From Calditrichia bacterium (lineage in GTDB: Bacteria > Calditrichota > Calditrichia > RBG-13-44-9 > J075): a DNA stretch of 64,000 nt. This document shows, piece after piece, positions 1 to 64,000 of this stretch. Numbering within the stretch: the stretch's first letter is position 1; each line of letters opens with the position of its first letter. A program made the position numbers and the translations under genes. The notes below the pieces were generated by a model, which was given only the letters and a program-made list of their open reading frames with translations, did no database searches and was not told where the DNA came from. The stretch covers positions 1 through 64,000 of the forward strand of contig JANQRS010000030.1 in assembly GCA_028284445.1 (NCBI GenBank). Direction: 5' to 3'.

Positions 1-100
1 TGGCCTTTCATTCTATCACAACTGGCCATTCTCTTTGAAGGCAGAATAGAACTCGACATTTAAGCGAATACGGATTTACACAAAATATCTTACAGTCTCT

Positions 101-346
101 CTAACAATTTACACTTATATCCTCAGCGAAGACTGAAGGTAAAGGGAAGTGACATCCACACTTTGCTGCAGCTCTTTTGATGACCACCGGTTTTTCAGTC
201 AAGGTATCAAATGACATTCCAGACGCGTCATCCAGCTCAGCTTGCTGATAAACTTCAGCTTTCTTTACCTCGGTGACGTTGACGTCGTTTGGAGCTGCAT
301 GTTGAGCTGTTGTTTCTTCTTCATTGTCGCTGGAACGCCTCTCCTC
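101..346 (-). pseudogene. Coding-like open frame without a start codon (possible frameshifted small gene)
   Basis: Reading the minus strand after the protease gene at 404, a frame is open for about 80 codons and stops with TAG at 101-103. It begins straight after an in-frame TGA at 347-349. The encoded stretch is acidic at first, then ends with a Cys-containing tail (KCGCHFPLPSVF, then a final Cys). The only ATG in frame is at 215-217, giving 38 residues with no good ribosome binding site. A better initiation signal (GGAG-like, then ATG near 327) lies in another frame, which stops after about 19 codons. A frameshifted or decayed short gene explains this best; chance openness cannot be excluded. 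Function unknown. The rest of 1-403 shows nothing recognisable apart from the hairpin at 362-391. Confidence 0.25.
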
Positions 347-361
347 TCAAGGCAGAACATC

Positions 362-391
362 CGTTGACCGATGATCGAAAACCGGTCAACG
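362..391 (-). terminator. 9-bp perfect hairpin just after the protease gene
   Basis: CGTTGACCG at 362-370 pairs perfectly with CGGTCAACG at 383-391, with a 12-base loop. It starts 13 bases past the stop codon of the minus-strand protease gene. There is no T-run after the stem, so it may be a weak or Rho-assisted terminator or a 3' stabilising hairpin. Confidence 0.35.
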
Positions 392-403
392 AACAACGCT
401 CAT

Positions 404-1411
404 CTAGAACGTAATATCCAAGGCATCAAATACATTCTGGGCGCGATTAAACACGGTAATCAACTCGCTGCCGGCAAAGAGCAGACCGACCATTTTGCCG
501 TCGTCTTTGGAGATGATCGCTGAGCCGCTGTCGCCACCGTCGCTCATGTCGTTGGTGATGACCTGATCCACGAAGAAGGCGGTTTGCTGCCCGAAGTTGA
601 CGTTAATCGTCACGTCGATTTGCTGCACCTTGCCGAAAGTCAGACCGGTGGTGCGACCACTTTTCTTGACTTCCATTCCCAGCGTCGGTTCAGCAATCTC
701 ATTGACCACGCCAATATCCAGGATTTCAGCCAGAACAATGTCTTCAATGGCTGCTGTTTTAACTGGCTTGAGACGTGTACTGCGGCCCATGGCTGAGGCG
801 CCGCCGTTCAGCAAATTGGCAATGGCGTTGGCAATATTACAGTCCGAACCACCGTCTTCACCTTCTACCGCGCGGGCAATCGCAGCATCAACCAGATTGT
901 CCGGTCCACCAAACTTGATTTCCACATATTCCGTTAATTCGGCAATTTGTTCCGTGCCGCTGTCGTGCGGACCAGGCTGCAGGATGCGATCTCCCGGAGA
1001 GCCCTGATTGCTATTGCCAATCACGTGGTTGTTGGAAAGAATGTGGTATTCGCCATTCTTGCGAACCCAACACCCGAGGGTGCCGGCAGTCACGCCGACA
1101 TGGCCAATGCTCATGCCACCGGGCACCGGACGAACCCGCGCGCGCGGGTCTTGCTGCGCCACAACTTTACCTGTTTCAAAGACATCGGTAACAAAGCCGT
1201 CCATAGTTGGGGGGATAATCTGTCCCTTGGAAAGTGTGGACGGATCCTGCTTTTTTTCTACATTGGCAATGATTGAAATTTCGTCAGTGAACTCACCATT
1301 GACCAGTTTGTAACCAACGCCAACGCCAACGACGTTCGGTTTAGCCATAAGGGCTTTGGTTGCGCTGGGCATGGCTTCACGTACGGCCATTAATTTACTG
1401 TTACTACTCAT
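404..1411 (-). CDS. Trypsin-fold (S1-like) serine protease, no signal peptide
   Basis: The 335-residue protein carries a chymotrypsin-type catalytic triad. The His is in LSNNHVIGN (about residue 129), the Asp in NLVDAAIAR (about 175) and the Ser in DGGDSGSAI (about 295). Spacing and motifs match trypsin-like peptidases. The N-terminal 100 residues (NVVGVGVGYK region) form an extension seen in bacterial proteins with a C-terminal trypsin fold, and no export signal is visible. The ATG at 1411 is preceded by GAGGAG at a suitable distance. Substrate unknown. It is transcribed alone, away from the repeat-rich spacer at 1412-1981. Confidence 0.8.
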   Translation of the reverse strand: MSSNSKLMAVREAMPSATKALMAKPNVVGVGVGYKLVNGEFTDEISIIANVEKKQDPSTLSKGQIIPPTMDGFVTDVFETGKVVAQQDPRARVRPVPGGMSIGHVGVTAGTLGCWVRKNGEYHILSNNHVIGNSNQGSPGDRILQPGPHDSGTEQIAELTEYVEIKFGGPDNLVDAAIARAVEGEDGGSDCNIANAIANLLNGGASAMGRSTRLKPVKTAAIEDIVLAEILDIGVVNEIAEPTLGMEVKKSGRTTGLTFGKVQQIDVTINVNFGQQTAFFVDQVITNDMSDGGDSGSAIISKDDGKMVGLLFAGSELITVFNRAQNVFDALDITF

Positions 1412-1648
1412 TTTGGCGCTCCTCTTCGACGTTTTTCAGAGTGTGGTGGTTGCAAGTCGTTCATACGCGGTGTTTATAGAAGAGATGCGGCTTGCAGCAC
1501 TTTTTCTTGGGATTTTGCAAATATAGTAGAAACGAAGCAAGTTGTTGATTTGCTCCAAATTTATTTTATACAGAGAGTTACGATGTTTTGACCGGTGAAA
1601 TCAACTTAATATATCTGCAAAGGGTGGATGAAACAAGGGTTTGTTGAG

Positions 1649-1676
1649 ACTGGATACTGGATACTGGATACTGGAT
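1649..1676. repeat. Tandem heptamer (ACTGGAT) x4
   Basis: Four exact head-to-tail copies of ACTGGAT lie in the spacer between the divergent genes at 404-1411 and 1982-2314. They are followed by a degraded copy (acttgatgctgg). The 1412-1981 spacer is otherwise AT-rich, with no gene seen. Confidence 0.9.
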
Positions 1677-1695
1677 ACTTGATGCTGGTCATAGA

Positions 1696-1756
1696 GGAAT
1701 GATGGAATGATGGAATGATGGAATGATGGAATGATGGAATGATGGAATGATGGAAT
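1696..1756. repeat. Tandem octamer (GGAATGAT) x7 plus a partial copy
   Basis: Seven exact GGAATGAT units run head to tail, followed by a partial eighth. This is the second of three different short-period arrays within 190 bases of the same spacer. Confidence 0.9.
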
Positions 1757-1790
1757 TTATCTTGATTGAGAAGAATATGAACAGAAATTT

Positions 1791-1838
1791 CAACGCTTCA
1801 ACGCTTCAACGCTTCAACGCTTCAACGCTTCAACGCTT
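1791..1838. repeat. Tandem octamer (CAACGCTT) x6
   Basis: Six exact CAACGCTT units are followed by a T-rich run. This is the third distinct array in this spacer, unrelated in sequence to the other two but of the same period class (7-8 bp). Confidence 0.9.
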
Positions 1839-1981
1839 TTTCTGATTTCTCGCTGCTCAGAGTTTTGGAATTCTTTCAGAAAAAGTACCGACCGCGGTAA
1901 GATTAAAGCGGCAGCAATGGAAAACATAGGCCGACACTGGTAGGTCGTATTTTTGAAATTTGACCATAATTGGGCATATTT

Positions 1982-2314
1982 ATGAGAGTAGCAACGATGA
2001 AGCAAAAACGATTTGCGTTACCGGCAATTATTCCTGCTATTCACATGGGACAAGGTGCCATATGGGTTGCTCTTTTCTTGGTTGCTATGGCATTTGCTGT
2101 AATAACAGTACACGTTCTATCAATTGCCCTAATTGCTTTGGATGTTAGTTTCGAACATTGTCTTCTGGCGTTGTTTGGTATTATTGCCGGCTGGCCGCTT
2201 GTCGTCATGGCCGGAGCAGGCACAAATGGTATCGCATTCTTTCCAGCGCTTGCTCTACACTTATACTGGCCGTTCAAACTGAGAAAATACCTGATGAAAC
2301 GACAAGAAAAATGA
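1982..2314 (+). CDS. Small integral membrane protein, unknown function
   Basis: A protein of about 110 residues with a short basic N-terminus (MKQKR) and roughly three hydrophobic segments: around IWVALFLVAMAFAVITV, LALFGIIAGWPLVVMAG and IAFFPALALHLYW. It ends in a basic tail (KLRKYLMKRQEK), so the C-terminus is probably cytoplasmic. The ATG at 1982 or 1997 could be the start; neither has a strong ribosome binding site. I recognise no family. It lies 40 bases before the DUF2207 gene in the same direction and may be co-transcribed with it. Confidence 0.55.
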   Translation: MRVATMKQKRFALPAIIPAIHMGQGAIWVALFLVAMAFAVITVHVLSIALIALDVSFEHCLLALFGIIAGWPLVVMAGAGTNGIAFFPALALHLYWPFKLRKYLMKRQEK

Positions 2315-2340
2315 TCCTGTGAATCCTGTTCATCCTGTCT
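2314..2340. repeat. Three ATCCTGT words at 9-base spacing
   Basis: ATCCTGT recurs at 2314, 2323 and 2332 in the gap between two genes. It is the same kind of short-period spacer word repeat as elsewhere in the window. Confidence 0.7.
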
Positions 2341-2356
2341 AAATTTAAGGTTTAAC

Positions 2357-4186
2357 ATGAAGATAAATTCCTCCTCGATTCTCGTAATCCTCATCGCCAC
2401 GGTGTTGCTGGTTTCCAGCCCGGCGATTGCCAAGAAATATTACATCGATCGCGTCAACATTGAAGCCCAACTCCAGAAAGATGGCTCGATGGAAATACGC
2501 GAATTTCGCACATACCGCTTTAGAAGCGGCACCTTCCGCTTTGCTTTCCAGGAAATTCCCATCAATCAAGGTGTCGATTACCTCAATTTTCAAGTATTTG
2601 AAGATGGAAAGCCGTACCGGGAATCTGATTCGGAAGATCGCGGCACGTTTAAGGTCACCCGAAAACGCAATAGCGTTGAAGTTCGCTGGTTTTATCGCGC
2701 CCGCAAGGAAACCCGTACCTTTGAGGTGCGCTACACAGCAACAAATGCCGTGAAAACCTATAATGATGCCGCGGTATTATATCAGAAATTCATCGGCAAC
2801 GCCTGGAAGAAGATGCAGAAGAATGTGACAGTCACCGTGCTGCCGCCGGAAAATATCTCGAGCTCTCAAATGAATGCCTGGTTGCATGGCCCGTTATGGG
2901 GCAGCTATGATCTTCTCAGCGGTGGTGGTATCGAAGCGCGGATCGCGGATCTGCCTCGTTACACCCATTTTGAGATACGCGCTTTGTATCCAACGGAGCT
3001 TTTTCCGACCGCCCGGCGGATCGATGACAATGTCCGTGCTGAAATTATGGCTGAGGAAGCAGCGGCGGCCGAAGCAGCCAATCGCGAAAGGGAGCAATTT
3101 TTTGCCGATGAGGCCGCGCGCGAAAAGCGCTGGGCCTGGGGTAAATGGGTGATGGCGATGTTGGCAATGGTCGGTATTTCCGGTTACTACGTTATCTATC
3201 AGATGTTTGGCCGTCGCCCGCCGGTAACCTTCCAAAGTGAATTTCAGAGTGAGATCCCGGAAAAGACACCACCGGCACTGGTGCAATATCTGACCGGACA
3301 TAAGCAAGTCGGCGGCGGCGCCCTGGTTGCAACGCTCTTTGACCTGGCAAATCGCGGTTTCCTCAGTATGGAAGAGTTTGAGAAAGAGAAGAAGAAGTTT
3401 TTCGGTGGTAGTGAAATTGTATCAGCCTATGCCTGGAAATTGGATCGCGAAAAATGGCGCCATGAATCCCAGACTCTGCTTGGGTTTGAACGATCTGTTG
3501 TAGAATTTCTTTTTAACGAATTGAGCGGCGCGGCCACGGATCGGATTGAACTCGACTATCTCAAGAAAAAGCAGAGCAAGATGACAAAGTTCTTTCATGC
3601 CTGGCAGAAAGAGGTGAAGGAAGAAGGGGAACGTCGTGGTTGGTATGATCAAACCAGCAAAACCGGTATGTATTATGCCCTGGGTTTTGGGATTGTACTT
3701 GGCGCCCTGGCACTGGCATCCATCGTTCCTTTCGGCCCCTGGGCCTGGTTACCGGGTGCCACAGCAATCGTTGTCACGATGTTGGCCTTCGCAGTTCAAC
3801 ATCGTACCGAAGTTGGTGAAACACTGGCCAGGAAATGGAAGGCGGTTTCCAAATATCTGCGTAAAGGCCACTTCCATTCCAATTCTGCCGGTATGCTCGA
3901 CAATGCCGCCAATTATTTTGTATACGGCCCGGTCCTCGGTGTGAGTGACAAAACTTACAAGGAATTGGCCGGTTTTATTCCTCACGATAAGCAAGCATAC
4001 TACGTGCCCTGGTATCACTCAACGGCTCATGGGCATGGATTTGCTGGTGTCAGTGGATTTGGCGACGCGGTTTCCTCAATGATATCTTCGACCTCAACTG
4101 CTATGAGTACCGCTTCCGGAAGTGGTGGCGGCGCCTCCGGTGGTGGAGGGGGTGGTGCCGGCGGCGGTGGCGGCGGAGCTGGGTAG
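2357..4186 (+). CDS. DUF2207-type membrane protein with Gly-rich tail
   Basis: A 609-residue protein with an N-terminal signal peptide (ILVILIATVLLVSSPAIA). An extracytoplasmic beta-rich region of about 200 residues (KKYYIDRVNIEAQLQKDG onward) matches the DUF2207 pattern of predicted membrane proteins. Membrane segments lie near residues 262-283 (WVMAMLAMVGISGYYVIYQ) and 438-485 (two helices). Between them is a cytoplasmic charged region (EEFEKEKKKFFGG). The last 25 residues are almost pure Gly/Ala/Ser, a common ending in this family. The molecular function of DUF2207 proteins is not established. AAGG precedes the ATG. Confidence 0.75.
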   Translation: MKINSSSILVILIATVLLVSSPAIAKKYYIDRVNIEAQLQKDGSMEIREFRTYRFRSGTFRFAFQEIPINQGVDYLNFQVFEDGKPYRESDSEDRGTFKVTRKRNSVEVRWFYRARKETRTFEVRYTATNAVKTYNDAAVLYQKFIGNAWKKMQKNVTVTVLPPENISSSQMNAWLHGPLWGSYDLLSGGGIEARIADLPRYTHFEIRALYPTELFPTARRIDDNVRAEIMAEEAAAAEAANREREQFFADEAAREKRWAWGKWVMAMLAMVGISGYYVIYQMFGRRPPVTFQSEFQSEIPEKTPPALVQYLTGHKQVGGGALVATLFDLANRGFLSMEEFEKEKKKFFGGSEIVSAYAWKLDREKWRHESQTLLGFERSVVEFLFNELSGAATDRIELDYLKKKQSKMTKFFHAWQKEVKEEGERRGWYDQTSKTGMYYALGFGIVLGALALASIVPFGPWAWLPGATAIVVTMLAFAVQHRTEVGETLARKWKAVSKYLRKGHFHSNSAGMLDNAANYFVYGPVLGVSDKTYKELAGFIPHDKQAYYVPWYHSTAHGHGFAGVSGFGDAVSSMISSTSTAMSTASGSGGGASGGGGGGAGGGGGGAG

Positions 4187-4196
4187 GCTCACTACG

Positions 4197-4335
4197 TTTG
4201 CGTCAGGGCCTTCGGCCCGTCAGCTCGCAAGCTCGCCGTAGAAGATAACTGGTTTTGTTCTTTCGCGAACGGAGTGAGCTGACGCGGCGAAGCCGCTGAC
4301 GAACCGCAGATTCTGACGGCCGGGACGGCCTAATA
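4197..4335. repeat. Inverted-repeat spacer between convergent genes
   Basis: CGTCAGCTC at 4218-4226 is the reverse complement of GAGCTGACG at 4276-4284. Smaller hairpins sit inside and beside it: GGGCC-ttc-GGCCC near 4206-4218 and GGCC-ggga-cGGCC near 4318-4329. The element lies between the convergent DUF2207 and LEA-like genes, so it could end transcription from both sides, but no T-run is present. It resembles a REP-like element. Confidence 0.5.
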
Positions 4336-4340
4336 CGAGC

Positions 4341-4817
4341 CTAGCGAGTACTTATTTGCACTTCTTCCTGATCATCTACTTCTACATTCATTTTGATGCC
4401 GAGAACTTCAACGGTGATATGCCCTGTATAACGCACATCCATGGTCTTTTCAGTGAATGCTGATAAGAGCCCACCAAGAAAACCCTGCTCACCCAGGAGC
4501 TTCTGCGGCGAAAAACGAACTTCCACTGGCACTTTGAACTCGCCACCGGCCTCAATTACAGATTCATCCGTCTGATTGACCTTGCCGACCCGCACATCAT
4601 TGACATATACCGTCAAGTCGGTTGATACCAATTGACAGGATACAGGATTGGGATTCTTAAACACGGCATCTCCAGCCAGGGTGACGTTATTGCCGCGCAT
4701 GGATATAATTTCCAGGTTTTCCATGGTCTCAAACGTCGGCTCACCAATCATGTCAGTTTGCCACATAAAGGCCAGTCCACCCAAGAGCAGTAATATCAAG
4801 AATAGAATGAAACGCAT
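4341..4817 (-). CDS. LEA-14-like (LEA type 2 / WHy fold) exported protein
   Basis: About 158 residues. An N-terminal hydrophobic segment (FILFLILLLLGGLAFMW) acts as a signal or anchor. It is followed by one beta-sandwich domain with the LEA type 2 pattern: the AGDAVFKNPNPVSCQLVST strand-turn with an NPNP motif, then VEVRFSPQ. Proteins of this type occur in bacteria as periplasmic or lipid-associated proteins of poorly known role. I placed the start at the ATG at 4817 because GGAGG sits just upstream; a longer frame to 4853 has no comparable site. Confidence 0.65.
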   Translation of the reverse strand: MRFILFLILLLLGGLAFMWQTDMIGEPTFETMENLEIISMRGNNVTLAGDAVFKNPNPVSCQLVSTDLTVYVNDVRVGKVNQTDESVIEAGGEFKVPVEVRFSPQKLLGEQGFLGGLLSAFTEKTMDVRYTGHITVEVLGIKMNVEVDDQEEVQISTR

Positions 4818-4924
4818 TGTCGCCTCCGGATTTGATCGCGGTAAAGTAACCATTTGAGAATGAATAGTGAAGCGATGAAAAATAGAGATTTGAGATTAGA
4901 AAAAGGGCAAACAACTCGTAGTAG

Positions 4925-5012
4925 GTCGGATTAGCCGCGGCAAGAATATGAAAATAGTATGAACTTAATCGCGGCGTAATCCGACGAATCAGGCCGCGTA
5001 ATCCGACGAATC
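4925..5012. repeat. REP-like imperfect palindrome (GTCGGATTA...TAATCCGAC) with an extra half-copy
   Basis: GTCGGATTAGCCGCGG at 4925-4940 is an imperfect inverted match to CGCGGCGTAATCCGAC at 4970-4985. A further copy of the right half (CGCGTAATCCGACGAATC) follows at 4995-5012. This resembles dispersed palindromic intergenic elements. Confidence 0.6.
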
Positions 5013-5020
5013 GTTATATG

Positions 5021-5242
5021 GAAACGTTAAAACGTTAAAACGTTAAAACGTGAAAACGTGAAAACATGAAAACGTGAAAACGTGAAAACGTGAAAACGTT
5101 AAATCGTTAAAACGTTAAAACGTTAAAACGTTAAAACGTTAAAACGTGAAAACGTGAAAACGTGAAAACATTAAAACGTTAAAACGTGAAAACGTTAAAT
5201 CGTTAAAACGTGGAAACGTGAAAACGTTAAATCGTTGAATCG
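5021..5242. repeat. About 27 degenerate tandem octamers (AAAACGTK-type)
   Basis: About 220 bases of head-to-tail 8-bp units alternate mainly between AAAACGTT and AAAACGTG, with sporadic variants (AAAACATG, AAATCGTT, GAATCGGT) more frequent toward the 3' end. It fills most of the 4818-5397 gap upstream of obg. The remaining bases (5243-5340) again consist of short repeated words (gtcattcgtcattcg, aatctccagtctccaatctcc). Confidence 0.9.
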
Positions 5243-5397
5243 GTACGGCGTTGAGTCGTCATTCGTCATTCGCCATTTGGTTTTTTCCAATCTCCAGTCT
5301 CCAATCTCCCGGAGACAATTAAAATTTCCCTGTTTCATCTGGAAAAATCCTTAAGTAACATTATGTGGCGTATGTAGATAAAGCGGATAGTGTTTCT

Positions 5398-6408
5398 ATG
5401 TTTCTGGATTATGTCAAAATTCATGTGAAGGCTGGTCAGGGCGGCAGTGGCTGTGTGTCTTTTCGTCGCGAAAAGTTCATTCCCAAAGGTGGGCCCGACG
5501 GTGGCGACGGCGGTCGTGGCGGGAGCATTATCCTTGAGGTAAATCCGCAGCTGCGTACGCTGGTGGATTTTCGCTATAAGTCGCAATACAAGGTGCGTCA
5601 CGGAGAACATGGAAAAGGCAGCAATCGTCATGGCCGGCAGAGCAAGAGCATTACCCTGCAAGTGCCGCCGGGAACAGTGGTACGCGATGAAGCCAGTGGC
5701 GAAGTGCTTGCAGACTTGACCGAAGACAAACAACAGTTTATCGTTGCCAAAGGCGGCCGTGGCGGTCGCGGCAATGCCCGCTTTGCAACACCTACCAATC
5801 GCTCTCCCCGTGACTGGGAAGTTGGTGAAAAAGGCGAAGAGCGCACGGTTATCCTGGAATTGAAATTGATTGGCGATGTGGGCCTGGTTGGCAAGCCCAA
5901 TGCCGGCAAGTCGACACTCCTGGCCAATATCTCAGCTGCCCGTCCAAAAATTGCCGACTACCCGTTTACAACGCTTCAACCCAATTTGGGCATCGTTCGC
6001 TACAAGGATATCTACAGTTTTGTCATTGCCGATATTCCCGGGCTGATCGAGGGCGCTCATTCCGGTAAAGGCTTGGGATTGCAGTTCCTGCGCCATATTG
6101 AGCGCAATCGCCTCCTCCTCTACCTCATTGATCCGCTGGATCCTGAGGTTGAAGATCCGCTGGATACACTGGCTGCCCTTCAAAACGAATTGAAGCTTCA
6201 TTCGGAAATCCTTGCGGAAAAGGCCGCTGCCCTGGTCTTGACCAAAAAGGACGCCTGGGACGATAAAGACTGGTGCGCGGAATTGGCCGACAAAGTTGAG
6301 CTGCCGGTCATTGGTATTTCTTCGGTTGCCAGAATCGGTCTTGAGGAACTCAAAGACCTGATTTGGGCCGAGTTACAAAAGCAAAAAGAAACTATGGAAG
6401 ATGCCTGA
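5398..6408 (+). CDS. obg: GTPase Obg/CgtA
   Basis: Ribosome-associated GTPase involved in large-subunit maturation and stress control. With the start at the ATG at 5398 the protein begins MFLDYVKIHVKAGQGGSG, the canonical Obg beginning. The upstream GTG at 5365 would add 11 atypical residues. The glycine-rich Obg fold covers about residues 1-158. Next comes the G domain, with P-loop GKPNAGKSTLL, switch region DIPGLIEGAHSGKGLG and the TKKD base-specificity motif. It ends shortly after the G domain, so the optional C-terminal OCT domain is absent. The ribosome binding site is weak. dprA follows closely. Confidence 0.95.
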   Translation: MFLDYVKIHVKAGQGGSGCVSFRREKFIPKGGPDGGDGGRGGSIILEVNPQLRTLVDFRYKSQYKVRHGEHGKGSNRHGRQSKSITLQVPPGTVVRDEASGEVLADLTEDKQQFIVAKGGRGGRGNARFATPTNRSPRDWEVGEKGEERTVILELKLIGDVGLVGKPNAGKSTLLANISAARPKIADYPFTTLQPNLGIVRYKDIYSFVIADIPGLIEGAHSGKGLGLQFLRHIERNRLLLYLIDPLDPEVEDPLDTLAALQNELKLHSEILAEKAAALVLTKKDAWDDKDWCAELADKVELPVIGISSVARIGLEELKDLIWAELQKQKETMEDA

Positions 6409-6474
6409 TTTTAGCATCCTATGAATAAAGGCCGGTCATCAGGCCGGTGGTTCATTCTATCTACGGATATAGGC

Positions 6475-7599
6475 ATGTCTTCCAATCCCGAAAGTTCCCT
6501 TAGAGATTTATTGTATTTGTTGACGGTCCCCAATTTGGGGCCCGGTAGAATTCGGCGTCTGGTATCCGCCGCAGGCAGCATCGAGCGATTGCTGGCTGCC
6601 CCATTTCAGGTGTTGGCCAAAATGACCGGCATGAGCGAAAAACGCTTTGCCCGGTTGCGAACAGCCGGAAGTTGGCAAGTTGCTGATGATCAATTGTCCA
6701 AAGCTGCCGCTGCTGATGTTCGCATCATGTCAATTTGGGATGATGACTATCCGGAGATGCTCAGGCAAATTCCGCAGGCGCCGGTTATTCTATTTGTTAA
6801 AGGACATCTGTCTCTTCAAAAACCCAGATCTTTGGCAGTCGTTGGTACAAGACGACCGTCCCATTATGGGAGGAACGTTACCGGGCGTTTGGTATCCGAT
6901 CTGGTTGATCATGGTTTTCAAATTGTCAGTGGCCTGGCGAGGGGTATAGACACAATTGCCCATCAGACGGTTGTTGACAAACATGGTCAAACGATTGCAG
7001 TGCTGGGATGCGGCATCGATGTGGTTTATCCGGCAGAGAACCGGGCCTTATTTCGTGCCATTCAGGATAATGGTGCCATTTTTTCTGAATATATGATGGG
7101 GACCGGTCCGGATGCCCCGAACTTCCCGCGGCGAAATCGAATCATTAGCGGCTTGAGTGCCGGAACGCTGGTGATTGAGGCAGGGGAGAGGAGTGGCGCC
7201 TTGATCACCGCAAATTATGCGCTGGAGCAGAACCGGGAAGTCTTTGCGGTACCCGGCAATATTTACCAGGCTGGCAGCATTGGTCCAAATCGTTTGATCC
7301 AGGAGGGTGCGCGTCTGGTTACCGGTATTGATGACATCCTTTCCGAGCTTGGCGGGATAGCGACCGGCCAGCAGGGGAGGGAAGAGCGAATCGTGCGGCC
7401 ACTGCCGGATACCTTATCTGAGCTTGAGCGTCGCATCGCTGTTTTTTTGCAAGACGAGCCAGTGCATGTTGATGCATTAGTCATGCAATTGGATCTATCA
7501 CCGGCCAGCATTTTGGCTGCCTTGCTGGGCCTGGAACTAGCGGGTGTTGTAACGCAACTGCCGGGAAAGATGTTTGTGAAGAAGTACTTGGGAATCTAA
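6475..7599 (+). CDS. dprA: DNA-processing protein DprA
   Basis: DprA/Smf binds incoming single-stranded DNA and loads RecA during natural transformation. The Rossmann-like core is clear: VVGTRRPSHYG, SGLARGIDTIAHQ, GCGIDVVYPAENR, NFPRRNRIISGLS, EAGERSGALITA and VFAVPGNIYQAGSIGPN. A helix-hairpin-helix-like region (LLTVPNLGPGRIRRLV) precedes it, and a C-terminal winged-helix module ends the protein. The ATG at 6475 gives a normal N-terminus; an upstream ATG at 6421 would add 18 residues with no family resemblance. It lies 66 bases after obg and is probably in the same transcript. Confidence 0.95.
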   Translation: MSSNPESSLRDLLYLLTVPNLGPGRIRRLVSAAGSIERLLAAPFQVLAKMTGMSEKRFARLRTAGSWQVADDQLSKAAAADVRIMSIWDDDYPEMLRQIPQAPVILFVKGHLSLQKPRSLAVVGTRRPSHYGRNVTGRLVSDLVDHGFQIVSGLARGIDTIAHQTVVDKHGQTIAVLGCGIDVVYPAENRALFRAIQDNGAIFSEYMMGTGPDAPNFPRRNRIISGLSAGTLVIEAGERSGALITANYALEQNREVFAVPGNIYQAGSIGPNRLIQEGARLVTGIDDILSELGGIATGQQGREERIVRPLPDTLSELERRIAVFLQDEPVHVDALVMQLDLSPASILAALLGLELAGVVTQLPGKMFVKKYLGI

Positions 7600-7760
7600 A
7601 TTCCAAATTCCAACAGAAAAGAATCCAAAGAAAAATCTGAGCCCGGATCATTTACTTTGGAATTTTTTCTGTTGGTTATTGAAGTTTCTCGCGCAGCGAG
7701 TGTTGGAATTTTTCCTGTTGGAATTTGGAATTTACGAGCGCAGCGAGTTTTGGTATTTAC
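7600..7760. repeat. Palindromic spacer element, copy 1 (CCAAATTCCAACAG family)
   Basis: Directly after the dprA stop, ATTCCAAATTCCAACAG is followed about 60 bases later by inverted copies (CTTTGGAATTTTTTCTGTTGG, then GTTGGAATTTTTCCTGTTGG and GGAATTTGGAATTT). The words CGCGCAGCGAG and GAGCGCAGCGAG accompany it. Two relatives lie at 11238 and 11841. Confidence 0.8.
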
Positions 7761-7782
7761 AAATAATACATGAGGTTAACGT

Positions 7783-9618
7783 ATGTCACAGAAAATTGTC
7801 GAATGTGTACCTAATTTTTCAGAAGGCAGAGATAAGAAAATTATTGAGCAAATTACCTCAGCGATTAAATCTGTTGCAGATATCCAGCTACTGTCTGCTG
7901 AGATGGGGGCAGATGTCAACAGAACGGTAGTGACATTCGTGGGGCCGCCGGAAGCTGTGAAAGAAGCTGCCTTTCTGGCGATACAAAAAGCTGCTGAGCT
8001 CATTGACATGCGCGAGCACAAGGGCGCGCATCCTCGCATGGGGGCAACCGATGTTTGCCCATTCGTCCCGGTCAACAATATGACCATGGCAGAATGTGTT
8101 GACATCTCCCGGGCGGTAGGGGAGCGCGTTGGCCGCGAACTAGGCATCCCGATTTATCTCTACGAAGAATCTGCGAGCAAACCGGAATGGAAGAGTCTGG
8201 CCAATGTTCGCGTTGGCGAATATGAAGCGCTGCCGGATAAACTTGGCAAGCCCGAATGGAAGCCGGATTTCGGTCCGGAATCGTTTAATGCCAGGGCTGG
8301 TGCAACTGCCATTGGCGCCCGCGAATTCCTGATTGCCTACAACGTTACTTTGAACACGCGCGACAAGCAATTGGCGATGGATATTGCCTTCGAGCTTCGT
8401 GAAAAAGGCCGTAGTGTTCGTACCGGCAATATTGAACCGGTTTACATGCGCGGGCAGTTGCTGAAATATAAGGAAAATCACTTTCCCAGCGGTGTGGATG
8501 ATTTTGTCGGGAAGACCTTCCGGGAGACTCGCGACTATTGTCAGAAAAATTATGGGTTTGATCCCGCTGATCTATTGGATATGCACGGCTCCGATGTCGG
8601 CAATCCCATTGGTTGGTCGGTGAAGAAGCCCGGCAAATTCAAAAACGTCCGCGCGATTGGCTGGTATGTTGAGGAATACGGCCGCGCGCAGATTACCATC
8701 AACCTGACCAATTACAAGATTACTCCGGCGCATGTTGTGCTGGAAGAGGCGCGAAAGATGGCCCTGGATCGCGGTGTGATTGTCACCGGCAGTGAGGTCG
8801 TTGGTTTAGTGCCCTTTCAGGCAATGTATGAATCCGGCTGCTATTATCTTGAAAAGCAGGGGCGCTCGCGAGGCATTCCCGTTGCTGATGTCATTGAAAC
8901 AGCGATTCACTCGATGGGGCTTGACGATGTTACCCCCTTCGATCCGGCTGAAAAAATTCTTGGGTTAGCGGAATTTTCCGCCAATCCGCTGGTAGAAATG
9001 ACCAGCCGTGCGCTGACGGACGAAGTTAGCCGGGAAACGCCGGCGCCCGGTGGGGGATCAATTGCCGCATTGGCCGGCGGCCTGGGCGCCGCACTCGCTT
9101 CCATGGTCGGTAATTTGACAGTTGATAAGGCCGGATACGAAGCGGTTAGCGGCGACTTGCATGAGCTGGTGGTGAAGGCACAAACGGTTAAGGATCAACT
9201 GATTCTGGCTGTTGATGCAGACACCAATGCATTCAACGGATATATGGAAGCACGCCGGTTACCGCAGTCAACGGCAGCAGAAAAAGACGTCCGGCAGGCA
9301 GCGATCCAGAATGGACTAAAGGAAGCGGTTCTGGTGCCGCTAAAAACGGCTGAGTTAAGCTTTGATGCTCTGAAGCTATGCGTTGAGACGGCTGAGAAGG
9401 GCAATGTCAATTCAGTAACGGATGCCGGCGTTGGCGCCCAAATGGCCCATAGCGGTGTGGTTGGTGGTACCTTAAACGTGCTGATTAACCTGCCGCAGAT
9501 TAAGGATGACACTTTTTGCCGGGAAATGAAAGATCGCTGTGCGGCGCTTGAGGAAAAATCAGCGGATTTGCTCTCTGCTACATTAGAGACCGTAAAATCC
9601 AAAATTGCAAAGATGTAA
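7783..9618 (+). CDS. ftcD: Bifunctional glutamate formimidoyltransferase / formimidoyl-THF cyclodeaminase
   Basis: Last steps of histidine degradation. The enzyme transfers the formimino group from formimino-glutamate to tetrahydrofolate, then releases ammonia to give methenyl-THF. The N-terminal ~300 residues show the transferase pattern (VECVPNFSEGRD, DMREHKGAHPRMGATDVCPF). The C-terminal ~200 residues show the cyclodeaminase pattern (ETPAPGGGSIAALAGGLGAA). The 611-residue fusion parallels the vertebrate bifunctional enzyme. GAGG precedes the ATG. The upstream enzyme HutH is encoded far away at 47053, so the pathway genes are scattered. Confidence 0.93.
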   Translation: MSQKIVECVPNFSEGRDKKIIEQITSAIKSVADIQLLSAEMGADVNRTVVTFVGPPEAVKEAAFLAIQKAAELIDMREHKGAHPRMGATDVCPFVPVNNMTMAECVDISRAVGERVGRELGIPIYLYEESASKPEWKSLANVRVGEYEALPDKLGKPEWKPDFGPESFNARAGATAIGAREFLIAYNVTLNTRDKQLAMDIAFELREKGRSVRTGNIEPVYMRGQLLKYKENHFPSGVDDFVGKTFRETRDYCQKNYGFDPADLLDMHGSDVGNPIGWSVKKPGKFKNVRAIGWYVEEYGRAQITINLTNYKITPAHVVLEEARKMALDRGVIVTGSEVVGLVPFQAMYESGCYYLEKQGRSRGIPVADVIETAIHSMGLDDVTPFDPAEKILGLAEFSANPLVEMTSRALTDEVSRETPAPGGGSIAALAGGLGAALASMVGNLTVDKAGYEAVSGDLHELVVKAQTVKDQLILAVDADTNAFNGYMEARRLPQSTAAEKDVRQAAIQNGLKEAVLVPLKTAELSFDALKLCVETAEKGNVNSVTDAGVGAQMAHSGVVGGTLNVLINLPQIKDDTFCREMKDRCAALEEKSADLLSATLETVKSKIAKM

Positions 9619-9619
9619 A

Positions 9620-11164
9620 ATGAGCGAACTGGCAGACATCAAGCTGAACAATCGCTACCAGCTCAAAAGAGTGCTGGGAGAAGGCGGGTTCGGCACCGTC
9701 TATTTAGCCGATGATGAGCAGAAGGCGATCGAGGTGGTGATCAAGATTGCCCATACTGCCGATGAAGCATTGGCGAGGCGCATCCGGGAAGAAGCTGAGG
9801 GGTTGATGAATCTCAATCACCCGAATATTGTTGACTTCCTTGAGATTGGCCGCACTGATGATGGTCGCCAGTTTTTGGTAATGCGAGATATCAACGGTAT
9901 CTCCCTGGCTGAGATACTCGACCAGTCCGGCCGCTTGCCTATTGCCGATGCCCTGGCTGTTACCAAGGCGATTGGCAGCGCTCTTGCGCTGGTGCATGAA
10001 AAAGGCATTCTGCATCGTGATATCAAGCCGTCGAACATCCTGATTCCGGATGCCGCTGGCGCGCTAGCATTTGAGAAAGCCATGCTTACGGACTTTGGGG
10101 CATTGGGACGCCTGACGGAAGAAGCAGCCGGTGGGGCGACAACCGTGGCCGGTCAGTTTTTTGGCACACCATACTATATGGCGCCGGAGCAGATTCGCGC
10201 AGCAGCGCAAACACCCGCAGCAGATATTTATGGTGTAGGTGTATTGCTCTTCAAGATGATATTTGGTCAGACTCCCTTCCAGGATAGTGAGTCTGTTATT
10301 GCTTTCATCCGTCGGGCTACCAAAGAAGAGATCGAATTTCCGATGTTGCCAATACTGCCCGAAGGCCTGCAAAAACTGATACGGGATTGTCTCCACAAGC
10401 ATCCCGAAGCGCGACCTGCCAACGGCAGTGAATTGCTTAGTCGCCTTGAGCAGGTGCAAATCGAAGGCAGCAAAGCTGGTGCAACCCCGGCGCTGTCACC
10501 CGATCCGCAACCTCCGCGGACCAATGAGGAGGCAGAACACCCGAGTCCCGAAGACAAATTTCTTGCAACGACCGGGATGCGTGAAATTGGCCCTGGCAGG
10601 CCGGCTTCCTCATCGAGAAAATCTTCCAGTTTGTCATGGATAGCGTTCATTGGCGCCGGGATTATTGCTGTCACCGCTGCATTTTATTTTTGGCAGCCGG
10701 TCGGCGGCGCGACTACCTGGCGCATGGGCGGGATTCTCGGTGGCATATTGCTGATATTCGGAGGGATCGGCATTGGTCTCCTGATTCATCAGATTCTCGG
10801 CAACAGCAAAACACAAATTGAAAAAGACGCAGAAGACTTGCTTCTGGGGGCGCAAAGCAGGGCAGCCTTGAGTAAATCTCTGGCGATTGAGGTAGAAGAC
10901 CTGATTGCCCGCTGCGAAAGCATTGATCAACGCATTCTTGGTATCACCATCGTGCAAATGGTTGGCGAGTTTCAGGCAGCGGATTCCTCAAGTGACCGCC
11001 AGGCAGCACTAATGAATGTTGCACAGCTTCTGGAAAAACTCATTGAAAAGCTCTCACCCTGGTATATCCGCAAGGAAAAGACCATTGCATTTGTCGTAAC
11101 TGTCATCGGTATCGTCTCTGGCATCCTGACCATCGTCGCCACGGTGCTGGGCATGTTTGCCTGA
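9620..11164 (+). CDS. Membrane-anchored Ser/Thr protein kinase (Hanks type)
   Basis: About 514 residues. The kinase domain covers residues 10-275: glycine loop GEGGFGTVYLAD, catalytic Lys in VVIKIAH, catalytic loop HRDIKPSN near residue 132, DFG near 156 and the MAPEQ segment. All key residues are present, so it should be active. A Pro/Ser-rich linker follows. Hydrophobic segments are SWIAFIGAGIIAVTAAFYFW, GGILGGILLIFGGIGIGLLI and a C-terminal TIAFVVTVIGIVSGILTIVA, with a soluble helical stretch between the last two. There is no PASTA or other obvious sensor domain. The ATG at 9620 is one base past the ftcD stop; a TTG at 9605 would overlap it. Confidence 0.88.
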   Translation: MSELADIKLNNRYQLKRVLGEGGFGTVYLADDEQKAIEVVIKIAHTADEALARRIREEAEGLMNLNHPNIVDFLEIGRTDDGRQFLVMRDINGISLAEILDQSGRLPIADALAVTKAIGSALALVHEKGILHRDIKPSNILIPDAAGALAFEKAMLTDFGALGRLTEEAAGGATTVAGQFFGTPYYMAPEQIRAAAQTPAADIYGVGVLLFKMIFGQTPFQDSESVIAFIRRATKEEIEFPMLPILPEGLQKLIRDCLHKHPEARPANGSELLSRLEQVQIEGSKAGATPALSPDPQPPRTNEEAEHPSPEDKFLATTGMREIGPGRPASSSRKSSSLSWIAFIGAGIIAVTAAFYFWQPVGGATTWRMGGILGGILLIFGGIGIGLLIHQILGNSKTQIEKDAEDLLLGAQSRAALSKSLAIEVEDLIARCESIDQRILGITIVQMVGEFQAADSSSDRQAALMNVAQLLEKLIEKLSPWYIRKEKTIAFVVTVIGIVSGILTIVATVLGMFA

Positions 11165-11237
11165 ATTTTCACCGCTAAATTCAAAAAAAACATTCGACTT
11201 TCCGCTAAAACTCCCGTATATCTAGATTAAGAATCGC

Positions 11238-11323
11238 AAATTCCAACAGGAAAAATTCCAAAGAGCATAATTCGGTTTGGAATTTTTCCTGTTGGAATTT
11301 TTCCTGTTGGAATTTTGAATTTA
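11238..11323. repeat. Palindromic spacer element, copy 2
   Basis: AAATTCCAACAGGAAAAATTCC pairs with the following TTTGGAATTTTTCCTGTTGG, and a second right half is tandemly duplicated. It is the same family as 7600-7760 and 11841-11966. Confidence 0.85.
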
Positions 11324-11342
11324 TATTTTGAATGGAGGATTT

Positions 11343-11831
11343 ATGAAGTTTTTGGTTTACGCATTATTTGTAGCTTGCCTGCTAACAACACTCGCCTGCG
11401 AAAAGCAGGAGGCTGTTGCCACTGCCGAGGCGCAAGAAGTAGCGAAGGGATTTGATGCTGCCCTGGCGGAAAAAGTGGGTGCTGATCAATACGGCATGCG
11501 CCAGTATGTAATGGCCTTTCTGAAAGCGGGCCCCAATCGCGATCAGGATTCTACACAAGCGATGGCCCTGCAAAAAGCGCATATGGAGAATATTGGCCGG
11601 ATGGCCGAAGAAGGTACCTTATTGCTGGCTGGACCCTTTCTCGATGGTGGTGAACTGCGAGGAATCTACATTTTTGACGTGAAAACCGTGGAAGAAGCAC
11701 GAAAGTTAACAGAAACCGATCCCGCCATTAAGGCCGGCCGCCTGGTAATGGAATTACATCCCTGGTATGGCTCAGCAGCTGTTAAATTGATTAATGAATA
11801 CCACCAGCGGCTTCAGAAAACAGATATGTAA
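11343..11831 (+). CDS. YCII-domain lipoprotein
   Basis: About 162 residues. The N-terminal signal (MKFLVYALFVACLLTTLAC) ends at a likely lipidated Cys, followed by a 30-residue linker. A YCII-like alpha/beta domain follows (QYVMAFLKAGPNR, then LLLAGPFLDGGELRGIYIF, then ARKLTETDPAIKAGRL). The conserved DPAIKAG stretch and the LAGPF loop are typical of the family, whose members are dimeric and probably enzymatic, but usually cytoplasmic. The ATG at 11343 has GGAGG upstream. It lies between two copies of the palindromic spacer element and is probably transcribed alone. Confidence 0.75.
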   Translation: MKFLVYALFVACLLTTLACEKQEAVATAEAQEVAKGFDAALAEKVGADQYGMRQYVMAFLKAGPNRDQDSTQAMALQKAHMENIGRMAEEGTLLLAGPFLDGGELRGIYIFDVKTVEEARKLTETDPAIKAGRLVMELHPWYGSAAVKLINEYHQRLQKTDM

Positions 11832-11840
11832 CAAAAGAGT

Positions 11841-11966
11841 AAATCCCAAATTCCAACAAAAAAGATCCCAAAATTGAGTGATGTCAATCAGGCTTTGGAA
11901 TTTTTCTTGTTGGAATTTTTCTTGTTGGGGATTTCCTATTTGGAATTTATCGCGCTCGCGATTTCC
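11841..11966. repeat. Palindromic spacer element, copy 3
   Basis: AAATTCCAACAAAAAAGATCCC is followed by an inverted right half present twice (TTTGGAATTTTTCTTGTTGG), then GGAATTTATCGCGCTCGCG. It has the same design as the other two copies, with a few substitutions that keep the pairing (CTTGTT instead of CCTGTT). Confidence 0.85.
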
Positions 11967-12062
11967 TTGCGTTTTGCAACTTTCCTGTAATTTCAATAAG
12001 TTGAACCTGCCGCATTTCAATTTCAGACATTTAGAATCCCTCAAACCAATGGAGTAGGTCCG

Positions 12063-15000
12063 ATGATGACGTTCACCAGGTGCTTTCTCTTGGCGTTCTG
12101 CGTTTTTCTGAGCCAGGCATTTTCGGTTGATACCAAAGATACGAAAATGCTGCGAACGCCCGATATTGACAAAAACCATATCGCCTTTGTTTACGATAAT
12201 GATATCTGGATTGCAGATCGCAACGGCAATGATGCCCGCCGCCTGACAACCGCTGAGGGACGGGAATCAAGGCCCCACTTTTCTCGCGATGGCAAAAGGC
12301 TTGCGTTTAGCGCCTACTACGATGGCAATTTAGATGTATACGTGATGCCAATTGAGGGTGGGACGCCTACTCGGCTTACCTGGCACAGCAGTGCAGACAT
12401 TGTCCAGGGTTTTGCGCCCAATGGCGACGTGATCTTTCGCTCTTCCCGCGGAGTTCATACCGGTCGTTTTGCGGAACTGTTTCGCGTCCCAATTTCAGGC
12501 GGTATGCCAGTTCGCATTCCCATTCACAATGCCAATGATGCCCAAATGTCTCCGGATGGAAAACAGATTGTTTTTTCCACGATGAGTCCCGGTATGCGTA
12601 ACCTGCTCCCGCAATGGAAGAACTATCGTGGTGGCACCGCCTCACGGATCTGGATTATGGATCTCGACGATTATGACGTCGTCGAAATTGCCCAACCGGA
12701 CGGTCGCTGCAACGACGTCGATCCCAATTGGATCGGCGATAAGCTCTATTTCAATTCTGACCGCAACGGCGAATTTAACTTGTTCTCATATGACTTGTCA
12801 ACGGGCAATGTGATACAGGTAACTCAGCATCAGGAATTCCCGGTGATGAACGCCAACGGCGGCGATGGAAAAATTATCTATGAGCAGGCAGGTAACCTAA
12901 ACGTATTTGATCCCGCCAACGGCACAACCCGGAAATTGAAGGTGGGAGTGGCGGCAGACTTGCGGGAAGCGCGTCCGCGCTACGTCAGCGATAACAGTTA
13001 CATCCGAAGTTACCACATCTCTCCGAAGGGGAATCGTGCGGTAATCGAATATCGCGGTGAAATTGTGACCGTCCCGGCTGAAAAAGGCGATGTGCGTAAT
13101 ATTACCAATAGTACCGGTGCGCACGATCGTACGCCGATGTGGTCTCCTGATGGCAAGACCATCGCCTGGTTTTCGGATAAGTCTGACGAATACGGTCTGC
13201 ACCTGGCCAGTCAAACCGGTGCGAAAAAGCACCGCTATATCGAATTGAACGGCGCCGGCTTTTATGAAAACCTGAAGTGGTCCCCGGACAGCAAATGGTT
13301 GTCCTTTCGCGATAATTCGAGAACCCTCTACGTTTTGAATGTTGCCAGCGGCAAGGCGCGCAAAGTTGCCCAGCAGCCGTATTATTCGCCCATCGTCACC
13401 ATGAGCCATAATTGGTCGCCTGATTCCAAGTGGTTGGCGTATACCCTGGTGCCTAATGGACTGATTCAAAGCGTATTCCTCTATGCAATTGATGAAGGCA
13501 AGTCTTATCCGGTAACCGACGGCCTCAGCGAGGTTGCAGAGCCGGTTTTTGATGCCGATGGCAAATACCTCTACATGTTGGGATCTACCGATGCCGGGCC
13601 CTTAAAGGACTGGTTTTCCCAGTGGATCTTCGACATGAACATGACCTGGAATGTTTACGTGGCTGTACTCGACAAGGATGCCCCCTCTCCCTTGCCGTTG
13701 GAAAGCGATGAAGTAGAAATTGCGGCGGAGAAGTCTGGCAAGGAAGACGACAAGAAATCTGATGATGAGGAAGATGAAGACAAGAACATCAAAATAGACT
13801 TCGCCGGACTGACCAATCGCATTATCAGCCTGCCGGTGGAAGCAGGACAATTGCATAGCCTGGCAGCGGGCAAAAGTGGAGAAATCTTCTACATTCGTGC
13901 CCGCTCCACTTCCGGTTTTGGTGCATTCGGCGGCAGCGGGGAGCTTCGCAAATTTACGCTTAAAGACCGTGAAGAAACCACTCTTGGCAGTGATATATCC
14001 TCATATGAATTGACGGCTGATGGCGGTAAAGCCCTGTATTTTAGCCGCGGCAGTCTGGCAATTAACGGTACTGGTGGTAAGTTCAAGGCAGGTGAAGGGA
14101 AATTGCCGTTGAACAAAATCAGCGTCAAGATTGATCCGCGTGAGGAATGGCGGCAGATTGTTCGTGAAGCCTGGCGAATTAATCGCGACTATTTTTATGC
14201 CACCAACTATCATGGTCTGAACTGGGAAGGGATCTGGAAAAAATATGAGCCGATGATTGAACATGCCGCAACCCGTGCTGATGTTGGACGAATCATCGCC
14301 TGGCTTGCCGGTGAATTGTCTGTCGGACACAGCTACAGCGGTGGTGGAGAGAGCATTGAATCTCCCGATAGGATTGGTGTTGGCTTGCTTGGTGCCGACT
14401 TTGAGGTAGTGAACGGCCGCTATCGCTTCGAGAAAGTTTATGGTGGTCTGAATTGGCGCCCAAATCTTCGCTCGCCGCTGAAAGCGCCGGGGGTTAATGT
14501 TGTAGACGGCGAATATCTTTTCGCTGTTGACGGCAAGGAAGTTATGGCCGGCGATAACATCTATAAGCATTTGCAAATGCCGCAGCCAAGAACTGTGCGT
14601 CTGAAAGTCGGCCCAAATGCCAACGGCAAAGGGGCACGCGAAGTAGATGTGCAACCGGTAACCAATGATCGCCTTCTGCGCTGGGTTGATTGGGTAGAAG
14701 GGAATATTGCAAAGGTAGATAAAGCGACAAATGGCCGGGTTGCATATGTGCATGTGCCAAATACAGCGCAATCCGGACACGAATATTTCAAGCGCTACTT
14801 TTACCCGCAAGCACATAAGGACGCGATCATTATCGATGAACGCTATAACGGCGGTGGACTGGTAGCTGATTATTACATCGATATTCTTCGTCGCGATTTT
14901 ATTGCCAACTGGGCCACACGTTATGGCAAGGATCGGCCAACGCCGATGGCTGCCATGCATGGGCCGAAAGTAATGATTATTGATGAACATGCCGGTTCCG

Positions 15001-15338
15001 GCGGCGATTTATTGCCGTGGATGTTCCGCAAATTTGATATGGGCACGCTGGTCGGTAAGCGCACCTGGGGCGGTCTGGTAGGGATCCTCGGCTTTCCGGT
15101 TCTGATGGACGGCGGTGGCATCACTGCCCCCAACCTGGCGATCTGGACCGAAGATGGCTGGATTGTTGAAAACGAAGGCGTGCCTCCGGATGTAGAGGTT
15201 GAACAATGGCCGAAAGCGGTGAATGCCGGTGGTGATCCGCAGCTGGAAAAGGCCATTGAAATCGCTTTGCAAAAGCTGAAAGAAAACCCGCCGAAGAAAT
15301 TGGAACGGCCGGATTTCCCGATTCGCGTTCGCCAATAA
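12063..15338 (+). CDS. Tricorn-like S41 protease, exported
   Basis: 1091 residues, the usual tricorn length. A signal peptide (CFLLAFCVFLSQAFS) is followed by a WD40/TolB-like propeller region with repeated SPDGK/SPDSKWL motifs (residues ~30-690). A C1/PDZ region comes next, then the C-terminal S41 catalytic domain. The likely catalytic His is in GELSVGHSYSGGG (about residue 756) and the nucleophile Ser in HAGSGGDLLP (about 979), matching the His and Ser of archaeal tricorn. An acidic-lysine tract (KEDDKKSDDEEDEDK, about residue 560-575) lies in the propeller half. Such proteases degrade oligopeptides; the signal peptide suggests a periplasmic role. GGAG lies before the ATG pair at 12063. Confidence 0.9.
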   Translation: MMTFTRCFLLAFCVFLSQAFSVDTKDTKMLRTPDIDKNHIAFVYDNDIWIADRNGNDARRLTTAEGRESRPHFSRDGKRLAFSAYYDGNLDVYVMPIEGGTPTRLTWHSSADIVQGFAPNGDVIFRSSRGVHTGRFAELFRVPISGGMPVRIPIHNANDAQMSPDGKQIVFSTMSPGMRNLLPQWKNYRGGTASRIWIMDLDDYDVVEIAQPDGRCNDVDPNWIGDKLYFNSDRNGEFNLFSYDLSTGNVIQVTQHQEFPVMNANGGDGKIIYEQAGNLNVFDPANGTTRKLKVGVAADLREARPRYVSDNSYIRSYHISPKGNRAVIEYRGEIVTVPAEKGDVRNITNSTGAHDRTPMWSPDGKTIAWFSDKSDEYGLHLASQTGAKKHRYIELNGAGFYENLKWSPDSKWLSFRDNSRTLYVLNVASGKARKVAQQPYYSPIVTMSHNWSPDSKWLAYTLVPNGLIQSVFLYAIDEGKSYPVTDGLSEVAEPVFDADGKYLYMLGSTDAGPLKDWFSQWIFDMNMTWNVYVAVLDKDAPSPLPLESDEVEIAAEKSGKEDDKKSDDEEDEDKNIKIDFAGLTNRIISLPVEAGQLHSLAAGKSGEIFYIRARSTSGFGAFGGSGELRKFTLKDREETTLGSDISSYELTADGGKALYFSRGSLAINGTGGKFKAGEGKLPLNKISVKIDPREEWRQIVREAWRINRDYFYATNYHGLNWEGIWKKYEPMIEHAATRADVGRIIAWLAGELSVGHSYSGGGESIESPDRIGVGLLGADFEVVNGRYRFEKVYGGLNWRPNLRSPLKAPGVNVVDGEYLFAVDGKEVMAGDNIYKHLQMPQPRTVRLKVGPNANGKGAREVDVQPVTNDRLLRWVDWVEGNIAKVDKATNGRVAYVHVPNTAQSGHEYFKRYFYPQAHKDAIIIDERYNGGGLVADYYIDILRRDFIANWATRYGKDRPTPMAAMHGPKVMIIDEHAGSGGDLLPWMFRKFDMGTLVGKRTWGGLVGILGFPVLMDGGGITAPNLAIWTEDGWIVENEGVPPDVEVEQWPKAVNAGGDPQLEKAIEIALQKLKENPPKKLERPDFPIRVRQ

Positions 15339-15387
15339 AAGCATTCCTCCGATATGCATAAGTCGGAGAGTTTAGTCATAAAAATTG

Positions 15388-15427
15388 AAGGCCGGGTCCT
15401 CCGATTCTTGTCGGAGGACCCGGCCTT
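15388..15427. terminator. Perfect 17-bp hairpin (terminator-like)
   Basis: AAGGCCGGGTCCTCCGA at 15388-15404 and its exact reverse complement at 15411-15427 enclose a 6-base loop. It lies 50 bases after the tricorn-like gene and 119 bases before the decarboxylase gene. Weakly T-containing sequence follows the stem. It is very likely a transcription terminator, though stronger than needed. Confidence 0.75.
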
Positions 15428-15546
15428 AATAATTCTTGTTAATTGCTGGTGCAATATGATCCCGGCACCCTTGTTGGAGATCATACCTGGCAAGAAGCAT
15501 CAGCTGTAAAGTTTGAAATCGACCAAGCGCTCTCGCGGGAGAAAAA

Positions 15547-16968
15547 ATGGATCATAAAACGTTTCGTAAGCACGCCCATAAACTGGTAGATTGGATGGCT
15601 GACTACCTCGAAAACATTGAAGAGTATCCGGTGCGCTCGCAATCATCGCCAGGGGATATTTACCGGCAAATTGAGGCTGCTGCGCCGGAAAACGGACAAG
15701 ACTTTGAGCAGATATTTGCCGATTTTAAGGACATTATCATTCCCGGCATGACCCACTGGCAACACCCTTCTTTCCACGCTTATTTTCCAGCCAATAGCAG
15801 TCCGCCGTCCGTTCTCGCCGAGATGCTCACCGCCACGATGGGCGCGCAATGTATGATCTGGCAGACTTCCCCGGCTGCCGCAGAACTGGAGGCCCGCATG
15901 ATGGAATGGCTGGCTGCCATGAAAGGACTGCCGGAAGGGTTTACCGGCGTCATTCAGGACACTGCTTCAACGGCAACCCTGGTGGCAATTCTGACCGCTC
16001 GGGAAAAGCTCACGGATTTTGCCATTAATCAGAGCGGTTTCCAGGATGGCCAGCGCTTTGCCATTTACTGCTCCCGGCAAACGCATTCTTCAATTGAAAA
16101 GGGCGTTAAGATTGCCGGATTTGGGCGCGAGAGCCTCAGAGCTATTGACGTTGATGAGGCATTTGCCTTGCGTATTGACAAGCTGCGCTCGGCGATTGAA
16201 TCTGATCTTGCAAGTGGCGTAAAGCCGCTTTGTGTGGTAGCAACAATTGGCTCAACCGGCTCCACTGCAATCGATCCCCTGCCAGCCATTGCTGAGCTTT
16301 GTGAGCAGCACGATATCTGGCTGCATGTGGATGCTGCTTACGCCGGCAGCGCGGCTGTTTTACCGGAAATGCGCTGGATGTTTGCCGGCATGGAAAAGGT
16401 TGATTCTTATGTGTTTAATCCCCATAAATGGCTGTTTACCAATTTTGACTGCACGGCGTATTATGTACGCGACCAAGAAGCCTTGATCCGCACCTTTGAG
16501 ATCCTGCCGGAATATTTGAAGACTCGTGAGGGTGGTCAGGTAGATAATTATCGCGATTGGGGAATTCCGCTTGGACGGCGATTTCGGGCGTTGAAGCTGT
16601 GGTTTGTGCTGCGCAGTTATGGCGTAGAAGGTATTCGTGAAAAGCTTCGACTTCATATTGCCTTGGCACAGGCGTTTGCAGCAACGCTGACGTCGACAGC
16701 GGAATTTGAAGTGATGGCCCCGGTGCCGCTCAATACCGTCTGCTTTCGCTGGAAACCGGCTGGTGTGGATGATATCGAAAAGCTTAATCACCTGAACGCT
16801 GAGTTGCTAGAGACCCTCAATCAGAGCGGAAAAGCCTACCTGACGCATACCAAGCTAAATGGCGCATACGTGCTGCGGATGGTCATTGGACAGACAAATG
16901 TCACCGCTGAGCATGTCGAGCATGTCTGGGAATTGATTCGCAAAATTGCGGCGGATATGTCGGTTTAA
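15547..16968 (+). CDS. PLP-dependent aromatic L-amino acid decarboxylase (group II)
   Basis: 473 residues, typical of the group II decarboxylase family (aromatic amino acid, tryptophan or tyrosine decarboxylases). The family N-terminus (FRKHAHKLVDWMADYLENIE) and the TSPAAAELEARMMEWLAAM region are clear. The PLP-stacking and PLP-phosphate motifs are DTASTAT and HVDAAYAGSA. The Schiff-base Lys is in FNPHKWLFTNFDC (about residue 294). The substrate (Tyr, Phe, Trp or DOPA) cannot be set from sequence alone. GGGAG precedes the ATG. The gene stands alone between two strong hairpins. Confidence 0.9.
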   Translation: MDHKTFRKHAHKLVDWMADYLENIEEYPVRSQSSPGDIYRQIEAAAPENGQDFEQIFADFKDIIIPGMTHWQHPSFHAYFPANSSPPSVLAEMLTATMGAQCMIWQTSPAAAELEARMMEWLAAMKGLPEGFTGVIQDTASTATLVAILTAREKLTDFAINQSGFQDGQRFAIYCSRQTHSSIEKGVKIAGFGRESLRAIDVDEAFALRIDKLRSAIESDLASGVKPLCVVATIGSTGSTAIDPLPAIAELCEQHDIWLHVDAAYAGSAAVLPEMRWMFAGMEKVDSYVFNPHKWLFTNFDCTAYYVRDQEALIRTFEILPEYLKTREGGQVDNYRDWGIPLGRRFRALKLWFVLRSYGVEGIREKLRLHIALAQAFAATLTSTAEFEVMAPVPLNTVCFRWKPAGVDDIEKLNHLNAELLETLNQSGKAYLTHTKLNGAYVLRMVIGQTNVTAEHVEHVWELIRKIAADMSV

Positions 16969-16990
16969 GTGCGCAGAAATTAGCTGGACA

Positions 16991-17040
16991 AAAGATCCCC
17001 CCTGTATGTCCCCCCGGGGGGACATACAGGGGGGATCTTT
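16991..17040. repeat. Perfect 50-bp palindrome flanked by 8-bp direct repeats
   Basis: The left 25 bases (AAAGATCCCCCC..., 16991-17015) are the exact reverse complement of the right 25 (17016-17040), with no spacer. TAGCTGGA occurs on both sides, at 16981-16988 and 17042-17049, as a target-duplication-like direct repeat. The palindrome follows the decarboxylase stop by 22 bases and could act as its terminator, ending in TTT. Confidence 0.9.
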
Positions 17041-17140
17041 ATAGCTGGAAGCTTCCAAAAAACTATTTATTCTAAAATAAAGAAAAAATGAAACTTTTTG
17101 AGGCGAACTATCGCTACGCTTAGAGATAAGAGGAGATCAA

Positions 17141-17464
17141 ATGAAGCTACCAAGCCGCACCGAAGAACTCATTTTGCTCGCCGTCTGGCGTCTCGAAGAG
17201 AATGCCTACGGCATCACAATTCGTCGCTATTTGAAGGAAGAGGCTGGCATTGATTATTCAATCGGCGGTATTTATGTGCCCCTCGAGCGGCTGGTCAGCA
17301 AAGGCATGCTCTCTTCACGCCAGGGCGATCCAACGCCGGCACGTGGCGGCATGAGCAAGCGTTACTTCCAGCTTACCGCAGAAGGCGTGGCCGTTCTGCG
17401 AGACATTCGCGCATTAACCAATCGTCTTTGGGATAATTTACCGGATATCGTATTCCATAATTAG
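17141..17464 (+). CDS. PadR-family transcriptional regulator
   Basis: 107 residues forming one winged helix-turn-helix domain of the PadR type: EELILLAVWRLEENAYG, then IGGIYVPLERLVSKGML and the wing around RGGMSKRYFQLTAEG. PadR proteins are usually repressors of adjacent efflux or transport genes. GGAG lies before the ATG. The permease gene starts 8 bases after its stop, so the two are one operon. A short palindrome (GGAAGCTTCC, 17047-17056) upstream could be an operator. Confidence 0.88.
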   Translation: MKLPSRTEELILLAVWRLEENAYGITIRRYLKEEAGIDYSIGGIYVPLERLVSKGMLSSRQGDPTPARGGMSKRYFQLTAEGVAVLRDIRALTNRLWDNLPDIVFHN

Positions 17465-17472
17465 GCAGATCC

Positions 17473-20082
17473 ATGATCCATCGTCCTCCCCAAATATTGT
17501 TCTGGCTGCTGCGCCTGCTGGCGCGCAATCCCCATACCTATCCGATTTTCGGTGATTTTCAGGAGTGTTATGATGCCGATGTGCGCGATCATGGACAGCG
17601 ACGGGCGAATCTACAGCTAACAGTGGAGATTATCCGCTCGCTACCAGCCTTTCTTTCATATCAACTTTCCTGGGGTATTGTTATGTTTAGCAACTATTTA
17701 CGAATCGCCGTAAGAAATCTGCTGAAGCAAAAAGGGTACTCATTACTCAATGTCGTTGGTCTGGCTATTGGTATTGCCTGCTGCGTGCTGATTCTGCTCT
17801 TTGTACGGCATGAGCTGAGCTTTGACAATTTTCATGAGCGGGCGGACCAGATATATCGCCTGAATATGGGCACCGGTAACGCCGGTCAATCAACCAACGC
17901 CAATAGCAGTTATCTGCAGGGTATCGGTATTCGTGATGAGCTGCCGGAAGTCCGGGAAGTGGTTCGTTTTCGCAAGATGGGATGGGGAGAAAAACGGGTT
18001 TTTGCGCGCAATGAGCAGCGTTTTTATGAAGAGCGATTCTTTTTTGCGGATAGCAATATTTTCGAGGTATTCAGCTTCCCGCTGTTAAAAGGAGACGCCT
18101 CCACTGTTCTGGATGCCCCATATCAGATTGTTATCAGTAACTCGATGACAAAAAAATATTTCGCAGGTGAAAATCCTGTTGGGCAATCTATTAACCTTGA
18201 TGCCTACAATAACGGAGAATTCCTGCCCTATCAAATTACCGGCATATTTGCTGATGTTCCCGCAAATTCCCATATCCAGTTTGATTTCCTTGCTTCGTTC
18301 AGCAGTCAGGTTGATGATATGGAGCGCCTGGGTTGGGGAATGGAGTCTGTCTATACCTATGTGACCTTAAACGAAGGCGTCGATATCGTTCAGCTCGAAG
18401 CAAAAATGGCGGAAATTGTCGATCGTCGCGTGGGTCCGGATCCCTGGTATAGCTTGCACCTCCAACCGCTGCAAGATATTCATCTAAATGCGGGATTACG
18501 GGCTGAGCCAACGCCGGCGGGTGATATGGCTTATGTGTATATTTTTTCTTCGGTTGCCGCCTTCATTTTACTTCTGGCCTGCATTAATTTTATGAATCTG
18601 GCAACCGCGAGGTCGGCGCGACGTGCCCGGGAAGTCGGCATGCGCAAGGTATTGGGTGCCTTCAGGGGACAGCTGATCAAACAATTCCTCGGTGAAGCGC
18701 TGCTGCTGAGCCTCATCGCTGCTGTACTGGCGGTCCTTTTGCTCTATTTGATGATTCCCATTTTGAATCAGATGCTCGAACAGCCATTGGTGATATCAAT
18801 GCTGAACATTGGTGAAGTGGCGTTGGGCATCCTCGGCATTGCCTTGCTCAGCGGACTGATTGCCGGGAGTTATCCGGCCTTTGTGCTCTCTGCCTTCCGC
18901 CCGTCCGAAACTGTCAAAGGGAATCGCTTCATGCCCAATAGCTGGGCGTCTCGCCTGCGGCGTGGGCTGGTGGTATTCCAATTCAGTATTAGTATTGTCC
19001 TGATGATCTGTACCGCAGTGATATTTCAGCAGCTCGATTATATTCGCACCAAGAATCTGGGCTTTGCCCGAGAACAGCTGCTGGTGAGTCCGATTAATGA
19101 TCAGATTCGCGAACGTTTCGAGGGAATGAAATCTTTTGTCCTTTCCCATCCCGACATTCAGGCGCTTACAACCTCCGAACAGGTGCCGGCACGGGCCGGA
19201 AATGGCGCCTCATTCCGAATTGAGGGGATGGAGGAGCCGCTCGGCTTGACCCGCTTGTTTGTGGATCATGACTTTAACAGCACCTATGATCTTGATATCT
19301 TGTTTGGCCGCGATTTTTCCGAAGCCTTTGCTGAAGATGAGGAAGAGGCTTTCATTATCAGCAACAGTCTTTTTACCGGCCTTGGGTTTGACCACCCGGA
19401 CAGCTTATTGGGAAAACAAGTACATATGCGCCATGGCGGACAAACTTATCCCGGTCGAATCGTCGGCATTACTGAAGATTTTCACCTGTTTTCATTCCGC
19501 AATGCCATCCCTGCCGTAGTATTGAAAATAATGCCCCCGGCAAAGATGAACTTTGTTTCTTTGCGGGTAACCGCGGAGAACGTCGGTCCGGTATTGGCAC
19601 ATCTGGAAAAGGCCTGGGCCCAATTTGCACCGGATTATCCTTTCGAATATTCTTTCCTCGATGACGATTTTGCTCAATTGCACAAGGCCGATACGCGGAT
19701 GGGGAATGTGTTCCGTTATTTTGCCGCTCTGGCAATTATTGTAGCCTGCCTGGGGCTGCTGGGATTGGCCACATTCACTGCCGAGCAGCGCACCCGGGAA
19801 ATTGGCGTCCGAAAAGTACTCGGCGCTTCCGGCAAACAGATTCTGATACTGCTCTCCAGGGAGTTTACCCAATGGGTGATGATCGCGGTTGTCATTGCCT
19901 GGCCGCTCGCCTATTGGCTAATGACGCTCTGGTTGGCGGATTTTCAGCACCGTATCACGCCCGGGCTGCTGGTGTTTCTGCTGCCGGCAGCTGTTGCCCT
20001 GCTCCTGGCAATCCTGACCATCAGCTTTCAAACCATTCGGGCAATATTTACGAACCCGGTGGAGGCCCTGCGCTATGAATAG
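17473..20082 (+). CDS. MacB/FtsX-type ABC transporter permease with N-terminal prefix domain
   Basis: 869 residues. Residues 1-75 match the permease prefix domain that is often encoded beside PadR regulators (MIHRPPQILFWLLRLLARNP, FGDFQECYD). Two MacB-like halves follow. Each has a membrane helix, a periplasmic core domain and an FtsX three-helix bundle, with the diagnostic motifs AREVGMRKVLGA and TREIGVRKVLGAS. No ATPase gene is adjacent, so the nucleotide-binding partner must be encoded elsewhere. Likely role: tripartite efflux or mechanotransmission, controlled by the PadR protein. Confidence 0.88.
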   Translation: MIHRPPQILFWLLRLLARNPHTYPIFGDFQECYDADVRDHGQRRANLQLTVEIIRSLPAFLSYQLSWGIVMFSNYLRIAVRNLLKQKGYSLLNVVGLAIGIACCVLILLFVRHELSFDNFHERADQIYRLNMGTGNAGQSTNANSSYLQGIGIRDELPEVREVVRFRKMGWGEKRVFARNEQRFYEERFFFADSNIFEVFSFPLLKGDASTVLDAPYQIVISNSMTKKYFAGENPVGQSINLDAYNNGEFLPYQITGIFADVPANSHIQFDFLASFSSQVDDMERLGWGMESVYTYVTLNEGVDIVQLEAKMAEIVDRRVGPDPWYSLHLQPLQDIHLNAGLRAEPTPAGDMAYVYIFSSVAAFILLLACINFMNLATARSARRAREVGMRKVLGAFRGQLIKQFLGEALLLSLIAAVLAVLLLYLMIPILNQMLEQPLVISMLNIGEVALGILGIALLSGLIAGSYPAFVLSAFRPSETVKGNRFMPNSWASRLRRGLVVFQFSISIVLMICTAVIFQQLDYIRTKNLGFAREQLLVSPINDQIRERFEGMKSFVLSHPDIQALTTSEQVPARAGNGASFRIEGMEEPLGLTRLFVDHDFNSTYDLDILFGRDFSEAFAEDEEEAFIISNSLFTGLGFDHPDSLLGKQVHMRHGGQTYPGRIVGITEDFHLFSFRNAIPAVVLKIMPPAKMNFVSLRVTAENVGPVLAHLEKAWAQFAPDYPFEYSFLDDDFAQLHKADTRMGNVFRYFAALAIIVACLGLLGLATFTAEQRTREIGVRKVLGASGKQILILLSREFTQWVMIAVVIAWPLAYWLMTLWLADFQHRITPGLLVFLLPAAVALLLAILTISFQTIRAIFTNPVEALRYE

Positions 20083-20182
20083 ATAGCGGGGCAGAAGAGT
20101 CGCAGCTACTTTCGAAACCATCCGGCATTTTTATCGTTAAAGAAGCAATGGGGGGTGTTTGATCCTAGTGAGGGAAGATCGT

Positions 20183-21094
20183 ATGCGCCTTTTAGCCCTG
20201 CTTTCTACATTTCTATTTGCCGTCATCAGCGGGTGGTGGACGCCCGCTGTGCCATCCTTGAATTCCTCTGCTACGGCCTATGTGGCCATAGGTATACAGC
20301 AGGATACATCCATCATACAAAGCGAGCAAAGTGACCCCGTATCTGCATCTGATTCGACGCTGTCGATTACCTATATAGCCAACGAAGGCTTTTTTATTGA
20401 AGGTGATGGCAAAGGGATTCTGATTGATGCACTCTTTCGGGATGGTGTTCGCGGTTACCAGCGTATTGACCTGGATCTCCTGCTGAAGCTGGAAAAGGCA
20501 GAGCCACCATTCAACCGCACACAGCTGGTATTGGTGACCCATCTGCACAAAGACCATTTTGATGCGCGCTCGGTGGGTCTGCATCTGAAAAACAATGTTT
20601 ATGCAAAAGCAGTCGCCGGCGAAGAAATTACGCATCTGTTGCGCGATCGTTTTTCTGAGGCATTTATGGTAGAAGATCGGGTCCTGGGTGTTACCCCATC
20701 ATGGAAAAACGCTCGTGAAATGATGGTTTCAGGCATTAAAATTAAGGCCATGCGAATGCGTCATGGCTGGCCGAAAAATTACCCCCTGCACCACCTTGGT
20801 TTTCTCTTTGAACTTGGTGGAAGAAAGATGCTTCACGTCGGAGATCTCGAAATCATTCCTGAGAACTTTGAACCATTTAATCTGGACGAGGAGAAAATAG
20901 ACATTGCATTTTTGCCATATTGGATGTTGATTAATGAAGACGGTGCAGCCATTGTCAACGATCTAATCAAGCCAAAAACGATTATTGCCATGCACATCAT
21001 GCCGGATCAGCTTGATACCATTACCCGCGATGTTCACCACCTGTTTCCGGAAGCGGTTATTGCCAGCGAGCCACTACAAAAGTTTGTGTTTTGA
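20183..21094 (+). CDS. Exported metallo-beta-lactamase-fold hydrolase
   Basis: About 303 residues. A signal peptide (LLALLSTFLFAVISGW) precedes an MBL-fold domain. The metal motif THLHKDHFD (HxHxDH form, about residue 120) is followed by a later metal-binding segment around LHVGDLE and a final AMHIMPDQ. The overall layout resembles the UlaG/RomA-like subgroup. The substrate is unknown. I chose the ATG at 20183 because GAGGG lies 8 bases upstream; a TTG at 20159 lacks such a site and would extend the signal peptide abnormally. Confidence 0.8.
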   Translation: MRLLALLSTFLFAVISGWWTPAVPSLNSSATAYVAIGIQQDTSIIQSEQSDPVSASDSTLSITYIANEGFFIEGDGKGILIDALFRDGVRGYQRIDLDLLLKLEKAEPPFNRTQLVLVTHLHKDHFDARSVGLHLKNNVYAKAVAGEEITHLLRDRFSEAFMVEDRVLGVTPSWKNAREMMVSGIKIKAMRMRHGWPKNYPLHHLGFLFELGGRKMLHVGDLEIIPENFEPFNLDEEKIDIAFLPYWMLINEDGAAIVNDLIKPKTIIAMHIMPDQLDTITRDVHHLFPEAVIASEPLQKFVF

Positions 21095-21240
21095 AGATCT
21101 ACTGTAACTTTTAAGGGACTTTACCAGTCCAATAAATAGAGATAGACTGGAAGCGATTTGTATCAACAATACCGATCGTTTTCAGCCTTATCTTGAGACA
21201 GTAAATGGGCAAAATAGAAACCTGAATCCGGAGCCACAAA

Positions 21241-21498
21241 ATGAAATTAAATTGCGGTTATTTGATAGCACTCTGGAGCCGTATCGTCGAATTCTGGAAT
21301 AGTCTTTTTGAAACCGGTGGAAATGACCGGCCATTGCAGATGATCAAGATTCGCCGTGACGGTAAACCGGAATTTCGCAACGTGCGGCCGGATGAGCGAG
21401 AACGCCAGTTGATGCGTTGGGCATTAATCGGTTTGCTCATTTCCCTGATGTTTGGATTTGGACAATATTTGTTTGCCGGCGAGCCGGTAGCTGTATAA
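21241..21498 (+). CDS. Small single-pass membrane protein, unknown function
   Basis: 85 residues. A charged middle (IKIRRDGKPEFRNVRPDERERQ) is followed by one hydrophobic helix (ALIGLLISLMFGFGQYLFA) and a short tail. A good ribosome binding site (CGGAG) precedes the ATG. No family recognised. It is followed by a hairpin at 21508-21530, so it probably forms its own transcript. Confidence 0.6.
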   Translation: MKLNCGYLIALWSRIVEFWNSLFETGGNDRPLQMIKIRRDGKPEFRNVRPDERERQLMRWALIGLLISLMFGFGQYLFAGEPVAV

Positions 21499-21507
21499 AT
21501 CTGTTTC

Positions 21508-21530
21508 GGCCCGCGGAACCACCGCGGGTC
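21508..21530 (+). terminator. GC-rich hairpin after the small membrane-protein gene
   Basis: CCCGCGG at 21510-21516 pairs with CCGCGGG at 21522-21528 around an AACCA loop, extendable by a G-T and a G-C pair. No long T-run follows. The rest of 21531-21844 shows no gene. Confidence 0.5.
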
Positions 21531-21844
21531 ATTTCCTATCCCTTCCTCGTACTATCAAATCTTTCGATATCCCTAAATTTCTTTATTTTTTCTGTTAAAA
21601 TAATCTTGATACCGCGCACGAAGAATCCTCGGAATTGTCGCATTATGGAGGCGTAAGTCTGTTCTCTTCTATCTTTACCCAACCCTGATACATACTTGTA
21701 TTCATTGAGGTTTATGCATGGGCATCTGACGTGTCAATGGTTGTGCACGTTTGCCATGAATCCTGGGTAATTTACCGTTAACCATAAAACGACGGCGTCA
21801 GTCTTGCGCCTGGTTTGTGAGGGATCTCTGAAAGGGGGTCATTG

Positions 21845-22642
21845 ATGGATACCGGCATTTTTTCGGCAGTCATCATAGGGGTTATTGTGCTGCAATTTAT
21901 TGTCACCGTTGCGTTTATACGCTCGGGGATGAATGGGATCATTGAATCAGTTTCATCGCTAATGCACACAACGGAATCGCAGCAGCAAAATCTGGAAGAT
22001 TTGCGGTCCATTGTTGCCAAGCAACAGCATGAAATGTCGCTTTTCAATGAAACAGCTGCCGCCCAACAGAAGAACATTGAATTGTTGAGCGAAACGGCCG
22101 CTACGCAGCAGGAAAATATGGCGGCGCTGAATTCTGCGACTGAACGCCAGCAGAAAAATCTGACGGCGATGGAAAAGCGAATTGTGGAAACGGAAAAGAT
22201 CGGCGAATTGTATCGCAGCCTGTATGAAGAAATGCCGGGTGCGGTTGAAAAGTATACCAAAATCATGTCCCGAATGCGCGACGATGCCTTAAAGGAGCTG
22301 GATAAAGCAGTGGCGCTCGGTGATGAAGGTATGCAGAGCTTCAAGGAGCGTGAAGTAGAGAATATTGAAACCCAAATCGGGCTAATTAGTGAACTGCCTC
22401 AGTTGATGTCTAATCTCCATGAGGCCCTGGAACCGCTCAACGAGCGTTTGAAGCTGTTCTCGGAAAGAGGGAAATACCCGACTGGTTCCGTCCTGCCTTA
22501 CCCGGCAAGACGCGCCAAGAGCTTGCTTGCCGCAATCGGTGATCAGGCAACGTTGAGCGGTGGCTCTCTTGTGAAAACTGTTAGAGCATTGACGAATGGA
22601 AAACCGGAACCGAAGGCAATAAAATCGCCGGAGGATTCCTAG
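21845..22642 (+). CDS. Membrane-anchored coiled-coil protein
   Basis: About 265 residues. The N-terminal transmembrane helix (IFSAVIIGVIVLQFIVTVAFI) is followed by a long Gln/Glu-rich heptad region with a repeating unit (TAAAQQKNIELLSETAATQQ, then ENMAALNSATERQQKNLTAM). A second helical region and a basic Pro-containing C-terminus complete it. The layout resembles methyl-accepting or cell-envelope coiled-coil proteins but lacks a recognisable signalling domain. A GGGGG-containing site lies 7 bases before the ATG at 21845. A strong terminator follows at 22691. Confidence 0.65.
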   Translation: MDTGIFSAVIIGVIVLQFIVTVAFIRSGMNGIIESVSSLMHTTESQQQNLEDLRSIVAKQQHEMSLFNETAAAQQKNIELLSETAATQQENMAALNSATERQQKNLTAMEKRIVETEKIGELYRSLYEEMPGAVEKYTKIMSRMRDDALKELDKAVALGDEGMQSFKEREVENIETQIGLISELPQLMSNLHEALEPLNERLKLFSERGKYPTGSVLPYPARRAKSLLAAIGDQATLSGGSLVKTVRALTNGKPEPKAIKSPEDS

Positions 22643-22690
22643 GAGATAAAAGTTTTAAAAGTACAACAACTATGATGGTTGTTGGCCCGC

Positions 22691-22725
22691 GGGGCATGGC
22701 AGGGATTGCCGTGCCCCTTTTTTTT
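22691..22725 (+). terminator. Intrinsic terminator after the coiled-coil gene
   Basis: GGGGCATGGCA at 22691-22701 pairs with TGCCGTGCCCC at 22707-22717 (one G-T pair), followed by T8. Confidence 0.92.
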
Positions 22726-22785
22726 GCCCAATTGTTAACCTCGTTAGCAGAAAAAAGGGGCAATTGCCGACAAAGTTGACGATTG

Positions 22786-22811
22786 AAAAAGCTGCTGCAG
22801 GCAGCTTTTTT
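22786..22811. terminator. Second, bidirectional terminator
   Basis: AAAAAGCTGC at 22786-22795 and GCAGCTTTTT at 22801-22810 form a perfect 10-bp stem with a 5-base loop, giving a U-tract in either direction. It insulates the RNA locus that follows. Confidence 0.8.
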
Positions 22812-22849
22812 GTTTTTTGGATTTTCTTAAGTTGTTTAGAAACAGTGTC

Positions 22850-22879
22850 TTGGTTGCCGGTTTTTGCCGAAGCTATAAG
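22850..22879 (+). promoter_or_regulatory. Candidate sigma70 promoter for the structured RNA
   Basis: TTGGTT at 22850-22855 and TATAAG at 22874-22879 are 18 bases apart, directly downstream of two terminators and upstream of a gene-free, structured, terminated stretch. Confidence 0.5.
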
Positions 22880-22885
22880 TGAAAG

Positions 22886-23107
22886 GCGCTATTGGCACGG
22901 GAATCGCATTATTAGAAAGCAGAATGATTAGTAGGCAGGGTCGCAAAGCGATCCACCCTTTCCCCGACCAGCCCGATGCCTACCGAATTCAGGTAATGAA
23001 ACGGCGGTATCGGTTGACATAAATCTCTCTCCATAACCTGGCAACAGGGTCTTTGCCAGGGTGTGATCAGGGCCTCTTCCCGGTAGTTTTGGGGAGAGGC
23101 CTTTTTT
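22886..23107 (+). ncRNA. Candidate structured non-coding RNA or leader (~220 nt)
   Basis: No open frame fits here, but the stretch is rich in pairing. GTAGGCA (22931-22937) closes with TGCCTAC (22977-22983) around an inner hairpin GGTCGC-AAA-GCGATCC. CCTGGCAA (23037-23044) pairs exactly with TTGCCAGG (23053-23060). A terminator ends at 23107. With the promoter at 22850 and terminators on both sides it looks like an independent RNA gene. The next gene (23374) lies beyond the terminator, so a terminated-leader (attenuator or riboswitch) role is also possible. It contains CGCAAAGC, a word also found in c-di-GMP-I riboswitches, but the rest does not match that class. I recognise no known RNA family. 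Confidence 0.45.
23071..23107 (+). terminator. Intrinsic terminator of the candidate RNA
   Basis: GGCCTCTTCCC at 23071-23081 pairs with GGGGAGAGGCC at 23091-23101 (one wobble), followed by T6. Bases 23108-23373 hold no gene that I can see. Confidence 0.92.
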
Positions 23108-23373
23108 ATTTGCCGCGTGAGCAGGTCGCATGGAAAATTCCTTTCATAATTTGGCTACCTGTTCTATTTTAGGTTAAATGCCCAATGGAAAAGATTAACA
23201 CTCAGTTTCACAAATGGACGCGGATTGTTTAGAAGCCCATGATTTACGTTTTGAAGTCCTTCATCATTTTGCGAAAATTCGTGTTATTTCGCGGCAAATC
23301 TTTAAGCTGCGACAACCTGAAAGGACTTCGAGGGGGCTAAAGAATTTATTCATATCAGAAAAATGAGGAAATT

Positions 23374-24159
23374 ATGCAAACTAAACGAAGACATACGGGG
23401 CCCTTTCTCTGTTTGTGCATATTGCTGCTGCTTTGTATTTCGGGCTTTGCACAGGAAAGCAGCAACCCCGCCGCCGAAGGCTTTGACGTTGCCGGCTCTG
23501 ATGCCAAGGCTGTGGCCGTTGCCGATGAAGTGATGGAAAAAATGGGGGGGCGGGAGAATTGGGACAATACCCGCTACATTGCCTGGAAATTTTTTGGACG
23601 CCGAATGCACGTTTGGGATAAGTGGACCGGCAATATTCGTGTTGAGACCAAAGACTTGACCGTGCTGATGAATATCCACAACATGGAAGGCCGGGCCTGG
23701 GAAAATGGGGAAGAGGTCAGCCATCCCGATTCCCTAAAAAAGCGCCTCCAATACGGCAAAAGCGCCTGGATCAATGATAGCTACTGGATGTTCCTGCCTT
23801 ATAAGCTGAAAGACAGTGGCGTAACCCTGCTTCATACCGGGGAAGGGGAAACGGCCGATGGCAGAGCAGCAGATGTATTGCAGTTGACGTTCAAAGGCGT
23901 TGGTGATACCCCGGATAATAAATATCTGGTGTATGTCGATAAAGAAACCAGGCTGCTCACCCAGTGGGATTTCTTCACAAAATATGATGATGAAGCCCCG
24001 CGCTTTAGCACGCCCTGGCAAAATTGGAAAGATTTTTCAGGAATTTTGCTTTCTGACGACCGCGGACGAAACAAACACACCGATATTGCCGTCTTTAATA
24101 TGTTACCCGAAAGTGTATTTTCGGATCCAGCAGCAATCAATTTGTCATCCATGAAATAA
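23374..24159 (+). CDS. Exported protein of the outer-membrane lipoprotein-carrier-like type
   Basis: 261 residues. A signal peptide (FLCLCILLLLCISGFAQ) is followed by a domain that starts with a helix (AVADEVMEKMGGRENW) and continues with alternating beta strands. These include ARxWDKWTGNIRVE-like and YVDKETRLLTQWDF segments, the LolA/LolB-like fold seen in proteins of the DUF6503 type. This is a fold-level suggestion, not a firm family. GAGG precedes the ATG. The next gene starts 9 bases after its stop, so 23374, 24169 and 24441 probably form one operon. Confidence 0.6.
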   Translation: MQTKRRHTGPFLCLCILLLLCISGFAQESSNPAAEGFDVAGSDAKAVAVADEVMEKMGGRENWDNTRYIAWKFFGRRMHVWDKWTGNIRVETKDLTVLMNIHNMEGRAWENGEEVSHPDSLKKRLQYGKSAWINDSYWMFLPYKLKDSGVTLLHTGEGETADGRAADVLQLTFKGVGDTPDNKYLVYVDKETRLLTQWDFFTKYDDEAPRFSTPWQNWKDFSGILLSDDRGRNKHTDIAVFNMLPESVFSDPAAINLSSMK

Positions 24160-24168
24160 GGAGTTAAA

Positions 24169-24432
24169 ATGGCCGATATTTGCATCCCCTTGCCGGTTAT
24201 GAGCGAAAAACAGGTTGTTGAAGTTGAAGTGCGGGTTGACGGAAAGCCGCAACGCTTCAATTATCGCGTTGAGCTTTTTGATTGGGACGAAACAGTCAGC
24301 GATCAAACAGCGCGTATTCGCAGTCTGCAGCGCAGGCTTCGTGAGTATGATAATGCCTGGGAGCTTTTCCAGATTGGCAAGCCTGTGCAGCAGCATATTC
24401 CGATTACATTTCGGAAGCAAATCGCCGGCTGA
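24169..24432 (+). CDS. Small conserved-looking protein, unknown function
   Basis: 87 residues, soluble, mixed charge. A central beta-rich part (VVEVEVRVDGKPQRFNYRVE) leads into a helical part with basic residues (ARIRSLQRRLREYDNAWEL). A strong site (AAGGAG) lies before the ATG, and it sits tightly between two co-directional genes. No family recognised. Confidence 0.65.
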   Translation: MADICIPLPVMSEKQVVEVEVRVDGKPQRFNYRVELFDWDETVSDQTARIRSLQRRLREYDNAWELFQIGKPVQQHIPITFRKQIAG

Positions 24433-24440
24433 CTCTGTTG

Positions 24441-26777
24441 ATGAAAAAGATCCTACTTCCTCTGCTTGCTATTCTGCTCCTGCTGGTTACCGGTGTGTTC
24501 TACATTGGCAGTGGCGTTGATGAGTACGCCAACGCGGCTGCAACCTCGTCCGGGGACGAAGCGCTTAAACTTGGCCAGCTGGATCGATCTGAACTGATGC
24601 AAGCCCTCTGGAATGAGCGACGGATCGTTCTGGTTTATCCGTCCGCCGACCCGGATGGTCGGTACAAGGAGTATGTTGCCGGTGTGAGTCAACGCTCACG
24701 CGGCATTACGATTAATGCCCTTCCCGATACTGCCGTTATCCGCGATTCGCTGGCGGCTTCTCATCTGATTGTTCTCGGCAGTCCCGGCCAAAACAGCGTG
24801 GTTCGCGATTTACTGCCCTCTCTGCCTGTAGAAGTTGCCAATGGAGCGATTCGCTTATTTTCGCGTCGATATGCCGGTGGCGATGATGTGCTCTCATTGT
24901 TTTTTCCCAATCCTCACAATCCCGGCAAAATTTTAACCCTGCTGACCGGTATCAACGATGCGGCAATTCTTGACGCCGCCCGGCGGATGCGCCGGTTGGT
25001 GACGGGCACCTCTGATTACCAAATTTTTCGCAATGGCCAGCCGATCGTCATGGGCAACTTCTCTCAGGAACCCGGCACGCTATGGGCTTTTGATGATGAT
25101 CAGCATCGCGATTTTCTGAGCGAAACCCGCACATTGAGCGTCGGTGAGAACTATAACTTTACTTTTCATCGCTACGAGGCGGACGAAGATTCCCTGCGGC
25201 GCTGGGCCACGAGCATGGAATCGCGCATGACGGACCTCCATACCCGTTTAGCGCTTCCCGGGGAGCGACAGCAGATTGACTATCATATTTATCCAACCTG
25301 TGAAGACAAAGGATTGAAAACCGGCAATACCGATCTTTCCCATGCCGTATACAAGAATTTTGCGGTTCATACTGCTATAGAAGGCAGGCGATTTCGCGGC
25401 GATCATTTTGCGGAAGATGTGCGCCTGATGGTTCGGGCGGCACTTGGGAAGCCCAAAAGCAGAATGCTGGAAACAGGCGTCAGCCTATTTTTTTCCCACA
25501 ATTGGCATGCTAAGGGCTATGCGTATTGGGCAGCACGTCTGCATCACATGGAAGCGTTTCCGTTAGCGGAGCTGTTTGATGAAGAACTGATGCAGCGTGA
25601 GTCCGGATTGGTATATGGGCCATTGGCAGCATCTTTTGTCGCCTGGCTTGTTGAGGAAAATGGTCAGGATGCTTTTTGGAAGACGTATTCGACCTGGCAG
25701 CCTTCGCAAAAAGAGATTGAACGGCTGCAGGCAGGCTGGCATCGCTATCTGGAGAGTGTTCATAAGACGCTGGCCGGACGAATCACTGCAGACCGACGGC
25801 GATTTCCGAAAGCGGATGGATTCCAAAAGGGATTTTGTCACGCCCACGAAGGCTATCAAATCCACAACGGCTATATTTCCCGCAAATCGGATATGGCCCT
25901 GGAAAAATTGGCCGGAATCGGCGCCACGGCGGTATCCATTACCCCCTTCAGCTATATGCGCTCTCCGTATGTGCCGGTTTTCCTGCCCCATTCCCGCCGT
26001 GCCGGTTCGGAGAATGACGAGAGCGTCATTCATGCCTCACTGACCGCAGACCGTCTGGGAATGTCGGTGATGATGAAGCCGCATATTTGGCTGGGCCGCA
26101 GCTGGCCGGGTGAAATTGAGATGAAGAGTGATGAAGATTGGCAAAAGTTCTTCCAATATTACTATCGCTGGATTCGCCACTTTGCCTTGATGGCGGAGAT
26201 GTACGAGATGGAACTGCTGACAATGGGTGTGGAGCTCTGCAAGGCGACCGTTGGTCACGAAGAAGAATGGCTGACAATGGTGAAAAAAATACGGCGTATA
26301 TATAGCGGTGATATTACCTATTCCGCAAATTGGGGTGAGGAGTTTGAATCACTCGGTTTCTGGAAAGCCTTTGATTATATCGGCCTGAATAGCTATTACC
26401 CTTTGTATGACGGGGAAGAGGCCAGCATGGACGATCTGAAAAAAGGCGTGCGTGAGGTCGTCAAAAAAATTGAAAAGATACAAGCGCAGCATCAAATCCC
26501 GGTGATGCTGACGGAAATAGGATTTACCAGCACCATGAAGCCCTGGCAGCATCCGCACGAAACTGCCGGCGGGAAGCAACTTAATCTCGGGCACCAGGAA
26601 CGCTGCTACGAGGCCGTCTTCAGCACTTTGCATGATAAGGAATGGCTGGCCGGGATCTACTGGTGGAAATGGCCGAGCTATCTCTCCTACGGCGGACCTC
26701 GCGATCCGGACTTTACCCCAAACGGCAAACCGGCTCAGGATGTCGTTGAGAAATGGTTTGGGAAACAATGGCAGTAG
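24441..26777 (+). CDS. Exported two-part protein with a C-terminal GH113-like glycosidase domain
   Basis: 778 residues. A signal or anchor helix (LLPLLAILLLLVTGVFYIG) is followed by an N-terminal region of about 400 residues of unassigned fold. A TIM-barrel resembling glycoside hydrolase family 113 (beta-mannanase-type) makes up the rest: GYISRKSDMALEKLAGIGAT, SITPFSYM. The likely acid/base Glu is in LTMGVELCKA and the nucleophile Glu in PVMLTEIGFTS. WWKWPSYLSYGG near the end is typical for substrate-cleft aromatics. The substrate is probably a beta-mannan or related glycan. The ATG at 24441 follows the previous stop by 8 bases; the ribosome binding site is weak. Confidence 0.72.
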   Translation: MKKILLPLLAILLLLVTGVFYIGSGVDEYANAAATSSGDEALKLGQLDRSELMQALWNERRIVLVYPSADPDGRYKEYVAGVSQRSRGITINALPDTAVIRDSLAASHLIVLGSPGQNSVVRDLLPSLPVEVANGAIRLFSRRYAGGDDVLSLFFPNPHNPGKILTLLTGINDAAILDAARRMRRLVTGTSDYQIFRNGQPIVMGNFSQEPGTLWAFDDDQHRDFLSETRTLSVGENYNFTFHRYEADEDSLRRWATSMESRMTDLHTRLALPGERQQIDYHIYPTCEDKGLKTGNTDLSHAVYKNFAVHTAIEGRRFRGDHFAEDVRLMVRAALGKPKSRMLETGVSLFFSHNWHAKGYAYWAARLHHMEAFPLAELFDEELMQRESGLVYGPLAASFVAWLVEENGQDAFWKTYSTWQPSQKEIERLQAGWHRYLESVHKTLAGRITADRRRFPKADGFQKGFCHAHEGYQIHNGYISRKSDMALEKLAGIGATAVSITPFSYMRSPYVPVFLPHSRRAGSENDESVIHASLTADRLGMSVMMKPHIWLGRSWPGEIEMKSDEDWQKFFQYYYRWIRHFALMAEMYEMELLTMGVELCKATVGHEEEWLTMVKKIRRIYSGDITYSANWGEEFESLGFWKAFDYIGLNSYYPLYDGEEASMDDLKKGVREVVKKIEKIQAQHQIPVMLTEIGFTSTMKPWQHPHETAGGKQLNLGHQERCYEAVFSTLHDKEWLAGIYWWKWPSYLSYGGPRDPDFTPNGKPAQDVVEKWFGKQWQ

Positions 26778-26790
26778 CAGTTGGCAGTGG

Positions 26791-26836
26791 CACATCCCCC
26801 TGTTTCCCCCTTTGAAGGGGGATTCAGGGGGATGTG
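26791..26836. repeat. 46-bp imperfect palindrome (CACATCCCCCTG...CAGGGGGATGTG)
   Basis: Twelve-base arms at 26791-26802 and 26825-26836 are perfect reverse complements, with an inner CCCCC/GGGGG pairing (26806-26810 with 26817-26821). It lies between convergent genes and overlaps the 3' end of the minus-strand gene at 26824. Confidence 0.85.
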
Positions 26837-27585
26837 TTTGAAAGCTGCTTCTTAATCACCCTTTTCCCAATCGGCATGCCGCTTAGGGAGTCAAAAAGCA
26901 AGGGGTCCGGATCTCTCAATACATCATTCACAAATTCCAGTGAGGTAGAGAAGCCGTCGAGGTCTTCAACAAAGATCCCATAGGCAGGTGAGGGACGCAG
27001 CGGTTCCAAATCTTCAAGGCGCACCTGATAATGCCCGCGGTCATCGTTTGTGGTGAATAAAAGTTGCATCGGGAGCTCCAGGACCTCAACAACCTGGTTG
27101 TTGCCATCCAGCCGCCGCAAGGTGGCGGTCACCTCTTCAACATTGTCGAGTGATTGATAGTCGAAAACAATCGCCTGGCATAAACGCAACTCGTAAAAAG
27201 ACGCTGCTTCAATGATCGGCGCCTGATATTCAAGGCGAAAATCGAATACCAGCTGGTCCGGGGCCAGGATGGTTTCAAGGGTATCGCTCTTATAATTCGG
27301 GGCAGCGGCAATGATTTGGGCCTGACGGTTTTGGCGCAGGTCGTCTGTCAGCAGAATCTCCATCTCATATTGCCCGTCAACATTGCCGGTCGTCGTGACG
27401 CCTTCCGCCATGATAACCGGTTGCCGTATCGCTTCATCGGTGAAATGGTTGACAACAGTGCCGGAGAGCGTGGCGATTTCGGCCAGCTGTTCAGCGTCGT
27501 AGCTATAGCCGGTAAATTTTTCAGTGTCGCAGTTACTGAATAAGATGGCCAGTAAGGCAATGAAAATAGAGATGCGGTATGTCAT
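26824..27585 (-). CDS. Lipoprotein with a carboxypeptidase-regulatory-like domain
   Basis: 253 residues. A signal sequence ends at a lipobox-like FSNC, so it is probably lipidated. The first domain has the beta-sandwich pattern common in FCB lipoproteins (ATLSGTVVNHFTDEAIRQPV ... TTTGNVDGQYEMEI). The second half is of unassigned fold. GGAGAGG lies before the ATG. Its last codons and stop lie inside the palindrome at 26791-26836, so the final residues (TSP) are encoded by the repeat arm. Confidence 0.65.
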   Translation of the reverse strand: MTYRISIFIALLAILFSNCDTEKFTGYSYDAEQLAEIATLSGTVVNHFTDEAIRQPVIMAEGVTTTGNVDGQYEMEILLTDDLRQNRQAQIIAAAPNYKSDTLETILAPDQLVFDFRLEYQAPIIEAASFYELRLCQAIVFDYQSLDNVEEVTATLRRLDGNNQVVEVLELPMQLLFTTNDDRGHYQVRLEDLEPLRPSPAYGIFVEDLDGFSTSLEFVNDVLRDPDPLLFDSLSGMPIGKRVIKKQLSNTSP

Positions 27586-27865
27586 AATCTACCTCTCCGA
27601 TAAGCATGATTATGAATGTTGTGATAGCTTGGCTACCATCGAATGTCCAAAGATCTCGCCTGAAATTCCAGAAAAACCTGAAAATGCCGCTAAAAGCCCA
27701 TGGGAACGGTCCCTGAAGGCCGTTTTGTGATCTTGGTCAAGTGCATAAGGCGTCCTGTCAATCGTCTTCCCGGACATTGCTTAGCCGCTGTTGCCGGCGA
27801 CGTGTTCGCCTGGCTGCTTCGCCGGGAAAGGTCGTAAACCCTTGAAATAAAATAGATAAAAGGTC

Positions 27866-27894
27866 TTGCATATTGTCATATTTGCCGTTATAAT
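27866..27894 (+). promoter_or_regulatory. Near-consensus sigma70 promoter of the receptor operon
   Basis: TTGCAT at 27866-27871 and a perfect TATAAT at 27889-27894 are separated by 17 bases. Transcription from about 27901 would give a leader of roughly 445 bases before the receptor gene. The 27586-27865 stretch holds no gene that I can see. Confidence 0.75.
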
Positions 27895-28251
27895 ATCGCG
27901 CAATTCAACATTAGCGGGGTATATGATACAGTTTGTTACTGAAAATTTCGCTTCGGCGGTTCATTTTGCTACTAGGAAAATTTTTTCCGGCGTAACTAGG
28001 AAAAAAAAGCCTCAGCCAATTCTTTTGGCACACTCCAAAAAACATCAAAATACAGTATAAACAATGGCTTAGCGAAGGCTGTGTAAGCAATTTGCATAGT
28101 TTTTGCAAGACCGGAATGCTGTAATAGGGAAGTGACGGATATCACTTCTAATAGTGGATTTATAGTAATGTAACGCAGGTACCAGGATTTTGTTCCAAAA
28201 AGATAACGCTACAGTAATTGTTCAGCCTGTCTTAACAAGATTAACCCAAAC

Positions 28252-28271
28252 GGAGGAGAACTATGACGTGA
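28252..28271 (+). promoter_or_regulatory. Leader mini-ORF with a perfect Shine-Dalgarno (Met-Thr-stop)
   Basis: GGAGGAG at 28252-28258 is followed at ideal spacing by ATG ACG TGA (28263-28271), 74 bases before the receptor start. A small hairpin (ACTTAA/TTAAGT) lies between. A ribosome would bind, make two residues and stop. Confidence 0.5.
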
Positions 28272-28344
28272 CGCTTTTACTTAATTTTCCGTTAAGTAAG
28301 CATGTTAACTTCTTAATTAACTCAATTTGTATGGAGACAGAGAA

Positions 28345-31300
28345 ATGAATAAGAAAATACTGCTGATTTTGGCTGTATTACTGTCTTTTTCGATGGCCAT
28401 GTATGCCCAGTCTGCGGGTAAACTCGTGGGTGTCATCAAAGACAAAGCCAGTGGCGAGCCGCTTCCAGGCGTAAACATCAATCTGGAAGGAACTACGCTC
28501 GGTGCTGCCTCTGACGTTGACGGATACTTCGTCATCCTGCAGGTACCTGTTGGTACATATGACGTGAAAGCCAGTTTCATTGGTTATCAGTCTGTAACAC
28601 AGGCCGGAATTCGTGTTTCAGCCGGTATCACAACTGAGGCTAACTTTGAACTCTCTGAGTCGGTTATCGAAGGGGAAGGCGTGTTAATCACTGCCACGAA
28701 GCCGCTTGTAGAGAAGAATGTTACTCAGAGTGTTTCACTGGTAACATCCGAAGAGCTGGAAAATATCCCGGTTCGCGGATTTAACAATGTAATGGCATTG
28801 CAAACCAGCGTTGTTGTTCAGAACAACAACATCCACATTCGTGGTGGCCGTAATGAAGAAGTCGGTTACTACATTGATGGTGCTGCTGCAATCAACCCGC
28901 TCACCAACAGAGCTTCAGTACACATTATTCAGGAAGCTGTAGAAGAATTCCAGGTATTGGCTGGTGGTTACACTGCTGAATTTGGTGGTGCTAACTCCGG
29001 TATCATTCGTACAGAAATGAAAACGGGTGGTTCCGACTATCATTTCTCAGTTGACGGCTTCACCGATAAGTTTGCTGATGAAGGAAGTGAATTCCTGAAT
29101 ACCTACAGTTATCGTCATCACAACGTGGTTGCTACCCTGAGTGGTCCGATTCCGGGCATGGGCGACAAAGTTCGCTTCTTCCTGGCTGGTGAAAATAGCG
29201 ACCAGGGCGACCGTCTGCTGCGTTTCAGCGAAGGTTACAACCTGTTCCGCCAGGACTTCAACCCGAACAACCCTGCGAATACCGATCATGGTACGCTGGT
29301 TGGTGGTGATACTTTGAATCTCGTTTACCCCGATGGTTTTACCCCGCGTAACTCCCTCGAGCGTTGGGCTGGAAGTGGAACCTTGCTGTTCGACTTTGCT
29401 CCGGTAAGTCTGCGTATTAGTGGTAACTATGCATTTACCCGCACATACAACGACACCCGCCCGATGTTGCGTCAATTGAATGATCGTCAGCGTTTCAACG
29501 ATGATAACACTGGTTTGGTTAGCGCCAAACTGACCCACGTTCTCAACCCGACTACTTTCTACAGTGCTACGCTTGGTTTCTACAGCAGCAGCAACGAAAG
29601 AAAAGACAGCTGGTTTGAAGGCGAGTGGATGGATTGGTACAATGGCGACCTGGTTGCCGAAAGAGATGCCAGTGTTGAATTCCGTAAGCGCCGTGAAGTT
29701 GACCAGATTGCCTGGTTGAACCCGCATACCCATCGACTCAATGGTATCAACTTTGAAGCAAATGGCGCGGTTCCCGGTAACCTGTTCACCTATCGTAAGA
29801 CAGACGAAAGCTACCTGAGTGGTGCGCTTGACTTTGTAAGCCAGATTGGCCGTCACCATGAATTGAAGATTGGTGCCAGCACTCGTCGTTATGTAACCCG
29901 TCGTTTCCAGATCGAGCCGGGCAATGCCATGGCTATTACTGAATTGGGAACCAGTGGTGATCCTCGCAGCGTTAGCCCGGCATTGTGGGCCAGCCAGGGT
30001 GACTATGATGGTTACGGATATGACGTATATGGTGAGCAAATCGATAGCGACGTTACCCTTGGTGACTCCGTATTCCAAAATGGACCGCGTAATCCGCAGT
30101 TCAGCGCTGTTTACATTCATGACAAGATCGAATACAATGATCTGGTTGTTAATGTTGGTCTGCGTTGGGACCTGTTCGATACAGATGATGTTCGTCTGAT
30201 CGATCCGGGCAACCCGGGTGTAAACCTGTCCACAGGTCTGCTCGAACCGTCTGCATTTGAAGAAGTAGATGTATTTAGCCAAGTTAGCCCGCGTCTGGGA
30301 ATCTCTTTCCCTGTTAGCGAGCGTACCGTATTCTATGCTCAGTATGGTAAGTTCATCCAGATGCCTGAATTGAACGACACCTACTATGGAAACTATGGTC
30401 TGAGCGATCAGATTACTTCCGGTGGTAACTTCTTTATTCAGCCTATCGGATTTGGTCTTGAGCCGATCAAGAGTACTTCCTATGAACTCGGTTTCCGTCA
30501 GCAGGTTGGTGATGTTGCTGCTCTGGAATTGACCGGTTTTTACAAGAATGACAAAGGTCAGATTACTGTTGACCGTCAGAGTGTTCCGGCTAACTCCTCA
30601 GTTAACACCTATGCTCGCCTGATCAACGGTGACTTTGCTACTACCCGCGGTTTGGAAATGAAGATCTCCCTCCGCCGCACCAATCGTTTGCAATCTCAAT
30701 TGAATTATACCCTTACCAAGGCTGAAGGTACCGGTTCGAACGAATTGTCTTTCCGTTCCGCTGTTGCCCGTAACACAGCTCGCCCGACCCTGATCAATCC
30801 GCTGGACTTCAACCAGGTTCACCGCGGTAGCTTGATCCTCGACTATCGTTTTGGTCGTGACGACGGCGGCCCGCTGTTTAGCCAATTTGGTGCCAATGCC
30901 CTGTTTACATTTAACAGTGGCCATCCTTACACGTTCGTAGACTTCAGTCTCGGACAGGTAGGTGCTTATGATGCTGGTGTTGACTACATGTTGGATACCC
31001 GTACTCGTCAGGCTGTTGAGCCGATTGGTTCCTCGACAACTCCGTGGAACTTCAATATCGATCTGCGCCTTGACAAGTCTTTCAACGTTGTTAACGACCT
31101 GAATGCCACGGTTTATATGCGTGTCACAAACCTGCTTAACACCAGGAATGTACTGAACGTATATCAGGCGACAGGAAATGCTGATGATGATGGTTTCATC
31201 AACAACAACGAACTGTCCGGCTCTTTTATTAGCCAGCCTGATCTTGGTGAAGAATATGTTGAGCTGTATAACGCTATCAACATTGCCAACGGTCAGTCAT

Positions 31301-31374
31301 ACTTGTCTCAGGTTGGTCTGGAACTGTGGGATAACCCGCGTCAGATCTTCTTTGGTCTGAAGTTGTCCTACTAA
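28345..31374 (+). CDS. TonB-dependent outer-membrane receptor (SusC/RagA-like, carboxypeptidase-regulatory N-domain)
   Basis: About 1009 residues. A signal peptide (LLILAVLLSFSMAMYAQ) precedes a carboxypeptidase D regulatory-like domain (SGEPLPGVNINLEGTTLGAA). Next are a plug domain (around NNIHIRGGRNEEVGYYIDG) and a 700-residue beta-barrel ending in a strand with the aromatic C-terminal FFGLKLSY. It takes up a ligand through TonB energy; the ligand is not evident. GGAG lies 8 bases before the ATG at 28345; the frame opens earlier at a TTG at 28327 that I rejected. CGT, GGT and GCT codons are far commoner than in neighbouring genes, as expected for strong expression. First gene of a three-gene operon. 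Confidence 0.92.
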   Translation: MNKKILLILAVLLSFSMAMYAQSAGKLVGVIKDKASGEPLPGVNINLEGTTLGAASDVDGYFVILQVPVGTYDVKASFIGYQSVTQAGIRVSAGITTEANFELSESVIEGEGVLITATKPLVEKNVTQSVSLVTSEELENIPVRGFNNVMALQTSVVVQNNNIHIRGGRNEEVGYYIDGAAAINPLTNRASVHIIQEAVEEFQVLAGGYTAEFGGANSGIIRTEMKTGGSDYHFSVDGFTDKFADEGSEFLNTYSYRHHNVVATLSGPIPGMGDKVRFFLAGENSDQGDRLLRFSEGYNLFRQDFNPNNPANTDHGTLVGGDTLNLVYPDGFTPRNSLERWAGSGTLLFDFAPVSLRISGNYAFTRTYNDTRPMLRQLNDRQRFNDDNTGLVSAKLTHVLNPTTFYSATLGFYSSSNERKDSWFEGEWMDWYNGDLVAERDASVEFRKRREVDQIAWLNPHTHRLNGINFEANGAVPGNLFTYRKTDESYLSGALDFVSQIGRHHELKIGASTRRYVTRRFQIEPGNAMAITELGTSGDPRSVSPALWASQGDYDGYGYDVYGEQIDSDVTLGDSVFQNGPRNPQFSAVYIHDKIEYNDLVVNVGLRWDLFDTDDVRLIDPGNPGVNLSTGLLEPSAFEEVDVFSQVSPRLGISFPVSERTVFYAQYGKFIQMPELNDTYYGNYGLSDQITSGGNFFIQPIGFGLEPIKSTSYELGFRQQVGDVAALELTGFYKNDKGQITVDRQSVPANSSVNTYARLINGDFATTRGLEMKISLRRTNRLQSQLNYTLTKAEGTGSNELSFRSAVARNTARPTLINPLDFNQVHRGSLILDYRFGRDDGGPLFSQFGANALFTFNSGHPYTFVDFSLGQVGAYDAGVDYMLDTRTRQAVEPIGSSTTPWNFNIDLRLDKSFNVVNDLNATVYMRVTNLLNTRNVLNVYQATGNADDDGFINNNELSGSFISQPDLGEEYVELYNAINIANGQSYLSQVGLELWDNPRQIFFGLKLSY

Positions 31375-31418
31375 GCACTAGCTGGCTTTTCTGAATTTAA
31401 AATTGTCAGGAGATACAC

Positions 31419-34400
31419 ATGATAAAGTACATCAAAACAACGTCAGGACTGCTTTTTTTGCTAGCCTTTATGTTGTTTATGAGTCAGGGTGTGATGGCTA
31501 AGCCCAAGGCCGGCACACCGACTCAGATTAGTTTCGACAAGGCCGGCACTCAGGTGCAGTCTACGCGTACTATTGTAAATATCGGAAACTGGGTTTACTG
31601 GATGCTGTGGGATGGCCAGTCAGGTCGTAACCCGCTGACCGGTGACTCCGGTGGTTTGTATCCCCGTAATCAGGCTATCAGCCTTATCTTCGCTGATGGT
31701 CTGATGTGGGGTGGTATTGTAGATGACCCGAACACAGACGTTCCATTGCGTGCCGGTGGTTCTACATACATTAGTGGTTCGGATCCTGGATATATCGATG
31801 CTGCCGGTAATCCGGTCAATGCCGGCCAGGATTCCCGCATTCGTATTTATCGTATTCGTGCGGATTTCGAAACACTGACTGATAATCAAGTCCGTCAGGA
31901 CGCTGCTGAATTGAATGGTGTTTCCCCGAATGCAGTAACCGAAGCTCAAATCCAGGCTGTTTTGGATCAGTATACCGCTGACTGGAACGAGTGGCCGATT
32001 GATCTTGGCGCACCTTTCAACGATGACAATGGCAACGGCATGTATGAGCCGGAACTGGGCGAAACCCCCGGTATTGCTAATGCAGACCAGGTAGTCTGGT
32101 TTATTGGTAATGACTTCAATGATAATACGACCAATGATTTTACCGGTGCCCCCTCCATGGGAATCGAGTACAACGTAACCGCCTGGTCCTATAACCAGCC
32201 GGGTGCAAGCCTTGGTCAGATTATCTTTAAGAAGTTTGAGTTCAAGAACAAGAGTCAGTTCACCATCAGAGATATGTATGCTGGTAAGTGGAGCGATCCG
32301 GATCTCGGTAACTTCGGTGATGACCTTGTTGGTGTAGACCAGGATCTGAGTCTTGGTTTCGTTTACAATGGTTTCCCGGAAGATGATCAGTATGCAAGTG
32401 TTGGTCTGGCCCCGGCTTCTGCTGGTTATGACTTCTTTCAGGGTCCCCTGGTTGAAGGTGTAGCTGGTCAGGATTTGAACAACAATGGTATTGACGATGC
32501 TGAAGATACCGGTATTGTAAACCTTCAGCGCACCGGACCTGGTTTCGTTAACCTGCCGATGACCTCATTTGTATGGTTTGCAGCCGGTTCACCGATTAAT
32601 GATCCTCCGTTGGGTGATTACAACGGAACCCTTGGTTGGTACAACTTGCTTCGTGGTTTTCAGCCGACTTTCGACACAGACAACCCGACTCCTTACACTG
32701 TTGGCTCCGGCCCGAACCAGGGTCAGGTTACCAACTTCCCGCTCTCCGGTGATCCGGTTGTAGATCCGCTGGGTGAAAACAGTGATGTGGATGGTCATGG
32801 TGATAACTTCCCTCCAGGTGACCGTCGTTTCGTCGCTTGTAGCGGTCCGTTTACTCTGGCTTCCGGCGAATCACAGGAAATGGTTGTTGCGTTGATCGGT
32901 GGTTTGGCCAACGATTACCTGCAGTCCATCTCTGCTGTTCGTGCAACTGACGTTGTTGCCCAGGCGCTGTTTGACGATCTGTTTGTTTCAGTTCCGAAAG
33001 CACCGCGCGAACCTGATGTAGCAATTACTGAACTTACCAACGAAGTCATCCTCTCCTGGGGTAACAACCAGGCGCGCGTTTCTGAAACTGAAGCTGTTGG
33101 CACGCCGACCGGATATGATTTCGAAGGTTATAATGTTTACCAATTGCCGACTGCAAATGCAGGTCTCGATCAGGCAATCAAGATTGCTACCTTTGACGTA
33201 GCAAATGGTATTACCCGGATTCTTGGCAAGCGCATTCTGCCGGAAACCGGTCAGGAAGAAAGTATCACTGTTCAGAATGGTAGTGACATCGGTGTTCGTC
33301 GCTTCCTGTCTGTTGATACTGATGCTTTTACCGGACAAGAGCTTTTCCCCGGTAACAGCTATTACTTTGCAGTAACTGCTTATAACTACAATCCAGCTCC
33401 GGAACTGATCGAAGCTCAGGCTTTGGAATCTGCTGCTATTACGCTGGAAGCTGTTCCGCAAACACCGAAACCTGGTGTTCGTTACACAGCCGATCCTGGT
33501 GCTACACTTGATATCGACAAGAGTGGTGTTACCAGTGATGGTGTTGTTGAAGCCACTGTAGTTGATCCGGCTGCTTTGACCGGTGACAGCTACGAAGTAT
33601 TCTTTGAAGACTATATTGTGTCAATTACTCCGGTTCTTGACAGTCTTGGTAATGAAATTGATAAAGACACAGCTATTGCTCTTGGTTGGAATATTCGCAA
33701 TCTGACCACTGGCGAAGTTGTTGTTTCCGATCAACCTCAGGAAGTAAGTCTTGCCGCATCTGATGCACAGCCGACTTTCGACGGTCTGCAGGTGAAGGTA
33801 ACCGGTCCGCTGCCGCAAATGAAGGCATTCCAGACTGTTGCCAACGCTGCTGGTCCGATTGATCCGCCGGTTCAGGGTGCATTTGCTTTCAATAGCAATG
33901 GGTTCCCGACTCACGATGGTCAACCGCTGACTCCTGGTGTAAATGATCGTCCTGACGCTACTCGTCAGCAGACAAATGGAAGTACCTGGGGTATCCACAC
34001 TGGTGGAACCGCTCGTTCATTGTATGAAACATTCCTAGCTCGCGTACTTCGTAACGATAACGGATCCAGAGCGATTCCGTTTGACTATGAAATGCGTTTC
34101 ACAGCTGCTGGTGGAAGGGCCAACTGGGCTTTCGAAACCGGTGGTATGGGCGATGTGCCGTTTGAACTCTGGAACATCGGTATCAACACGATTGACGATA
34201 CCAGTGATGATTATCGTATGGTGCCTTGGGTACTGAACGATGCAGATTTCGGAACCGGACCGGAAGTATACAACATTAACGCACTTGACCACGCTGTTTC
34301 CGGTGCTGACAATGACCCGTATATGGACTGGGTATACTGGAGAACCCCGGATGATGCATCCCCGGGCGACGCTGGATATCAGCAGTTCGTAGTAGACGGT

Positions 34401-34955
34401 GATGCTGGTACCTACGACTTCGGTGGCGCTGAAGTTCTGGCGAGAACCGTTGTTGTTAACTGGAATGGTGGAGACGTTGCTGATCCTACCTTCCCGGCGA
34501 ATGTAGATGCAGTGGTACCGGAAGAAGGAACAATCTTCCGTATTATCACCAACAAACCGAATACGGCTGCTGATGTATTCCGTTTCCAATCCACCGCCTC
34601 TGTATTTACCCAGGCGACTGCTGAAGCAGATCTGGAAGCGATCAATGTATATCCGAACCCGTATTATGCACACAACCCGGCTGAAACCAACCGTTTCGAC
34701 CGCTTCGTTACTTTCAACCATCTTCCGCAGCGCGCAACACTGCGTATTTTCACCATCTCCGGTACGCAAGTTCGCACTCTGGAAACCAACCCGAATGATG
34801 ATGATCAGTACCTGCGTTGGGATCTCCGTAATGAGTCCAACCTGCCGGTCGCAAGTGGGCTTTATGTCGTTCATATTGACCTGCCTGACTTCGACATGAC
34901 AAAGGTTCTGAAAGTATTCATTATCCAGGGTGAAGAAATTCTGCAGTTCTTCTAG
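31419..34955 (+). CDS. Large secreted protein with a C-terminal type IX-style sorting domain
   Basis: 1178 residues. A signal peptide (GLLFLLAFMLFMSQGVMA) is followed by long beta-rich regions of unassigned fold. A fibronectin-like segment occurs around APREPDVAITELTNEVILSW. The C-terminus has the FCB pattern INVYPNPYYAHNP, FTISGTQVRTLETN, LPVASGLYVVHID, which directs export and surface attachment. Codon use is biased as in the receptor gene. AGGAG precedes the ATG. Position and pairing suggest it functions with the receptor and the PorV-like protein at the cell surface. Confidence 0.78.
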   Translation: MIKYIKTTSGLLFLLAFMLFMSQGVMAKPKAGTPTQISFDKAGTQVQSTRTIVNIGNWVYWMLWDGQSGRNPLTGDSGGLYPRNQAISLIFADGLMWGGIVDDPNTDVPLRAGGSTYISGSDPGYIDAAGNPVNAGQDSRIRIYRIRADFETLTDNQVRQDAAELNGVSPNAVTEAQIQAVLDQYTADWNEWPIDLGAPFNDDNGNGMYEPELGETPGIANADQVVWFIGNDFNDNTTNDFTGAPSMGIEYNVTAWSYNQPGASLGQIIFKKFEFKNKSQFTIRDMYAGKWSDPDLGNFGDDLVGVDQDLSLGFVYNGFPEDDQYASVGLAPASAGYDFFQGPLVEGVAGQDLNNNGIDDAEDTGIVNLQRTGPGFVNLPMTSFVWFAAGSPINDPPLGDYNGTLGWYNLLRGFQPTFDTDNPTPYTVGSGPNQGQVTNFPLSGDPVVDPLGENSDVDGHGDNFPPGDRRFVACSGPFTLASGESQEMVVALIGGLANDYLQSISAVRATDVVAQALFDDLFVSVPKAPREPDVAITELTNEVILSWGNNQARVSETEAVGTPTGYDFEGYNVYQLPTANAGLDQAIKIATFDVANGITRILGKRILPETGQEESITVQNGSDIGVRRFLSVDTDAFTGQELFPGNSYYFAVTAYNYNPAPELIEAQALESAAITLEAVPQTPKPGVRYTADPGATLDIDKSGVTSDGVVEATVVDPAALTGDSYEVFFEDYIVSITPVLDSLGNEIDKDTAIALGWNIRNLTTGEVVVSDQPQEVSLAASDAQPTFDGLQVKVTGPLPQMKAFQTVANAAGPIDPPVQGAFAFNSNGFPTHDGQPLTPGVNDRPDATRQQTNGSTWGIHTGGTARSLYETFLARVLRNDNGSRAIPFDYEMRFTAAGGRANWAFETGGMGDVPFELWNIGINTIDDTSDDYRMVPWVLNDADFGTGPEVYNINALDHAVSGADNDPYMDWVYWRTPDDASPGDAGYQQFVVDGDAGTYDFGGAEVLARTVVVNWNGGDVADPTFPANVDAVVPEEGTIFRIITNKPNTAADVFRFQSTASVFTQATAEADLEAINVYPNPYYAHNPAETNRFDRFVTFNHLPQRATLRIFTISGTQVRTLETNPNDDDQYLRWDLRNESNLPVASGLYVVHIDLPDFDMTKVLKVFIIQGEEILQFF

Positions 34956-35028
34956 TCGATGGCTGTTGACTTGAAAACTGAGAATAAGGTAAGGTTGAAA
35001 AATGACTTTAAATTTGAAGGAGTATACA

Positions 35029-36084
35029 ATGAATAAGCGCAAAACCTTTGTAAGTTACCTGGTTTTTGTCGTGATGCTAGCCGTCTTGTCGACGCAAGTT
35101 ATGGCTGGTGACCCGGCACGGACAGGTACTGCAGCAGGTGAGCAGTTACTGGTTCCGGTTGGTGCCAGAAGCCTCGGAATGGGTGGTGCAAATCTTGCTT
35201 ATACCTCCGGTGTGGAAGCTATCTACTGGAATCCTGCAGGTCTCGCGAACATGAATAACCGCGCTGCCGGTATGTTCTCGACCATGCAGATTTTTGGTGA
35301 CATTAATGTCAACTATGCAGCTATCGGTGTTGACTTCGAAGGCCTGGGAACCCTTGGTTTCTCATTGAAGGCTTTTGATATTGGTGACATCCCGCTGACA
35401 ACTGCTCAAGATCAGGATGGTCTTTCCGGACAGACTTTTGCTCCGACCATGGTTACTGTTGGTATTACTTATGCAAAGCGTCTGACGGATGCTATCGGTT
35501 TCGGTTTCACCAGTAAACTGGTCCATGAAGGTGTGCCGCGTGCAAGCGCTACCGCCTTTGCCTTCGACGCTGGTATTCAGTACAACCAGCTTGGCGGCAT
35601 CAATGGCCTGGCTTTTGGTGTAACAGTTAAGAATATTGGTACGAACATGGAATTTACCGGTTCCGGTCTGTTGGTTAACGGAACCAGCGTAGGCACCAAC
35701 ATCAGTGGTGAATCACTGAGCGAATTTGTTGAGCGTCCTGCTGCTTCCAACCAGCTTCCTGCCAATATCGAACTGGGTCTTGGTTATAACCGTCCGATCA
35801 ACGAAGAAAATCAGGTCGTTTTCAGCGGTATCTTTGATAGCCGTAACTTTGGAAATGACATTTTCAAACTTGGTGCAGAATATCAGTATAATGACCTGGT
35901 CTTCCTGCGTGGTGGTTACAACTTCCTGCAGAAGACAGAAGCTGAAGATGAGCTGTATCGCTTCACGCTTGGTTTTGGTCTGCACTATGCCTTCGGAAAC
36001 AGTGACCTGACATTTGATTATGCCTATCGTGATTCTCAGTACTTCGATGGCAACAATGTTTTCTCACTCCAGTTGGCATTCTAA
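35029..36084 (+). CDS. PorV/PorQ-family outer-membrane beta-barrel protein
   Basis: 351 residues. A signal peptide precedes the signature start of the family (GEQLLVPVGARSLGMGGANLAY, then GVEAIYWNPAGLAN). A FadL-like barrel with alternating strands follows and ends in the typical FSLQLAF. Homologues help move sorting-domain proteins to the surface in type IX secretion. The ATG at 35029 has GGAG upstream; the frame opens at 35002 without a site. A strong terminator follows at 36109. Confidence 0.85.
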   Translation: MNKRKTFVSYLVFVVMLAVLSTQVMAGDPARTGTAAGEQLLVPVGARSLGMGGANLAYTSGVEAIYWNPAGLANMNNRAAGMFSTMQIFGDINVNYAAIGVDFEGLGTLGFSLKAFDIGDIPLTTAQDQDGLSGQTFAPTMVTVGITYAKRLTDAIGFGFTSKLVHEGVPRASATAFAFDAGIQYNQLGGINGLAFGVTVKNIGTNMEFTGSGLLVNGTSVGTNISGESLSEFVERPAASNQLPANIELGLGYNRPINEENQVVFSGIFDSRNFGNDIFKLGAEYQYNDLVFLRGGYNFLQKTEAEDELYRFTLGFGLHYAFGNSDLTFDYAYRDSQYFDGNNVFSLQLAF

Positions 36085-36108
36085 GATGTCTTAAGCAGTG
36101 TGTTTTAC

Positions 36109-36140
36109 GAAAGGTCGGCTCTTGAGCCGGCCTTTCTTTT
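36109..36140 (+). terminator. Terminator of the receptor operon
   Basis: GAAAGGTCGGCTC at 36109-36121 pairs with GAGCCGGCCTTTC at 36124-36136 (one wobble), with a TT loop and T4 after. Confidence 0.92.
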
Positions 36141-36248
36141 ATGCTCTACAGCAGGTTCAACGGGGGAACCTTATTCAAATTCCATTGTTATACAAGAGAA
36201 TTTTTTGTAAGCTTTAGTATTGACTACTCTGATTGAAAGGCTGTATGA

Positions 36249-37634
36249 ATGAAATCGTTCCTCTACTTTTTTTTAATCCCCGTTTTATTGTTTTCACCGC
36301 TTTTGGCTGAAACGCCGGCATCGGAAGAGGTTCGAATGTTCCTCGACTTTGCGCGCTTCAAATACGACGAAACTGATACCTACCTCGAGATTTATTACGT
36401 ATTGCACCCACTGCAAAGTGAAGACGCTAACCACGCCAAAGAGATTTGCCTCAAATTTGAACTGCGAGACAGTGAGGCAGATTCGATTGTGGCGGCCGAA
36501 AAGCTGCGTGTAAACATTGGCGAGTATGAAGGCACCAATGGCAATTCCGGTATAAAAGGCGGCTTAATAAAGACCGTTTTGCCGGAAGGGAAATTTGAAG
36601 TGAAAATGGTGCGCTACACGGAAGGATTTGAGACACGGGTTGATTCACTTAAGGAAGAATTTGCCACAACTCCCTTTAAGGGTAAGCGAATTACGCTAAG
36701 TGATCTGGAGTTGTGCTCGGATATCAGTAAAGCCGGTAATAGTGGACGGAGTCTCTTTACCAAGAATCAATTAAATGTCTACCCAAATCCTACTCGGATG
36801 TTTGGTGAAGAAAATCCGAAGTTGCACTACTATATCGAGTTGTACAACCTGAAGGGCCAGTTCGATTCCGACAAAATTGACATTCAGGTAGCCCTCGTCA
36901 ATGGACAGGGCAAACGCGTTGAGGTGCGATCTTATAGCCGCCCGAGGAATTACGAGAGTCTGGTTGAGATAGGGGAGTTTGATGTTTCCTCGCTCAGAAC
37001 CGGTCTATATACACTCTATTTTGCGGTGACCGATCCTCGGTCGACCTATTCGGTATATCGAAAAACCGGCTTTTACATTCTCCATCCGCTTAATATGGAC
37101 GAAGAGAGCCAGGAATTTATTACCGCTCTGTCGCAAAGCCGCTATTATGGCCTAAGCGAAGACGAGCTGGATAATTTATTCGCTCAATGCCGCTATATTG
37201 CCACGCCACAGGAAGTGAATATCTTTAAGAGTCTTTCCAACCCGGAAACTAAACGGACCTTCTTGTTTAAGTTCTGGCGCAGCCGGGTTCAGGATAACGA
37301 AGATCTTGAACGTGAATATTTCTCTCGCGTTCGCTTTGCTGATGAAAACTATGGATACATTAACCGGGAAGGCTGGCGAACAGACCGCGGCCGGGTTATC
37401 ATTGTTTATGGACGTCCGGACGATATTGAGCGGCAGCATAGCACGCTGAGTGAAAAGCCCTATGAGATTTGGGACTATCACGAGTTAGACGGTGGCGCCA
37501 AGTTTTTATTTGTTGATGAAACCGGATTCGGAGATTATCGTCTGGTGAGCTCAACGCTGCGTGGGGAAATTCAGGATCCTCAATGGGATAAACTGTTGCT
37601 GGAAGGAACGGATTCCGGTGGATTTAGAAGATAG
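36249..37634 (+). CDS. GWxTD-domain exported protein
   Basis: 461 residues. A signal peptide (FFLIPVLLFSPLLAE) precedes a beta-rich N-terminal half with two sandwich-like parts. A C-terminal alpha/beta domain contains the family signature GWRTDRGRVIIVYGRPDDIE (residues ~375-395). GWxTD proteins are known mainly from Calditrichota, KSB1 and related lineages, where their role is unknown. It is separated from the receptor operon by a terminator, so probably has its own promoter. Confidence 0.88.
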   Translation: MKSFLYFFLIPVLLFSPLLAETPASEEVRMFLDFARFKYDETDTYLEIYYVLHPLQSEDANHAKEICLKFELRDSEADSIVAAEKLRVNIGEYEGTNGNSGIKGGLIKTVLPEGKFEVKMVRYTEGFETRVDSLKEEFATTPFKGKRITLSDLELCSDISKAGNSGRSLFTKNQLNVYPNPTRMFGEENPKLHYYIELYNLKGQFDSDKIDIQVALVNGQGKRVEVRSYSRPRNYESLVEIGEFDVSSLRTGLYTLYFAVTDPRSTYSVYRKTGFYILHPLNMDEESQEFITALSQSRYYGLSEDELDNLFAQCRYIATPQEVNIFKSLSNPETKRTFLFKFWRSRVQDNEDLEREYFSRVRFADENYGYINREGWRTDRGRVIIVYGRPDDIERQHSTLSEKPYEIWDYHELDGGAKFLFVDETGFGDYRLVSSTLRGEIQDPQWDKLLLEGTDSGGFRR

Positions 37635-37672
37635 AATGGAATAGAAAAGTATAGAGACTTTCGAGCTTTAGA

Positions 37673-37709
37673 AAGGGCTGTTCACTATTTGAGCAGCCCT
37701 TGTTTTTTT
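37673..37709. terminator. Terminator between convergent genes
   Basis: AAGGGCTG at 37673-37680 and CAGCCCTT at 37694-37701, followed by a T-run, end the plus-strand transcript. The loop and the right arm lie inside the last codons of the minus-strand dnaJ-like gene. Confidence 0.85.
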
Positions 37710-38659
37710 GCCCAGGATTTAAATTCTCTCCGCTGAGACATGCTCAAATTGGCGGGTACGTCAATTTCGATACGAACGTAGTGATCGCCTTGATTGTTCT
37801 TGGTCCTGATTCCCAGGCCTTGCAGGCGAAAAATCTTCCCGCTGCTGGTACCAGCAGGTATTTTGAGCTTTACCTTCTTTTGCGAAATGGTTTTTACCTG
37901 CACATCGGTTCCCAGGATTGCTTCAGCAAGATTGAGGTAAATTTTTGAGTGAATGTCGTTACCAACCCGTTCAAACTCTGTGTTCGGGGCAATTTTAATG
38001 CGCACGTAAAGGTCGCCGGGAGGGGTATCAGGTCTCAGGACTCGTCCCTGGCCCTTAATACGAATTTGTTTACCTTCTTCAATACCTGCAGGAATGCGGA
38101 TTTTGATCTTCTTACCGCTTCCTGTTTTTATAATTGTCTCACCGCCATTGGCTGCTACTTCTAAGGGAATAGAGACGGCGGTTTCGATGTCTGCCTGATT
38201 TCCGCCGGCCGGGCGATTGCCGCGCCGGCGGGCAAAGATGTCTTCGAAATCAATTGTGCCCCCTCCGCCGAACGGAGACTGACGGGTTGAGGTATTGCCG
38301 TTACCACCACTGCCTTGCTGTTGTCCAAACAAATTACCAAAGATATCCTGCAAATTATCGTACAGCCCGCCGTCGGCATAGCGCTGATAGTCATTTGCAT
38401 TAAAGGTGAAACCACCCGGACCGCCCGGGAAACCACCATTTCTAAGCATATCGTACTGGCGACGTTTTTTTTCGTCGCCCAGTACGCTGTATGCTTCGCT
38501 AATTTGTTTGAACTTTTCCTCAGCCGCCTTGTCACCACCTTTGGAATCCGGGTGGTTGATTTTGGCAAGCTCCCGATAGGCTTTCTTTATTTGATCTGCC
38601 GTTGCATTGGGAGCAACACCGAGAATTTGGTAGTAGTCCATTCCGTTTTGTGCTGTCAT
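37685..38659 (-). CDS. cbpA: DnaJ-family co-chaperone without zinc finger (CbpA-like)
   Basis: 324 residues. The J domain ([20 protein letters not shown]) carries the HPD motif in [10 protein letters not shown] Gly/Phe/Asn-rich linker ([27 protein letters not shown]) is followed by two C-terminal beta domains ([38 protein letters not shown]). The zinc-finger repeats of true DnaJ are absent, so it belongs with CbpA. Start: ATG at 38659, 7 bases after the lon stop; another ATG at 38641 is possible. It forms an operon with lon, an understandable pairing of two protein-quality genes. Confidence 0.9.
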
Positions 38660-38666
38660 GCCTAGC

Positions 38667-41090
38667 CTAGTTTACCTCATCCTGGACGTTGGTTTTCAGG
38701 CTGCCACCGTCCCAGGCGCCCTGGGGATTTGATTTCTTAGTCGTCGATTTTTTGCTACGAATACTATGCTGAACCAGATCCGTCATGTTCTTGACAAAGA
38801 TGAATTGCATTTCATCCTTCACCTTGTCCGGAATTTCAGCGGTATCAGCTTTATTCTTCTCAGGCAATATGACTTTCTTAATACCTGCCCGATGTGCCGC
38901 GAGCACTTTTTCCTTGATACCACCAACCGGTAAAACCTTACCGCGTAATGTGATTTCTCCGGTCATTGCCAGGTCATTGCAAACAAGGCGGCCGGTAATC
39001 AGGGATAAGAGTGACGAGAAGAGGGTCACACCGGCTGAAGGTCCGTCTTTCGGGATGGCGCCTGCCGGCACATGTATATGAATATCATACTTCTCGTTAA
39101 AGTTCTTCTCAAGCTTGAAATCGGCCGCGTGAGCGCGAAGATAGCTCAAGGCTGCCTGGGCAGATTCTTTCATTACGTCACCGAGATGGCCGGTAAGCAC
39201 CAGCTTGCCTGTTCCCGGCATCTTGTTTGCCTCGATAAAGAGGATCTCACCACCCATTGGCGTCCAGGATAATCCAGTTGCGATACCGGGCTCGTCAATG
39301 CGTTCGGCTACTTCACTATAGAACTTGATTGGACCGAGATAGCTGCCTACAGCCTCTTTATCGATTAGTGTCGGATCCGTTTTACCGGAAGCGACATCTT
39401 TTGCAACACCGCGGCATACAGAGGCGACGGAGCGTTCCAGATTTCTGACCCCCGCTTCCCGGGTATAGGACCGGATGATTTTTTGAAGTGCTTCCTGCTT
39501 AAAGCTGATCGCATCTTCGGTCAAACCATGCTCGCGAATTTGCTTGGGCACCAGGAATCGCTTGGCGATTTCAACTTTTTCCTGCTCGATATAACTGGGA
39601 ATTTCAATGATTTCCATGCGGTCACGCAAAGCCGGTATAATGGTATCCTGCATATTTGCTGTCGCAATAAACATCACCTTGGTTAAATCGAACGGCACTT
39701 CAAGATAATGATCGCTGAAAGTATGGTTTTGCTCTGGATCAAGTACTTCCAGAAGTGCAGAGGATGGATCGCCTCTAAAATCCTGCCCAATCTTATCGAT
39801 TTCGTCGAGCATAAATACCGGATTATTTGAACCGGAGCGCTTGATTCCCTGGATGATGCGACCGGGAAGGGCGCCGATATAGGTGCGACGATGACCGCGT
39901 ATTTCCGCTTCGTCACGCACGCCGCCAAGCGAAATCCTTACGAACTTGCGTCCTAGCGATTCAGCGATGGAACGTCCCAGCGAGGTTTTACCAACCCCGG
40001 GCGGGCCTACAAAACAGAGGATCGGGCCACGCATATCGTTCTTCAACTTGCGTACTGCCAGATATTCGAGAATTCGTTTCTTGACTTTATCCAGGCCATA
40101 GTGGTCGGATTCAAGATTGCTGGTCACCTTGGCGATGTCCAGATTGTCTTCGGTACTGTCGTTCCACGGTAAATCAATCAACCAGTCGAGATAGGTTCTG
40201 GCAACTGTATATTCCGCGGAAGCGGGATGCATCCGTGATAAACGATCCAATTCCTTCTCAGCGACTTTACTCGCTTCTTCCGGGAGGTTGACTTCTTCCA
40301 GGCGCTTGCGAATTTCGCTGACGTCGGAGGCATCGTCAAACTCTCCTAACTCTTTTTGAATCGCCTTCAGCTGCTGGCGTAAATACATTTCGCGCTGACC
40401 CTTGCTGATTTCGTCCTGCACTTCTGTCTGTATTTTTTTACCAAGCTCCAGGGTCTGCAGGTAGTTGTTGAAAATATATGTGGAGCGGTTCAAGCGCTCT
40501 TCGACCTCCAGAATTTCCAGGAGCTCCTGCTTTTCTTCTACCTGTATATTGGAGAAAGCGATAACCAGGTCTGCCACGATGCTCGGCTCATGAAGATTGG
40601 CAATCATAGTTTGATGCTCGGTGGTAATTTCCGGTGCCAGGTCTGAGGCACGTTGAAACAGGTTCTTCAGATTGGTCGCCAGCGCCTGGACTTTCAGATC
40701 GTCATCAGCTTCTATGTCGTTTAGCTTGTGTATACGTGCTGTAAAGAAGGGTTCAGCTTGTAGAAATTTCTCTACTTCAAAGCGACAAATGCCCTGGATG
40801 AAGGCGCTTTTGCTGCCATCCGGCAGGTCAATAACCTTTAAAACCCTGGCAATTGTACCAACCTCATAAAGGTCGGCCGACGACGGATCATCAATTGCAC
40901 CGTCACGCTGCGTAAGGACGCCCACTAGTATATCTTCGCGCATCGCATATTCGATCAGGCGAAGCGACTTCGGCCGTCCGATCGCCAGCGGAATAAACTG
41001 GTGCGGAAAGAACACCGTATTTCGTACCGAAATAATCGGGAGTTCATTCGGAATATCTATGTCACTTGTCGTTTGCTTGAAATCGGTCAT
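38667..41090 (-). CDS. lon: ATP-dependent protease Lon
   Basis: 807 residues, the standard LonA length. The N-terminal substrate domain ([20 protein letters not shown]) is followed by a coiled region and an AAA+ domain with Walker [12 protein letters not shown] and Walker [12 protein letters not shown]. The peptidase domain has its catalytic Ser in [10 protein letters not shown] (about residue 682) and Lys in [10 protein letters not shown] (about 725). The C-terminus has an extra charged tail of about 30 residues. GGAAGG lies before the ATG. Its promoter probably lies at 41170-41197. Confidence 0.96.
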
Positions 41091-41127
41091 TATATTGTCA
41101 ATCCTTCCTGTTCAGGTAATCATGCAT

Positions 41128-41199
41128 ATTTGGCACAACTTGCATTGGTCTCCCGCCAAATTTTCTCAACTTATAAGTAGAACAAAAATAGTGCCAAAT
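41128..41199 (-). promoter_or_regulatory. Candidate lon promoter within a 9-bp inverted repeat
   Basis: On the minus strand TTGGCA (41192-41197) and TATAAG (41170-41175) are 16 bases apart. ATTTGGCAC at 41128-41136 and its exact complement GTGCCAAAT at 41191-41199 flank the start region; the second overlaps the -35 element, suggesting an operator. No CIRCE or sigma32 pattern was seen. Bases 41200-41490 show nothing recognisable. Confidence 0.45.
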
Positions 41200-41494
41200 G
41201 GAAAAATGATGCTAAGACATTGTTAATAATAGAATTGGTTTGAAAATGGTTCGTTGCCTGTTTCATGCCAGAATGTCTGAACAGGAAGACCAAATTGGCA
41301 AGTTTTGATGCCATAAAGGACTTTTCATGTTAGCAACACCCGGCGTCTGCGGCAGTGATTGATTTAGTATGTTTAAAGAATATAAACTTAATTTCAGCGA
41401 AACGCACCTACGATCTGTTTCCTCCTGGATTTTTCTCCCAAATTACCATATCAGTTTATTTATCGATTGCACTGCTCTCTCTTCCTTTTTAATA

Positions 41495-41592
41495 TAGTGA
41501 ACCAAAACTAGTGAACAAATGTATATTATTTTTCGCTTGACAATGGGAGTCGATCTGATTACTATTTAAGTGAATATTTGTTCACTAGTTTT
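41495..41592 (+). promoter_or_regulatory. Promoter between two 17-bp inverted repeat arms (operator)
   Basis: TTGACA at 41537-41542 and TACTAT at 41560-41565 are 17 bases apart. AAAACTAGTGAACAAAT at 41504-41520 and its exact reverse complement at 41576-41592 flank them. A further TAGTGAAC half-site lies at 41495-41502, 14 bases before the one in the left arm. The right arm would overlap the transcription start, so a bound repressor could block transcription, possibly by looping. Confidence 0.75.
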
Positions 41593-41677
41593 TGATTTCA
41601 CCTCCAGTCCGTGTGAAAACACATTCTTCGTATTTTTAACTGTTTTATAAACAATTATTTACTGAAAGGGATTTGAG

Positions 41678-41974
41678 ATGCAGGACTTCGTAATGTTAGA
41701 CTCGAAAGCCGTTGCGCAGGCTTTTTGCCGGGAGCTTGGACAGGAAGAACGCGGTATCATTAGCCATGATATTGATGTCCGCGAGCTGTCTCCGCGTGAA
41801 TATCTGCTACATACCTGGGCTTCGTCAAACCAGTATGTATCGGGCGCGCAGCGCATTGTGAATCGTGAATTGCCGGCTGAGCAATACCGCCAGCTGCGTT
41901 TCCGCAAAGTAATTGCCAAAACCGATAACCGTGATCAAACAGCAGGAGGGCGTGAGAATGGAACTGCGGTCTAA
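41678..41974 (+). CDS. Small soluble protein, first gene of the three-gene module, unknown
   Basis: 98 residues, mainly helical in appearance, charged, with no membrane segment or recognised motif (features: ELGQEERGIISHDIDVRELS, NRELPAEQYRQLRFRK). A GGGA-type site precedes the ATG, about 105 bases after the promoter's -10 element. Its last 17 bases overlap the next gene, so translation is probably coupled. Its basic, Arg-rich C-terminal half could bind nucleic acid, but nothing in the sequence proves this. Confidence 0.7.
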   Translation: MQDFVMLDSKAVAQAFCRELGQEERGIISHDIDVRELSPREYLLHTWASSNQYVSGAQRIVNRELPAEQYRQLRFRKVIAKTDNRDQTAGGRENGTAV

Positions 41975-42689
41975 ATTCAGGGAAATGGTCAAGTACCGGG
42001 CAGGTGCGCTTTGTTTGATCGGTATTCTCAGTGCAACATTCCTGCATACCACGACTTTCATGAGTCAGTTTTTTTATAACAATATCATACTAGGTGCCAT
42101 TGCTGCATTTGCAATCGACGCAGGTGTAGTAGCTATGTCTATCTTCAAAGACGAGCTCCTTAAAGATGGCGAATTGGCGTGGATGGTCCGCGTTGTTACA
42201 AGTCTGGTTCTTTTCGCTTCCGGCATTGCCAATATGTCTGAGGGATTTCGTTCAGCATATGGATTGCATCTGACCTATGACAATTTGTTATCGCTGGATC
42301 CCTTAACCTGGACGCAGTGGCTAGCCGGAACAGTCATCTTCCCGATCCTTGCTTACGTCATGTGTGATACGATTGGTACTCGCAATCTGATTCAGCTGCG
42401 CCAGGAACGGCTTGTCCGTAATGTCAATCCCCGTCCGAAGGCTCGTCGCGTAAGCAGTGGCCATACTTCCCGCGGCAGCCTTGGTGCTGCTAACCAAAAG
42501 ATTCAAAGCAACAAGCGTCAGCGTATCCAGGAATTGGAACTATATCTGGAAAGCTATCCCGATGCCAGCTTGGCGGAGATGGCAGATGCCATTGGTGTCT
42601 CGTCGCGTGAAACCGTACGCAAGTATTTAAATGAGATTGGCGTGAAAGATCGTGCGTCCGCCAAAACCGTGAAATTCAGTAAAAACTAG
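41958..42689 (+). CDS. Four-helix membrane protein with a C-terminal helix-turn-helix (DUF2637-like layout)
   Basis: 243 residues. Four predicted transmembrane helices span residues ~15-145 (ALCLIGILSATFLHTTTF, NIILGAIAAFAIDAGVVAM, VTSLVLFASGIANMSEG, LAGTVIFPILAYVMCD). A basic linker (RPKARRVSSGHTSRG) follows. The C-terminal part has a helix-turn-helix pattern: ELYLESYPDASLAEMADAIG, VSSRETVRKYLNEIG. The layout recalls DUF2637/SpdB-type proteins of actinobacterial mobile elements, an inference from architecture only. A membrane-tethered DNA-binding protein is the simplest reading. AGGAGG lies 8 bases before the ATG at 41958; a longer frame opens at 41913. Confidence 0.75.
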   Translation: MELRSKFREMVKYRAGALCLIGILSATFLHTTTFMSQFFYNNIILGAIAAFAIDAGVVAMSIFKDELLKDGELAWMVRVVTSLVLFASGIANMSEGFRSAYGLHLTYDNLLSLDPLTWTQWLAGTVIFPILAYVMCDTIGTRNLIQLRQERLVRNVNPRPKARRVSSGHTSRGSLGAANQKIQSNKRQRIQELELYLESYPDASLAEMADAIGVSSRETVRKYLNEIGVKDRASAKTVKFSKN

Positions 42690-42704
42690 GGAAGGAGGCA
42701 GACC

Positions 42705-43640
42705 ATGCTGGACGTGATTCGTAATTTCAAAGAATATCTGGAAGTTGACTGCCGCCTTCCGCATGCCCGTGTAGATGATCACATGAGCTGCATGCCGCAA
42801 ATCATGCAAAATCTAAAAATTGAAAATATTCGTGATTTGAGTCCGCAACATGTGAATCGGGAGTGGCGTCACAGCCGCTGGAAGCCCACGCAAAAAGGTA
42901 TTTCCATCTCGGAATCCGCAGAGCGCGGTTATCTGCCGGTCCTGAAGATGTTTCTGAGGTATTTGGAAGATCAGCAATATCCGGTTAGCTCCGGTCTTGC
43001 AGACATCATCCGTATTCCTGATCAGGCCTTTTTTGAAGTTCGCGAAATGAGCCTGGAGGAGCGGCGTCAGCTGCGTGAGGCTTTGATTGCCCCTGTCTCG
43101 AAAGAGCAGCAGCGTCGTGATCAACTGCTGGTGCTCCTCTTATGGGCAACCAAATGCTCACTGGAAGAGGCTTTGGCGCTCTGTGTCAATCGTGATGGGA
43201 CATTGGAAGCTGATGAGGAGGGTGGGGTTCGTGCCGGTCATTTCCTGCTTCGTGATGGCTGCGTTTCGGTAATGCTGCCCGGTCATCGTAAAGAAGCGGT
43301 TGAGAAAGCATTGCCGGATGAGGTGGCCGTTTTGCTGCGGGAATATCTCGAAAATAGGTCGGAGCGAGATAGCCGGCTTTTCCTCGGAGCAAAAGGGCGT
43401 GGACGGAGACGGCCGATGACCGTGCGCAGTGCCATGACGGCAATTTACCGTGTCTTATCCGCTGCCGGTATTCAAGTACCGCTCTCATCTGTGGATCAGC
43501 TCTTGCTGAACAGCCGTTATTATGACGGTCAGGAAGAAGCTGAGCTAGCGAAAATGCCTTCTCGTGAAATCGTCATGATGACCGATCGTCACGATGAGCG
43601 CGATGAGCTGCAGGCATGGATGCTGCCCCAGGTGGCTTGA
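42705..43640 (+). CDS. Tyrosine-recombinase-like protein with degenerate catalytic domain
   Basis: 311 residues. The N-terminal 100 residues look like the core-binding (SAM-like) domain of phage integrases (FKEYLEVDCRLPHARVDDHM; NREWRHSR; YLPVLKMFLRYLEDQQYP). The C-terminal part follows the integrase fold (LLVLLLWATKCSLEEALAL; LLREYLENRSERDSRLFLG; VRSAMTAIYRVLSAAGIQVP). The catalytic Arg expected in the first of these segments is Ser, the HxxR box is absent, and no nucleophile Tyr sits in a normal context. It should bind DNA but not recombine it. GGAGG precedes the ATG, 15 bases after the previous gene. Confidence 0.65.
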   Translation: MLDVIRNFKEYLEVDCRLPHARVDDHMSCMPQIMQNLKIENIRDLSPQHVNREWRHSRWKPTQKGISISESAERGYLPVLKMFLRYLEDQQYPVSSGLADIIRIPDQAFFEVREMSLEERRQLREALIAPVSKEQQRRDQLLVLLLWATKCSLEEALALCVNRDGTLEADEEGGVRAGHFLLRDGCVSVMLPGHRKEAVEKALPDEVAVLLREYLENRSERDSRLFLGAKGRGRRRPMTVRSAMTAIYRVLSAAGIQVPLSSVDQLLLNSRYYDGQEEAELAKMPSREIVMMTDRHDERDELQAWMLPQVA

Positions 43641-43823
43641 AGTGCGAAGCCACTGACACATTGCGCTTAGACACTGGTTCCGGAATGTGGCACTCTGAAT
43701 ACGGTTAATGATGATTGCGGTGTTAGCGCTCGACAGAGCGATGAGGGGTGAATTTGTCACGTGCTTCCGAACATAGCAAGCCTGTACCAAAAGGGACTTT
43801 GGCGGGAATGAAAATTTCCGCTC

Positions 43824-43866
43824 AACATCCGGGTCAGATCTGTGGGATCGGCCCGGATGTTTTCTA
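43824..43866 (+). terminator. Terminator of the three-gene module
   Basis: AACATCCGGG at 43824-43833 and CCCGGATGTT at 43852-43861 form a perfect 10-bp stem, followed by a short T-run. The loop carries GATC words that could pair inside. Bases 43641-43823 show no gene. Confidence 0.8.
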
Positions 43867-43893
43867 TTTGCGTCTGGCGGCTGATCGCCCCCC

Positions 43894-45690
43894 TTAGAGG
43901 GTGTGCTTGCGCCCTGCGTTTACTTGCTCGAGATACGTCATCAGCGGAGAAAAGTAATTCAGCATCGATTTTGCGCTTAAGTCTTCGCCAACCACTTCCC
44001 GCATCAACTTACGCCAGTCTTCGCTGGCCCCTTTTGAAAGAAAGCTTTCAAGAAACTCACCGGTCGCCTTGCTCCCGTAATAGTTGGTGGCACGAGGATC
44101 CTGCTTCAGGATTTTTGTCGCAATATGGTCATGGAGCTGGAAGAGCTGCACGTAAGAAAGTGCATAATCATAGTACTGCGCCGCATCATTGCTGATATGC
44201 GTCTTCGAGGCAGCGTCGCAATATTCTTCGCCGCGGTTGCTTGGGGGAACAATGCCCTGGTATTTTCGCTTCAGCTCCCACCACTTTTGATTGAACTGAT
44301 CCTTTGGCAATTCTTTGCTGTATAGTTCGTATTCGAATTCAGTCATTACGCCTGCGGACCAGGGAATGAAGACGATATAGTTTAGCGCTTCTTTCAATAG
44401 CACCTGGTTTTGATCAACCTTTGCGTCGGCCGGCAACAACTCGAGATGTTGTAGAAAGGGCTTTTGCATTGCCGCCAAGCCCAGTAGACTGCCAACTGCC
44501 TCATGAGTCGCACGATTTGCACCGCCACGCAACAGCGGGGGCACTTCCGGCCGCGTATAAGACATATAATAGTAGACGTGACCGAGTTCATGATGCACGG
44601 TTTCATACCATTCAGCAGTAGGAATCACGCTCATCAGGGAACGTACGTCGTTTTGCAAGTCCATATGCCAGGCGGAGGCGTGGTTATTCTTTTTGTATTC
44701 GGTTCCCGGTGGCAGCGGGTATAGGCTGGACAAATCCCAGAAACTCTGCGGCAGTTTATCAAAACCAACGCTCAGATAGAAGCGTTCTCCCTGCTCCATT
44801 ATCCACTCAGCTGATTTCGCCTTCAACACGCCATCAAGGTCGAAGCCTTCAACGGAGACCATTGCATTCCAGTCCTGGCCCCACTGATTGGGTAACCAGT
44901 GAGCAGGAAGCATATCCGGCACATCACTTACGCCATATTTCCTGGCCAATTCATAACGAGCATATGTATGGAGGTGACGATAGAGTGGACGCAATTCTTC
45001 AATTAACCGCCGATTCATGTCAACCATTTCATCGGTCGTCATCCCATAATCGGAGACCTGGTATGCGAAATAGTCATCATATCCCAAGGCTTGAACCGTT
45101 TTGTTGCGCAAGCTCTGCAGATTGGCCAAGCCACCTTTCAGTCCAATCCCCACGGCTTTGCTTGATTCCCAGGCTTTCAGACGTTCAGCGGGATCTGTCT
45201 CTTCTTTCAGTATGGTATTCAAGGTGTTCTTGTCAACATTCTTGCCATTCATGGTGAATTGAAAGCCAAACAGCTTTGAATTTTGATCGGTTTCTGCTTT
45301 GATTCGCTTCTGAACCAGATCGGAGACTGTTTCAGGATTATTGGCAGCGGCGTAAAGAACTGCCTCTAATTGGCGAACCTGAAGCGGCTCAAGCACTTCG
45401 CGGTTTTCCAACAGCGCCTGTGCTTGCTCAATGTTTTCCTTGCTGCCTGTAAAGGCTGCCAGGGCTGCGTTTGCACGGCTGGTGGCATTGGCAGTTGCCG
45501 TATCACCTTCAACAATATAAGTGTTGGCCTTCCATTCGGCCTCGCTGCTGGTTTTGGCCAATTCAAGATAGGTCTCTGTGTAGGTATCCAGAAATTGTTG
45601 TGCGCTGGCAGCAGGGCTGGAATCGTTATCCTGCGCGCCGCATCCACACAGCCAAAACGCGGAGATCAGGATTAATAAAACTGACTTCAT
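43894..45690 (-). CDS. M2-family peptidyl-dipeptidase (ACE-like) lipoprotein
   Basis: 598 residues. A lipoprotein signal ends at LCGC. The zinc peptidase core has the M2 motif TVHHELGHVYY (about residue 366). Downstream, RGGANRATHEAVGSLLGL supplies the third zinc ligand Glu, exactly as in angiotensin-converting enzyme (RRGAN...HEAIG). Peptides would be cleaved two residues from the C-terminus; the natural substrate is unknown. GAGGAG lies before the ATG. It is divergent from the next gene and convergent with the module upstream. Confidence 0.92.
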   Translation of the reverse strand: MKSVLLILISAFWLCGCGAQDNDSSPAASAQQFLDTYTETYLELAKTSSEAEWKANTYIVEGDTATANATSRANAALAAFTGSKENIEQAQALLENREVLEPLQVRQLEAVLYAAANNPETVSDLVQKRIKAETDQNSKLFGFQFTMNGKNVDKNTLNTILKEETDPAERLKAWESSKAVGIGLKGGLANLQSLRNKTVQALGYDDYFAYQVSDYGMTTDEMVDMNRRLIEELRPLYRHLHTYARYELARKYGVSDVPDMLPAHWLPNQWGQDWNAMVSVEGFDLDGVLKAKSAEWIMEQGERFYLSVGFDKLPQSFWDLSSLYPLPPGTEYKKNNHASAWHMDLQNDVRSLMSVIPTAEWYETVHHELGHVYYYMSYTRPEVPPLLRGGANRATHEAVGSLLGLAAMQKPFLQHLELLPADAKVDQNQVLLKEALNYIVFIPWSAGVMTEFEYELYSKELPKDQFNQKWWELKRKYQGIVPPSNRGEEYCDAASKTHISNDAAQYYDYALSYVQLFQLHDHIATKILKQDPRATNYYGSKATGEFLESFLSKGASEDWRKLMREVVGEDLSAKSMLNYFSPLMTYLEQVNAGRKHTL

Positions 45691-45884
45691 GGCAATTCTC
45701 CTCTTCTGACAAAATAGATAGCAATATGCGTCATCTGCATAGAATAGGAAACCAGACGCTTGATCCCTAGTTTAATAAATACAATAATTTAAGAAAACGA
45801 TTTATTTGGATTCGATGGTTCGAAACATGGCTACCGAATATTTCTCTGGCGTTGGAATCATTTCCGCTCCAACTTAAATTGAAA

Positions 45885-45920
45885 GCCCCTTGAACTGCCG
45901 TCGGCGGCAGTTCAAGGGGC
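45885..45920. repeat. Perfect 16-bp hairpin with 4-base loop
   Basis: GCCCCTTGAACTGCCG at 45885-45900 and its exact complement at 45905-45920 enclose TCGG. It lies 34 bases before the ATG of the next plus-strand gene and over 190 bases from the divergent peptidase start, so it is not an obvious terminator of either. It may shape the 5' leader of the 45954 gene. Confidence 0.8.
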
Positions 45921-45953
45921 AAACTGAAACTCTACTCGACACAGGGTCAAAAA

Positions 45954-47036
45954 ATGCGCTCAGGTTTTTCAATTGTCACAATAGTATTTGCGTTTCTCGT
46001 TGCTGCCTTCTTGCAGGTTGCGGCACAATCCACAAAAAATGACGATTTTCGCAGACGGATGAACCCGATTCCGGCAAATACTGCCGCTAAGCAAACCGCT
46101 GTTCCTGCAGCCGGCTCTAAAACATTTCAGGAAGATATTCGCTGGCAAGAGACCTTTGACTCTCCAGACATCCCGGCTGGATGGCAGATCATCAATTTTG
46201 ATGAAAGCGATCTTGATAACGGGCTTGAATCTGTTTGGCAATATCGCCAGGAAGTGCGCTTTGAAAGTGACAGCAATTTTGTGGTCATACCTCAAAGCGG
46301 TCAGAGTTTTTGGCATAGCAGCTTCCGCAATGCCAACGAATTTGGACATATCGATGAATGGATCATTTCGCCAACCCTCCCAATTACCATTGAAGATGGC
46401 GACAGCCTGTTTTTTTGGGCCGGGGCAATTGGCGGGGCATTTCCGGACTCACTATACGTATTTGCAACTGAGCCTGAAAATGTTGAGATTGATAGCCTCC
46501 CGGCCGGATGGTTCCCGCTTGGAGAATTTCGCATTGCCGGCAGCGGAACCGATAGTCTCTTTGTGGTTTGGGAGCAATATGGTGTGCCGCTGGACTCTCT
46601 CGTTGGCGACTCTGTTGTTGTGGCAATTAACTACTATATGGCTGATGGCGGCTCCGGTGGCAGTGGATCGGATAATGTCTGGGTCGACAATATAACGGTC
46701 GAGAATCGTGAACCGGCGACCTCAATTGGTGAAGAGCAGGAACCATTGGCGATCGGCGGATTTTATTTGCACAAGAATTATCCGAATCCCTTTAATCCGC
46801 TCACCAGGATAGAATATGAGCTGGGCGAAGCAACCGATCTGACACTGGAAGTATTTAATGTGCTTGGCCAGCGGGTCAAGCTTCTTGCTTCCGGGCGACA
46901 GCTTGCCGGGAGTTATAGCGTGACCTGGGATGGACAGAACAATTATGGCGTCAGCGTACCTGCCGGCGTTTACTTTTATCAACTTCGCACGGATACCGGT
47001 TTTCAGGAAACCCGCAAGATGTTGCTGATCAAATAG
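45954..47036 (+). CDS. Secreted choice-of-anchor-J-like protein with a type IX sorting domain
   Basis: 360 residues. A signal peptide (FAFLVAAFLQVAAQ) precedes a jelly-roll-like domain of the choice-of-anchor J type (WQETFDSPDIPAGWQIINFD, FGHIDEWIISPTLPI, SDNVWVDNITVE). The C-terminal sorting domain is complete: FYLHKNYPNPFNPLTRIEYE, LEVFNVLGQRVKLLASG and the final ETRKMLLIK. Such proteins are exported and surface-attached or released. hutH begins 17 bases after the stop. A strong hairpin precedes the gene. Confidence 0.85.
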   Translation: MRSGFSIVTIVFAFLVAAFLQVAAQSTKNDDFRRRMNPIPANTAAKQTAVPAAGSKTFQEDIRWQETFDSPDIPAGWQIINFDESDLDNGLESVWQYRQEVRFESDSNFVVIPQSGQSFWHSSFRNANEFGHIDEWIISPTLPITIEDGDSLFFWAGAIGGAFPDSLYVFATEPENVEIDSLPAGWFPLGEFRIAGSGTDSLFVVWEQYGVPLDSLVGDSVVVAINYYMADGGSGGSGSDNVWVDNITVENREPATSIGEEQEPLAIGGFYLHKNYPNPFNPLTRIEYELGEATDLTLEVFNVLGQRVKLLASGRQLAGSYSVTWDGQNNYGVSVPAGVYFYQLRTDTGFQETRKMLLIK

Positions 47037-47052
47037 TTGCGTGGAGACTCAC

Positions 47053-48585
47053 ATGGCGCTCGAGCTTAACAACCATCTTTCGCTGGATGAATTAATTGAC
47101 GTTGTTCGTAACCAAACCCCTGTCGCTTTAGCCGACTCAGCCCGCGAACGGGTTGCTAACTGCCGCGCATATATCGAATCCATCCTCGAAGGTGATCGAC
47201 CGGTATACGGGGTGACAACCGGTTTTGGCAAGTTCGCCAATGTGATCATTGATGCCGGAGAAGTAAAAGAGCTACAGCGGAATTTACTGTTGTCTCATGC
47301 CATTGGCGTTGGCGAGTCTTTTTCTACCGAAGTGGTTCGCGGGATGCTCTTGCTGCGAGCGCAATCGTTGGCATTCGGTAACTCCGGTGTTCGTCCGGTA
47401 CTGATTGAATACTTGCTGGCTTTTCTCAATAATAATGTGCACCCGATTGTTCCCTCTCAGGGATCCGTTGGCGCTTCCGGTGATCTGGCGCCTCTCGCCC
47501 ATATGTGTCTACCCTTGATTGGGGAAGGGGAAGTTGAATACCATGGCAAAGTTATTTCCGGCGCCGAAGCCCTGAAGGCACTCGGGTTGAAGCCGATTGT
47601 TTTGGAAGCGAAAGAAGGGCTGGCGTTGATCAATGGTACTCAAGCGATGGCCAGCATGATGGCACTGTTGGTCTGGGATACGCGCCGCCTCTTTAAATCT
47701 GCTGATATTGCTGCTGCGCTGACTATCGAAGCTCTGAAGGCGAGCCATCAACCCTTTGATCCGGCGGTTACCCGCCTGCGTCCCCACCCTGGCGCGATAC
47801 GCGTCTCGGAAAACATCGGACGCATTCTGCAAGATTCCGAAATTCAGCGCTCTCATATCAACTGCGATAAGGTCCAGGATGCCTATAGCATGCGTGCTGT
47901 TCCTCAGGTGCATGGTGCCTCAAGAGATGCACTAACACATGTTATCAGCATTGTTGAGCGGGAAATTAACAGCGTGACCGATAATCCGCTGATCATTTGG
48001 GAAGAAGACAAAATTATTTCTGCCGGAAATTTCCATGGCCAACCCCTGGCGCTTGCGGCAGATTATCTCGGAATAGCGATTGCTGAAATTGCCAATATCA
48101 GCGAACGGCGTATTGAGCAAATGTTGAATCCGGCGCTTTCCGGCCTTCCAGCCTTTCTGGCGGAACAAGGTGGACTGCATTCAGGATTGATGATCAGCCA
48201 GTACACAGCTGCCGCCCTGGTGAGTGAGAACAAAGTGCTCACGCATCCGGCATCGGTAGATTCGATACCGACCAGCGCCAATCAGGAAGATCATGTTTCG
48301 ATGGGCACGCATGCTGCACGCAAGGCTCGCTCGATTTTCGAAAATACCCTGGTGGTTATTGCCATAGAGCTGGTTTCCGGCGCTCAGGCGCTTGATTTCC
48401 AGAAACCGCTGGAGCCGGGGCAGGGGGTAGCGGCTGCTCATTGGCAGATACGTCAGCAGATTACCCATCTTGATCGCGACCGCTATTTGCGGCCGGAACT
48501 CGACAAAATACGCATGTTGATCCGCTCCGGGGAACTGGTACGAGCGGTTGAGGATGTGGTTGGGCCGCTCAACTGGCAGGCTTGA
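47053..48585 (+). CDS. hutH: Histidine ammonia-lyase
   Basis: About 510 residues. It converts histidine to urocanate and ammonia, the first step of histidine degradation. The autocatalytic MIO prosthetic group forms from Ala-Ser-Gly in GSVGASGDLAPL (about residue 142-144). Other family stretches are YGVTTGFGKFANVII, NGTQAMASMMALL, QDAYSMRAVPQVHG and SADSIPTSANQEDHVSMG-like text. The ATG at 47053 has GGAG 6 bases upstream; a GTG at 47041 is an alternative. The pathway's formimino-transferring enzyme is at 7783 in this window. hutU and hutI are not seen here. Confidence 0.95.
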   Translation: MALELNNHLSLDELIDVVRNQTPVALADSARERVANCRAYIESILEGDRPVYGVTTGFGKFANVIIDAGEVKELQRNLLLSHAIGVGESFSTEVVRGMLLLRAQSLAFGNSGVRPVLIEYLLAFLNNNVHPIVPSQGSVGASGDLAPLAHMCLPLIGEGEVEYHGKVISGAEALKALGLKPIVLEAKEGLALINGTQAMASMMALLVWDTRRLFKSADIAAALTIEALKASHQPFDPAVTRLRPHPGAIRVSENIGRILQDSEIQRSHINCDKVQDAYSMRAVPQVHGASRDALTHVISIVEREINSVTDNPLIIWEEDKIISAGNFHGQPLALAADYLGIAIAEIANISERRIEQMLNPALSGLPAFLAEQGGLHSGLMISQYTAAALVSENKVLTHPASVDSIPTSANQEDHVSMGTHAARKARSIFENTLVVIAIELVSGAQALDFQKPLEPGQGVAAAHWQIRQQITHLDRDRYLRPELDKIRMLIRSGELVRAVEDVVGPLNWQA

Positions 48586-48618
48586 TCAAAGGCGGCAACC
48601 ACTGCTTTAACAATCTTC

Positions 48619-49854
48619 CTATTCTGCCAGCAATTTTTCTACAGTGGTGGTAAAACCGGCGATATGGCGTTCGTAATATTCACCGGTTCCCGGTCCACTG
48701 AAACCGGTATGTATCTTTCGAACATTCCCTTTTTTATCCAGAAAGATTGTGGTGGGGTACGATATGACCTTGTTGAGCATCGGCAGGGTTTTGGCTGCCT
48801 TGACTTTATCGGATGAACCGGCAACCAGCAATTGATAGTCGATGTCAAATTTCTTGCCGAAGCGATCCACCTGAACCGCATCCCTGGCAAAGTCGTCATA
48901 ATGTTCATACATCAGGCAGATAATTTCCAGACCCTGCTCGCGATATTTCTTGTAAAACGGGGAGAGAAATGCCGCTTTATCGTGGCAATTGGGACACCAA
49001 CTCCCGCTCAAGACGACCAAAACCACCTTACCCTGATACATCTCGTCTTTTAAGCTAACCGGCTTTCCTTTGGAGTCCGGAAATGTAAAATCCAGACGAT
49101 CGTAGCCATCCTTTATGTAGGTTAAAGCATACGGATCACTCAAGCTGGCATCGTCATTGCGTTCCGCTGTCCAGGTCTCATGCCACTTGGTCCCGGACCA
49201 GAAATCGCCTTCCAGAACGTTGTTATTGTTGAGCTTAGCGCGAAACAGGAAGGCATGGGCGCCATCGAAGCAAGACAGATGCATCACGCTGTCGTCTACA
49301 ACGCCTTCAAGGAAACGGTAGTCGCCGGTTTCCGTAAGAAAGGTGCCGTAAACTTTCTTGCCTTGTTGTTTGAATTCCCCGATAGCCGGTGTCCGATTTC
49401 GGGAGGCGTCAAGAAAGGAAACCTGCCAACGACCGCTTACGTCAATAGCGGTTTTGCTCGTGCTTTCGGCAAAGCGCGCTTCATCAGCGAAGGTTGCTGT
49501 GAAGGGCATGACCTGCTCATTTCCACCGCTTTTCACCAGTGTTAAGGTACCATCAATTCTATCGTTTTGGAGTTTACCTTGAATCGTAGAATTAAATGCC
49601 GGCAGGCGTAATGCGAGTCCCTCCGGGCTAAAGGTCATTTCCTGAATCGGCACACGCTCTTCACCGTTGATTAATACGGCTTGACGTTGATCCCCTTCTC
49701 CTAAGAACTCGATGTGAAATGGCAACTCCCCGCCGGGAACTGTCACCGTAGCTCTCCAAAGGCCGGCGGCTGGAGTGTAATCAGCGGAGTTGTCGCAGCT
49801 ACTCCATAGCAGCATTGCCATCATAAATACCAAAAGGGTTACCGGACGAATCAT
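48619..49854 (-). CDS. TlpA-like thioredoxin-fold lipoprotein
   Basis: 411 residues. A lipoprotein signal ends at WSSC. About 230 residues of beta-rich sequence follow (LPFHIEFLGEGDQRQAVLIN, GRWQVSFLDAS). The C-terminal thioredoxin domain has the active site SGSWCPNCHDKAAF (about residue 290) and the cis-Pro region YPTTIFLDKKGNV. The C-P-N-C site is typical of TlpA/ResA-type thiol-disulfide reductases that keep periplasmic cysteines reduced. Convergent with hutH. Confidence 0.88.
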   Translation of the reverse strand: MIRPVTLLVFMMAMLLWSSCDNSADYTPAAGLWRATVTVPGGELPFHIEFLGEGDQRQAVLINGEERVPIQEMTFSPEGLALRLPAFNSTIQGKLQNDRIDGTLTLVKSGGNEQVMPFTATFADEARFAESTSKTAIDVSGRWQVSFLDASRNRTPAIGEFKQQGKKVYGTFLTETGDYRFLEGVVDDSVMHLSCFDGAHAFLFRAKLNNNNVLEGDFWSGTKWHETWTAERNDDASLSDPYALTYIKDGYDRLDFTFPDSKGKPVSLKDEMYQGKVVLVVLSGSWCPNCHDKAAFLSPFYKKYREQGLEIICLMYEHYDDFARDAVQVDRFGKKFDIDYQLLVAGSSDKVKAAKTLPMLNKVISYPTTIFLDKKGNVRKIHTGFSGPGTGEYYERHIAGFTTTVEKLLAE

Positions 49855-50065
49855 ATGAATTCCTTCTTTTACTAAGATTCGGAAATTTAGCGAAGTGTCT
49901 TCACAAAAAAAAATCTACTTTGCAGGCGGGATATCCGTATTGCGATCAGAGTAGCCTGCTTTTTTCTTCCGCGAATGCTGTATAGATTCGTACAGGAATT
50001 GCCGATAATCGACTCAGGCAGTGGAACCACTTTTGTTGATAAACGGAAAGCGATTAGAGCAAGCC

Positions 50066-51442
50066 ATGAATGTTGAAGCGGAGAATGAGTGCGCGATGTG
50101 GCGAGAATTCCCCACATCGCTTAAGCCGGTATTCCTGGTTGGTTTGCTGATCTGGTTCTTCTTTAGCAGCTTGCAAGCCAGGCAAAGTAACATTTACTAT
50201 GTCGACAAAAATCATCCCTCCAGTTCAGATAGCAATCCCGGTACACTTGCCCTGCCGTGGCTCACCATTCAAAAGGGGATTGACGAGGCCGTTGCCGGGG
50301 ATTCAGTGCTGGTTCGGGCTGGTACCTATTTCGAATCCCTGGCGATGCAGCAATCCGGCACTGCCGGTGCATATATTGTGCTGATGGCTTATCCCGGTGA
50401 GGTGCCGGTTGTTGACGGTAGCAGCAGCAGTGATGATAAGCTGGTAGATTGGACCAGCCAGCGCCCGGACTATATTGTTTTTGACGGATTTGATGTGCGC
50501 AACGGCGCCGGATGGGGGATTTGGGTCAATGGATCGAATAACGTCATCAAGAACTGCCGGGTATATGACAACGGGCGCATTGAACCCCAGGCAAGCGGAA
50601 TTCTCGTCATTTCATCCAGCAACAACATCATCCGCTCCAATGAGGTTTTTCGAAATGCCTGGAATGGGATTAATTGTGAAAGCACGACCGGCACTATTAT
50701 TCGCCATAACCACATCTTCGACAATTCGCTTCATGCGGGCATCAATATTTTCCCGATTACCAGCGGTACTCAGGATATGGAGTCCGGCAATCATATTCGC
50801 TACAACGTGATTTCCGGGAATGAGACCGGTATTTACGCCCGCTATCAGGAGGATAATGATATCATCGGGAATCTGATATACGACAATCTGGAGAATGGTA
50901 TCTTTTTTCACCAACACCCCAGTGGCCCAACTGTCTACGAGGCTCGAACGAGAGTCTACAATAACACCGTGGTGGGAAATGGACTAAACGGTCTGCGAAA
51001 TGCCAACGCAACGCACCTGGATATTCGAAATAACTGCTTTGCCTACAATTCTACCAAGAACGCCACCTATGAAATTAACATTGCTGCATCAGTATTGACC
51101 GGACATACCATTGATTATAACAGCTATTTCGGAGAAGTCGATAATGTGGTTTTTTGGGCCGGCACACAATATGGGGTGATCGGGTTTCGCAATGCCACCG
51201 GTTACGAAAGTAACGGCCTGAGTAGTGAACCACAGTTTGTCAATCGTGCTGTCGGCAACTATCGCCCCCTGGAAAGTAGTCCCCTGATCGACAATGGTCT
51301 CGACCTCTATACGGAGGGGGTAACAGTGGATTTAAATGCGCTTCCGAGACCGCAGGGAAGTGGCTTCGATATCGGCGCATACGAATTTGAAGTCGATTTG
51401 ACCGCTCCCGCAGTGCCTGTGAACGTCCGGATACGGCCGTGA
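50066..51442 (+). CDS. Exported right-handed parallel beta-helix protein (DUF1565-type)
   Basis: About 458 residues. The signal peptide (PVFLVGLLIWFFFSSLQA) is followed by the DUF1565-like opening (YYVDKNHPSSSDSNPGTLAL) and a long parallel beta-helix. Asn-rich rungs repeat (GIWVNGSNNVIKNCRVYDNG; SGILVISSSNNIIRSNEVF), as in pectate-lyase-like and NosD-type proteins. It probably binds or cleaves a polysaccharide. The start is uncertain: ATG at 50066 or 50096, or GTG at 50021; none has a strong site. 49855-50065 shows no gene. Confidence 0.8.
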   Translation: MNVEAENECAMWREFPTSLKPVFLVGLLIWFFFSSLQARQSNIYYVDKNHPSSSDSNPGTLALPWLTIQKGIDEAVAGDSVLVRAGTYFESLAMQQSGTAGAYIVLMAYPGEVPVVDGSSSSDDKLVDWTSQRPDYIVFDGFDVRNGAGWGIWVNGSNNVIKNCRVYDNGRIEPQASGILVISSSNNIIRSNEVFRNAWNGINCESTTGTIIRHNHIFDNSLHAGINIFPITSGTQDMESGNHIRYNVISGNETGIYARYQEDNDIIGNLIYDNLENGIFFHQHPSGPTVYEARTRVYNNTVVGNGLNGLRNANATHLDIRNNCFAYNSTKNATYEINIAASVLTGHTIDYNSYFGEVDNVVFWAGTQYGVIGFRNATGYESNGLSSEPQFVNRAVGNYRPLESSPLIDNGLDLYTEGVTVDLNALPRPQGSGFDIGAYEFEVDLTAPAVPVNVRIRP

Positions 51443-51452
51443 GGGGGGAGAG

Positions 51453-51488
51453 GATTGAGATTGAAGAATGAAGATTGAAGATTGAAAA
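51453..51488. repeat. Degenerate GATTGA / GAAGATT word repeat
   Basis: GATTGAGATTGAAGAATGAAG then GATTGAAGATTGAAAAG; similar text (cagtggcagtggcacttggcagt) follows near 51520 and echoes the spacer at 26775-26790. It fills the short convergent gap between two genes, together with a region of no other visible feature. Confidence 0.6.
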
Positions 51489-51596
51489 GATGGTCGGCCG
51501 TCGCAGGGTCGGAAAGAAAGTAACAGTGGCAGTGGCACTTGGCAGTAAACTTCTATTATTGCAGTTTCAGATTTGCCTAGTTGCCTATTTACCCAT

Positions 51597-52814
51597 TTAA
51601 TACCTGCGATAAAGCTGCAGATAGGCAAAAATAAACATAGCGCCACTGAGCTGGCCGGGGCGAAAGATGGTCGTTTCCAGAAAGTTCATTATCAAAACTG
51701 CCAGTACAACCCACTTCCAGAAAAATTCACGGTTTAGCCTCAATAAATTACGGCAGTACCAACAGATTGCGGCGAGGAAAAAGCCGAACCCCACCATCCC
51801 GGTTTCATTGATTATATCCAGGTATCCCATATGCGATTGTTTCGGTAACCAGACGAACTGCTGGTATATGTCCATCACGGCTGTATTTTCAACGATCCAA
51901 AATCCTGCAAAGCCACAGCCAAACCAGAAATGATTGGCTATTTCATACGAAATAGCACTCCAGAGAAATGTCCGTCCGGTAAATGTCATATCGCGTTGAG
52001 CCCCGGATGCCATGCTGTCGAGAAGGTCTGGTGCCAGGTAAATGATGGAAAGCACAACAGCAGCTACTGCCGCCAGACTGCTGAGACTAAGAAAGCGCCC
52101 AATTGCCGCAGATTTAAAAAGGCGATGATTAAACCACATTAAAGCAGCGAGTCCGGTGATTATGGTCAGCGTCAGAATGCCGGTCATGCTCTCTGCGCCG
52201 AAGAGCAGTGCCAGGGCGATAATTAGCATACCGAAGGCGATGATGCGTTCGCGTTGAGTCGAAGCAATGCGCAGGCAGTAAAACCAGATCATGGCATTGA
52301 GCAGACTAACCTGTCCCAGGTGATTCTTGTGCGAAGCGAGTCCACGCCAGGTCATAAACTTGATGTCAATGGCGCCCGGGATAAACATCACTGAAAGAAT
52401 TGATAGAATCAGGTAGACAGATAGAATCCGTTTCAGAATGCCCAACAGTTGTTTTTCAGATTGGATGTATAAAATCGTGACGTGGCATACCATCACAATC
52501 GTAACCACTTGAAATAGCCGTTTGATAGAAATGATGCTGAAATCCGACCAGGCAATTGTGATGACGCTCCAGCAAAGAAATAGCGTCAGAAATTTCTCGC
52601 GGCGGATCGTGTCCCATAGTTGCTGCCAACGCGGAAGAAGCACCAATAGCGATAGCAAAAAGATGGAGACGTAAACCAGCTGATTGATAATGTTTGATTC
52701 AGTGTAGTCAACATTCAAATTCTCCGGACGAAATGGTACTGATGTCCCGAAGAAGGAGAAAAACACGAAGAGGTTAATGGCGACAAGGGCCGTTTTGTTG
52801 TAATTGATTCTCAA
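51597..52814 (-). CDS. O-antigen ligase / polymerase family membrane protein (Wzy/WaaL)
   Basis: 405 residues with about ten transmembrane helices (for example VAINLFVFFSFFGTS, LVYVSIFLLSLLVLLP). A large periplasmic loop carries the family pattern around TGRTFLWSAISYEIANHFWF and CGFAGFWIV, plus a Pro-X-His-like WLPKQSHMGYLDIINETGMVG typical of the O-antigen ligase domain. It probably polymerises the repeat units of the cluster's polysaccharide. The start is a TTG at 52814, immediately after the upstream stop, with AGGAG at a suitable distance. Confidence 0.82.
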   Translation of the reverse strand: MRINYNKTALVAINLFVFFSFFGTSVPFRPENLNVDYTESNIINQLVYVSIFLLSLLVLLPRWQQLWDTIRREKFLTLFLCWSVITIAWSDFSIISIKRLFQVVTIVMVCHVTILYIQSEKQLLGILKRILSVYLILSILSVMFIPGAIDIKFMTWRGLASHKNHLGQVSLLNAMIWFYCLRIASTQRERIIAFGMLIIALALLFGAESMTGILTLTIITGLAALMWFNHRLFKSAAIGRFLSLSSLAAVAAVVLSIIYLAPDLLDSMASGAQRDMTFTGRTFLWSAISYEIANHFWFGCGFAGFWIVENTAVMDIYQQFVWLPKQSHMGYLDIINETGMVGFGFFLAAICWYCRNLLRLNREFFWKWVVLAVLIMNFLETTIFRPGQLSGAMFIFAYLQLYRRY

Positions 52815-53735
52815 TCAAGCATACTCCTGGTAGCTAATACCGAGAAAGGCCACACATTTTCCGGTATTGGCCGCTAGCTTCAGCAACCAATGAAAGCGGC
52901 GGCTGGGATTGAAAACAGACACCACCATTAGTAAAAAGCTGATGATGCCGAAGGCCGCGGCGCGCAAGAAATAGCGCGATTTGGACCAGCTCTCTTTTTG
53001 CTTTTTGAGTTCAAATGTCACCTTCGTATATGCATTCCCAACCCGGAATGCCCGCCGTAATAGCCAGTTCACGTTGGCTCTTTCTTTTGGTACAAATTCG
53101 ACGGTCAGCGCTTCATAGCTGTTCACGAAGCGAGCGCCATTGTCCTTCAGTTGATTAAAAAGCCGCGAATCTTCCCCGCCGGATGTGCCATACTGCGGGT
53201 CGAATGGGCCCGGCACTGTCGAGAGCAAGTCTCGCTTAATGAGACAGTTGCCAGCCCTTAAACTATGGGCCTCGCTGCCGGTTTTGGGGGCGGGGCGGTT
53301 AAAGAGATAGCAATTGCGAATCCAATCGGGCACGTCAGCAGGGAAATCACTAATTACCCGGCCAAAAACGCCGTCGGCCTGATAGGTCTTTTGCGCTTCC
53401 AGCAGTTTCTTTATCCATTCTATATCTGCGGTTTCATCATCATCGATAAAGCAGATGAGGTCGCCGCTGGCGTTTTTCACACCTATATTGCGCGTGAGAC
53501 TGATATTTTTCTCCGGTTGGGCGTAGTAGTGCAACGGCCATTGTGCGGAGGCTGCAACATCCATGCAAACGGCCGCTGCAGCGCGAGCCGGGTCGTTGTC
53601 TACCACAATGATTTCCAGATCGATATCTGCTGGCAGAGATTGCTCAAAAAGGCTGGTCAGTAATTTTCGCAGCAACTCCGGTCGCCGATAGGTGGCGATA
53701 CACACGGAACAAAGCGTCCTGGCTTGCTTTTTCAT
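52815..53735 (-). CDS. Family 2 glycosyltransferase
   Basis: 306 residues. GT-A fold: CIATYRRPELLRKLLTSLFEQ, IIVVDNDPARAA, NIGVKNASGDLICFIDDDETAD (DxD metal site). A membrane-associated helical segment at the end (AFGIISFLLMVVSVF) suggests anchoring. It transfers a sugar from a nucleotide donor onto the growing repeat unit. It directly abuts the polymerase gene downstream. Confidence 0.88.
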   Translation of the reverse strand: MKKQARTLCSVCIATYRRPELLRKLLTSLFEQSLPADIDLEIIVVDNDPARAAAAVCMDVAASAQWPLHYYAQPEKNISLTRNIGVKNASGDLICFIDDDETADIEWIKKLLEAQKTYQADGVFGRVISDFPADVPDWIRNCYLFNRPAPKTGSEAHSLRAGNCLIKRDLLSTVPGPFDPQYGTSGGEDSRLFNQLKDNGARFVNSYEALTVEFVPKERANVNWLLRRAFRVGNAYTKVTFELKKQKESWSKSRYFLRAAAFGIISFLLMVVSVFNPSRRFHWLLKLAANTGKCVAFLGISYQEYA

Positions 53736-53750
53736 GATACATCCTTTCTA

Positions 53751-55019
53751 TCAAATCGTTCGCAACCGGCGCAGTAGTTGAAACCAAAGCAGAATGGCAA
53801 AAAGCACTTCTCCAGCCAGCAAAGCGCCGAGCGCTCCGGATATTCCATATTGCTGAATCAAAACAACCGCCAGTGCAATCGTTACAAACATGGTAATAAT
53901 ATTGGCCTGGGCGAGAATTTTGAACTGCTTCAAAACCTGTAGCCCAAGGCTGGCATTTGTGCGGAGAAATCCGACGGCAAAAATGCCACCCCAGAGCGCG
54001 ACATATCGAATACTGTCCGCATATTTTTCTGTAAAAAGCCAGGCCGTTAGATACTCGCCGAAGGTATTGATGATGAAAACATAGAGTATGATAATGGTTC
54101 CCAAACCACCGGCAGCGATCAATAACTCGCGCTTGTATCGTTTGAGTTCGCCGGCTTCGCGCAGGCGCACGCCATGGGGACGGGATACCTGACCCCATCC
54201 GGCAGTAATCAAGACGAAGGGGGTCAGGAAAAGCCTGGAAGCAGTGGCATCCGCTGCTGCATGGCTGCCTATCATAAACCCGAGCAGGTAGAGATAGCAG
54301 TAGCGCTGAATATGCGTGGTAATGACGCCGACCAGCGCCCATTTGCCCATCTGCCAGTTTTCCTGATAGCTGGCCTTGATTTGGCCACTGCTGCCGGAGA
54401 TTGGTATGCCCGGCTGCCTGGCACCGCAGGCAATCAGGGCTGCGAAACCGATGAAGAGAAAAATCGCGGCGACGGATATGATGTTCATGGCGACTGCAAG
54501 TCCAATCAGCGAGACGTAGAGGACAGCGTAGCGAATATCGAGCTTCAACACCCTGAGCGGCATCTCTTCTGCATAATAGAAAGCGCGAAAAAATTCGCGA
54601 TACAGGATGCCGATGATCGCCAGGCTGACAGCCGCAATAATTGTCGCTTGCTCTGTGTTAAGATCAAGCATATACCATAGACCGCCGACCGTTACCCCGA
54701 GAACTGAAAGCGGAAAGATGAGCCGATATTGTCCGCGGAACAGGGCGTTGGCATGCTCGAGGTAGCCCTGACGGCTTTTGCTGCCGTAAAGGACTGTGAG
54801 TGGCGTGGTGACCAGGGCATTTTGCAATGAAACAACCAGCAAGGAAACCGAAATTGCAATCGAGTAATATCCGAAGGTCGTTTTTGCCGCCGTTTTGATC
54901 AGCACAATGGTAGCCAGGAAATTTAGCGCCGAAAGCAGGCCCTGGTCCATCAAGGCCACAATGCTTTTCCTAAATAGCGGTTTTGCCGCGATTTGTTGTA
55001 TTTGAACTGCGATTCTCAA
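53751..55019 (-). CDS. Polysaccharide flippase (Wzx-like, MOP superfamily)
   Basis: 422 residues with about twelve hydrophobic helices (LLSALNFLATIVLIKTAAK, YYSIAISVSLLVVSLQNALV, ILVTMFVTIALAVVLI-like). It probably moves lipid-linked repeat units across the inner membrane. A TTG at 55019 keeps the complete first helix, whose KPLFRKSIVALMDQG beginning is typical, and overlaps the preceding gene by 50 bases. A GTG at 54959 has a better ribosome site (AGGA) but would trim that N-terminus. Confidence 0.8.
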   Translation of the reverse strand: MRIAVQIQQIAAKPLFRKSIVALMDQGLLSALNFLATIVLIKTAAKTTFGYYSIAISVSLLVVSLQNALVTTPLTVLYGSKSRQGYLEHANALFRGQYRLIFPLSVLGVTVGGLWYMLDLNTEQATIIAAVSLAIIGILYREFFRAFYYAEEMPLRVLKLDIRYAVLYVSLIGLAVAMNIISVAAIFLFIGFAALIACGARQPGIPISGSSGQIKASYQENWQMGKWALVGVITTHIQRYCYLYLLGFMIGSHAAADATASRLFLTPFVLITAGWGQVSRPHGVRLREAGELKRYKRELLIAAGGLGTIIILYVFIINTFGEYLTAWLFTEKYADSIRYVALWGGIFAVGFLRTNASLGLQVLKQFKILAQANIITMFVTIALAVVLIQQYGISGALGALLAGEVLFAILLWFQLLRRLRTI

Positions 55020-55956
55020 TGTGAACAGGCTCTTTTGACTTTAGTGGTTGATGCACCTTGCTATCGAGCGTTGATGCAACTGTTGCGCTGCGGCCGCGCA
55101 GGTCTCCCTGCCGTAATCGCTGCAGCTGCTCTTCCTGAATGAACGAGACAAATTGCTGATTTACCTGGCGCGGCTCTGCGCGCAATTGCGCCCAAACATA
55201 GCCGGCCAGCCAGGCAATGCCGCCGATGACGTACGGGCGATTACGAAAATCACGGATTGTCCGCAGTGACTCGAAAAGCGGGTGGTATCCGAGAGAATAG
55301 TCTTTGATTCCCGACTTGAATTTTGTTGCCAGCGGGTGACGCGTTGCGCTGCCGGTTTGACGGTAATGAAATACTTCGATGTCCGGAAAGCTCTGCACCT
55401 GCCAGCCATACATCCTGGCCATCGTTTCGGCAACCGCGTCTATACCGCCATTGGGCATGGCTCGATATCCGCCGATATCATGAAAGCAATCGCGGCGGAA
55501 GAGCTGAACCGCACCGGCTACGCTGTTTTCTGCGCGTTTCATCTGCACAAAATCGCCGTCGCGCAGGTCCTTCCTGACACCTCCGGCGATGCCCAGCTTC
55601 GTATTCGCGGCAAAGGCCTGCAGAATTTTGTGATAGTAATTCACGCCAAAAGCAATGTCGGCGTCCAGATTGCCGATAAAGTCGTATTTCAGCCCGGCGA
55701 GATAGCGATATCCCATGTTAAATGCATCGACTTTTGCCGCAAAACTGCGATTGCTCTGCCCTTGCTTGCACAATAATTTGATAAACGGGTATTCCCTTGC
55801 ATAACGGGCAACAATCTGTTCGGTCGTGTCTGTTGAACGATCACTGACTACCACCCACTTAATGGGGCGGTGGGTTTGATGAACGACCGAAAGAATCGTT
55901 CGTTCAATAAATTCAGCCTCATTATGGGCGGGAGTGACCAATACATAAGATGTCAT
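54970..55956 (-). CDS. Family 2 glycosyltransferase
   Basis: 328 residues. GT-A fold: VTPAHNEAEFIERTILSVVH, WVVVSDRSTDTTEQIVARY, FIGNLDADIAFG (DxD). The domain ends with an ED-like region (GIDAVAETMARMYGW) and a membrane-proximal helix, then a polar tail. Its 3' end overlaps the flippase frame. The sugar donor cannot be predicted. Confidence 0.88.
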   Translation of the reverse strand: MTSYVLVTPAHNEAEFIERTILSVVHQTHRPIKWVVVSDRSTDTTEQIVARYAREYPFIKLLCKQGQSNRSFAAKVDAFNMGYRYLAGLKYDFIGNLDADIAFGVNYYHKILQAFAANTKLGIAGGVRKDLRDGDFVQMKRAENSVAGAVQLFRRDCFHDIGGYRAMPNGGIDAVAETMARMYGWQVQSFPDIEVFHYRQTGSATRHPLATKFKSGIKDYSLGYHPLFESLRTIRDFRNRPYVIGGIAWLAGYVWAQLRAEPRQVNQQFVSFIQEEQLQRLRQGDLRGRSATVASTLDSKVHQPLKSKEPVHIENRSSNTTNRGKTAI

Positions 55957-55991
55957 CCTTCCAACTCCTTCTCCGTTTCAAGCCTGATTCC

Positions 55992-57329
55992 TTATTTCAG
56001 GCATTTCTTGACGAGGTCAATCAACTCCAGGCGTTGCTTATTCCAGCGATATTGCCGGTAAAGCGCATGACCCTTGTCCGTTATGTATTCGCTTCGATCC
56101 GCATTTACCAACAAAGCCAGGATTGCCCGCGCCAAATCGGCGGCATTCCCGGCATCAAAAAACTCAATAGTATCCGGGGTGAAGTAGTCGGTGATACCAC
56201 GCGTGCGCGGGGCGACAACCGGCTTCCGCAATGACAAGTATTCCATGATGCGGGTCGGAAGATTGAGGTCGGTAAACGGGCTCATTTTGTTTGGAATAAT
56301 GCCAACGTCGGACAATTGGATTGCCCGGGCAATTTCTTCCTGGCTGACTTCTCCGTGATAGTGAACTATGCCCTGCAGGCCAAGAGTGTTGCGCTGTTCC
56401 AGAAAGGTGTGAACAAATTCTCCACCGCCATAAACGTGAAATTCGACGGTTGGAATTTGCGTGCGCACATAGGTCAAAGCTTTTAAGGCAACATCGAGGC
56501 CGTGGCGCTCGACTACGGTACCGTGATACATAAGGGTGCGCGTGCGATGGCGGTCAAAAAAACGCTCTACGGGAACGCTTTGCCCGCCGCAGAAGACGGA
56601 TTCATCCGGGGAATTCATGACGATTTTCATCTTCTCCGGTGGGCAACCACGCTGGATAAACACTTCCCGGAAGGCCTTGTTGGGCGTGATGGCGATATTG
56701 GCAAATCCAATGCTCAGGCGTTCGAAACCCTTGATGAGGCGAATCAGCGGATGAGTGAGCGAAACATTGAATTTGGTCATAAAGACTTCCGGCATCGGAT
56801 CGTGTAAGTCAAGTATGACTTTCGCGCCGGTTAGCCGGGGCAAGAGAGCACTCAATATAAGTATATCCGGCATGTTATGGACGTGCACAACGTCGAAGCG
56901 CCGGCGCAGATGGCGGAAGGAGATGCGCAGGAAACTGCGCAATGTGAAAGCTGCATACTGCCAGAGGTAGCGAAGCTTTCCGGCGCGGACCCGTTCCATT
57001 CTCATGCGCACGACTGTCACGCCATTGATGACCTCGCGGCGTTTTTGGCCCTTTCTGCGCAAGCAGTACACTTCTACTTTCATACCTGCCTGGGTGAGTG
57101 CCTCTGCCTCACGTTTGACACGGGGATCTTGCGGATAATAAGAAAAAACCACCATTCCTGATCGCCGCCCGGCCAGAGTTTCCGGGTCAAGCGGCGCTAC
57201 CTTATCTCTATCAGGGGTAGTTGTGCTTTCGGCTTGCTGACGAATATCATCCTGATACTGCTGCAGCATGAGTTCTGTTAATTCTACAAAATCCTTCTCT
57301 TTGTCTTTCTCAATCGAATCTCTCGCCAT
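55992..57329 (-). CDS. Family 4 glycosyltransferase
   Basis: 445 residues. An N-terminal helical segment (SIEKDKEKDFVELTELMLQQ) precedes the GT-B fold: VVFSYYPQDPRVKREAEALT, then HVHNMPDILILSALLPRL and LDLHDPMPEVF. The donor-binding half has SDVGIIPNKMSPFTDLNLPT and RIMEYLSLRKPVVAPRTRG with the EX7E-like region. The start at 57329 follows the upstream stop by 7 bases with GAGGGG nearby; an ATG at 57362 would overlap the upstream gene. Confidence 0.9.
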   Translation of the reverse strand: MARDSIEKDKEKDFVELTELMLQQYQDDIRQQAESTTTPDRDKVAPLDPETLAGRRSGMVVFSYYPQDPRVKREAEALTQAGMKVEVYCLRRKGQKRREVINGVTVVRMRMERVRAGKLRYLWQYAAFTLRSFLRISFRHLRRRFDVVHVHNMPDILILSALLPRLTGAKVILDLHDPMPEVFMTKFNVSLTHPLIRLIKGFERLSIGFANIAITPNKAFREVFIQRGCPPEKMKIVMNSPDESVFCGGQSVPVERFFDRHRTRTLMYHGTVVERHGLDVALKALTYVRTQIPTVEFHVYGGGEFVHTFLEQRNTLGLQGIVHYHGEVSQEEIARAIQLSDVGIIPNKMSPFTDLNLPTRIMEYLSLRKPVVAPRTRGITDYFTPDTIEFFDAGNAADLARAILALLVNADRSEYITDKGHALYRQYRWNKQRLELIDLVKKCLK

Positions 57330-57336
57330 ATCTGTC

Positions 57337-58326
57337 TTACCCCTCTGGTTGTATAAATTCATGATCCGTTTTTTCGATCGTTGCCGGTGCGCTTACCGGT
57401 CCGTTTTCTGCCTGATGCTGCTGGATATAGGCAGCCACCTCCCTCGGTAAGGCGGCCCAATACTGACCGTTGTAGCGTGTTCTGATGTAATTCAGCAGAT
57501 CGGTGTAGTGGCGAACCGTAAACTGGTCGAAAAGTGGCGTTTGCCGCGAAAAGTGCATGTAATCCGGATGGGTGTTCAGCAATACCATGCCGCCGTTTCT
57601 CGCAATCCAATCCAGTTTGCGCTTCCATATTCGAATGGACTTCTCTTGCATCAGCACAAAGAGAGTAAAATCCTGGGGAAGGGTATAGGGAAGCTCTACA
57701 TAGCCACTGAACTGTCTTGGATTTTGAACCCAAAAAGGGAAAATTGTGCCCACACCATCCGCCTGCGGCTCGAAAGGATCTGTGTCAAAAGTGGACATAT
57801 CGTATTCGATGTTCAGCAGGTGGATCCAGTCGAGATTGTGGTGCATGGCCGGTGAGCGAAATCCGACAGCCTGCCATTCTTTCAAATAGCGATTGATCTG
57901 CCCGGCCCGCTGCCGGAATACGTCTAGCGATTGGTATAGCAATCCATCATGGTAGAGTCCGTGAACCCCAATTTCGAAATCATTGGCGCGCAGATGTTCA
58001 CGTAAATCGTCATCAATCGGATATCTTTCCGGAACAAAATTGAAGGTTGAGCGAAATCCCAAATCCTGCTCTAATTCCATCAATGACGGCACTTGCTCCT
58101 GGCCTCGACTACTCTCAACGTCATGGGTTAAGACAACCGCAAACTGTTTGCCTGCTGGCCAGCCCGGCCAGTTGATGGGCTGCAGGGCTGCAGACGGCAT
58201 AATTGGCCAGTTGACGAGGGCCTTTGCCTTGGTAGCTCGAATAACATTCCGTCGCAGGCATATTTGCCAGCGCCGGGGGATTGCCGGCTTGAGCCGGTAA
58301 TAGGTATTTCTGATATTGGCAGACAT
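57337..58326 (-). CDS. NodB-like polysaccharide deacetylase
   Basis: About 329 residues. The NodB-homology core starts with the metal motif VVLTHDVESS, and the second motif is EIGVHGLYHDGLLY. Such enzymes remove N-acetyl groups from polysaccharides or repeat-unit sugars using a divalent metal. The start at 58326 comes 17 bases after the upstream stop; the longer frame to 58395 overlaps that gene. There is no signal peptide, so it probably acts in the cytoplasm on lipid-linked intermediates. Confidence 0.85.
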   Translation of the reverse strand: MSANIRNTYYRLKPAIPRRWQICLRRNVIRATKAKALVNWPIMPSAALQPINWPGWPAGKQFAVVLTHDVESSRGQEQVPSLMELEQDLGFRSTFNFVPERYPIDDDLREHLRANDFEIGVHGLYHDGLLYQSLDVFRQRAGQINRYLKEWQAVGFRSPAMHHNLDWIHLLNIEYDMSTFDTDPFEPQADGVGTIFPFWVQNPRQFSGYVELPYTLPQDFTLFVLMQEKSIRIWKRKLDWIARNGGMVLLNTHPDYMHFSRQTPLFDQFTVRHYTDLLNYIRTRYNGQYWAALPREVAAYIQQHQAENGPVSAPATIEKTDHEFIQPEG

Positions 58327-58345
58327 ATGCCGGGAAATCCCTTTC

Positions 58346-59464
58346 TTAATACTGGTGCACGGATTCCGTCCGTGCACGCAGGTGGATGTAACCATTCAGA
58401 CGAAAGGCCAATGAGCGGACAAATGGATCAACCATCATCCCCCGTGGCCATACCGGAATCGAAACGATATCCAAATTGCCGGCAACAACTTGCGACCACC
58501 CATAGTCGGCGCAGTTGAATCCGCTGAAACACCCCGTTGGCTTAAACAGCACCACATTTCCGGCGTAGGCGCGCGGAATGTAGGCTGCATGGGCTTTATC
58601 GTTAATGCTGCGAATGCGTCGGTAGGAAGCCGGGCGATGTTTTCGCGGCAGTCTCAGGAATGCTCGGAAATCATGCCTCAAGAGTCCCAGACGAATTCTC
58701 TGTGTATGCCATTTGATGTCGATGAATTTTGAGGCCGCGCCGCGATCCAGGGACCACCAGTTCTTGAAGTGAAACCAAAGATTCTGACCGCTGTGGAAAA
58801 GGCGCTTGTAGGGCGACTTATAGCTCTTGCCGGCTGTAGCCATGTTGTAGGTTTCGAACAGCGCCAACAGTTTAACTTCGCGCCCGAGCTCCCGCAGTTG
58901 CCGGGCCATTTCAAAGGCAATTGTACCACCCATACAATACCCGCCGAGCATGTACGGACCATGCGGCTGAATCGTAAGAATTTGGGCCACATAGAACGAA
59001 GCCAATGCTTCAATGTCATAGCTATCAGGCATGTTGCGGGACGGCACAAACTGCAGAGCAAAAACCGGCTGTTGGGGATCAAGGTATTCGGCCAGTCCCC
59101 GGTAAAAATTGACCGTGCCGTCTGCACCATGTACCAGGAAAAGCGGGGGACGGATTCCGTCTGTCTTGAGCGGAACAATCGGGGAAAGATGCGTTGTGTG
59201 TCCCTGGTTATTCATGATGCTGGCGATCTTACGGATGGTCTGGCCTTCAAAAATCGCACTTACCTCAAGGGGGAAACCAAGCCGTTTACGAACGACCTCA
59301 CACATCCGGGCTGCCAGCAGCGAATGTCCACCGATATCAAAGAAGTTGTCACGCACACCGATAGGATGATAGTCCAGCAATTCTTCCCAAATTGCTACCA
59401 ATTGGCGCTCCAGAAGTTCTTCCGGAGCCATATAATTCGCCCGCTGTCTGGATGTCGTGATCAT
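58346..59464 (-). CDS. Carrier protein - thioesterase didomain (thioesterase apparently degenerate)
   Basis: 372 residues. Residues 15-85 are a phosphopantetheine-binding carrier domain with its attachment Ser48 in DNFFDIGGHSLLAARM. Residues ~105-350 are a type I thioesterase-like alpha/beta hydrolase (PPLFLVHGADGTVNFYRGLA). In that domain the nucleophile box reads GGYCMGG, so Cys177 replaces the usual Ser, and the C-terminal HxxM catalytic His box is absent (VWPRGMMVDP in its place). It may hold and transfer an acyl or aminoacyl group for decorating the polysaccharide rather than hydrolyse it. AAGGAAG lies before the ATG. Confidence 0.8.
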   Translation of the reverse strand: MITTSRQRANYMAPEELLERQLVAIWEELLDYHPIGVRDNFFDIGGHSLLAARMCEVVRKRLGFPLEVSAIFEGQTIRKIASIMNNQGHTTHLSPIVPLKTDGIRPPLFLVHGADGTVNFYRGLAEYLDPQQPVFALQFVPSRNMPDSYDIEALASFYVAQILTIQPHGPYMLGGYCMGGTIAFEMARQLRELGREVKLLALFETYNMATAGKSYKSPYKRLFHSGQNLWFHFKNWWSLDRGAASKFIDIKWHTQRIRLGLLRHDFRAFLRLPRKHRPASYRRIRSINDKAHAAYIPRAYAGNVVLFKPTGCFSGFNCADYGWSQVVAGNLDIVSIPVWPRGMMVDPFVRSLAFRLNGYIHLRARTESVHQY

Positions 59465-59515
59465 AACTTGCTTCCTTGCTTTTCTTTAGAAATGAATTGC
59501 TTTATCGATCTGTAT

Positions 59516-60643
59516 CTATCCGATATACTTATAGGTTAGCTCTCCGATGGCCCGAAGCGCCGTTGTCGGCAGCTTGCGCATGACATCGCGGACCACCGGT
59601 GAAGCCAGTTTTTTCTGACGGATAAAGCGACGCTCCACCAGATCGTAGCGATAATAATTGATCAATTTTTCCTCTGTTCCCCATCCGCGCTTGAAGTGAA
59701 TCAAACCCTGGTCGGAGATATCGGTTCTGCCGAAACAGAGGCGTTCCATGCCAATATTTTGATAATATTGAATGGCCTGCCAAATCAGCAGATGGTTGGG
59801 GCAAAGGGCCCGCTGCATAACGTCGCCGCCGCTGAATTTGTAAATCACTTCCTTGTCGAAGAAAAAGAAGATGGCGCCGGCGATGGGTTGCCCATTGACG
59901 TAGGCGAGAAAAATATCGCCCAGGTTCTGCAGGACTATTTCCCGAAATACATTGTCAAAGAAACGTCGCGGCTGCGGCGGCAGGCCGAGGCGCTTGCGGG
60001 TCAGGCAGTGAAGCTGATAGTAGCTGCCCATCGCTTCCATAGAGTTGGATCGTACGATGGAAACTTTACCTTTTTCAGCAATGCGGATATTGCGTTTCAT
60101 ATTTTGCCGAAATCCCTCGCGCAACTTGGCCAGCGGTCGGGTAAGTTCCAGTGTGTGTGTCGAGAAGACGGTGCTCGGCATTGTATTCGGCTGTGGGATT
60201 TCATCACCGCGTAGTTCGATATAGCGCCAGCCCCTTTCTCTGCCAAGCTCAGAGAGTATGGTAAATAGCGGCAGTTCGGCGATGTCAGTATCGACAAATG
60301 CCTGGCAATAGTCGCTGAATGGCAAGGAAATACCGCGCCGTGCCGCACCAAAGGGGCGGACGTCCATCATTGGGAGCAGGAATCGCAGCTGATGGCCTTC
60401 CCAGAGCGTCACATAAATCGGCTTGTATCCGTAGGTCATGGAGAGGACGCGCGCCCAAACTGAAGAGTGGAAAATGCCGGTATCGCCGTGTCGCTGCAGT
60501 ATATCATCCCATTGGGAATGCTCTTTCGGGTCGATAAATTGCAGTCGCAGATTTGCCGCATTAAAATCGTGTAGCCAGGAGCGGCGAGTACCTGGTACTG
60601 CCGCCCGTGTTTTCCTGACCAGTTGTGCATCAGCGAATGTCAC
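59516..60643 (-). CDS. FemAB/GNAT-fold acyl- or aminoacyl-transferase-like protein
   Basis: 375 residues with the double-GNAT pattern of FemAB-like proteins (HSQWDDILQRHGDTGIFHSS; FRQNMKRNIRIAEKGKVSIV; DIFLAYVNGQPIAGAIFFFF; CFGRTDISDQGLIHFKRGWG). In exopolysaccharide clusters such proteins are common but their substrate is unproven. Together with the carrier didomain next to it, an aminoacyl or acyl transfer onto a sugar is plausible. Starts with GTG at 60643, overlapping the upstream stop by 4 bases, with AGGAGG before it. Confidence 0.8.
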   Translation of the reverse strand: MTFADAQLVRKTRAAVPGTRRSWLHDFNAANLRLQFIDPKEHSQWDDILQRHGDTGIFHSSVWARVLSMTYGYKPIYVTLWEGHQLRFLLPMMDVRPFGAARRGISLPFSDYCQAFVDTDIAELPLFTILSELGRERGWRYIELRGDEIPQPNTMPSTVFSTHTLELTRPLAKLREGFRQNMKRNIRIAEKGKVSIVRSNSMEAMGSYYQLHCLTRKRLGLPPQPRRFFDNVFREIVLQNLGDIFLAYVNGQPIAGAIFFFFDKEVIYKFSGGDVMQRALCPNHLLIWQAIQYYQNIGMERLCFGRTDISDQGLIHFKRGWGTEEKLINYYRYDLVERRFIRQKKLASPVVRDVMRKLPTTALRAIGELTYKYIG

Positions 60644-61698
60644 CTGATGACCTCCTGTGTGCTTTCAGGCATCATCATTGCGCCTATGTCACTGATAATT
60701 GGAATTGCGCCGCCTCCGCTGTCCAGCGATTCATTTGCAGCTTCAATGATCCGAACCACTCGCAAGCCGCTGTAGCCGTCGCTACGGGGGCGTGTGCCGT
60801 TTTGGATCGACTCGATGAAGTGCCGAGTTTCTGCGCCAAGCGCTTCATATTCTTCAACGCGAGGGATGTATATATCGCCATAGCGATAGGCGAACTGGAA
60901 TTCTCCGAAATTGTCGTAGTATTGCGGACGCTCAACACCTTTGTCGAAAATTTTGATCTTTTCATTCGGGCTGATATCGTCATAGACCAGCATCTTTTTT
61001 GTGCCGACGAAGACCATCGAACGAATTTTGTTGGGATCTACCCAGGAGTGATGGAGGAATGCCACTGCGCCGCTGCCATAATTGAGGGTCGTCATGGCGA
61101 CTTCTTCGATACCGGTATTGTAGTGGCTGCGTCCCTGGGAATTCACAGTGATCGGGTCTTCCTGAAGGAGGTAAGAGATAATGGATATATCATGTGGTGC
61201 AAGATCCCAAATTACATTGATATCCGGTTGGAACAGTCCCAGGTTGACTCGTGTGCTGCTGATGTAAATCATTTCGCCGAGTTCGCCGCTTTCGATAATT
61301 TCCTTGATTTTGTTGACCGCAGCGGTGTATTCGAAGGTGTGACCAACCATGAGCACTTTTTGCCGCTGCTCGGCCAGGCGAATTAACTCCATACAGCTGG
61401 CGGAGGAATGCGTAATTGGCTTCTCGATGAATACGTGCTTGTCTGCCAGTAAAAAGGACTTGGCCAGGGCATAGTGTGTCGATACCGGCGTTGCAATACA
61501 AACTGCATCAAGATCACCGTAAAGAAGCACTTGCTGATCGGTCGTGGTCTGGATACTGGGATACAACGACTTCATTTTCTCAAGACGGCTTTCGTCGCGA
61601 TCACAGCAAATAGTTACTTCGCAATTCGGGGCGTTGTATAAATTTCTGATTAGATTTGGGCCCCAATAACCGCACCCGATAACTCCAACTTTTATCAT
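60640..61698 (-). CDS. Gfo/Idh/MocA-family sugar oxidoreductase
   Basis: 352 residues. The N-terminal NAD(P) fold begins KVGVIGCGYWGPNLIRNLYN. The conserved EKP motif is in VFIEKPITHSS. The C-terminal domain shows DLAPHDISIISYLL. Such enzymes modify nucleotide-activated sugars (oxidation at C3 or C4, for example of UDP-GlcNAc). It probably makes an amino- or deoxy-sugar precursor for this polysaccharide. GGAG precedes the ATG. Confidence 0.92.
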   Translation of the reverse strand: MIKVGVIGCGYWGPNLIRNLYNAPNCEVTICCDRDESRLEKMKSLYPSIQTTTDQQVLLYGDLDAVCIATPVSTHYALAKSFLLADKHVFIEKPITHSSASCMELIRLAEQRQKVLMVGHTFEYTAAVNKIKEIIESGELGEMIYISSTRVNLGLFQPDINVIWDLAPHDISIISYLLQEDPITVNSQGRSHYNTGIEEVAMTTLNYGSGAVAFLHHSWVDPNKIRSMVFVGTKKMLVYDDISPNEKIKIFDKGVERPQYYDNFGEFQFAYRYGDIYIPRVEEYEALGAETRHFIESIQNGTRPRSDGYSGLRVVRIIEAANESLDSGGGAIPIISDIGAMMMPESTQEVIR

Positions 61699-61712
61699 TA
61701 CTAACTCCTTTT

Positions 61713-63221
61713 TTACATGCCTGCTTTGGGATTAAAAACGACCTTGATGGTCTTGAACAGTATTTTTATATCCAGCCAAATGCTGCGAATTTTGATATAG
61801 CGTAAATCGAGTCTGACCATTTCATCGAAAGTGGTATGATTGCGGCCGTATACCTGCCATAGGCCGGTTATGCCGGGCTTTGCCTGCATAACCCGATCGA
61901 GATGCCAGCGCTGATATACATCAACTTCATAGGGAATCGGTGGCCGTGGGCCAACCAAGCTCATGCTGCCACCGAGAACGTTGAAGAATTGCGGCAGTTC
62001 GTCGAGGCTGGTTTTGCGAAGAAATGCGCCAATTTTGGTAATACGCGGATCGTCGGTGATCTTGTAGACCGGATCGCTTTCGGAACCATTATTCACATCT
62101 TCGTTGTCGCCCTGGATCAGTTTCTGCACATAATCCTTGTGAATGCTGTCATCGTTGCTCTGCTTCATACTGCGGAACTTCAGGAAAGTCATGGGTTTAC
62201 CGCGGAGGCCGATGCGTTGCTGGCGGAATATGACCGGGCCTCGGGAGGTCAGTTTGATAGCGATAGCAATCAATATCATCGCCGGTGCGAAAAGCAGCAA
62301 GCCTGCTGTGGCACCGATGATGTCGAGCAAACGCTTCAGGGGGTAGTAGCCTGCATGCGGGCCATGATGCGGCTTCAGATCCGTCAAATTAGGAAGCGAA
62401 AAAGGCGCCGGGGCTTCGTTCAGAGAGAAAATTTCCCAGTTGAAATAAATATCGGAAGCAGTCTGTTCGGTAGAGTTAGAATCTACATTTCCGTAATGAT
62501 CAATAGGGTCGGATTCCGCTCCGCTCCGCCGTATTTCAGCATCCGGTTCAGAAATCACCATCGAATCAGACCTGTTTGCGGCGGATTTCCCGCTGAAATC
62601 GCTGCCTTCTCCGAATCGCTTCAGACGAGTAGTAGACAAAAATTGAGTCGGGCTAAGCTTGCGAATCGGCTGCCCTTTGTAGACATCTTCCCGCGTTGAT
62701 GGACAGAGCATGCGCTTAAACATCATTGGGTTGTGTTTGCTGCGGCAGTCTTTGCCTATCGTGTGAATATGGAAACAGGCAATGCTGATATGTTCCAGAA
62801 AACGGATATATGCCGGCTTCTGACGTTTGCGAAAATAATCCAGCTGGGCGGTTGCCAACTTGTCAAGAAACTTGCGCGCACCGTGCACGCCGGTATGGGT
62901 CAGGATGATTGAAATACGGTAGTCCGGTGACAGGCATTTCAGGTCTGTTTGCCTGCAGGTTGCATTGGTAACTGCAAGAAATTGAGCCAGGAAGCGCCGG
63001 TAGGCGCCATCTTTCACGAGGCCGGGAATTGTCTTGTGCTGCGAGAGGTCCAGAACGATGCAGGAAGTCTTGACCTCCTGTCTTTTTGTGCGTTCCTGCT
63101 CACGCCGCATAAGGAAGTTGAAATCATCACTGGCATACCATCCGTTGTCGCGCGTGATGGTTTCTCTGAGCAGTTTCTTATGATTCTTCCTGACATATAT
63201 AAACTGATCCATGTTTGACAT
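61713..63221 (-). CDS. Initiating sugar transferase with an unusual soluble N-terminal half
   Basis: 502 residues. The C-terminal ~210 residues are a bacterial sugar transferase: helix [20 protein letters not shown], then [27 protein letters not shown] and [14 protein letters not shown]. This links the first sugar-phosphate to undecaprenyl phosphate. The usual four-helix N-terminal region is missing. Instead, residues ~1-170 form a soluble alpha/beta domain ([34 protein letters not shown]) with a layout reminiscent of a degenerate GGDEF-like fold, followed by a disordered linker. The fold assignment is a guess. Confidence 0.85.
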
Positions 63222-63269
63222 CCTGTATCTTCTTATCCTTTTGATGGAATCCTTCCCGGATCCACCCGT

Positions 63270-64000
63270 TTAAGCTTCCTGTTGTTTACTGCTATCCAGA
63301 ATCTCACGAATTTCGGCTTCGCTATATCCGTATCCGTACCGATAGGGACCGGGCACACGCTTTTGGTTACAGCCGTTAATTACACAGCCAGCAATGCGCA
63401 TGTTGAGCTCCGCCAGATTTTGATTGGCCCAAGTCAGGGATTCCTTGACCGTCAAATCCGGGCGAACAACCAGCACCACGTTCTTCAAAAAGCGGCCAAG
63501 AATAAAGGTATCCGCTGTATGGGTCATGGGCGGGGTGTCCAGCAGCACGTAGTCGTAGTAGCTGGAAAGCTGCCGTATGAGGTTTTTGAATTTCGCTGAA
63601 TCGAGCAAATCACCGGAATTCTCCGAATATCCACCAGCCGGAATGACGTGCAGAAGTGCTGCTTCATTTTTCAATATCCGAAAGGGATCATAGACAGTCG
63701 GGGTATGCGAAAGCCCTTTCAGAAAGGTGATTAGACCGGGCGCCTCAGGAGGCAAGCTGAAAAAGGCGCCGATCTTCGGCTTATTAAAGTCGCAGTCAAT
63801 CAGCATCACTTTCTTGCCGGTCATCGCCAGAGAAAGGGCAAAGTTGGTAATCACTGTGGTTTTACCGGTGTTTTCCTCGCAACTGGTGATCATCAGGGTA
63901 TTGGCGCCGTTGGTGTGATATGGCAATTTTGTGCGCATCACCCGATATGATTCCCGGAAACCATGCTGGGCATCGGTTAATACCGGCAAGTGATTGGTCA
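63270..64000 (-). CDS. Tyrosine autokinase (BY-kinase, Wzc/CpsD type), 5' end beyond the window
   Basis: The open frame continues to the window edge, so the gene is partial. The visible part holds the kinase domain: Walker A in SCEENTGKTTVITNF, Walker A' in KVMLIDCDFNKP, and the Walker B-like DYVLLDTPP. The C-terminal tail has the tyrosine cluster (PGPYRYGYGYSEAEI) for autophosphorylation. It controls chain length and export of the polysaccharide. An internal TTG at 63989 could be mistaken for a start, but the FRESYRVMRTKL region just inside the frame normally follows further sequence in this family. Confidence 0.88.
   Translation of the reverse strand, partial: TNHLPVLTDAQHGFRESYRVMRTKLPYHTNGANTLMITSCEENTGKTTVITNFALSLAMTGKKVMLIDCDFNKPKIGAFFSLPPEAPGLITFLKGLSHTPTVYDPFRILKNEAALLHVIPAGGYSENSGDLLDSAKFKNLIRQLSSYYDYVLLDTPPMTHTADTFILGRFLKNVVLVVRPDLTVKESLTWANQNLAELNMRIAGCVINGCNQKRVPGPYRYGYGYSEAEIREILDSSKQQEA

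Follow-up and report, generated by a model that had tools for sequence, protein, structure and literature searches.

The window, that is, the whole stretch of 64,000 nucleotides analysed here, belongs to an 8.2-Mb Calditrichota genome and carries three tightly coupled genes, p1, p2 and p3, preceded by a sigma70-like promoter and followed by an intrinsic terminator. The first gene (p1, 41678-41974, + strand) encodes a protein of 98 residues that occurs only with the p1-p2-p3 module, the second (p2, 41958-42689, + strand) a protein of 243 residues with four predicted membrane helices, a variable linker and a C-terminal HTH-like region (about residues 181-230), and the third (p3, 42705-43640, + strand) a protein of 311 residues predicted to be a catalytically dead tyrosine recombinase. 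The genes p1 and p2 overlap (the ATG of p2 is at 41958) and 15 nt separate p2 from p3. The terminator hairpin (43824-43861, + strand; -25.8 kcal/mol, z -5.3) is followed by a T-rich tail; it is absent from the list of a simple pattern scan, in which the features counted differ. The promoter (TTGACA-N17-TACTAT, 41537-41565, + strand, with the -35 element at 41537-41542 and the -10 element at 41560-41565) is conserved in the orthologues and lies between two inverted arms of 17 nt each (41504-41520 and 41576-41592), which are 100% complementary and have 55 nt between them. The arms, the promoter, the three coupled genes and the terminator had been described in the original prediction, and each of them was verified in the sequence. 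This architecture is more than a product of chance, since the orthologues show the arms, the promoter and the order of the genes again.

By motif identity, the arms are two predicted LexA (SOS) boxes of the GAAC-N4-GTTC type, to which LexA would be expected to bind. Box 1 (CTAGTGAACAAATGTATATT, 41508-41527, + strand) is placed upstream of the -35 element, as is the box of the lexA promoters, and covers most of the left arm, while box 2 (CTAGTGAACAAATATTCACT, 41569-41588, - strand) follows right after the -10 element, covers most of the right arm and is conserved in the orthologues. An extra half-site (TAGTGAAC, 41495-41502, + strand) is a weak match to the LexA box (score 8.8). The repressor that membership of an SOS regulon requires is encoded in the same genome (L075; TIGR00498, 215 bits for a cut-off of 111), and the promoter of this lexA gene has the layout of the module promoter, with TTAGTGAACAAAT, TTGACA, the -10 element and GGTGAACCTATGTATAC in succession (in a longer reading, TTAGTGAACAAATTTT, TTGACA, TATTAT and GGTGAACCTATGTATACG). 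The same layout was found in the lexA promoters L077-L080 and L082-L084, which come from two families of the order (four more genomes of f1, the family of the window, and three of f2), and some lexA promoters of family f3 carry related sites. The GTGAAC form of the box seems to be proper to the order of the window, because the readable lexA promoters of families f4 to f6 show GTGTAC-type sites instead. The same box is present at recA in the window's genome and in G030, G031 and G033, and at uvrA in the window's genome.

A matrix was derived from 22 lexA and recA sites from which the module sites were excluded; these sites had been chosen by their GTGAAC core, so that the matrix is not fully blind. 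When the window was scanned with it, the module arms ranked first (box 1, 24.4) and second (box 2, 22.6), the best score outside the promoter being 12.0, and their scores were unequalled in 30 simulated windows. The regulon was searched genome-wide with a degenerate pattern and not with the matrix, and the pattern RGTGAACN5TNYAC occurred 18 times versus three for the reversed control. High-scoring boxes precede recA, lexA, uvrA, a DUF721-gyrB pair, a macrodomain gene, hrcA, an SplB-like radical-SAM gene and the module (apart from lexA and recA, the genes were named by visual inspection of their translations); those of the macrodomain gene, the DUF721-gyrB pair, the SplB-like gene and hrcA are predicted near position 1501 of L127, L117, L130 and L128, respectively. 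The core of the box is that of the Bacillus-type LexA operator GAAC-N4-GTTC (PMC4234289), with equal core and spacing, whereas the Calditrichota box is extended (TAGTGAACAWWW...) and usually occurs twice per promoter. A literature search found no described LexA motif for Calditrichota, and the operator presented here for the window's order makes its SOS regulon readable.

The orthologous module promoters share a box before the -35 element and the palindrome AGTGAA-N6-TTCACT right after the -10 element; at L017 the right box is good and the left one weak. The best box scores lie between 19.2 and 24.4 in each of the six module promoters that could be read and also at the solo p2 of G032, and every chromosomal p2 with a readable promoter bears a box. 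The p2 copies found in mobile elements and phage (L015, L045 and L046) retain the HTH with box scores of at most 11.1, and a truncated p2 fragment (L025) reaches 12.8. In G032 the second chromosomal p2 (L020) stops short of the HTH, and its promoter box nevertheless scores 22.3. The box thus tracks the chromosomal setting and not the HTH.

The conservation of the module was surveyed in 40 genomes of the phylum, seven of which constitute f1. Module genes are present, at least in part, in all seven, and the complete p1-p2-p3 set in five (the window, L016, L017, L018 and L019); in the remaining two a contig end interrupts it, p1-p2 running off the contig in G033 and the p3 of G029 lying at the edge of its contig, next to the same peptidase gene. 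The genes p1 and p2 occur in an identical set of six f1 genomes, and p3 also in six. The co-occurrence of the three genes in relatives, by which the original prediction was to be checked, is therefore conserved. The flanking genes are lon and/or an M3-like peptidase in five genomes (the window, L018, L019, L021 and L071), and the module lies at a different locus in G032 and G034. Among the other families of the 40 genomes no p2 was found, and the search for p1 outside f1 gave one marginal match full of stops. Two near-identical dead p3 paralogues of G032, each at a contig end (L069:5669-6541 and L070:5893-6768), suggest a duplicated module collapsed in the assembly.

The four hydrophobic segments and the C-terminal HTH-like region of p2 were found as originally proposed. 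In an alignment of chromosomal, element and phage copies the membrane domain is near-invariant and the HTH conserved to a fair degree, whereas the linker differs freely from copy to copy. Profile support for the HTH is weak (best E 0.001 among 8 members, below the Pfam cut-offs) and the predicted structure is poor (pLDDT 57). The membrane part is covered by no family in Pfam, NCBIfam or the PDB, and none of the 8 members matches the LytTR domain. The positive charges flanking the segments suggest that the N-terminus and the HTH face the cytoplasm. Between L018 and L019 the dN/dS ratio is 0.08 for p2 (0.04 for its membrane part), 0.24 for p1 and 0.08 for the neighbouring peptidase; purifying selection on p2 is thus strong. 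All near-full-length copies, chromosomal and mobile, have the HTH except L020, and because this chromosomal p2 is devoid of the HTH, DNA binding by p2 is not essential in every copy. The assignment of p2 to DUF2637 (PF10935), actinobacterial membrane proteins that it presumably resembles in its four helices with polar residues, was rejected, the profile missing p2 in its own genome at E values up to 10, and p1 was rejected as a degenerate Xis/AlpA protein (profile comparison probability of 1.3%). No PADLOC anti-phage defence model matched the module. A prophage protein of 488 residues in the window's genome (L022:8975-10441, - strand) carries the p2 HTH (about 67% identity over 57 residues) on another membrane domain, and two stranded p2 fragments comprise the first 23 residues (L025:5281-5349, - strand) and the last 54 residues (L024:8144-8305, - strand).

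The fold search with p3 retrieved XerH (E 2.3e-5), the integron integrase IntI, XerA and the DNA-bound SroF of phi3T. The model is of moderate quality (pLDDT 75) and the PDB matches have low TM-scores (0.3-0.4); by fold, p3 is placed in the tyrosine recombinase superfamily within the limits of these scores, and its sequence points the same way (phrog_1, E 3.4e-6; Phage_integrase and SAM_1 in alignment members). The protein is devoid of Arg I, the HxxR box, the second His and a plausible Tyr. A relative from family f4 (L072) has an intact active site and aligns with p3 over nearly the whole length, and by comparison HxxR, the second His and the Tyr are lost in all aligned copies, Arg I being kept only in L018 and L019; the HxxR box is now degenerate, with no His and with the Arg in some copies only. 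Together with a dN/dS of 0.11 (L018 versus L019; 0.05 for the first 115 residues), this loss bears out the dead integrase-like protein of the original prediction. Since the active site is lost and the dN/dS is low, p3 is, as far as sequence comparison tells, a non-catalytic protein kept by selection, and the loss of catalytic residues across the aligned copies led us to reject it as an active recombinase. Neither p3 nor L072 has a match in viral contigs. The neighbours of the active relative include RAMP-like (Cas-like) and PAPS-reductase-like genes (L072:1-5000), and it possibly lies in a mobile element.

The module is probably a LexA-repressed SOS operon for a membrane-tethered regulator that would bind DNA and act with p3. 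Repression by LexA that is opened by damage is established for LexA in general, and at this locus LexA seated on the two boxes flanking the promoter would keep the operon shut. DNA damage would lead to the RecA-stimulated self-cleavage of LexA and thereby open the operon, and p1, p2 and p3 would be made. In this scheme p2 would be a four-helix protein of the inner membrane with its HTH kept on the cytoplasmic side, and p3 a recombinase turned DNA-binding protein, able to bind without cutting. The most probable output would be that p2 together with p3 adjusts envelope or cell-division genes, or resident mobile elements, during damage.

In Bacillus, YneB is a relative of resolvases and YnzC is the third member of the yneA operon. 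The set yneA-yneB-ynzC (PMC6051672 for yneA-yneB) is similar to the module in that it is LexA-controlled and combines a membrane protein, a recombinase relative and a small protein, but the protein families are different as far as known and YneA has one membrane helix. Comparable to p2 is HigX of Caulobacter crescentus, a LexA-controlled four-helix DNA-binding protein that binds promoters of envelope genes and is toxic in filamentous cells (PMC13384398). In HigX four membrane helices are followed by a low-complexity linker and a C-terminal DNA-binding domain; p2 shows four hydrophobic segments, a variable linker and a putative C-terminal HTH that falls below cut-offs, in a poor model, and its control by LexA is predicted. 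The DNA-binding domain of HigX is of the LytTR type and its gene is located behind higBA, the partners of p2 being p1 and p3. The counterpart of p3 is MrpR, the master repressor of SPbeta, which has a dead tyrosine recombinase fold, has lost recombination, binds DNA and represses (PMC10516654). The two have in common the tyrosine recombinase fold and the loss of catalysis, with DNA binding demonstrated for MrpR and presumed for p3; MrpR keeps the Lys and the Tyr, whereas p3 is without a plausible Tyr. SroF of phi3T, among the fold matches of p3, was solved bound to DNA (PDB 9rd5). MrpR and SroF are phage genes with no membrane partner described, while p3 is chromosomal and accompanied by p2. 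These likenesses would be of working and not of membership, for HigX because a LytTR domain is missing from p2. Should p2 bind DNA, HigX would no longer be the sole four-helix membrane protein under SOS control that ends in a DNA-binding tail, and p2 would be the second, built on another kind of DNA-binding domain. With p3, the conversion of dead recombinases into regulators would reach beyond phages, to an operon conserved on chromosomes.

The original prediction had the HTH of p2 binding the arms and repressing its own operon, a reading invited by the inverted arms that surround the promoter and by the HTH protein that the operon encodes; in the case of HigX, too, the locus is regulated in part by its own product, alongside LexA (PMC13384398). 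However, in both sequence and position the arms correspond to the operators of lexA and recA in the window's genome and in neighbouring ones, and the pairing of HTH and arms breaks down in both directions, the box being retained where the HTH is lost (L020) and missing from elements and phage that keep the HTH. Autorepression through the arms appears very unlikely, and SOS control, as judged from the operators, would supersede it with good confidence; p2 might modulate its own promoter in addition to LexA. A dead recombinase and mobile relatives of p2 could also be expected of a decaying remnant of an integrated element with no present function, but this is hardly conceivable for genes found in all seven genomes of the family, at the same locus in five, with reading frames and boxes kept and dN/dS values of 0.08-0.24. 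The main rival to the regulator reading, by analogy with SOS division inhibitors, would be that the four-helix domain of p2 itself does the work, for example as a checkpoint of division or of the envelope in the manner of YneA or SidA, and that the HTH tunes expression. Known SOS division inhibitors are mostly small, single-helix proteins, which argues against it, as do the retention of the HTH in all near-full-length copies but one and its joining to a different membrane domain in L022. The membrane domain is nevertheless by far the most conserved part of p2, with its dN/dS of 0.04, G032 keeps a boxed p2 without an HTH (L020), and membrane division inhibitors are common among SOS products and mutually non-homologous (PMC6051672), so that this explanation is possible, if somewhat unlikely.

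A further alternative concerns the mobile copies of p2. An integrative element of the same genome (L015) carries two, one of them 85% identical to the p2 of the window and the other directly upstream of an intact small tyrosine recombinase; besides the two p2, the small tyrosine recombinase and an Xis-like gene, the stretch L015:3429-12884 contains a primase-helicase and a separate integrase. In a viral contig (L045) p2 again follows an Xis-like gene and precedes an intact recombinase, and in a tailed phage (L046) p2 stands alone, as a separate unit, and clusters with the chromosomal copy of G032 (support 92/93). No match to p2 was found among sequenced phages or plasmids. Few forks of the p2 tree are supported, and the direction of exchange cannot be read from it; the simplest reading is more than one exchange of p2 between chromosomes and elements. 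Direct descent of p3 from the recombinases beside p2 in the elements was rejected, as these have 232-245 residues, are without most of the N-terminal region of p3 and align with it worse than L072 does; the common gene order therefore stays unexplained. By means of p2 and p3 the host could exert SOS control over damage-induced prophages and integrative elements, hence the p2 copies there. That p2 is carried by an integrative element, by a viral integrative contig and by a tailed phage, two of which have an intact recombinase beside it, and that p3 derives from an integrase-type recombinase, is consistent with this, but no p2 or p3 site was found in any element and the element copies may be passengers, which makes it an improbable account. 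Returning to the regulator reading, we tentatively see in the module an undescribed Calditrichota family of damage-induced, membrane-tethered DNA-binding regulators with a domesticated dead recombinase, which may link the envelope or resident mobile elements to the SOS response and may have been repeatedly exchanged with phages and integrative elements. The phage and element copies make the role of p2 in the damage response directly testable. Long hairpins with a T-run, for which no Rfam family was found except for the neighbouring tRNA, precede two of the mobile genes and resemble leader terminators: one lies just before the start codon of the phage p2 (L046:7925-7985, + strand; z -2.3), and the other just before that of the gene of the 488-residue HTH membrane protein (L022:10460-10535, - strand; z -3.4).
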